29,468 nucleotides of DNA from a virus (IMGVR_UViG_3300005515_000045:1-29468); one strand, 5' to 3'; shown: positions 1 to 29,468, counted from the stretch's first letter. Numbers and translations: made by a program. The notes: generated by a model from the sequence alone, not told the origin.

Positions 1-136
1 AGAACAAACAAACAAAAGAACAAACCGGAATTCTTGTGAACTTCCGAACTTGCAAAATGAGAACTCTTCTTCGCACAACAAGAACGCAGATCACAAAAAC
101 GATCAACAAAAATTCCCGTAAAAAAACAAGTGGGCA

Positions 137-151
137 AACGCACCATGCGTT
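137..151. repeat. Short inverted repeat, operator-like
   Basis: AACGCA and TGCGTT form a perfect 6-base inverted repeat around the centre CCA. It lies about 40 bases upstream of the promoter-like hexamers at 189-216, where a regulator binding site could sit. Size and symmetry suit a dimeric regulator, but one short copy may also be chance. Confidence 0.25.
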
Positions 152-188
152 GTCAGACGAGAAGTCAAAACCGCACTCAAGCGGAAGT

Positions 189-216
189 TTGAAACTGACG
201 CGATGGTCAATATGAA
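189..216 (+). promoter_or_regulatory. Possible sigma70-type promoter, plus strand
   Basis: TTGAAA at 189-194 matches five of six bases of the -35 consensus. After a 16-base spacer, TATGAA at 211-216 matches four of six bases of the -10 consensus. It lies in the AT-rich region and would fire rightwards, towards the tiny ORF at 516 and the hairpins at 600-678, against the end of the late operon. The call rests on hexamer matches alone. Confidence 0.35.
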
Positions 217-241
217 TAAATCTAGTGGCATCAATGGTTTA

Positions 242-276
242 GAAGATGTTCTTCAAAATATTCCTTATGGAATATT
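242..276. repeat. Two adjacent inverted repeats
   Basis: GAAGA (242-246) and TCTTC (250-254) form a 5-base stem. Directly beside it, AATATTCC (257-264) and GGAATATT (269-276) form a perfect 8-base stem around TTAT. The second is the best symmetrical site in the AT-rich region. It lies roughly 20-55 bases after the expected start of transcription from the promoter candidate at 189-216. It may be a regulator binding site or a hairpin in a leader RNA. There is no T-rich tail suggesting a terminator. Confidence 0.35.
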
Positions 277-428
277 GTTCAAGATCAACAACTTAGGTCA
301 TCTTCTTAGAGAAACACCGTCAGTTTGGTGCAACTCTAGACCCCGGCCCCGGGCTGACGGGGGTGGAATGCAGCAGCCGCGCTCTGGATATTGCGCGCGC
401 GAAAGATTGGGTATAGAGTCGCGTCCAG

Positions 429-444
429 TCGGTCAGTCGACCGA
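429..444. repeat. Short inverted repeat
   Basis: TCGGTC (429-434) and GACCGA (439-444) form a perfect 6-base stem around AGTC. It lies next to the larger hairpin at 453-483, so the two could stack in one RNA. No function can be assigned. Confidence 0.2.
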
Positions 445-452
445 TGACGAAA

Positions 453-483
453 CGCCGGGCCCCTGTTCAAAGAATGCCCGGCG
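453..483 (-). terminator. Possible terminator of the late operon
   Basis: CGCCGGGC (453-460) and GCCCGGCG (476-483) pair perfectly over 8 GC-rich bases around a 15-base loop. Read on the minus strand, the stem is followed by only three T residues, so it would be a weak intrinsic terminator. It lies about 100 bases beyond the last minus-strand stop codon at 585, a sensible place to end the late message. A simple secondary structure without terminator function is the alternative. Confidence 0.35.
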
Positions 484-515
484 CTCGTTTATCCGCACTA
501 ACGAAAGGAACCAGC

Positions 516-593
516 ATGGTCTGGAAGCTGCGGCATGACGACCTCCCAGTAGCTTGGGCACGGTTTGTCATCGCCATTACCTCATTACGCTGA
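516..593 (+). CDS. Candidate 25-residue peptide (leader peptide or small protein)
   Basis: ATG at 516 is preceded by AAAGGA at 504-509, a good ribosome binding site at a spacing of six bases. The frame encodes 25 residues beginning MVWKLRHDDL and ends at TGA 591-593. The peptide has basic and acidic residues first and a short hydrophobic stretch near its end. Directly after the stop come two hairpins (600-625 and 647-667), as expected for a short self-contained transcript. It overlaps the tail end of the minus-strand gene at 585-818. I do not recognise the peptide, and a frame this short can occur by chance; the ribosome binding site and hairpins are the only support. Confidence 0.3.
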   Translation: MVWKLRHDDLPVAWARFVIAITSLR

Positions 594-818
594 TTCCTCG
601 GGTGCACGGCTGGAACCGTGTGCCCGTGGTTCAGTGTATGCCTTGGTGCCCTCGCTCGTCGAGGGCATCGTTGCTTTTGAACCCTCCCGTGTCAGGGCTT
701 GTTTTGGAACGGCAAGCAGCATTACCGCGAGGTGCACGGCAGCCACGATGATCCCGAGCCACCCCGTGCCCGCGATGAGCACGACGTAGCCAGCAACGAT
801 GGCGATGGTCGACAGCAT
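585..818 (-). CDS. Small membrane protein at the end of the late operon
   Basis: This frame encodes 77 residues. The ATG overlaps the stop of the giant gene upstream (TGATG), so translation is probably coupled. Residues 1-38 are almost wholly hydrophobic (start MLSTIAIVAG) and would form one long or two short membrane segments. The remaining 39 residues are polar and low in complexity. I do not recognise a family. Its position after the virion genes would suit a small holin-like, superinfection-exclusion or other membrane protein, but a real holin candidate exists at 18768-19214. The polar tail overlaps the plus-strand ORF and hairpins at 516-678, so this segment may be under two constraints. 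The hydrophobic start and coupling support a real gene; the function is unknown. Confidence 0.6.
   Translation of the reverse strand: MLSTIAIVAGYVVLIAGTGWLGIIVAAVHLAVMLLAVPKQALTREGSKATMPSTSEGTKAYTEPRAHGSSRAPEESA
600..625 (+). other. RNA hairpin after the tiny ORF
   Basis: GGGTGCACGG (600-609) and CCGTGTGCCC (616-625) pair over ten bases around a six-base loop. Two of the pairs are G-U wobbles that exist only in a plus-strand RNA; on the minus strand they would be A-C mismatches. That asymmetry favours a plus-strand transcript. It lies six bases after the stop of the 25-codon ORF. Confidence 0.35.
647..678 (+). terminator. Possible intrinsic terminator, plus strand
   Basis: TGCCCTCG (647-654) and CGAGGGCA (660-667) form a perfect 8-base stem around a five-base loop. 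It is followed on the plus strand by TCGTTGCTTTT, a T-rich though interrupted tail. The minus strand has no such tail. It would end a transcript coming from the left. It lies inside the coding sequence of the small membrane protein at 585-818, so part of the signal may simply be coding sequence. Confidence 0.35.
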
Positions 819-3800
819 CAGCCCAGCGTCTCCCGCACCATGCCGCGCAGCTCCTTCGGCGCGGACTTCACCGCGCGATCGGCCCGGCTCGCCTTCAGGT
901 CCCGCACACGCTTGACGATCTGCGCGCCGGTGATCCGGATCGGCGTGCCCGGGTTGTCCTCGTTCCAGGTGGCGAGTTGCTTCCGCGCCTTCTGGACGCC
1001 CTCGGCGTCGCCGTCGGCCTGCGCCTGAGCCCAGGCGCCGGCGATCTCGCTCTCGACGTTCTTCGCCAGCGCGACGCTGCGCTGCACCTGCTGCATGCGA
1101 GCCGACTCGCGCGCGACCTCGGCCGGCTGGAAGCCGATCCCCTTCATCACCGCGTCGACGGCGTCCACGTCCATCACCTTCTGGCCCTTGGTGTTGCGGT
1201 ACTCGCCGGTCTGCCACATCGTCGTGGCCTTCACCAGGTTCTGGATCGCCACCGGCACCACGGTGCCGACGCCGGCCAGCACGTCTCCCTGCAGCACCTT
1301 CTGGCCGCCCTCGATCGCGTTTTTCGCCAAGCCGCCGGCCGCGCCGGCCAGCTCCAACACGTCGGAGCTGCGGTCGGTGTTCGAGCGCAGCAGCAGGCCG
1401 GTGCCGGGCAGCAGGTTGCCCATGCCCATGCGAAGCGACACGTCGATGGGCATGCCCGGCAGCGAGGACAGGCCGCGCGTGGCCACCTCCCCCGCGACCG
1501 AGCCCAAGCCCAGCGTCTCGGCGATGAACTTCCGCTTCGCGACCTTGCTGTTGAAGTCGTAGCCCAGCGCCTGCGCCAGCGTGTCGACCAGGTCGTCGAG
1601 ATCGTCGGCGAACGGCAGCCCGCCGGCGCCGCCCGCCAGCAGCAGCATGGCCAGCGCGACCGCGACGGCGCGCTTCCCCTCGGGGCCCGATTTGTACATC
1701 CGGGTCAGGAATTCGAGGTAGTGGGTGCTGAACTGCTTGAAGGTCATCGCCGTGGCCCCGATCGCGCCGCGGCCCCAATTCGCCTTGTTCCCCTTGTTGT
1801 ACAGGCCCTGCGTCTCGATCACGGCCTTCTCGGCGAACTTGTCCGGGTCGGCGATGTTCTCCGCCAGCGCGGTCCGGTACGCGGCGATGAAGCTGACGCG
1901 CCGGTTGAACTGCTCGGACAGGCTGAACAGCGAGCCCCAGATGAACGCGGCCTTCTTGAGCAGCGGGTTGTTGCCGAGCCGGCCCATGGCCTCGGCCTGC
2001 AGGTGGTGGATCTCCTGCGGGCTGACGATGCCGTCGGCCTCGGCGCGCCGCAGCGCGTCAGCGAGCTCGCCATCGGCCCGGCCGGTTGCCGCGACCTTCG
2101 CGGCCGCGAGCAAGCGCGCACCGGCCTTCACGGCGCCTCCGAACTGGCTCAGGTAGGGCAGCGTCATGGTGAGCGGCTGGGTGAGGTTCACCGCGGCGCT
2201 CGCCACCGACCCGCCGATGAAGTTCGTGAACAGCAGGCCGCGCAGAGCGGAGGCTTCCTCCTGCGGGTTCTGCACGTACTCGACCAGCCGCACCGCCTCG
2301 TCCTTCAAATCGCCCTGCTCCTTCGGGATCGCCTGCGCCGCCTGCTTGGCCGCGCCGAGGTGCAAGTTTCCGGCCGCGAGCCTCGCGTTGCTGGTCAAGA
2401 AAGAGGCCAGAACGCGCGTCACGTCCTCGCTGTAGCCGGCGACGCCCTGCCGATGGATCATGCGTTTCATCGCCGAGCGGTTGCTCTTGGTGAGCTTCAG
2501 GAAGTCCTGGTAGACCTGGTCGTCCGTGTTGCCGGTGACGTGTGCGAACAACTCGAGCGAGTCGAGCGGGAGCGCGCTGAACAGCTTGTGCGCCTGCTCC
2601 GACATCAGCCCGTGCGTGATCTCGGCGCCCTGGAACGCCGGATCGTCGCGCAGTTGGCGGGCCGCGCGGTTCGCCGCCAGACGGCTCTCGAACATCGCGA
2701 AGTACTCCGTCTCGCCGTCGCGCGTGATGTGCAGCGTGTGCTGGCCGAAGCGCATCAGCGGCGCGTAGCCCTCCTCCTGCAGCTTCGCGACCTGCGCGGC
2801 CTTCGCCTTGATGGCGCCAGCGGTGCGCTCGTCGCCGATCGCCTCCATGTGGTCGGCCAGCATCTCGGCCGCCTCGTCGAGCGACGAGGACATCGCCTGG
2901 CCGGCCAGCACCGAGCCCTGCTCGCCCACCAGGCGCACCAGCTCGGACTTGGCCATGTCGTCGAGCGACTGGTCGACGGCGCCGCGGAACTCGCCGTACA
3001 GCTCGACCTGCTTGTCCGTGAGTCCGAACCGGCCGGTCAGCTCCGCGCGCGCGTAGACCTTCTTGTCGTTCAGGGTGCCCTCGAAGATGGCCTTGCCGGC
3101 GGCCGCCACGTCGACCGCAGCCGCGCGCGAGCGCTTCAGGTCGCGCCAGCTATCCAGCTTCTGTAGCAGCGTGGGCGCCTTGTCTGCGGCCGCGTTCGCG
3201 TAGACGCTGATGTCCTTGATGTAGTCCTGTAGCGCGTTGAACACCTTGCCGAAGGTGGCCGGGTTCTGTTGGGCCTTGTGGTACTGCGTGCCGACGGACC
3301 GTTGCCACCAGTTGACGGTCCCGTGGCCCGTGGTCGCGTCGAGGAACAGGTTCTGCGCCGCGGTGCTGGCGCGACTGAACATCGCCATCGGCTCGGTGTC
3401 GGCGAAGGCCCGATCGCTCGGTCGCGCGGACTGCACGAAGGCGCGCGCCGGCAGGATGAAGCTCCGGATGATCTCGTCGTCTGAGAATTCCTTGTTCTTG
3501 AACTTGGGCACGTGCTCCCGCAACCACGTGCGGATCGCTGCCACGACCCGCTTGACGAAGCCCAGCTCGGGATGCGTCTGCGCCATGTCGGCCAGCACTT
3601 CCTCGGCCGCGGCGCGCCGGTCAGTGAGATTGTCGTAGTCGAGCCCATATTCGCGTGCCTTCGCGCGCACCTTCCCCGCGTTGAGGATCGCCAGGCGATC
3701 GAGGATCGTGCCCAGCGTCTGGCCGAAGGCGCCCCGCAGGCCGTAGTGCCCCAGGCCCTCGTGGAACAGCACCTTCACCACGTCGCTGTCGCCGTCGAGC

Positions 3801-6800
3801 TCGCTGGCCACCAGGTAGACCTTCCCCCCGTGATAGAAGCCGGCCGGGACTCCATCTGCGCCCTGCGACAGTTGCTGCGCGTCCAGGCGGACGATGGAGT
3901 CCGGCACCTGCGGGTCGTTGATGCTGTTGACCACCACAACTTCCGGCGGGTTCGCCCAGCGCGAAGTGATCATGTCCGCCAACTCGCGGACTTCCGACAC
4001 CCGAGCGCCACCAGCAGTTCCGCTGCGGCTCAGCGCCGGCGAATCCGGATCCGGTACACTGCCAGCGTCCCCCAGCGCAGGCTGATCGCCCAACGACTGA
4101 TCCCCGTCAGACGTGGCCTCAGAGATACCGCCGGGGGATTCGTCTTTCAGGACGAAGTGGTCGTAGAACCGGTGCCCGTCCTTCAGCTCGCGCACGATCA
4201 CGCCGACGCCCAGCGTCTCGTCGCCCACCTTCACCGCCGCCTCGTAGCGCTGCACCGACTTCACGTCCGGGCGGCCGAGCCGATCGGGCACCGTCTCCAC
4301 CAACGTTGCGCGCTCGAGCAACTGGCCGAGCGCAGCCAGCAACCTCACCTCGATCTCGTTGGCGTTCGACAGGGCGTGCTTCAGCCCGGCGCGCGTCACC
4401 TCGATGTCGGTGTCGCTGCTCGCGTTGTGGAAGGACTTGCCGGAGAACTCGCGCTCGCCGTAGGCCATCGCGCGTGCGCGAAGGATCGCCTTCGGCACCG
4501 CGCCGGCGATCTCGGAACCGGTCAGCGTGGCCACCGGATCGCGCCGGGTGCGGCTGAACATCGCGATGTGGCCCTCGTCCGACTCCTTCGTCTCGACGGT
4601 GCGGAAGAACTCGTCGAACGCGGCTCGCACGGCCGGCAGCTCTGCCTGGCCGGGGTATGGGTAGCTGGGCTCGTTCGAGCCGCCCAGGAACTCGGCCCGC
4701 GCGGCCTCGGTGATGCCCCACACCTCCTCGCTGACCACGTTGGCCAGGTAGTCGTTCGCGGCCTGCTGGTCCTGCAGCTTCGCGATGAGGTAGCTCTCGA
4801 ACGCGCGCGCGGACAGCTCGATCGGCGTGTTCCAGTAGGGCGTCGTGCGCCGCTTGTCGAGTTCCGCCGCGCGCCGGCGCAGCGTCGGCGCCTGCGTCGC
4901 GGTCGTCACCGCCTTGAAGGCCGCCGCCATCTGCGCGCGCAGGCTCGCGGCCTTGGCGCCGCCGGTGACGAATCCGCCCTCGCCGGACTGCTTCGCGAAG
5001 TAGTTGTCGACCGCGTGCCACCATTCGTGGCCGAGGCTGCCAGGCCCGCCGCCCTTCGTCAGGTTGATGACCACCTGCCCCGGCTCGTAGTGCGCCGCCG
5101 GCGCGTTCTTCCCGCCGCGTCCGCGCGCGCCGAAGGCAAGGCCGAGCTGCCCGTTCAGTGACAGAGCGCGCGGCGGCAGGTTCAGCACCGCGGCCATGTC
5201 CATCAGTGCGTCGAAGGCCTCGTTCAGGTCAGACTGCCGGCGGCCCTGCTCGACATAGTTGCCGAACTGCACGCCGCGAAACCCGAACGTCCTAGCGAAG
5301 ACCTCGGGCGTCATCGCCGCGCTGGAGCGATGGTCGTCACCGACGCGCGGCTGGTTGTCCTCACGACGTTCGTAGGGCGTTTCGCGGTACTTCGCGAGCG
5401 CCGTCTCCAGCTCGTCGAGGTGCTCGGTGAGGTATGCGCGCGCGGCCTTCACGTCGTCGAACTTCTTCAGGTCGATGTACTCGCGACCGATCTTCTTGCC
5501 GATGAAGGCGCCTGGCGTGCCCCGCTTCCCGTACAGCTCGAACTGCGGCTGGCCCTTCGCCTTGGCGCCGAGGTCCACTGTCGCCAGCTTCTCGCGGAAC
5601 TGCGCCAGCACCTCCTCGCGCGTGTTCCCGACCGCCAGCTCGCGCGGCCAGTGGCTGAAGGCGGTAGCCTTCGCCGCCTGCTCGATCACCCACTTCCTGA
5701 CGTTGCGCTCACCGCGATAGACCGCGAAGTGGTGCTCGGCGATCGTGACGCCCTTCAGCGACTTGCCGTGCCCGAACTCCTCGTAGAGCGCGGCGCGCCC
5801 CTCGAACTCGGTCTTCAGCCGCACGTTCACGTTGTTCGGCCATTCGACCAGCGTCTTGCCGGCCATCGCTGCCGCAGCCGCGTCGCGCAGCGCCTGCATT
5901 TCCTTCACCCAGCCGTCGAGCCGCCAGCTCACCTGCGGTTTGGTGCCCACCTGGTCGCGAGCGGCGCGGATCGCCGCAACGATCTTGGGCGAGGTGCCCG
6001 CGTCGAGCAGCTTCTGGTAGTCCGGCTCCGGCCAGGACTTCGACAGCGGCTCGGCGCGTGAGTCCACGGCAGCCGCCTCCTTGAGCAGCGCGGCGTAGTC
6101 CTTCCGCGCGCCGTGCAGCTTCTCGCCGAAGTCCTCGATCTTCGTGGGTGCCGGCGCCGCGCTCGGTGCAGGTGCGGCAGCCTCTTCCTTGACGGGCTTC
6201 GCCGGAGCGGTCCGGCGCTTCGTCACGGTCGACGCGGCAGCCACAGGCTGCGCCTCGGGTGCGGCGGCCGCTGCCGGCGCGCTCTCCACGACTGCCGCTG
6301 CAGGCGGCACGTCAGCAGCAGCGGCTGCCTCCTGCTTGCGCAGGCGCACCACGGCGGCCGTCGCACGTTGCATCGCCTGGGTGTCGCCGCTGTCCTTGAC
6401 GGCGTCCCAGTGCGCTTCGGCCTCGGCCAGCGTGGTCGGCTCCGCGGGCGAAGCGGGCGGCGCGGCCGACGGTGCCGCCTTGATCGGCCCGGCAATCGGC
6501 TTGGTCTTCGGGCCGTCCTTCACCCAGCTCCTGAACTCGTCGATCGGCATCTCGCTGATCGCGTGCAGACCCTTCCAGTCCTTCGCGTAGTTGGACTGGT
6601 AGATCTCGCGCGCCTGCTCGATCGAGCCCGCGCCGAGAACGACCTTGTGCTCGTCGAACTTCCCAGTGTCAGGGTGCACCTGGTCGACGATGAATACCCG
6701 CGTGCTGGCCGGGTCCGGCCCGACGAAGGTATCGACGTGGTCCTTGTCGTTGCCCACCGTGCCGCGGAAGTAGCCGTAGTGGTGCCGCAGCGTGTTCTCC

Positions 6801-9100
6801 CACGGCTTGCCATCGCGATCGACGCCGCGGCGCACCGAGCCCGCCGGGTTCTCGATCGAGATGTCGAGCCCATGCAGCGTGATGTGCCCCTTGCGGTAGT
6901 TCCCAGCCTCCTTCTGTGCCTGCGTCGGCTCGGGCAAGTCGTTGGTCGGCGAGGTGGCAGCTTCCTGCGCCTTCGCATGGATCGCCTCTGCGTCGACGGT
7001 CGGCGCGGCCGCCGGTGCCGGCGCTGCGGGCTCGACAGCCGCCTTGCGCACCACCCAGCCGCCTGTGACCTCCACCACCTCGCCGCCCTGCTTCTTGGCC
7101 ACCAGGTTCGCGGCCATCTTCGTCTTGAAGGCGTTCCCGCTCTTCGTCAGCACATCGTCCGGCCGGATCCCCGCAGCCGCGTGCTCGCGCTGGCGCTGCT
7201 GCGCGCTGGCCTCTTCGAAGCCATCGCTTCCCTCCGTGACGACACCGAAGCTGCCGTCCTCGAACTGGCGTGGCAGCGCCGGCGGTAGCCGTGCGCTCGC
7301 GGCACGCCGCTGTCGGCTGATGTAGTCGTGCGCCTCCTCCGCCAAGGAGAACGTTCCCTGGCGCGCGGGCTGCTCGGCCGGCTCTGCCGCAGTGGGCGAC
7401 GGTGCCGGTGCCGGTTCTGCGACTGCCGAAGCAGCGGGCGGCGCTGCCCTCAGGAGGTCTGGCTTCGGCGCAGCCGCAGTGGCCGGCGCCGCGGCCGGCG
7501 GCACGGTGTACTGCTCGCCGCGCGGCACGCCGGTGCCGAGAGAATCGCGCTCCTCCAGCGCGGCCTTGGTGCTGATCGCGTCCGCACGCATTTCCGGAAC
7601 GGCCCTGCCCTCGCTATCCACGCGGATCGTGCCGGTGGGCGAGGTGTCCAGCTCGATCGCGAGTGGTGCAGGCGCGCCTTCGAGGCGAGGCGCGCCCGCA
7701 GCGGCCCGCGTCGGCAGCTTCTGCTGGTTCGGGATCGGGCGGGCGTTCAGCGCCAGCATCGCCTCCTGAACGGCCTCGAGGTGCTTCTTCCGGACGCCTT
7801 CCGGGATCTTCGGATTGGTCGCCTGGTTGAGGCTGTTCAGGAGCTGGGTGGTGCCTTCGGTGCCGAAGCGTTCGCGCACCGCGGCCATCGTCTCCGGATC
7901 GCCCAGCGCCGTGCGCACGTCGTTGACCATCGTGCTGAAGATCGGCGTGCGCGCCGCGTCGTCATCGGCCTGCGCCTGCGCATCCGCTGCGGCCTGTTGC
8001 TCGGCCTGCTGCGTGCGCGCCTCCTCTTCCGGGTTCATCGGCGGCGGCACGCCGGCGTCGGCCATCGCCGCCTGCTGGTCGATCCCCGCGTTCGCCGCCC
8101 GCGACATCGGCCCGCTGTCGGGCAGCCGGTCGGCGCGGATGGCATCGCCGGGACGGTGGAGCACCTGCGCGCCAGCGCCCATCGCGCCGCCGGCCAGCAT
8201 GCCGAGCACGGCACCCTGCGCCACACCCTCGTCGAGCGGCTTGCCGAGCGCCGCGTTTTGGGCGACCTGCTCCTGCACGGACTGCGGCAGTTCCTCGAGG
8301 ATGCCTTCGGTGAAAGCACCTTCGAGCACGCGGCGCACCAGCGCCTTCTGCACGTCTGGCCCGGCGCCGCCGGCGAGCACGGTGTCGATGTCCTTGATCC
8401 CCAGCGCGCGCGCGACGCGCCCGCTCAGCCCGCCGAGCGCTCCGGTCAGTGCACCCGAGCCGGCCGCGAGCGCACTCTGCTGCGGCGTCAGCAGGCCGTC
8501 GCCCGTCTCCTGGCGGATCGCCTCGGCCTGCGAGCCGGCGGTCATCACGCCCTCGCCCGCCGCGCCAGCGGCCACAGCGCTCATGCGCGGCAGCGCGCGG
8601 CGCGCCAGCCCACCGAAAGCACCACCGCCGACCATCGAAGGTGCCGATTCGACGACCGAGTGCCAGATCGTCGACGGGTTGCGCATCACCGCGCCGGCGG
8701 TGTCGACGAAGCCCTTCGCGTTGGCGACCTCGGCATTCGCGGCCTGCTGCTCGGGCGAGTAGAGCTCGTCGAGCATCGCCTTCGCCTCCTTCGGCCGGAA
8801 GCCCACCTCCTCCGCCAGCTTGCCGGCGCGGCCGCCGGTGGCGAGGTCGGCGATGCCAACCGCGGCCTCGGGCACGGCGATGACGCCCTTGCCGAGCGAC
8901 ACCGCGGTATCACCCAGAACGCGGCGCGCCGTGCTGCTCGGTTCGACCTTCGGCGCCTTCTCCTTCACGCCCAGGCGCTGCGCGATCGCCTCGCGCGGCA
9001 TGTCGGCATAGAACGCCCCGTGCAGCACATCGACGACCTGGTCGTCGTCGAGCGGGGCGAGGTCGGGGTACTGCTGGCGGACTTCAGCGATGGTCGTCAT
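818..9100 (-). CDS. Giant polyvalent phage protein (PLxRFG / LPD family)
   Basis: A 2,760-residue protein, probably packaged in the virion and delivered with the DNA. Modules seen in order are: an N-terminal block (1-50) common in such proteins; a glycine- and alanine-rich, partly hydrophobic region (about 145-330); an inorganic-pyrophosphatase-like polyvalent domain (about 733-860, with NDKDHVDTFVGP); and a GARKD motif near 1000 as in LPD-type domains. Then come an LPD1/metallopeptidase-like domain with HEWWH at 1358-1362, an LPD3/nuclease-like region (about 1553-1657), a second zincin-like motif HEGLGH at 1780-1785 and PLMRFG at 2114-2119. The C-terminal part (about 2290-2575) holds hydrophobic stretches. 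Proline- and alanine-rich linkers separate the modules. Known relatives such as P1 DarB protect incoming DNA or act on host targets. The start is the ATG three bases after the preceding stop. The domain names are recalled from motifs; the peptidase and nuclease activities are unproven. Confidence 0.85.
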   Translation of the reverse strand: MTTIAEVRQQYPDLAPLDDDQVVDVLHGAFYADMPREAIAQRLGVKEKAPKVEPSSTARRVLGDTAVSLGKGVIAVPEAAVGIADLATGGRAGKLAEEVGFRPKEAKAMLDELYSPEQQAANAEVANAKGFVDTAGAVMRNPSTIWHSVVESAPSMVGGGAFGGLARRALPRMSAVAAGAAGEGVMTAGSQAEAIRQETGDGLLTPQQSALAAGSGALTGALGGLSGRVARALGIKDIDTVLAGGAGPDVQKALVRRVLEGAFTEGILEELPQSVQEQVAQNAALGKPLDEGVAQGAVLGMLAGGAMGAGAQVLHRPGDAIRADRLPDSGPMSRAANAGIDQQAAMADAGVPPPMNPEEEARTQQAEQQAAADAQAQADDDAARTPIFSTMVNDVRTALGDPETMAAVRERFGTEGTTQLLNSLNQATNPKIPEGVRKKHLEAVQEAMLALNARPIPNQQKLPTRAAAGAPRLEGAPAPLAIELDTSPTGTIRVDSEGRAVPEMRADAISTKAALEERDSLGTGVPRGEQYTVPPAAAPATAAAPKPDLLRAAPPAASAVAEPAPAPSPTAAEPAEQPARQGTFSLAEEAHDYISRQRRAASARLPPALPRQFEDGSFGVVTEGSDGFEEASAQQRQREHAAAGIRPDDVLTKSGNAFKTKMAANLVAKKQGGEVVEVTGGWVVRKAAVEPAAPAPAAAPTVDAEAIHAKAQEAATSPTNDLPEPTQAQKEAGNYRKGHITLHGLDISIENPAGSVRRGVDRDGKPWENTLRHHYGYFRGTVGNDKDHVDTFVGPDPASTRVFIVDQVHPDTGKFDEHKVVLGAGSIEQAREIYQSNYAKDWKGLHAISEMPIDEFRSWVKDGPKTKPIAGPIKAAPSAAPPASPAEPTTLAEAEAHWDAVKDSGDTQAMQRATAAVVRLRKQEAAAAADVPPAAAVVESAPAAAAAPEAQPVAAASTVTKRRTAPAKPVKEEAAAPAPSAAPAPTKIEDFGEKLHGARKDYAALLKEAAAVDSRAEPLSKSWPEPDYQKLLDAGTSPKIVAAIRAARDQVGTKPQVSWRLDGWVKEMQALRDAAAAAMAGKTLVEWPNNVNVRLKTEFEGRAALYEEFGHGKSLKGVTIAEHHFAVYRGERNVRKWVIEQAAKATAFSHWPRELAVGNTREEVLAQFREKLATVDLGAKAKGQPQFELYGKRGTPGAFIGKKIGREYIDLKKFDDVKAARAYLTEHLDELETALAKYRETPYERREDNQPRVGDDHRSSAAMTPEVFARTFGFRGVQFGNYVEQGRRQSDLNEAFDALMDMAAVLNLPPRALSLNGQLGLAFGARGRGGKNAPAAHYEPGQVVINLTKGGGPGSLGHEWWHAVDNYFAKQSGEGGFVTGGAKAASLRAQMAAAFKAVTTATQAPTLRRRAAELDKRRTTPYWNTPIELSARAFESYLIAKLQDQQAANDYLANVVSEEVWGITEAARAEFLGGSNEPSYPYPGQAELPAVRAAFDEFFRTVETKESDEGHIAMFSRTRRDPVATLTGSEIAGAVPKAILRARAMAYGEREFSGKSFHNASSDTDIEVTRAGLKHALSNANEIEVRLLAALGQLLERATLVETVPDRLGRPDVKSVQRYEAAVKVGDETLGVGVIVRELKDGHRFYDHFVLKDESPGGISEATSDGDQSLGDQPALGDAGSVPDPDSPALSRSGTAGGARVSEVRELADMITSRWANPPEVVVVNSINDPQVPDSIVRLDAQQLSQGADGVPAGFYHGGKVYLVASELDGDSDVVKVLFHEGLGHYGLRGAFGQTLGTILDRLAILNAGKVRAKAREYGLDYDNLTDRRAAAEEVLADMAQTHPELGFVKRVVAAIRTWLREHVPKFKNKEFSDDEIIRSFILPARAFVQSARPSDRAFADTEPMAMFSRASTAAQNLFLDATTGHGTVNWWQRSVGTQYHKAQQNPATFGKVFNALQDYIKDISVYANAAADKAPTLLQKLDSWRDLKRSRAAAVDVAAAGKAIFEGTLNDKKVYARAELTGRFGLTDKQVELYGEFRGAVDQSLDDMAKSELVRLVGEQGSVLAGQAMSSSLDEAAEMLADHMEAIGDERTAGAIKAKAAQVAKLQEEGYAPLMRFGQHTLHITRDGETEYFAMFESRLAANRAARQLRDDPAFQGAEITHGLMSEQAHKLFSALPLDSLELFAHVTGNTDDQVYQDFLKLTKSNRSAMKRMIHRQGVAGYSEDVTRVLASFLTSNARLAAGNLHLGAAKQAAQAIPKEQGDLKDEAVRLVEYVQNPQEEASALRGLLFTNFIGGSVASAAVNLTQPLTMTLPYLSQFGGAVKAGARLLAAAKVAATGRADGELADALRRAEADGIVSPQEIHHLQAEAMGRLGNNPLLKKAAFIWGSLFSLSEQFNRRVSFIAAYRTALAENIADPDKFAEKAVIETQGLYNKGNKANWGRGAIGATAMTFKQFSTHYLEFLTRMYKSGPEGKRAVAVALAMLLLAGGAGGLPFADDLDDLVDTLAQALGYDFNSKVAKRKFIAETLGLGSVAGEVATRGLSSLPGMPIDVSLRMGMGNLLPGTGLLLRSNTDRSSDVLELAGAAGGLAKNAIEGGQKVLQGDVLAGVGTVVPVAIQNLVKATTMWQTGEYRNTKGQKVMDVDAVDAVMKGIGFQPAEVARESARMQQVQRSVALAKNVESEIAGAWAQAQADGDAEGVQKARKQLATWNEDNPGTPIRITGAQIVKRVRDLKASRADRAVKSAPKELRGMVRETLG

Positions 9101-9103
9101 GGC

Positions 9104-10660
9104 TCAGGGCTTCGGAGTGCGGAAAGCGGCGCTCATGGTCGGGATGACCTTCTGGTAGGCGGCGTCGGCCTGCGCCTCTTCCGCCTGGGCGGCCCGCAGC
9201 TCGGCGGCCGCCGCCTCATAAGCCTTCGGGTTCTGCGCGCGCTGACGCTGGCCGAACTTCGAAAGCGCCTGGCGCGCAGCCGCGGTGCGCACGCGCGCGG
9301 CATCGAGCACAGCGCCTGCGGCCTCGTGCGGCAGCGGCTGCTCGGCCTGCGGCGACCGCGACGCCGCCGCAGCCGGTGCTGGCGCAGCAGCAGGCGCACC
9401 GGGCTGACCGATCGACATGATCGGGTTCCCGTCGAGCTGGACGTTTGCGTTCGTCACGCCCGTCTTCTTCATGTCGGCCATGACCATTTCCATCTTGGTC
9501 ATCGGGCGGGTGGACGGCTGCGCGGTCACCGGCGCGCCGCTGCGCAAGCCGAGTGGGTCCGGCGCATCGTCAGCGGAATAGCGCTGCAACAGCATGCCGG
9601 CCTGCAGGCCCAGCGTGGCCAGCCGGCCGCGCAGTGCCTTCGCGTTCGGGCTCTCCTCGGCCCACGTACCCTCGGCCTGCGCCTTCGTGATCGCCTGCTC
9701 GATGCCGTCGCGCTGCTTGTTGATGTTGTTGAAGTTCAGGCGGTCGATCTCGCTCATGCGCTCGACGGCGCTGGCCGCCTTCGCGCCAGCCGCCTTGTCC
9801 TTCGTGCTCACGATCCCCTCGCGATAGGCCTTCTCCGAATCAGCGTTCTGCTGGGCGATCGTCTCCATCTTCGTGGCGTGTCGCTTCGTCTCGGCCTGGG
9901 TCGCCATCTCGCGATCGTTGCGCTGGCGGTCGCCGCGGGTCTGGCCGTAGAAGTACTCGAATTGGCGCGCGCTGGGGGCGAGCGGCTTGCCCGTCGCGTC
10001 GACCACCTCGAAGTCGGTGACTTCCTGCCCGTTCGGGAGCGTGGTGACCTTGGCACGGCCGCGGGCGTCCGGCGGAATCTGCCCGCCGCCGGCAGCGTTG
10101 AACATGTCGATGCCTTCGAGTGGGAACTCGGTCTGGCCGGCCTTGATGGCATCGACGGACGGAAGCCGCGGCAGGTTCGCGTCGATGAACTGCAGGTGCC
10201 CTTCCTTCTCCAGTTGCGATGCGGCCGCAGAGTGGTCCGCCGCCTCCTTTACCCGGCCGGCCTTCTTCAGAACGTCCGCCTGGCGGCGCGCGACGGCCGA
10301 CATAGTGTTCGCCTTCTCCGCAGCTTTGCTGGCCGCGGCCGGATCCGTGAAGGACTGATCGCCGACCTTCAGCGTGCCCGCGGTCGGGTTCGCCGGCATC
10401 GCATTGCCCTCGTCGTCGACCTCCGGCTGATAGACCTCGGCGGACACGGGTGCGACCGGCTGCGCAGCCTCGCGCATGCCGGCCTTGACCCGGTCATCCT
10501 CCTGCTGCTGAGCGCGCTCGCGCGCACGCTGCTCGCGCTTGTAGGCGTCCTCCTCATCCTGGCGCGCGTTGCGGCGCGTCCGGTCCTCGTCGTCGAGCTT
10601 CTGCTTGTGGCCTTCGATGCCACCCTTCGCCAGGCCGGCGAGAAATTGGATCATGCTCAT
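9104..10660 (-). CDS. Coiled-coil internal-virion-like protein
   Basis: This frame encodes 518 residues. The start is ATG 10660, which overlaps the stop of the upstream gene (ATGA). After a short N-terminal helix (MSMIQFLAGLAKGGIEGH), residues about 20-60 are very rich in K, R, D, E and Q, and predicted as coiled coil. A second charged helical stretch lies near residues 230-300. The C-terminal part is rich in alanine and proline with another charged helix before the end. No enzyme motif is visible. It lies between an S74-containing virion protein and the giant polyvalent protein, the place where podoviruses keep proteins ejected into the host on infection. I therefore infer an internal virion or scaffold-like role, but no family is recognised. 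Confidence 0.65.
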   Translation of the reverse strand: MSMIQFLAGLAKGGIEGHKQKLDDEDRTRRNARQDEEDAYKREQRARERAQQQEDDRVKAGMREAAQPVAPVSAEVYQPEVDDEGNAMPANPTAGTLKVGDQSFTDPAAASKAAEKANTMSAVARRQADVLKKAGRVKEAADHSAAASQLEKEGHLQFIDANLPRLPSVDAIKAGQTEFPLEGIDMFNAAGGGQIPPDARGRAKVTTLPNGQEVTDFEVVDATGKPLAPSARQFEYFYGQTRGDRQRNDREMATQAETKRHATKMETIAQQNADSEKAYREGIVSTKDKAAGAKAASAVERMSEIDRLNFNNINKQRDGIEQAITKAQAEGTWAEESPNAKALRGRLATLGLQAGMLLQRYSADDAPDPLGLRSGAPVTAQPSTRPMTKMEMVMADMKKTGVTNANVQLDGNPIMSIGQPGAPAAAPAPAAAASRSPQAEQPLPHEAAGAVLDAARVRTAAARQALSKFGQRQRAQNPKAYEAAAAELRAAQAEEAQADAAYQKVIPTMSAAFRTPKP

Positions 10661-11823
10661 GCCGCCACCCGCTGCTCAATGCTCGCCACGCGCTTCGTCA
10701 GCGCCTGCATGCCCGCGATCAACTTGCCGTTCATCGACACCACGTCGATGGCCTTCCCGCCTGGCGCGACCTCCTCGCCCATGGTGCGGCGCACCTGCTG
10801 CGCCATCGGCCCGGTATGGCGCTGGCCACCGTCGTCCGGCCCGCCCTTCGCAGGGTCGTAGCGCCAGCCCGTCTCGACCGGCGTGGCGTTGATCTCCTCG
10901 AGTTCCTCCTCGCCGTCGGTGACCTTGCCGGTGTCGCTCTTCATCTCCTCGTCGGAGAAGTACATCGCCGCGGCCTGGCCGGCAGCCTGCCCAAGCTGGC
11001 CGGCCTGCTGACCTTGGATCTCGGCCAGCCGCTGCTGGCTGCTCGCGATCTGGCCGTACAGGTTCCCCGACGAGACAGCACCCTGCATCGCGCCGCCGTA
11101 GCCGGCCTGCACGCCGCCCACCCCGGCGTTGGTGGCGTCCAGTGCACGAGTGCCGTTGGCAGCAGCACTGTTGCCGGCATTGATCGCCACGCTGGCCGAG
11201 GTCGCCTGGTTCGACGCAAGGCCTCGGCCCAGGCTGGCCGCGTCCATCTTGCGGGCGTAGCCCTGCGTCTCGACGTTGCGCACCGCGCTGGTCGTGGCAC
11301 CGGCGCTCGCCTTGGCCTTCGACAGGGCCGCGTCCTGCATGAGCGCCAGCGAGCGACCGCCGCCGACGCTGCCTCCGGTGCGCAGCACCGCGCGGCGCGT
11401 GGCGTCCTGCGCGCTGCCGAAGCTCTGCTCCACGTCTGCGCGCGCGGAAGCCGCGGCCTCGGCGCGCCGCTCTGGCGTGTCGAATGCCTGCGCGTCCGCG
11501 ACGATGCCCTTCTCCAGCGGCCGGAACGTGCCGGTCTGGTAGTCGTAGTAGTCCTTCGCGATCGCGTCGTTCTGCTTCATCGACGCGAGCTGCGCGTCAG
11601 AGACCTGCAGCGACTTCGCCGCCGCAGCGTCGCGCATCGGCTTCGAGTCGGCGTACTGCTGTTTGGTGAAGTCCAGCTCCTCACGCCCGAGCGCGGCGGA
11701 CTCTGCGGCGGCCGCGCTCTGCGCATCGGTGGCGCGATTCGCCGCATTGGAGGCCTTGCTCGACGCGGCCTTTTGGCCGGCATAGCCCAGCGCCGCGCTC
11801 CCAACAACTGCTGCTGCAACCAT
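10657..11823 (-). CDS. Virion protein with C-terminal S74 intramolecular chaperone
   Basis: This frame encodes 388 residues. I chose ATG 11823 over an upstream in-frame start because GGAGGG lies a few bases before it and the product then begins with a typical alanine-rich helix (MVAAAVVGSA). Residues 1-285 are helical and rich in A, G, S and Q, resembling internal or ejected virion proteins. Residues 288-388 resemble the peptidase S74 / endosialidase chaperone domain: FSDEEMK with S290 and K295, a G-P-M-A-Q-Q-V segment and a final helix with heptad-like spacing (LIAGMQALTKRVASIEQRV). In endosialidases the matching serine and lysine drive self-cleavage that releases the chaperone after trimer folding. 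The unusual part is its pairing with a helical protein instead of a beta-helical fibre. The stop overlaps the next start (ATGA). Confidence 0.75.
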   Translation of the reverse strand: MVAAAVVGSAALGYAGQKAASSKASNAANRATDAQSAAAAESAALGREELDFTKQQYADSKPMRDAAAAKSLQVSDAQLASMKQNDAIAKDYYDYQTGTFRPLEKGIVADAQAFDTPERRAEAAASARADVEQSFGSAQDATRRAVLRTGGSVGGGRSLALMQDAALSKAKASAGATTSAVRNVETQGYARKMDAASLGRGLASNQATSASVAINAGNSAAANGTRALDATNAGVGGVQAGYGGAMQGAVSSGNLYGQIASSQQRLAEIQGQQAGQLGQAAGQAAAMYFSDEEMKSDTGKVTDGEEELEEINATPVETGWRYDPAKGGPDDGGQRHTGPMAQQVRRTMGEEVAPGGKAIDVVSMNGKLIAGMQALTKRVASIEQRVAA

Positions 11824-11839
11824 GGTGGTTCCCTCCGGA

Positions 11840-12379
11840 TCAGATGAGCTTGGCGTACAGCCGCTCGACGGCGGTGTAGCCAAGGTGCTCGAACAGGCGG
11901 CCCTGATCGAGGTTCTTGTGCAACTTGACCGCGGTGAAGCGCTTCATGCGGCGGTAGCCGCGATCGAGCGCCACCTGCTTCAGCTCGCGATCAACGGCCT
12001 GGAACAGGCGCAGTCCCGTCCGACCAACGCGGTACTCTGGCGCAACGAAGTACACGTCGGTGATGCCGTGCAGCGTGCTGCGGTAGTGCAGGTGCGTTGA
12101 CACGATGGCCACGTGGTAGCCGATCAGCACGCCGCCACGGCGCGCCGTCACGATGTGCAGCGCACCGGCCTCATCCAGGTCGGAGTACTTCTGCTCGTCT
12201 ATGTCGAGCGGCACGTCGTCGTGGTTGAGCGCGACCTCGCGCCAGTGGCGCACGAGCATCGGGATCATCTCGCCGCGGATGTCGCGCCACCGCTCGACCG
12301 CATAGGTGGTGCCGGTGGGCTTCTTCGGGATGCCCAGCCACTCCGTCTGGACGTAGGGCCCGCAGGCGACGCCGATCAT
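11840..12379 (-). CDS. GNAT-family N-acetyltransferase
   Basis: This frame encodes 179 residues, starting at ATG 12379, which overlaps the oxygenase stop (ATGA). The acetyl-CoA-binding motif A is seen at about 107-130 (DVYFVAPEYRVGRTG, with R-V-G-R-T-G taking the place of the R/Q-x-x-G-x-G/A loop). A motif-B-like end follows at 163-175 (LFEHLGYTAVERLY). Residues 30-80 give the usual N-terminal helices and first strands. The length suits a single GNAT domain. Such enzymes move an acetyl group to an amine on proteins or small molecules; the substrate cannot be told from sequence. It is one gene from the internal virion proteins and coupled to an Asp/Asn-hydroxylase-like gene, so modification of virion or host proteins is a reasonable inference. 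Confidence 0.8.
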   Translation of the reverse strand: MIGVACGPYVQTEWLGIPKKPTGTTYAVERWRDIRGEMIPMLVRHWREVALNHDDVPLDIDEQKYSDLDEAGALHIVTARRGGVLIGYHVAIVSTHLHYRSTLHGITDVYFVAPEYRVGRTGLRLFQAVDRELKQVALDRGYRRMKRFTAVKLHKNLDQGRLFEHLGYTAVERLYAKLI

Positions 12380-12945
12380 TGGGCGGTCCTGATGTCGACG
12401 ATCATGTGGATCCGATCGCCTGGGCTGTTGTTCACCACCTCGTGCTCGATCGCGTTCTGGAACCACCAGACCGAGCCCTGCGGCATGTACACGTGCTCGT
12501 CGCCGCAGCGGAAGTCGACGCCGGGGTAGCTTTCCAGCACCACATGGAAGCGATCCCAATAGTTCGCGTGGACCCGCCTGTCGGCGTGCGGGAAGACGCG
12601 CCCGCCGGGCGCGATCTTGTTGACCATCACCCGGCCCAGCCGCTCGCCGCCGACGTAGTTCATCAGGCTCATGACCAGCGGCCGCGCCTCGGTCAGCAGC
12701 TTGTACGGCGGGTAGTCGATGCACTCGTGCTGGTCGTAGCGGCTGGTGTGGTCCTTCAGCGCCTCTTCCGTCTCGTGCACGGTCTTCACCGGGAACCGAA
12801 GCATGATCGTTTCGACCTCGCCGAACGGCCCCTGCGGGTAGTCGCGCAGGTAGGTGTCCTCTTTCCAGAGGTCGGGGCGGCGCTTGATCGCCAGCAGGAG
12901 CGGCATCACGTCGACGCCGTCGTTCGTCTTGAGGAAGTTCTTCAC
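12376..12945 (-). CDS. Aspartyl/asparaginyl beta-hydroxylase-like oxygenase
   Basis: This frame encodes 189 residues with a GTG start at 12945, preceded by GGAG at a spacing of six. It fits the Fe(II)/2-oxoglutarate dioxygenases of the Asp/Asn beta-hydroxylase family: H120-x-D122 (FPHADRR) and H168 (IEHEVVNNSP) would hold the iron, and R178 ten residues later would bind 2-oxoglutarate. The stretch MPQGSVWWFQNAIEHEV is typical of the family. Known members hydroxylate Asp or Asn side chains, but phage members are mostly uncharacterised. The gene starts a new coupled block: the 56-base gap before it carries one copy of the repeated 12-base element (12989-13000). Its partner downstream is a GNAT enzyme. 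Targets could be tail proteins made from the same message, or a host factor; neither is shown. Confidence 0.82.
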   Translation of the reverse strand: MKNFLKTNDGVDVMPLLLAIKRRPDLWKEDTYLRDYPQGPFGEVETIMLRFPVKTVHETEEALKDHTSRYDQHECIDYPPYKLLTEARPLVMSLMNYVGGERLGRVMVNKIAPGGRVFPHADRRVHANYWDRFHVVLESYPGVDFRCGDEHVYMPQGSVWWFQNAIEHEVVNNSPGDRIHMIVDIRTAQ

Positions 12946-12988
12946 CTGGTGCTCCGGAGTCCTCCAAGCACCGTACCGGTCAAGTTCT

Positions 12989-13000
12989 GGAAATCAACCG
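12989..13000 (-). promoter_or_regulatory. Repeated intergenic element, copy 1
   Basis: The minus strand reads CGGTTGATTTCC, beginning one base after the TGA stop of the DUF4376 gene and ending 43 bases before the oxygenase start. An identical copy occurs at 16808-16819 and a one-mismatch copy at 19246-19257, each before a gene that is not coupled to its neighbour. TTGATT could serve as a -35 box; sixteen bases later is TACGGT, a poor -10 box. A phage-specific promoter or an RNA-processing site would fit as well. Confidence 0.5.
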
Positions 13001-13001
13001 A

Positions 13002-13532
13002 TCACCAGCGGATCGCGGCGATGTCCTCGGCGGTGCTGGCGGCGGCGATCTCGGTGCGCAGCACGCGGCCGCGCCCGTGCACCTCCGTGATGTGAGCGCC
13101 GAGCGCATGCCCAACCTGCAGCACCTGCTGGCCGGTCAGGGCGCGCACGGCGTTGTCAGCCAGCGTCCACTCGATCTCGAACGCATGGCCGGCCGCTTGG
13201 GCAAGGCTCGCGAGCTGCGCGGCCCCCTGGATGCGGCTCTGCGACGGCAGGTCGCTGTCGAAGGTCGACCCGTCCCACTCGAAGCCGCCGAACTCGGCCG
13301 CGGCGCGCGCCGCCTTGATCTCGGACCACTTCGAGGCGCGCAGCTCGTCCAGCGTGGGCACGACTACGAAGGACTCCAGCCGGCCGTCCACCAGGCGCAG
13401 GCGCCCACGCGGCAGCGGGGCGACGACCTGCAGCATGGTCATTCCATCCGGGCAGTGCGGCTCGACGCCATCCTGTACGGAGCTGGTGAACTGCACCACG
13501 CCGTCGGCGCCGCAGAACACGTATGCCTTCAT
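13002..13532 (-). CDS. DUF4376-type tail protein, possible fibre assembly factor
   Basis: This frame encodes 176 residues. ATG 13532 overlaps the stop of the upstream fibre gene (ATGA). The N-terminal part (start MKAYVFCGAD) has alternating strands. From about residue 78 (PTLDELRASKWSEIKAAR) it resembles the DUF4376 domain found near or within phage tail-fibre and fibre-assembly proteins, including the FEWDGSTFDSD segment and the helical end with LTGQQVLQVG. DUF4376 has no established activity. The placement directly after a fibre/tip gene supports a structural or assembly role in the tail. The small size and absence of a beta-helix make chaperone or tip accessory more likely than a full fibre. 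Confidence 0.7.
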   Translation of the reverse strand: MKAYVFCGADGVVQFTSSVQDGVEPHCPDGMTMLQVVAPLPRGRLRLVDGRLESFVVVPTLDELRASKWSEIKAARAAAEFGGFEWDGSTFDSDLPSQSRIQGAAQLASLAQAAGHAFEIEWTLADNAVRALTGQQVLQVGHALGAHITEVHGRGRVLRTEIAAASTAEDIAAIRW

Positions 13533-15151
13533 CGCTTTGCCCCGATCGCGAATAGGGTAGTGCCGTTCTCCAGCGCCGTCGCTTCTCCGACGTGCGTGCA
13601 CACGGCCCGCAGTTGGTAGGTGCGCGGCCCGGGCGTGGTGCTCTCGTCGTAGAAGGTGACCGGCACCGTGATGTACTCCAGCGAATCGGAGCCCCACAGC
13701 GTCACCGGGGACACCGACAGGTCGGACCCACTGTCCGTGGCCAGCCCGACGAGCAGGTGCTGGTTGATGGAGCCGATGGAGATCTTGACCGCCACGCAGC
13801 CGGTCACCCACACCGGGGCACCATCCGGATCAATGGTCACCGTGATGAGCGTGATGTAGGAGCCCTCGGTGATCGGGACATCGGCCAGCAGACGCCCACC
13901 ACCAGGCGCCGTGATCGCGTGGCCGGCGACCTTCAGCGTAGTGATCGCCGCATCATCGATCTTGGCCGTCTTGATCACGGCGTCGGCCAGGTTCGCGGTC
14001 CCCAGCACGTCGACCTGCGCCGCGGTGACCTTCCCGCGGATCGAGGCAGCGGGGAAGATGGCGTTTCCGTCCCCCTGGATGCGGAAGCCGGCACCGATCG
14101 GGCCGGGCGTGTAGTTCGCCGACTCCATGCCCGTGGCATCGATCCGCATGGCGCCGATCGCGCCCGCGCCAGCGACGATGGTGCCGCGCGCCACGATGTT
14201 GTTGAACTCGGCGTAGCCGTTGGGCTGGACGATCCACCCAGCCGCATTGCCGGCGTAGTTCGTACTGCGCAGGTCGCCGCCGATGGCGCCGTCGCCGACA
14301 GTGAGCTTGGCCGCCGACAGGTTCCCGATCATCGCGTCGTCGATCCACGCGGCGCCGAGGCGCGCCACCATGGCCTGCAGGTTCACGATGAAGGCCGCGT
14401 CCATGTAGACGCCCTTCGGGATCGTCACCCCATTCACCTCGGTGTCGACCGTCTGGATGATGAACGGGATGATGTCGCCGACCCCGGCCGTTGCCGAGGC
14501 GACGTAGAACTGATCGGCGCGCAGCGCGATCTGGCTGTACGGCGCGGCGGGGTTCAGCGCGGCCGCCGACAACACCTCCAGCAACTGCCGAATGTCCTGG
14601 CCGGTGGTCACCGAGGCACCGTGGATGCCGCCGGCTGGCAGGTTGGATTCGACGCCATCGAGCGTCTGCCACTTCGCCCAAATGTGCCAGCGCGTGTTCG
14701 GCTCGCTGGGCAGCGCGATGATCGTGCGCGCGCCGGGCGCGTCGGCGACACGGACCGCGTCACTGAAGGTCGGCTCGGCCGGGTCGCTGGGCACCTTCTT
14801 GACCGCGTACAGGTTGGTCTGCCCATGGCCATGGCCCTGGGGATACAGGGGCGTGTCCCACGTGATGATGACCTGCGAGATGCCGGCGACAGCACCCAGG
14901 CCGGTGACGGTCGGTGGTGGAGTGAAGTCCGGCGGCGTGGTCCCGCCGATCGGCAGCGGCGTGCCGAGGCCGCCGTCGACCGTGCCGCGCCGCACCTCCG
15001 CGACCGTGACGGCGCGCCCTTCGCCGTCGCCCTGTGTGCCGATGAGCTGCCGCACCTCCTCGACCAGCCGCGTCAGCGGCTCGCGCACCGCGGGCTCGAG
15101 CTGCTGCGAAATGCCGGGCAGGTCGCGCCGGCGGATGGCCGCGTTCTTCAT
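13529..15151 (-). CDS. Tail fibre/tip-like protein
   Basis: This frame encodes 540 residues, starting at ATG 15151, which overlaps the upstream stop (ATGA). A short charged helix (about 1-45) is followed by a proline-rich linker and an FN3-like stretch (about 80-170, with VIITWDTP). A middle region resembles the C-terminal part of lambda J-type tail tip proteins (DUF1983-like): LRADQFYVASA, then segments such as GVYMDAAFIVNLQAMVARLGAAWIDDAMIGNLSA, broken by short repeated strands with VDVLGTANLADAVIKTAKID. The end is a compact beta domain. This pattern is typical of proteins at the tip of the tail that help receptor binding. In a podovirus it may be a fibre built on the same modules. The downstream DUF4376 gene is probably its partner. 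Confidence 0.72.
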   Translation of the reverse strand: MKNAAIRRRDLPGISQQLEPAVREPLTRLVEEVRQLIGTQGDGEGRAVTVAEVRRGTVDGGLGTPLPIGGTTPPDFTPPPTVTGLGAVAGISQVIITWDTPLYPQGHGHGQTNLYAVKKVPSDPAEPTFSDAVRVADAPGARTIIALPSEPNTRWHIWAKWQTLDGVESNLPAGGIHGASVTTGQDIRQLLEVLSAAALNPAAPYSQIALRADQFYVASATAGVGDIIPFIIQTVDTEVNGVTIPKGVYMDAAFIVNLQAMVARLGAAWIDDAMIGNLSAAKLTVGDGAIGGDLRSTNYAGNAAGWIVQPNGYAEFNNIVARGTIVAGAGAIGAMRIDATGMESANYTPGPIGAGFRIQGDGNAIFPAASIRGKVTAAQVDVLGTANLADAVIKTAKIDDAAITTLKVAGHAITAPGGGRLLADVPITEGSYITLITVTIDPDGAPVWVTGCVAVKISIGSINQHLLVGLATDSGSDLSVSPVTLWGSDSLEYITVPVTFYDESTTPGPRTYQLRAVCTHVGEATALENGTTLFAIGAKR

Positions 15152-16782
15152 GCGGCGTTCAGCTCGCGCACGTCGGTGGCCAGCCGCACTGCCTGGAGGT
15201 TGTCCACCGTGGAGGTATGGATCTGCCAGTCGTCCGCCAGAAAGCCGCTGCGCAAGGCGAAGGCCTCTCCGCTCAGCGCCTGGCGCTCCTGGACGACCGT
15301 GCGCGCCACGCCGCGCGGGTCCACCCATTTGGCCGTGAACGTCACAGACACCGGGTAGCTGTCGGCGACGACCTGCGCGTGCGAGTAGTTCTGCGGCGGC
15401 GTCTGCCGGTAGACCTTGCTCGTGAAGCTGGCCGTCAGCAGCGCCCCGGCGTCGAACCGACGGACGTTCCCGCCCTCCAACACATAGAGCGCGTCCGCGA
15501 GCTCGTCGTAGTGGCAGGCGTCGAAGCCGCTGCTCAGGTACCAGATCCCGGTCGGACTCTTCGGGTCAAACATGAAGCCCTTGCGGCCAGTGCCGTCGTC
15601 ATAGGACGCGACGTACAGGCGCCCGTAGCGGCCCGCGATGATCGAGCTGGGCACCATCGCCTTCCACTGCGCTGGCGTGACGATGTCCTCGGTCAGAAGC
15701 TTGTCCGAGTAGGTGGACGCGAGGCCTTCGTTCGACGGCCACACGGCGCCATCGCCCATGCTCACGACGCCGCGCGCGGATGCGCAGGGCCACACGTTCC
15801 GCAGCTCCATGTCGCTCATCGCGGCAGGATCCTGGCCCTGGATCAGCACAGCCTCGGCGGTGGTGAGCACCAGGTAGCACTGCTCCCACTTCGCGTTGGC
15901 AACCGGCTTGCCCTTCGTCGGGATGTCGTAGCGGACCGGGTAGGCGTATGCCAGCCCGGGCTCGGACAGGTGAACCCCGTCGGCCGACAGCACCGAGTAG
16001 ATGCCGCTCCAGAGCGCGATCATCCCGAACGCGCCGGCCGGCGGCGGGATCATGCCTCCCACCGGCATCACGTCGCCCAGCTTCTGCCCACTGTCCGTCG
16101 CGCTGGTGGTGCCGATCGGGATCTCGCTGTGGAAGAAGAACTCGGCTTCACCCGTCGCGCCGGCCTGGGTGCGGTAGATGCGCCGGGTGGTGATGCCGTA
16201 GGCCCCGGCCGGCGGTGCAGGCAGATTCAAGATGCTCAGCGTCGAGCCAGGCTTGCAGAGCACGCCGGTGCTGACCGGCGATGGCGCGGATTCCCAGCCG
16301 ATGTCGTTGACGAAGGTGTGGACGAAGAAGATCTCGCTCTCGGTGCCCGACGCGCCATTCGTCACGATGGCCACCGTCGCCGCGACGGTAGGCGCCGGCA
16401 CGGCCAGCTCGCGCACAGCTTGCGGGTACGGCGGCCCGCCGCCGAGCGCCTTGACGTTGTCCGTCCACTTCGGGGTGCCGTCGCCGGTGAAGTAGGTGCG
16501 CTCGCTCGTGTCCGACGAGTCGAAGCCGCGCGCATAGTTGACGATCGCGGAAGCGGACAGCCAGTACTGCGCGTCGTTGGGCGTGTCGCGGCCCATGCGG
16601 TAGATGCTGTGGCGCTGCGGGCTGGCCGGCACGGTGGCCACGGTCACGCGGGCGCGCAGCGGCCGAAGGTCGCCCCGGCCCGGATCGGCGTCGACGACAC
16701 GGACGCCGACGCTTTCGGCAAGCAGCCGAGGATGGAGCGCCGAGTTGGCACCGGAGAACCCTGCAAGTGTGATGACGGGCAT
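15148..16782 (-). CDS. Large tail protein, possibly nozzle or hub (beta-propeller-like)
   Basis: This frame encodes 544 residues from ATG 16782. The sequence is mostly beta-strand with repeated blade-like units in its second half, for example GMIALWSGIYSVLSADGVHLSE, YLVLTTAEAVLIQGQD, GRLYVASYDD and DALYVLEGGNVRRFDAG. Such repeats suggest a propeller, as in the nozzle or stabilisation proteins of podoviruses (T7 gp12 or P22 gp10 type). This is inference from pattern, not a recognised family. It is the first gene after the lysis cassette and moron, and it is not coupled to them. The 62-base region before it contains copy 2 of the repeated 12-base element and no strong ribosome binding site. Its stop overlaps the next start (ATGA). 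Confidence 0.6.
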   Translation of the reverse strand: MPVITLAGFSGANSALHPRLLAESVGVRVVDADPGRGDLRPLRARVTVATVPASPQRHSIYRMGRDTPNDAQYWLSASAIVNYARGFDSSDTSERTYFTGDGTPKWTDNVKALGGGPPYPQAVRELAVPAPTVAATVAIVTNGASGTESEIFFVHTFVNDIGWESAPSPVSTGVLCKPGSTLSILNLPAPPAGAYGITTRRIYRTQAGATGEAEFFFHSEIPIGTTSATDSGQKLGDVMPVGGMIPPPAGAFGMIALWSGIYSVLSADGVHLSEPGLAYAYPVRYDIPTKGKPVANAKWEQCYLVLTTAEAVLIQGQDPAAMSDMELRNVWPCASARGVVSMGDGAVWPSNEGLASTYSDKLLTEDIVTPAQWKAMVPSSIIAGRYGRLYVASYDDGTGRKGFMFDPKSPTGIWYLSSGFDACHYDELADALYVLEGGNVRRFDAGALLTASFTSKVYRQTPPQNYSHAQVVADSYPVSVTFTAKWVDPRGVARTVVQERQALSGEAFALRSGFLADDWQIHTSTVDNLQAVRLATDVRELNAA

Positions 16783-16807
16783 CGCACCAGCATCCCAGCG
16801 AAAATCC

Positions 16808-16819
16808 GGAAATCAACCG
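16808..16819 (-). promoter_or_regulatory. Repeated intergenic element, copy 2
   Basis: The minus strand reads CGGTTGATTTCC, identical to the copy at 12989-13000. It ends 25 bases before ATG 16782 of the large tail protein. It sits in the 62-base gap between that gene and the divergent plus-strand moron at 16845. The insertion of the moron next to it has kept the element with its downstream gene, as expected if it drives or processes that message. Confidence 0.5.
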
Positions 16820-16844
16820 CATCCACGTCTAGGGAGGAGAACCA

Positions 16845-17690
16845 ATGGAAGCTGATCCAACCACCCCTGAGCAGGTTTTGACATGCTTGGCGCGTTCCGG
16901 TTACCTCTTGGAATCTCAACTTGTTACGTCACTTGTCGAAGAAGGATACTTTGTTGAACCGAATCAGGTCATCAAAGATCCGAGGACAGGAAAGTCGCGC
17001 GAGATTGACTTGGTAGCGGAGCACTATTCCAAACGAATTGGGCCCTCTGACAGGGTTTGCGTAAAAACACACTTCGTGGCAGAAATAATAAACAATCGAT
17101 ACCCGGTCGTACTTATGACGGAACGACCAATGTCGCCAAACGAAGACTTCGAAAATTGGGTCAAGTATGCGGTCACGCCAATTGATAACTCGTTCGAAAC
17201 GTCCTTCAATATATACGACGATCGCACCCCACCAAGAGCGTATTTATTCTCGCAGTACTGCGGACTCACGAAGAAGAACAGGAACGATGAGCTAATGGCG
17301 TCACACCCCGACGACATGTATTCATCCTTACTTAAACTGGCGGAATTCACAGAGTCCGAACGCAACTCCTTTGTTTCGATGGCGTCAGAACTAAGCGACT
17401 CTACGTGGAGGATCTTCTTTTGGCACCCCATGCTTGTCTTGGGAGGACAACTCATGATGACCACGAAAGACGAAAGTGGAAATCCAATAGTTGTGGAGAT
17501 AGAGACGGCAGCCTTGGAATTCAATTGGCACGAGGGCGAAACTAGACGCTCAACACTAATTGAATTCATTACCGCGGCTGCTTTTCAAAGTCGCCTCGAT
17601 CAGATTATTCTGGCTGACGCGGAGTGGGAAACGAGGCTAGCAGCCATGCGCCGAGAGGCCTTCGCCGCTGACCCCATGGAATACAAGTAG
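16845..17690 (+). CDS. Moron gene: restriction-endonuclease-like protein, possibly a defence gene
   Basis: This frame encodes 281 residues and is the only sizeable plus-strand gene. GGAGGAG lies six bases before ATG 16845. Its codons are much less GC-rich than those of all neighbours, with many A/T-ending codons, so it was probably acquired separately. The N-terminal half resembles PD-(D/E)XK nuclease-like proteins: a helical start with GYLLESQLV, then GKSREIDLVAE (candidate acidic residue in EID), then VAEIINNRYPVV. In relatives as I recall them this last motif reads E-C-K-N-N; here it is E-I-I-N-N, so the expected lysine is isoleucine. The C-terminal half has further strands (RIFFWHPMLVLGGQL). 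Transcription against the late operon and foreign composition are typical of morons expressed in lysogens. Defence against other phages is an inference. Confidence 0.75.
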   Translation: MEADPTTPEQVLTCLARSGYLLESQLVTSLVEEGYFVEPNQVIKDPRTGKSREIDLVAEHYSKRIGPSDRVCVKTHFVAEIINNRYPVVLMTERPMSPNEDFENWVKYAVTPIDNSFETSFNIYDDRTPPRAYLFSQYCGLTKKNRNDELMASHPDDMYSSLLKLAEFTESERNSFVSMASELSDSTWRIFFWHPMLVLGGQLMMTTKDESGNPIVVEIETAALEFNWHEGETRRSTLIEFITAAAFQSRLDQIILADAEWETRLAAMRREAFAADPMEYK

Positions 17691-17719
17691 CGCTACACGA
17701 AGGGATGCACCACAACTAA

Positions 17720-17741
17720 CTCCGCAGGTCCATCAGCGGAG
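17720..17741. terminator. Possible bidirectional terminator between moron and spanins
   Basis: CTCCGC (17720-17725) and GCGGAG (17736-17741) pair around a ten-base loop, in the 42-base gap where the plus-strand moron and the minus-strand spanin genes converge. The stem overlaps the last codons of the outer spanin. Neither side has a clear T tract, so the terminator call is weak; the location is the main argument. Confidence 0.3.
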
Positions 17742-18041
17742 GCGTTTGCCAGACTCACTGCCCAACGCGGGCGGCTCCACCTGCCGGCCATCCTTCAAGC
17801 AATGCTCGGACGCCGGCAGCGTGATCTTCAGCAGCTCGAGCAAGTTCGACCTGTACTCGCAGACCATCGACCAGTAGGTTCCCGATGGAGGCGGCTCGGC
17901 CACGGCAGGCGGCTCCGGTATCGTCGGTGGCGGCACTGCCACCGGCCGCGTAGTCGGCGGCTGCGACGCGCAACTGGTCAAGCTCAGTGCGAAAGCCAGC
18001 AGCAGTGCGCTGGTTCGTGGTGCGTTCGTTCTGGAGGTCAT
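17733..18041 (-). CDS. Outer-membrane spanin lipoprotein (Rz1-like)
   Basis: This frame encodes 102 residues from ATG 18041, with AAGG seven bases before it. The N-terminus is a lipoprotein signal: basic start, hydrophobic core (SALLLAFALS) and lipobox LTSC at 21-24, so Cys24 would carry the lipid. A proline-rich stretch (about 29-52) follows, usual in outer spanins, and then a short helical part with two more cysteines. It is read in a different frame from the inner spanin gene and lies almost wholly inside it, running 22 bases past its end. Together the two would link inner and outer membranes and fuse them in the last step of lysis of a Gram-negative host. Confidence 0.85.
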   Translation of the reverse strand: MTSRTNAPRTSALLLAFALSLTSCASQPPTTRPVAVPPPTIPEPPAVAEPPPSGTYWSMVCEYRSNLLELLKITLPASEHCLKDGRQVEPPALGSESGKRLR

Positions 18042-18285
18042 GGTCCGCCTTCCGGATGACAGTGGTCATTGCCGCTTCGAGGTCGCGATAGCCCTGCGTG
18101 AGGACGAGGGCGCCATGCTCGGCATCCGCCCGCTCCGTTGCGACCTGGCCCTGCAGTTTCAGCAGCGCGACCTCCGCATGGTTCAGCTTGTCAGCGAGGA
18201 CCAAGACGCAGGCGAACAGGCCCGCGCTCAACGCCAGCGCGGCATACAGGCCCCAGGGACGGGTGACGGTACTGATGATTCCCAA
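17755..18285 (-). CDS. Inner-membrane spanin (Rz-like, DUF2514-like)
   Basis: This frame encodes 176 residues. I place the start at TTG 18285, one base after the endolysin stop and seven bases after AGGGAG, because the next in-frame ATG lies beyond the membrane segment. Residues about 11-31 (WGLYAALALSAGLFACVLVL) form a single N-terminal membrane anchor. The rest is a long charged helix (about 35-115) likely to be a periplasmic coiled coil, followed by a glycine- and alanine-rich break and a second helix. This is the classical build of an inner spanin. The outer spanin gene is nested in another frame. The non-ATG start may keep its level low relative to the endolysin. Confidence 0.8.
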   Translation of the reverse strand: MGIISTVTRPWGLYAALALSAGLFACVLVLADKLNHAEVALLKLQGQVATERADAEHGALVLTQGYRDLEAAMTTVIRKADHDLQNERTTNQRTAAGFRTELDQLRVAAADYAAGGSAATDDTGAACRGRAASIGNLLVDGLRVQVELARAAEDHAAGVRALLEGWPAGGAARVGQ

Positions 18286-18286
18286 G

Positions 18287-18766
18287 TCAGCTCTCCCTGG
18301 TGCCCATGGCGACCGACATTGGGGGCAGCGGCGCGGCCGCGGGCAGTGCGTAGCCCACCGGCCAGCGGTACCCGCGCGCGCGGGCGCGATCGAAGGTCGC
18401 GAGGCCAACGGCGTCGCTCTGGTTGCCGCCGAGGCCAACGATGTTCCCGCCCGCGTCGCGCGCAACGACGAAGAACACGTGGTCGCCACCGGGGCGGCTG
18501 ATGACGGCGATGCACCCGACCTCCGGGTGATCGAGCTTCACGCCCCACTTCAGGTAGCTGGCCGCGCCCTCGAAGCGGCTGGACACGATGCCGGCGCGCT
18601 CCAGGCAAGCGCCGACGAATGCAGCGCACCAGGGCGTCTCGTCGTCCTTGATCCCGCCGCGCCGGATCTCACGCCAGAAGGACAGGATCTCGGCCGCGTG
18701 CGCAGGCCCCTTGATCTCGCGCAGGCCCACATGCTTGCGGGCTTCGGTGAGCCACGGCGCTTCCAT
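18287..18766 (-). CDS. Endolysin, NlpC/P60- or CHAP-like peptidase (TIGR02594-like)
   Basis: This frame encodes 159 residues from ATG 18766, one base after the holin stop; a longer GTG start at 18790 would add eight mostly basic residues and is less likely. The sequence resembles the TIGR02594 group of cysteine peptidases: an N-terminal helix with LTEARKHVGLREIKGPAH, then DDETPWCAAFVGACLERAGI with probable nucleophile Cys47, then GDHVFFVV with His96 and GLGGNQSDAV with Asn115 or Gln116 as the third residue. It would cut peptide cross-links of the peptidoglycan. No signal peptide is seen, so it needs the holin to leave the cytoplasm. The neighbours, holin before and spanins after, make a complete lysis set. 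Confidence 0.85.
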   Translation of the reverse strand: MEAPWLTEARKHVGLREIKGPAHAAEILSFWREIRRGGIKDDETPWCAAFVGACLERAGIVSSRFEGAASYLKWGVKLDHPEVGCIAVISRPGGDHVFFVVARDAGGNIVGLGGNQSDAVGLATFDRARARGYRWPVGYALPAAAPLPPMSVAMGTRES

Positions 18767-18767
18767 G

Positions 18768-19214
18768 TCACGCCTGCGGCGGCAGTGCACCCTTCGCCTC
18801 CTGGACGATCTGGCCGATGTCCAGGTTCTCGCGACGGGTGAAATACCGCATCACCGCCGCAACGATCCAGAAGCCCAGCACCGCGCTGACGGCGATGAAC
18901 GGCGTCGAGGCCGCGAGGTAGATCCACAGGATGTGCTCGCCGGCCAGGATCGCCTGCCACGGCGCCATCAGCTCGGGGAACCACTGCAGCACCTTGAAGG
19001 CGGCGAGCGGCCCGAGGGTGAAGCTGCACAGCAGCCCCGCGCCGAGCCGGCGCACCGCGTCGATGTGTTCCTTGCCGGGGGTCAGCGGCACGATGGTGAA
19101 TCCGACCAGGATGGCCAACAGCGAGACGCCGGCCGCGATGACTGCGGCGAAGAGGCCCGACTTCAGGCCGGCCGCGAGGCCAAAGGTGGTTTCGGTGGGC
19201 ATCGTGTTCCTCAT
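18768..19214 (-). CDS. Holin-like membrane protein
   Basis: This frame encodes 148 residues from ATG 19214, with GAGG five bases upstream. A second ATG at 19202, five codons in as MRNTMPTETT shows, has GAGGA inside the first codons, so two starts with different N-termini are possible, recalling the holin/antiholin dual starts of other phages. Hydrophobic segments at about 17-45, 55-78 and 92-124 give three membrane spans. The charged C-terminal tail (about 126-148) would be cytoplasmic or periplasmic. The gene lies directly before the endolysin with one base between the stop and the next ATG. It opens an uncoupled block: copy 3 of the repeated 12-base element lies 31 bases before its start. 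I recognise no specific holin family. Confidence 0.7.
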   Translation of the reverse strand: MRNTMPTETTFGLAAGLKSGLFAAVIAAGVSLLAILVGFTIVPLTPGKEHIDAVRRLGAGLLCSFTLGPLAAFKVLQWFPELMAPWQAILAGEHILWIYLAASTPFIAVSAVLGFWIVAAVMRYFTRRENLDIGQIVQEAKGALPPQA

Positions 19215-19245
19215 GGTTGCCTCGCCACTGTCTTGGAAGATTCCG

Positions 19246-19257
19246 GGAAAGCAACCG
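19246..19257 (-). promoter_or_regulatory. Repeated intergenic element, copy 3
   Basis: The minus strand reads CGGTTGCTTTCC, one mismatch from the copies at 12989 and 16808. As with copy 1 it begins one base after the TGA of the preceding gene. It ends 31 bases before the holin start and would give the lysis genes their own transcript or processed end. A -35-like TTGCTT is followed after sixteen bases by GACAGT, a poor -10 box. Confidence 0.45.
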
Positions 19258-19258
19258 C

Positions 19259-20200
19259 TCAGCCGACCATCCAGCACCAGGCAGGCTGCGGCGCTGGCGC
19301 GTCCGACACATCGGTCACGGTCACGGTGATGGTCTGCGTGTCGATCGCGGTGCCGTCGCTGACCTGCACGATGACGACGTACTGGTTGTTGCCGTCGGCG
19401 TCGGCCGGGATCTCGAAGTCCGGCGGCGTCAGGAACGCCAGCACGCCGGTGCTGCTGTCGATGCTGAACTTCGCTGCGTCGGCACCACCGCTGATCGAGT
19501 AGGTCAGCGTGTTTCCATCCACGTCGGTAGCGGTCACCGTGGTGACGGCAGTCACGTTCTCCGGGACGCTGATGGCCGCCGTTGCACCGCCACCGTTGCT
19601 GGTGATGATGGGTGCGCTATTGCCACCTCCGCCACCCACGATGTCCGCGTTGCCGAACAGCGTGAACGACTCCATGCCGCTGCCCGAGAAGCCACCGGTG
19701 CCGGCCCCGGCCAGCGGCGCCGCATCGTTGCCGCTCGCACGCACGGTGCCCTCGATCAGCAGCTCCACCGTGCTGCCGGTGCGCCGCAGGCCCACGTTGC
19801 GCGGCGTGCCCACCGGGCTGTACGCGGCGCCACCGCGGAAGATCTCCGTCTGCACGCCGTTCGTGTAGCGGTAGCAGATGTATTCCCCCACGCCGCCGTG
19901 GAAGAACAGGAAGTACATCGTCGCGTTGGTGGCGGCCTTGTCGACCTGGTAGAGCAGCGCCTGGTAGGCGGCGTCCATCAGGCCCTGCGACGTGTAGGCG
20001 TTGCTGCTCAGCGTCACGTCGACCACGGCCATCGCGCCGAGGCCCGCGTTGTTGTCGGTGATCGCGCCGTTGCCATCCAGGCCGTAGAAGCCGCTCGCGC
20101 CCCAGGCCGGCCGGACGTAGCTCTGCCCCTGGTCGGTCTGGTGCGACGTGATCGGCGTGTTGACCGCGCCGGCGAACGAGTCGGTGATGTTGACTGCCAC
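19259..20200 (-). CDS. Cadherin-like virion protein
   Basis: This frame encodes 313 residues from GTG 20200, with AGGAG six bases before it (overlapping the TAG stop of the spike gene). Residues about 1-190 are beta-rich with motifs like GVGEYICYRYTNGV and STVELLIEGTVRASG, resembling a concanavalin/LamG-type jelly roll. A glycine-rich hinge (GGGGGN) leads to a cadherin-like domain at about 193-300: PENVTAVTTVTATDVDGNTL, then FSIDSSTGVL and VVIVQVSDG. In known cadherin-type repeats the D-x-D and PEN motifs bind calcium between strands. It follows the phosphoesterase spike and is likely a tail appendage or decoration protein that binds a surface sugar or protein. The exact position in the particle is unknown. 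Confidence 0.7.
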   Translation of the reverse strand: MAVNITDSFAGAVNTPITSHQTDQGQSYVRPAWGASGFYGLDGNGAITDNNAGLGAMAVVDVTLSSNAYTSQGLMDAAYQALLYQVDKAATNATMYFLFFHGGVGEYICYRYTNGVQTEIFRGGAAYSPVGTPRNVGLRRTGSTVELLIEGTVRASGNDAAPLAGAGTGGFSGSGMESFTLFGNADIVGGGGGNSAPIITSNGGGATAAISVPENVTAVTTVTATDVDGNTLTYSISGGADAAKFSIDSSTGVLAFLTPPDFEIPADADGNNQYVVIVQVSDGTAIDTQTITVTVTDVSDAPAPQPAWCWMVG

Positions 20201-20209
20201 GCTGCGCTC

Positions 20210-23200
20210 CTATCGGGTGAACTGGTCCATGACCGTGCCGTCCTGCTTGATGGCCTTGGTCGTGATGACGTTGCCCGTCACCGAGACGCGCATGTAGTGA
20301 TACGGCGCGAGGCCGACGGCCATCAGCGGCTCGGTGCGGATGAAGTCGTTGCCTGGCGAGCCGCCACCGCCGGTCGTGTAGTAGACGACCCCGTTGGCGT
20401 CGTCCCGAACGCCGTTCGGATTGCCCACCGTCGCCTTGATCGGGTAGCTGCGCTCGTAGACGTGGTTGTGGCCCGAGAAAACGGCTTTGACCTTCCCGTA
20501 GTTCGAGAAGGTGTAGCGCAACGTGGGCCAGCTCGCGACGGCCGGGTGCTCCGACCGCGTGACGACAGGCGCGTGGGTGAAGACGAAGATGTTCTGCACG
20601 CCGCTGTCGGCCTGCGCGGCGGTCAGCACGTAGTTCAGCCAGTCGAGCTGGTGCTTGTAGAAGTAGTGGTCGTAGTTGTTCAGCGCGCCGTCGCACGTGT
20701 TGCAGGTCATCACGTCGTGGTTGTCGTCGTTGAGCCGCATGATGACGAACTGGCTGTTCTTGAACTTGAACGTGTAGTACATGAACGTGTCGTAGACCGC
20801 CGGGCTGGTGGTCGAGCACGCCAGGTTGTAGAACTCGGCGTCGGTGTAGTGCGGCACGCGGGTCGTCTGGTCGAGGAAGTAGCTCATCCGCGTGTGGTTC
20901 TGGATGCCCAGCGCCGCGATGTCGAAGACCGAGCACACGCCCTCACCGTAGGGATCCGGATACCACCCGCTGCCCCAGCCGGCATCGTGGTTGCCGATCA
21001 CCGGAAAGAAGAAGGTCGGCAGGCCCGCAGCCGGCGTCTTGCTCTTCAGCGGGGCGATCATCTGCGCGAGCGAGCCGCGGTCAGAGTCGCCCGGGCAGCC
21101 GCCGCGCTGCGTCCAGTTGGTCGTGTTGTAGAGCCCGGCGATCATGTCGCCCACGTGGATCACGAACGAGGCCGGCTCGACGACCATCTGCTGCACCAGA
21201 CCCGCGTGCACGGTGTTCCCGCCGCAGACGTTGCCGGCCCGGCTGTCGCCGTAGACCACAAAGTCGAAATCGAACCCGGTGGCCGGTGCGTCGACGGTCG
21301 TGAAGGTCCACGTCCGCGTGCCGCTCAGTCCGTTGCCCGCCACGTCTGTGATGAGCGTCGAGAGAGTGACCGTGTAGGTGGTCGCATAGGCGAGCGACGT
21401 GCTCGGCGTGAACACCGCCGTCGCGCCGTCGCACGAGATCGAGCCGGTCACGCCCCCCGAGAGTCCGAACGTGCCCGTCGTCACCGTGGCGCAATCCATC
21501 GCCTCGGAGAAGTTCGCCGTCACGCTCGAGCCGACAGCCACGAACGTGGCGCCCGGACCGGGGCTGGCCGTGAAGACAGTCGGCGAGACGGTGTCGACGA
21601 GGGCAGTCCGCGTGAACTCGTAGGCGCCGATCTCGTTCTTCGGACCCTGCGGGCGAGTCACCCACTTGAAGTCCTTCGTCACCGATGCGGTGTTGAAGCC
21701 GGTGTTGATCGCGGGGCTGTCGGGCGCCAACGTGAGCGGCGTGTTGCCCACGAACGTCTCGAACTTGGGATCGAGCACGCGGCTGTTGTCGGTGTGCCCG
21801 GTCAGCTCCTCGTACTCGACGAACCAATTCGCGGCGGACACCGGCGAGAACTCGCTGTTCGGGTGGAACTTCGGCGCGCCGTCGACCGTCCAGTACAGGT
21901 TGTCGTGGATGTTCAGCGTCCCGAAGTCGTCGAAGGCGTCCGCCGTCATCTTCACCAGCGGCAGGTTGACGCTGCCATAGACGATGTTGTTGGCCACCTC
22001 CACGGTGTCGCTGGCCTGGCCGACGATCGACTCGTTCGAGAAGAACAGCGACCCGTGCTGCACCCGACCGGTGTCGTAGCAGGTGTTGTTCAACACCTTG
22101 ATGTTCTGCGCGGACGACACCGCGGCGCAGGCGCGATCGGTGTGCAGCACCACGTTGTTGCGCATGATGCCGTCGTAGGCCTCGTACTCGCCGTCGAGCA
22201 GCAGCTCTTCGTCCGTCTCCTGCCCCATCATCATGGCGTGGTCGCCGATGTTGACGATCAGGTTGTTCTCGAAGATGGCGTTGCGGCAGTTGCCCTTGCA
22301 GTACATGCCGATCGAGGTGATGTCGTGCACGTAGTTCCCGGCGATGCGGATGCGGTCGGTCCCGACGCTGTCCACGCCCTGCGCGTTCTCGCTGATCGGC
22401 GTGATGCCGGCGTCTTGCCAGATCTCGTTGTCGATGACTTCGGCGTCGTTCGCCGTGCGGACCAGCTTGACCACATCGGCGAAGGAGCAGCACAGCCGGT
22501 TGCCCTGCAGGCGCACCTTCGGCGTGTCGATCTTTACGACGTTGCCGTCGCCCCCGCCAGTCGCGCTGCCGCGGATCTCCAGCCCGCTGACGGTCCAGTA
22601 CATGGCCGTGCAGTCGGTGTTTCCGCTCTCCTCCCTGTCGACCATGTCTTCACAGGCCTGCGTGTAGAAGTAGAGTGTCGGCCCGGTGCCGGTGCCGCGC
22701 ACGATCGGGCGCTCGCCGTTGTAGCCGCGCATGGTGATGCGCGCGGTCGACGTGCCCGGCCGGCTGATGAGCAGGGACTCGTTGTAGGTGCCGGCGCGGA
22801 TCTCGATGGTGTCGCCGGGGCTCACCAGGTTCTTCGCGAAGGTGATGGTCTGGAACGGCGTGTTCACCGTCAGACCGTTGTTCGAGTTGCTGCCGTTGTT
22901 CGCGACGAAGTAGGTCTTGCCCAGCGCCTCGAACTCCGGCGCGCCGATGTCGCGGATGACGCCGACCCGCGGGTGCCCCTGATAGGCGATTCGCGTCGCG
23001 CGCGACGGGTCGCCGGTGTTGATGACCGGCGACCCTTGGTTGACGGCCATCGACCACCGCGTGGCCTTGGTCGGCTCGGCGAGCAACAGCGGCGCGGCCG
23101 CGGTGCCGTGCTCGTCGCGGCTGATCGATCGGGCGGCGGTGATGTCCGCCACGTCCTGCTTCCACTTCGCGGTGCCACCATTGCGGTGGCAGAGGTTGTA

Positions 23201-24484
23201 GTCGATCGCGGCGATGTCCCCGTAGGTCAGCCCGGCGTCGTCGAAGCACTGTGCCGCCGCATTGCTGCCGGCCAGCTCGATCAGGTTGGAGCTGATGCCG
23301 TGGTTCACGCCCTGTGTGATCTGGATGCCCTTGCTGCCCGCGGTGCCGGCGGCCAGGTAGATCGAGTTGTTGCGCACCCAAATGGCATCGCTGACCAGGT
23401 CGCCGGTGCCCGGCGCCTTGCCCGGCGCGCGGATCGCCACGAAGTCATCCGCGGCCGCGTTTGAGCCGAGCTGGCTGTTGCGCACGACGACATTGTTGTC
23501 GATGTAGCAGCCCTGGCAGCTCGATGCGGCGATGCCGATGCCGCCGACGTTGCCAAGGGTGTTGCTGCGGATCGTCGCTGCCACGAAGCCTTCGATGCCG
23601 GCGCCGCTCGCGAATCCGTCCTCGAGGCTGATGCCCCAGCAGGCGGCCGTGGGGTCCGTCTCGGTGATCTCGTTGTCCACGATGGTCAGGCCCTTGTGGC
23701 GTCCGTTCGCCACGATGACCGGCGTCGCGCAGCGGCCGCCCGCGAGGTTGCCGGTGCGGGAGAATTCGTTGTGCTGCACCACGACACCCTGCGTGCCGTT
23801 GCCGCCGAACGCGCCGACCAGGCGCAGTGCGTGCTTCGTCGTGCAGCTCCCCGGGCTCGACGTGCAGTAGGCCGACGCGTTGTTGTCGAACCGGTTGTTC
23901 TCGATCCGCGCCGCGCACCCTGCGACGGCGCCCTCGCCGTTGTCGGCGATGCGCGAGTTCTTCAGGGCGACCGTCGTGCCAGAGCTGCAGGCGAAGCCGC
24001 TGGTGGCGAAACCGGTGAGGGTCACGCGGTCGACGGTCACGCCGTTCGCGGCCGTGCTGATGCCGCTCTGCCCGGTGCCGCCGCCCACGATGCTGACGTT
24101 CCGGACCGTGTAGCCGGTGCCGCTGGACAGGGTCAGCGCCGTCTGACCGGCGCGCGCCTCGCGCAGGATCGGCTTCTTCAGCCGGCACCCCTCCTTGCAG
24201 GTCTTCGGCGCGTAGGCGTCGATCGTGATGCCGCTGGTCAGTGCGGTCGCGACATCCGACCAGGCGCCGCCGGTGCAGGCCAGCAGCACGCGCGCCGAGC
24301 CGCCTGTGGCGGTGAGGCTCGCGGCCAGCGTGCGCTTCGGCGCGAGGTCCGAGAGGCCATCGTTGGCGTCGTTGCCGGCGGCGCACTTGTTGTCGGAGCC
24401 AGCCGCGCACTCGCAGGCGTAGATGGTCGCGCCCCATGCGGGCGCGGCGATGGCCAGGAACAGGGCGAGCAGGAGCTTCTTCAT
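20210..24484 (-). CDS. Spike-like protein: signal peptide, two beta-helices, Ig-like domain and metallophosphoesterase
   Basis: This frame encodes 1,424 residues from ATG 24484 (ATGA overlap with the upstream stop). Residues 1-19 look like a Sec signal peptide (MKKLLLALFLAIAAPAWGA), odd for a virion protein. Residues about 20-510 form a right-handed beta-helix with a DUF1565-like start (GNDANDGLSDLAPKRTL) and many cysteines. A second beta-helix starts near 524 (YFVANNGSNSNNGL). A Big_5/SbsA-like Ig domain occupies about 965-1065. The C-terminal part (about 1070-1424) is a calcineurin-like phosphoesterase close to purple acid phosphatases: D1080 in YGDSRAG, D1113 in HVGDM, G1164-NHD, H1304 in FTHAP and GHNHVYER at 1338-1345. 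The metal ligands appear complete. It may remove phosphate or cut phosphodiesters on the host surface. A lysogenic-conversion protein secreted from the cell is an alternative. Confidence 0.82.
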   Translation of the reverse strand: MKKLLLALFLAIAAPAWGATIYACECAAGSDNKCAAGNDANDGLSDLAPKRTLAASLTATGGSARVLLACTGGAWSDVATALTSGITIDAYAPKTCKEGCRLKKPILREARAGQTALTLSSGTGYTVRNVSIVGGGTGQSGISTAANGVTVDRVTLTGFATSGFACSSGTTVALKNSRIADNGEGAVAGCAARIENNRFDNNASAYCTSSPGSCTTKHALRLVGAFGGNGTQGVVVQHNEFSRTGNLAGGRCATPVIVANGRHKGLTIVDNEITETDPTAACWGISLEDGFASGAGIEGFVAATIRSNTLGNVGGIGIAASSCQGCYIDNNVVVRNSQLGSNAAADDFVAIRAPGKAPGTGDLVSDAIWVRNNSIYLAAGTAGSKGIQITQGVNHGISSNLIELAGSNAAAQCFDDAGLTYGDIAAIDYNLCHRNGGTAKWKQDVADITAARSISRDEHGTAAAPLLLAEPTKATRWSMAVNQGSPVINTGDPSRATRIAYQGHPRVGVIRDIGAPEFEALGKTYFVANNGSNSNNGLTVNTPFQTITFAKNLVSPGDTIEIRAGTYNESLLISRPGTSTARITMRGYNGERPIVRGTGTGPTLYFYTQACEDMVDREESGNTDCTAMYWTVSGLEIRGSATGGGDGNVVKIDTPKVRLQGNRLCCSFADVVKLVRTANDAEVIDNEIWQDAGITPISENAQGVDSVGTDRIRIAGNYVHDITSIGMYCKGNCRNAIFENNLIVNIGDHAMMMGQETDEELLLDGEYEAYDGIMRNNVVLHTDRACAAVSSAQNIKVLNNTCYDTGRVQHGSLFFSNESIVGQASDTVEVANNIVYGSVNLPLVKMTADAFDDFGTLNIHDNLYWTVDGAPKFHPNSEFSPVSAANWFVEYEELTGHTDNSRVLDPKFETFVGNTPLTLAPDSPAINTGFNTASVTKDFKWVTRPQGPKNEIGAYEFTRTALVDTVSPTVFTASPGPGATFVAVGSSVTANFSEAMDCATVTTGTFGLSGGVTGSISCDGATAVFTPSTSLAYATTYTVTLSTLITDVAGNGLSGTRTWTFTTVDAPATGFDFDFVVYGDSRAGNVCGGNTVHAGLVQQMVVEPASFVIHVGDMIAGLYNTTNWTQRGGCPGDSDRGSLAQMIAPLKSKTPAAGLPTFFFPVIGNHDAGWGSGWYPDPYGEGVCSVFDIAALGIQNHTRMSYFLDQTTRVPHYTDAEFYNLACSTTSPAVYDTFMYYTFKFKNSQFVIMRLNDDNHDVMTCNTCDGALNNYDHYFYKHQLDWLNYVLTAAQADSGVQNIFVFTHAPVVTRSEHPAVASWPTLRYTFSNYGKVKAVFSGHNHVYERSYPIKATVGNPNGVRDDANGVVYYTTGGGGSPGNDFIRTEPLMAVGLAPYHYMRVSVTGNVITTKAIKQDGTVMDQFTR

Positions 24485-25176
24485 GTGGCGGTCGCAGTGA
24501 CTTCGTAGGAGGTCCAGCCTTCGCCCACGCCGTTGGTGGCGCTGATGGCGAAGTAGCGGGCGCCGGCAGGCAGGCCCGTCACTAGGCGGCTGGTCGAGTT
24601 GGCGGCGAGAGCGATGGCGGTGGTGCCCGTGCCGCCCGGCTGCTGCTGGCCGGCTGTGCTGCCGTGGTACAGCGTCAGCGAGGTCAGCCCGCCCAGCGGC
24701 GTGCCGTCGGCGGCCGATTCCGGCAGCACCCAGGTCACGAGCACCTGGCCAGCGGCCTGCGGCACAGCGCCCACGTCGGTAGGCGCCGAGGGAACCGCGG
24801 TGGCGGCCGCCGTCTGCACCTGGACACTGCGGCTGACCGCGACCACGTCCTCACCGAAGCCAGTTGTGGCCGTCTCGGTGATGGTCAGGTGCCGCCCGGC
24901 GTCACCGGGGACCGGCGTGTACGTCGGCCCGATCTCGTCGGGGATGCCCACGCCGTCGATCGCGAAGAGCGGCAGCACGGTGATCGGATCGCCCGCGCTG
25001 TAGACGCCGCCGATGTAGCCGATCGGCACGCCCACCTGCGCCGTCAGCGCCGTCAGGCTCGGCGGAGAGACGAGAGCCGGCCCGACCTCGGCCGGCGGCG
25101 TGCTGATCGCCACGAACGCGGGCATCCACCGGCGCAGGCTCAGGCCGACCATCGGACCGGTGTGCAGCGCGCTCAT
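24481..25176 (-). CDS. FN3-like tail protein
   Basis: This frame encodes 231 residues. ATG 25176 overlaps the upstream stop, and its own stop overlaps the spike start (ATGA at both ends). The N-terminal part (start MSALHTGPMV) is followed by an Ig-like stretch at about 45-120 with PIGYIGGVYSAGD and DAGRHLTITETATTG. A C-terminal fibronectin type III-like domain covers about 133-231: PSAPTDVGAVPQAAGQVLVTW at its start and LVTGLPAGARYFAISATNGVG near the end. Such domains bind sugars weakly or act as spacers in phage tails. Placed just before the spike, it may be a connector for it or a small fibre. It has no catalytic motif. Confidence 0.65.
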   Translation of the reverse strand: MSALHTGPMVGLSLRRWMPAFVAISTPPAEVGPALVSPPSLTALTAQVGVPIGYIGGVYSAGDPITVLPLFAIDGVGIPDEIGPTYTPVPGDAGRHLTITETATTGFGEDVVAVSRSVQVQTAAATAVPSAPTDVGAVPQAAGQVLVTWVLPESAADGTPLGGLTSLTLYHGSTAGQQQPGGTGTTAIALAANSTSRLVTGLPAGARYFAISATNGVGEGWTSYEVTATAT

Positions 25177-26207
25177 GGGGCGTCGGGCGCGTAGAGGACC
25201 GTGATACGGCCGTTCACGCAGTTCGCGTTGTTCGAACGGACCAGCGTCAGGCGGGCGCCGGCCGTGATGCGATTCGCGTTGACCGTCGTCTGCTGTACCT
25301 GCGCGGCGCTGACAGCATTGGCTGCCGCGCCGAGCGGCGTGCCGTTGATTCGCACGGTGTACGTCGCGGTGCCGCTGTCGCAGTCCGTCACCACCGCGGT
25401 GACGGTGCCCGCGTGCGGCGCGTAGGGCAGCAGCACCACGGTGTCATTTCCGCCCAGCGGGAACTCGCGCACGATGGCCTTGACGGACAACGGCACCGGG
25501 TCGCCTTGCATGCGGTACAGCGCGCCGTCCCAATACCACTCGACGTAGGCGACGGCATTGGCAGGAAGGTCGAACGAGGTGACGAGCGCCTGCTTGGCCA
25601 CCGAGAAGGAACTCGGGATGGTGACGGTGAAGGTCGCGGCGCCGGTGTTCGTGATCTCCAGCCCGAAGGTCGTGCCCACCGGTGGCGTGCCGCTGAAGGT
25701 TAGCCCCGTCGCAGCCGTGATGGTCTTGGACTGCTTCAGCTTGCCCGTGTCGATCTGCGTGCCAGCGGCCATGTTCGTGCTGGTGGTTCGCACAGCACCG
25801 CCCAACACCGTCAGCCCGTTCAGCGTGGTGTCGGCCAGGGTGTCACCGGTCCTGCTGGCCTTCAGCGCGAGAGCAGTGAAGACCGCGCCACCCGACACCG
25901 CATTCGGCGATCCGCTGTTGACCGAGCCGTCGATCGTTCCGGCTCCGCCCGACGACGAGACAGCCACATTCCCATTGGCGTCGGGCGCTTGGCCGTTGAC
26001 TGTGCGCACGTAGCGCGCGTCGCCCTCGTCCTGCTTCAAGTACTGCTGGTGGGGATCAAGCGCATTCGAGTGCGTGGAGACGGCCGTGCCGATCGCGGTG
26101 GCCGTGTCCTGGGCCGACATGACGCCGAGGTCAGCGCGAATCTGCCCAAGCTGGGTGGGCGACGCGTCGCTGGGAGCGCCTCCGGGTTGCTGGATGCGAA
26201 GGGTCAT
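25173..26207 (-). CDS. Tail fibre-like protein
   Basis: This frame encodes 344 residues from ATG 26207, overlapping the upstream stop (ATGA). Residues about 1-110 are typical of a fibre shaft: helix, then DPHQQYLKQDEGDARYVRTVNG, a motif often seen where fibres join the tail, and a glycine- and serine-rich stretch with NSGSPNAVSGGAVFTALALK. The middle and end are beta-rich (TFTVTIPSSFSVAK, VRINGTPLGAAAN). It probably forms a trimeric fibre. Its neighbours, a fibre-tail adaptor-like protein before and an FN3 protein after, suit a complete appendage. Receptor specificity cannot be read from the sequence. Confidence 0.68.
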   Translation of the reverse strand: MTLRIQQPGGAPSDASPTQLGQIRADLGVMSAQDTATAIGTAVSTHSNALDPHQQYLKQDEGDARYVRTVNGQAPDANGNVAVSSSGGAGTIDGSVNSGSPNAVSGGAVFTALALKASRTGDTLADTTLNGLTVLGGAVRTTSTNMAAGTQIDTGKLKQSKTITAATGLTFSGTPPVGTTFGLEITNTGAATFTVTIPSSFSVAKQALVTSFDLPANAVAYVEWYWDGALYRMQGDPVPLSVKAIVREFPLGGNDTVVLLPYAPHAGTVTAVVTDCDSGTATYTVRINGTPLGAAANAVSAAQVQQTTVNANRITAGARLTLVRSNNANCVNGRITVLYAPDAP

Positions 26208-26602
26208 GATGCAAGCACCAGGTGGCCGACGTTGAAGAAGATGGCACCGCTGTTCAGCAGCAAAGCGCCGGCGGGGACCGGGTCAGCGCCCGGCGTGATG
26301 ACACCGATCACCGGCAGGCCGTCCCACTGCCGCTTCTCGCGCACGCGAACGCGGCCGTCCTGAACCAGCGTCTGGCCGCCCGAGGACACTGCCTCGACGC
26401 CCAGCACGTACTGCCGGCCGCGCTCCCCGCCGGTGACGGTCAGTTCGATCAGGCCGTCGACGCTCGCCTCGGCAAGCACCAGCACGCCGGGCTCGGCGCG
26501 CAGCGTGTAGACAACCGTCTCGGGCGCGACCTGCTCGGCGAAGGGCCGGAAGTCGAGCTCGATGACCAGCGTGTCGGAGGGGCGTTTTCCGTAGGCGCGC
26601 AT
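26204..26602 (-). CDS. Fibre-tail adaptor-like protein
   Basis: This frame encodes 132 residues. ATG 26602 overlaps the previous stop as TGATG; a GTG one codon upstream is also possible. The protein looks like one Ig-type beta sandwich: a DTLVIELDFRPFAEQV start, TVVYTLRAEPGVLV, then LIELTVTGGERGRQYVLGVEAVSSGGQTL. This matches the general pattern of the small phage proteins called fibre-tail adaptors (acidic start, PxGL-like turn, GG-x-x-G-x-x-Y strand). The last 40 residues add an extension (GALLLNSGAIFFNVGHLVLA). It lies directly between adaptor-like genes and a fibre gene, which agrees with a joining role. The match is by eye. Confidence 0.6.
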   Translation of the reverse strand: MRAYGKRPSDTLVIELDFRPFAEQVAPETVVYTLRAEPGVLVLAEASVDGLIELTVTGGERGRQYVLGVEAVSSGGQTLVQDGRVRVREKRQWDGLPVIGVITPGADPVPAGALLLNSGAIFFNVGHLVLAS

Positions 26603-27216
26603 CACATCCAGCTCGAAACGTGGGGCCGCTTGGAGCGGCCGTAGCCGCGCTCCACGTCCCGCTTCACGCTGTCGATGCGCCGCTCGAACAACCCGCCCTG
26701 CGCCATCGCAAGGGTGTTGTCCGACCAGTCACGCCGGGGCAGCAGGCACAGCGTCGCAATGGCGCCGTGGGCGATGTCGGCGACGTGCTGCGCCAGGTCG
26801 TCCGGCCATTCCTGGCTGGTGAGCGCGGGCCGCACGGCGATGTCGGTCAGGATCTCGATGCCCTCGGCGCCGGGCACCGGGTTCACCGAGAACGAGAGCT
26901 GGCCCGACGCCATGTAGATGAAGCTGGTCGACCGGCGCTGCCGCGCTGCTGCGCGGCCCGCGGTGCCGCGCAGGACATCCACATCCCGGCCGGCGACGGT
27001 CGCGCCCATGATGCGCACCAGTTCCTCCCCGTCGCCGAGCTGCAGCGCGTAGTCCTTGACCAGGGCGGCCGACAGGATCGGTTCGCACTCGTAGTTCCAG
27101 GCGAGCGTTTCCTCGCAGAACCGCCGCGCGGCCTTGATGACGTGGTCGATCGCGAGCGCATCGGGGCAGCTCTGCGCCGAGGGCAGCACGTGAGGGAGGA
27201 AGGCGTCCCACTCCAT
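26602..27216 (-). CDS. Head-tail adaptor or tail-tube-like protein 2
   Basis: This frame encodes 204 residues from ATG 27216, with AGGAG seven bases before it inside the TAG stop region of the upstream gene. An N-terminal helical part (about 1-60, with DHVIKAARRFCEETLAW) is followed by strands (SFIYMASGQLSFSVNP, EGIEILTDIAVRP) and a C-terminal helix bundle (WPDDLAQHVADIAHGAI, RDWSDNTLAM, RRIDSVKRDVERGYG). The same helix-strand-helix order occurs in the neighbouring 263-residue protein, so they may be related adaptor proteins. Podoviruses use a ring of such helix-rich proteins between portal and tail. I recognise no named family with certainty. Confidence 0.55.
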   Translation of the reverse strand: MEWDAFLPHVLPSAQSCPDALAIDHVIKAARRFCEETLAWNYECEPILSAALVKDYALQLGDGEELVRIMGATVAGRDVDVLRGTAGRAAARQRRSTSFIYMASGQLSFSVNPVPGAEGIEILTDIAVRPALTSQEWPDDLAQHVADIAHGAIATLCLLPRRDWSDNTLAMAQGGLFERRIDSVKRDVERGYGRSKRPHVSSWM

Positions 27217-27225
27217 GGCGGGCTC

Positions 27226-28017
27226 CTACTTGGCGACCCCGACGGGGTCAGGGGCGAAGGGGAGGCGCGTCAGGTTCGGGCTGCTGCCGGTCAGGGAAGC
27301 CACCTTGGCGTTCAGCGAGCCCGTGAAGAGGTTCGTGAAGGCGGCGGCCTTGTTGCCGTCCGCCCACTGCGTGTCCTTCATGTTGGCCCGCGCCACCACG
27401 TAGTTCACCAGGTCGTCGACATACTGGTCGGCGAGGCTGATCCGGAGCGTGCTCGCGCCGTCGGCGGCGTAGAGCGGAGCCTCGGGGGTGCCGGTGTTCG
27501 GGATCTTGGCGGGCTGGGCGATCCAGGCGATCCGCGCCCACACCGGCGTGGTCGCGTGAGCGCCAGGCGTGACGTGGAAGTGCAGCGGCGTCGCCGGGTC
27601 GTAGAAGTAGGACCGCACGACGGTCTTCTTGACCGTGTGCCAGCTCGGGTCCAGCGTATCGAGGCTGTCGCCGTCGATCACGCGGATGGCTGCGCCAGGC
27701 GTCTGGCCGTCGGCGCCCATGTTGCACCACGCGCGCAGCAGCTGGACCCCGCGCAGCGTTGCGACCGGCAGCGTGCCGTCGGCCTGGATGCAGTCGGCCG
27801 GCGCGATCTCCTCGATGCTCTGCAGCGTGCCCGGCTTGAGCTTGATGGCGTCGATGCGCGAGCACGCCGCCGGCAGGAACTTCGTGATGGCCATCTCGGC
27901 GTCGCCGAGCCAGTCCACCAGCTCAGTTTCAGACCAGCGGTTGAACTGCGGCACGCTGTCCTGCAGGAGGACAGAGACGCGCCGCAGCACCTCGCGGACG
28001 AGCGCCGTCGCGGCCAT
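27226..28017 (-). CDS. Phage adaptor protein (DUF6682-like)
   Basis: This frame encodes 263 residues from ATG 28017, three bases after the upstream stop. The N-terminal 60 residues resemble DUF6682 proteins of phages: ALVREVLRRVSVLLQD, then RWSETELVDWLGDAEMAITK and a conserved-looking LKPGTLQSIEEI. The middle is beta-rich with the turn FHVTPGAHATTPVWARIAW; the end has paired helices (ISLADQYVDDLVNYVVARA, DTQWADGNKAAAFTNLF). The family is thought to join the portal to the tail. The position after capsid genes and before fibre genes agrees. The spacing of nine bases to the next gene holds its ribosome binding site. Confidence 0.68.
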   Translation of the reverse strand: MAATALVREVLRRVSVLLQDSVPQFNRWSETELVDWLGDAEMAITKFLPAACSRIDAIKLKPGTLQSIEEIAPADCIQADGTLPVATLRGVQLLRAWCNMGADGQTPGAAIRVIDGDSLDTLDPSWHTVKKTVVRSYFYDPATPLHFHVTPGAHATTPVWARIAWIAQPAKIPNTGTPEAPLYAADGASTLRISLADQYVDDLVNYVVARANMKDTQWADGNKAAAFTNLFTGSLNAKVASLTGSSPNLTRLPFAPDPVGVAK

Positions 28018-28020
28018 CGC

Positions 28021-28419
28021 TCAGTCCGGCACCTTGAAGAAGGCGACGATCTGCTCGAGCACGACTTCCTTCTTGCTGTCCTTGTCGATGCCCGGGATCT
28101 CGTTTTCGCGCGCGAAGTCGAGCAGGTGCGCCTTCGTCAGCGTGCGCAGGTCCAGCTTCGTGTCGCCATCGCCCTGCGTCAGGATGTAGGGGGAAGTGGC
28201 GTCCGGATCGTCGTCGTCATCGTCGACATTCGGCGCGGGCTCGGTGCCGAAGACACGGTAGGCCTCGGGAATGCCGAGCAGCAGCTTGCTGGCCGGGCCG
28301 TCGGGCACGTCGCACACCACGTTGCCTTCGGCATCGGGCGTGAACTTGAGCTTCAGCTTCAGGGCCGGCAGATCGACGACGATCGGCGCGGTGCGCTTGT
28401 ATGCGTGGAGGGTGGTCAT
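28021..28419 (-). CDS. Acidic HeH-domain protein
   Basis: This frame encodes 132 residues. I chose ATG 28419, which has AAGGACGAG just before it, over a longer start at 28470 that would run through the terminator hairpin. Residues 1-60 are a small beta domain (MTTLHAYKRTAPIVVDL). A run of aspartates at 66-71 is an acidic linker. Residues about 94-130 look like a HeH/SAP/LEM-type helix-extension-helix domain (LTKAHLLDFARENEIPG, then KKEVVLEQIVAFF), which in other phage proteins binds nucleic acid or a partner. It is the first gene after the capsid terminator. Its role may be head completion or contact with packaged DNA; this is not known. Confidence 0.65.
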   Translation of the reverse strand: MTTLHAYKRTAPIVVDLPALKLKLKFTPDAEGNVVCDVPDGPASKLLLGIPEAYRVFGTEPAPNVDDDDDDPDATSPYILTQGDGDTKLDLRTLTKAHLLDFARENEIPGIDKDSKKEVVLEQIVAFFKVPD

Positions 28420-28432
28420 GTTCTCGTCCTTC

Positions 28433-28461
28433 AAAAGAGGGGCGGGCATTGCGCCCACCCC
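28433..28461 (-). terminator. Intrinsic terminator after the capsid genes
   Basis: On the minus strand a 9-base stem (28461-28453 with 28447-28439, GGGGTGGGC against GCCCGCCCC, one U-G wobble) closes a five-base GCAAT loop. The stem is followed directly by TCTTTT. This is the best intrinsic terminator in the window. It lies between the capsid-adjacent gene (stop at 28489) and the HeH gene (start 28419). It would lower transcription of everything downstream relative to the abundant capsid, and read-through would set the ratio. Confidence 0.8.
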
Positions 28462-28488
28462 AAACCCCATGGCAACGGAGCCCGGCGA

Positions 28489-28932
28489 TCAGCCGCGCAG
28501 GTCGAACAGCATCTGGCCGGTCTTGCCGGCGCCGGCGTAGGTCGCAGCGGCCGCGGTCACCTTGAGCCCGAGGCGGCGCGCGCCGGTCGCGACAGCCTGG
28601 GCTGCGTCGGTGCTCGGGTTGCGGACCACGGCGTTGGTCTGGCCAGCGGTCAGGCCGGCGGCATAGACGACGGCCAGGTCGGTGCTGCCGGCGTTCAGTT
28701 CGCCGAAGCTCCACGCGATCGTCGGCGTCGCGTTGGTGTCGATGTCCGGCAGGTGCAGCGACCAGTCCTGCGGGACCACGCCCGGCGGCACCTCGATGAC
28801 CTCGATGATGTCGCCGACGGCGTAGTTGGCTGCCGGAAAGTCGATGTCGACCGGCACGCTCATGAGCGCAGCCGACTCGGGCTGCGGGACGTTCTTGATC
28901 TTGGAAAAGACTTTGGTGGTGAACTTGGCCAC
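28489..28932 (-). CDS. Small capsid-adjacent protein
   Basis: This frame encodes 147 residues. I place the start at GTG 28932, because AAGGAG lies six bases before it; an ATG further up (28974) has no such site. The protein (start MAKFTTKVFSKIKNV) is beta-rich, with two near-repeated turns (NYAVGDIIEVIEVPPG, WSLHLPDIDTNATPTI). Its glycine- and alanine-rich C-terminal half has VVRNPSTDAAQAVATGARRLGLKV. It lies directly after the major capsid gene and before a strong terminator, so it is expected to be abundant. A head decoration or head-completion protein is the natural guess. I do not recognise a family. Confidence 0.6.
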   Translation of the reverse strand: MAKFTTKVFSKIKNVPQPESAALMSVPVDIDFPAANYAVGDIIEVIEVPPGVVPQDWSLHLPDIDTNATPTIAWSFGELNAGSTDLAVVYAAGLTAGQTNAVVRNPSTDAAQAVATGARRLGLKVTAAAATYAGAGKTGQMLFDLRG

Positions 28933-28989
28933 GGCGGGCTCCTTGAAGTTGCGGATGAACGACGAGAGGCCCACGGAGGGGCCCCTGCA

Positions 28990-29468
28990 TCAAGCGTTCG
29001 GATCCTTCGCGTAGGTGTCGCAGGCGAACACGCCGAAGTCCTTCTGGACGGTGCCGTCCTTGGACTTGTAGGTCGTCTTCTTCACGCCGAAGATCGAGTT
29101 CGTGCCGATCTTCACGGCGTTGCCGTGGTCCTTCGACTCCTCGGTCCAGTCGAAGCGCATGCCGGTGCCCGGGGAGCCGTAGGCGATCACCGCGGCCTGG
29201 GCACCGAGGAACAGCGCGCGGCGGGCCGGCAGGTTCGCGCCAGCGCCGTAGTCGCCGAAGCCGATCACGTTGCGGTGCTTGTGCAGGATCACGTCCGCAT
29301 ACATGCCTTCCGCGCCGGTGAAGATCGGGTTCTTCGCGCCCTGCGCCGCGGCGGCCGCCTTCTGGATGTCCAGCCACTGGCCCGTCGCCGTGTTCGACTT
29401 CATCGAGTCGAACTGGAACGTGTGCATCAGCATCAGGTACCGCTCTTCGCCGTCGATCTCCAGCGGCA
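28990..29468 (-). CDS. Major capsid protein, N4-gp56 family (C-terminal part; cut by window edge)
   Basis: The open frame runs to the window edge, so the real start is outside; the visible part is about 159 codons. It reads EERYLMLMHTFQFDSMKSN, then NPIFTGAEGMYADVILHKHRNVI, then ARRALFLGAQAAVIAYGSPG, which is the typical C-terminal region of N4-gp56-type major capsid proteins with the HK97-like fold. The end has FGVKKTTYKSKDG. An internal ATG at 29433 is not the true start, because the sequence upstream of it remains in frame and family-like. The protein forms the icosahedral shell. The next gene starts 57 bases after its stop, and the first strong terminator follows that gene. Confidence 0.88.
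   Translation of the reverse strand, partial: PLEIDGEERYLMLMHTFQFDSMKSNTATGQWLDIQKAAAAAQGAKNPIFTGAEGMYADVILHKHRNVIGFGDYGAGANLPARRALFLGAQAAVIAYGSPGTGMRFDWTEESKDHGNAVKIGTNSIFGVKKTTYKSKDGTVQKDFGVFACDTYAKDPNA

Follow-up and report, generated by a model that had tools for sequence, protein, structure and literature searches.

We analyzed a 29,468-bp virus record from IMG/VR (the window, meaning the whole stretch of DNA), in which one uninterrupted frame, P0001, encodes a protein of 1424 residues. Judged from its sequence, P0001 is probably a Sec-exported, late-expressed, multidomain phosphoesterase that acts on the envelope or matrix, and not a conventional tail spike. Its combination of domains is new although its parts are known; no phage protein that joins a beta-helix, a phosphoesterase and a signal peptide was found in the open-access literature.

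Domain architecture of P0001

The gene (20210..24484, minus strand, as are all window features given below) is defined by its open reading frame, Pfam and NCBIfam matches and codon usage. The initial annotation had given the correct interval but not the strand, since a plus-strand reading contains a stop. An overlapping 1415-aa plus-strand ORF was ruled out as the gene because the domain matches fall in the minus frame; it is a by-product of high GC. The ATG of P0001 shares ATGA (24484..24481) with the stop of the upstream gene, which supports a start at signal-peptide-like residues with predicted cleavage at about MKKLLLALFLAIAAPAWG/A. Codon distance (0.056) and GC3 (0.94) are like those of the other window genes, ruling out recent import.

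The putative Sec signal peptide comprises residues 1–19 (24428..24484). Its n, h and c regions and AxA-type site fit by hydropathy and c-region heuristics, and hydropathy at the N-terminus peaks at 3.05, whereas none of the 16 other genes of the window exceeds 2.05, in support of the signal peptide that had been claimed. The two beta-helix regions and the Ig-like domain proposed with it were likewise recovered (Pfam Beta_helix, a DUF1565-like start and Big_5). Beta_helix matches P0001 in three stretches (3.5e-12), the best of which (residues 112–208) lies in the first module (residues 20–520; 22925..24427; 16 cysteines). This module closes with a first choice-of-anchor-Q-like end at about residues 485–518 (SPVINTGD...DIGAPEF; 22931..23032), placed by reading the sequence and by BLAST, which aligns it weakly with the second copy, NF041518 giving two stretches. 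A single-sequence AF2 model of residues 1–533 had a pLDDT of 38, and the first helix is accordingly called from sequence. An origin as a recent duplicate of the second helix was rejected, BLASTP similarity between them not being significant.

The second beta-helix module (residues 521–917; 21734..22924) has a DUF1565-like start at residue 530 (0.0034, below the Pfam cut-off) and AF2 pLDDT mostly of 60–86 across model residues 140–350. It is followed by a choice-of-anchor-Q domain (residues 918–957; 21614..21733; NCBIfam NF041518, 6.4e-15, 55.1 vs. 25 bits over the two stretches), a Big_5 Ig-like domain (PF13205, 4e-22; residues 964–1063; 21296..21595) and a metallophosphoesterase (MPE) domain (residues 1070–1424; 20213..21277), within which PF00149 (Metallophos) matches residues 1104–1343 at 7.4e-7 (30.2 bits vs. 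a gathering score of 21.5). The Pfam, NCBIfam and PDB matches for all four domain types are well beyond chance. The choice-of-anchor-Q domain is shared with bacterial surface proteins, but P0001 lacks a C-terminal sorting or anchor signal: no NCBIfam sorting domain matched, and the chain ends with the MPE.

The metallophosphoesterase that had been claimed was borne out by the PF00149 score and by ligands of the pattern D, D, N-H, H, H-x-H. D1080, D1113, GNHD (1164–1167), H1304 and GHNH (1338–1341) are all where they had been reported, and the ligand residues among them (D1080, D1113, N1165, H1166, H1304, H1339 and H1341) occupy positions that are invariant in an alignment of 15 phage MPE domains. 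The accompanying statement that all expected metal motifs are present went one residue too far, as the seventh ligand of purple acid phosphatases (PAPs), the tyrosine of GDxxY, is Ala1116 in P0001. The motif reads GDMIA in P0001 and GDMVT in its relative P0003 (described below), and both have GDSR at motif I, with DSR in place of DxG. The chromophoric tyrosine is kept in 11 of the 13 other phage MPEs.

AF2 on the 15 aligned sequences gave a moderate model (mean pLDDT 56), in which the MPE core and much of the second helix often reached 70–86. Foldseek with this model against the PDB placed PAPs on top (kidney bean, 4dhl, 2.4e-11; rat, 1qhw, TMt 0.63), followed by PhoD, GpdQ and SMPDL3, among others; the structural comparison proposed in the initial annotation thus returned a PAP fold for the predicted domain. 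A profile of the 15 phage MPEs also matches PAPs (1.7e-27). P0001 shares with these enzymes the fold, GNH, the motif IV histidine and GHxHxYER, but differs in the missing tyrosine, in DSR for DxG and in being joined to beta-helices. A PAP-like head, as it had been called, therefore stands for the fold and motifs III–V, whereas strict PAP membership fails without the tyrosine and DxG. In a tree with long branches and a midpoint root, whose bacterial rows came from one phylum with the P0001/P0003 family as the query, the MPEs of P0001 and P0003 fell together with bacterial MPEs, most of them Tyr-less (99/97), and away from the 13 other phage domains. One such bacterial protein (L104; 381 aa, GDTR/GDLVAK) aligns over the whole MPE (hhalign 98%). 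Secreted Tyr-less MPEs of this kind resemble P0001 in GD[ST]R, in GD[LM] without the tyrosine and in a signal-peptide-like start, but L104 is encoded on a bacterial chromosome and its 381 residues leave no room for beta-helices. An Ignavibacteria match (L007) was set aside as an uninformative fragment.

A relative in a second phage and the genomic setting

A search for other phage proteins joining a beta-helix to Metallophos, suggested at the outset, yielded one true relative. P0003 (937 aa) lies on a 63-kb, podovirus-like contig (IMGVR_UViG_3300016484_000766; L002/G001) and is 55% identical to residues 511–1424 of P0001 over about 910 aa, with the same order of helix, choice_anch_Q (score 28.5), Big_5 and MPE. 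Its own signal peptide (AANA/VTYY, a hydropathy-type call) directly precedes its only helix, so that its mature N-terminus is homologous to the second helix of P0001 and, by this alignment, the first helix of P0001 is an extra module. P0003 was found only by scanning for DNA encoding GHNHVYER; it is the one relative of P0001 that motif patterns returned from 2.9 million viral contigs, and an FPVIGNHD scan found no third family member. Scans of viral and genome collections for close relatives of the MPE, the whole protein or the first helix gave no match. In tblastn searches of 50,697 phage records, the first helix and the MPE matched nothing, the second helix weakly matched only MT837514, and no annotated phage isolate with a P0001-type protein was found. 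We also ruled out that this MPE is common among phage relatives, as it occurred at 0 of 80 phrog_511-group loci while positive controls matched.

Among the window genes is one for the C-terminal part of a major head protein, which shares about 54% identity with its counterparts in the Burkholderia phages BcepMigl, JC1 and DC1. Others encode phrog_399, phrog_437 and phrog_511 structural proteins, a 2760-aa DarB-like protein and, with a score slightly below the cut-off, a gp77-type fibre-tail adaptor. The capsid identity, together with a gene order that follows BcepMigl, identifies the window at the sequence level as a Bcep22-like (Lessievirus-related) podovirus assembly module, and the head protein, the three phrogs and the giant DarB-like protein stand in the syntenic order that defines this assembly group. 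The contig of P0003 shares phrog_399/437/511 proteins with the window phage and, like it, falls in the Bcep22-like group.

The P0001 gene lies between adaptor/fibre genes and lysis genes. Upstream, a 231-aa Ig/fn3-like gene (24481..25176) overlaps its start through the ATGA; downstream are a 313-aa cadherin-like protein without a signal peptide, a probable fibre (19259..20200; Pfam Cadherin, 1.9e-9), and lysis genes (17755..18790) comprising a CHAP endolysin (18287–18790; profile matches) and a spanin-like ORF recognized by sequence reading. P0003 stands elsewhere in its module, behind the portal and head genes; next come a 96-aa gene, likewise with a predicted signal peptide, and a 693-aa fibre-like protein. 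The gene directly upstream of it is a homologue of the 231-aa gene (33% over 90 aa, 3e-11; phmmer, 3.9e-11), so the two phages, members of one group, have in common a two-gene unit that sits at a different place in each module.

At the corresponding place BcepMigl encodes gp27, annotated with 'pectin lyase activity' and without a signal peptide, and most long genes of the region in the 80 phrog_511-group loci lack one as well. In a related podophage (L147; IMGVR_UViG_3300032257_000013), however, the fibre/lysis region encodes an exported-looking 1285-aa LamG and SGNH hydrolase protein followed by an exported-looking 280-aa protein, and in another (L124) an exported-looking 408-aa protein without a Pfam match. 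The region thus accommodates plain spikes as well as exported proteins, and these few cases suggest that the exported ones may form a class. The large L147 protein is like P0001 in its signal peptide, a carbohydrate-binding-type domain and a C-terminal hydrolase, but its domains are unrelated.

Spike, scavenger or secreted enzyme

Cysteines give support for the predicted signal peptide that is independent of hydropathy. P0001 has 32 (2.25%), compared with 27 in the 6891 residues of the 16 other window genes together (0.39%), and their number is even in each domain (16, 8, 2 and 6). In the shared part, 14 of 16 align with cysteines of P0003, and the unmatched ones are close pairs (729 and 733 in P0001; 910 and 919 in P0003). 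Paired conservation and loss is the pattern expected for disulfides formed outside the cytoplasm. With the signal peptide, it makes Sec export the predicted route and supports the earlier idea of an exported product. Predicted signal peptides start both family members, whose domain make-up (choice_anch_Q, Big_5 and a secreted-type MPE) is that of bacterial surface proteins; within one bacterial phylum, 50 of 198 genomes have a choice_anch_Q match over the cut-off. The exported-looking proteins of L147 provide a precedent in a related phage.

A challenge to a secreted enzyme comes from the gene's surroundings, as P0001 occupies the 'pectin lyase activity' place of BcepMigl behind a virion-type gene that is conserved in both phages. 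As a virion spike it could remain in the cytoplasm with its hydrophobic start uncleaved, or be exported and, while lysis proceeds or afterwards, dock via the upstream Ig-like protein; its MPE would trim phosphorylated LPS or capsule and so aid adsorption. The beta-helix body (Pfam Beta_helix) is one tailspike trait, viral Foldseek matches of the model include tailspikes (about 1e-3), and PAP-type MPEs are found in other phages on virion-like proteins that have no signal peptide (L035, L056, L082 and L039). Yet gp27, which shares with P0001 the structural-module region and a helix (implied by its annotation), has, like other beta-helix tailspikes, neither signal peptide nor MPE. Profile searches matched no head-binding family at the N-terminus of P0001, where the signal peptide is followed at once by a helix module. 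The virions of tailed phages are normally put together in the cytoplasm, with which an exported spike would clash. The earlier designation as a spike or virion protein is thus not upheld, given the missing tail-attachment domain, the bacterial secreted-protein modules and the paired cysteines; we regard a virion spike as unlikely and prefer a secreted enzyme to an ordinary tail spike.

Exported phosphatases typically serve in phosphate acquisition, and P0001 might free phosphate as an auxiliary metabolic gene or alter the lysogen surface as a conversion moron, to the benefit of the host. The virion genes of BcepMigl are interspersed with ones for a PAPS reductase and an acyltransferase, and Bcep22-like JC1 has morons of metabolic function and establishes stable lysogeny (PMC9144972). 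The P0001 gene, however, is surrounded by virion and lysis genes, and no promoter of its own was seen, so poor expression in a lysogen would be expected; the 29-kb fragment contains no integrase and the 63-kb relative only a sub-threshold fragment; and beta-helix modules would be superfluous for plain scavenging. Lysogenic conversion is possible, but the scavenging or moron role as a whole seems improbable. The rarity of the family (one relative in the 2.9 million contigs, by patterns) and the missing PAP ligand might also point to a decayed or chimeric, non-functional import, a reading that the intact 1424-codon frame, the fully adapted codon usage, the invariance of the other metal ligands and the 55% identity kept with P0003 make very hard to sustain.

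A proposed late role at the cell surface

For the secreted phosphoesterase that we favor, the gene would be read late, coupled to the virion-type Ig-like gene; the product would leave the cytoplasm by Sec, as its signal peptide implies, fold in the periplasm with disulfides formed by its paired cysteines, and be released there or at lysis. For so large a protein, passage of the outer membrane before lysis would be a difficulty. In phages and bacteria alike, beta-helix domains usually have polysaccharides as their ligands or substrates. Those of P0001 probably bind or cut a surface glycan, while the Tyr-less, PAP-fold MPE probably removes phosphate from, or cuts a phosphodiester in, a phosphorylated polymer of the envelope or matrix. 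JC1 depends on the inner core of LPS (PMC9144972). Taken with the polysaccharide habit of beta-helices, this favors phosphorylated LPS core, or some other polymer of the cell surface, as a speculative substrate. By analogy with JC1, which is a different phage, P0001 might strip phosphate from the LPS core, the receptor of Bcep22-like phages, so that progeny would not stick to debris or infected cells. More broadly, and quite tentatively, Bcep22-like podophages may carry in their fibre/lysis region hydrolases of one class, exported by Sec, disulfide-bonded and able to bind glycans (P0001 and the LamG and SGNH hydrolase protein of L147), that remodel or destroy receptor or matrix late in infection, as free receptor-destroying enzymes.

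Parts of such a system have precedents. WceF of Pantoea stewartii is an exported, tailspike-resembling beta-helix enzyme, but it is bacterial, has a Tat signal and is a glycosidase without an MPE (PMC7949094). Among phage enzymes, signal peptides are known from endolysins (PMC6116005). PAP-type MPEs occur in phages, as in gp26 of Microbacterium phage Rowlf (PMC12352085) and in L035, L056, L067 and L082; unlike P0001, the phage MPEs aligned here, which do not include gp26, mostly have the tyrosine and mostly lack a signal peptide and beta-helix. The role of PAP-like phage genes has been stated as unknown (PMC12352085), and the reading given here, if true, would supply a candidate function. It would also mean that some tailed phages ship out enzymes for phosphorylated surface polymers, unlike the particle-borne ones. 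P0001 is a warning that a beta-helix protein in a phage structural module need not be a tailspike.

A low-GC gene and two small virion-module genes of the window

On the strand opposite to P0001, the 1424-residue beta-helix and metallophosphoesterase protein, lies a gene for a 281-residue product (16845-17690, +) that is a recent insertion and possibly a moron. Its GC content is 49% (GC3 0.56), versus 68% for the phage, and a Pfam search of its product gave no match. Inside the virion module, two small genes (11840-12945, −) appear by eye to be acetyltransferase-like and hydroxylase-like. In the related Burkholderia phage BcepMigl, a gene for an acyl-CoA N-acyltransferase lies between those for virion proteins.

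Exported-looking proteins in related phages

In contig G001, the end of the gene for P0003, the 937-residue relative of P0001, is overlapped by a gene for a 96-residue protein with a signal peptide (C1 43945-44235, equivalent to L010:3945-4235; −). This protein matched nothing in Pfam or PHROG searches and is a possible partner of the exported enzyme. The fibre/lysis region of a related podophage (L147) encodes a 1285-residue signal-peptide protein with LamG and SGNH hydrolase domains (277-4131), followed by a 280-residue signal-peptide protein (4131-4970). Finally, a 408-residue exported-looking protein is encoded in the structural module of another relative (L124:5656-6879); it had no Pfam match. 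Ricin-type lectin-like stretches were read in it by eye.

PAP-type metallophosphoesterases in other phage proteins

A recurrent set of phage proteins of about 500-650 residues (viral contigs L035, L047, L055, L056, L061, L074, L083 and L089) carries a purple acid phosphatase (PAP)-type metallophosphoesterase preceded by a 200-300-residue N-terminal part, without a signal peptide. By eye, this part resembles a neck/adaptor protein; a PHROG search of the scanned members found no family match. The predicted structure of UniProt A0A8S5VQE9 (BFVD; viral, 969 residues) aligned with the helix-to-metallophosphoesterase model over 943 columns (6e-6, low TM), and this may be a distant protein sharing that domain order. 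PAP-type domains also lie within a 1762-residue tail-like protein (L082:2208-7493) and at the end of a 1223-residue protein (L039:5866-9534), both apparently virion-carried phosphatases.
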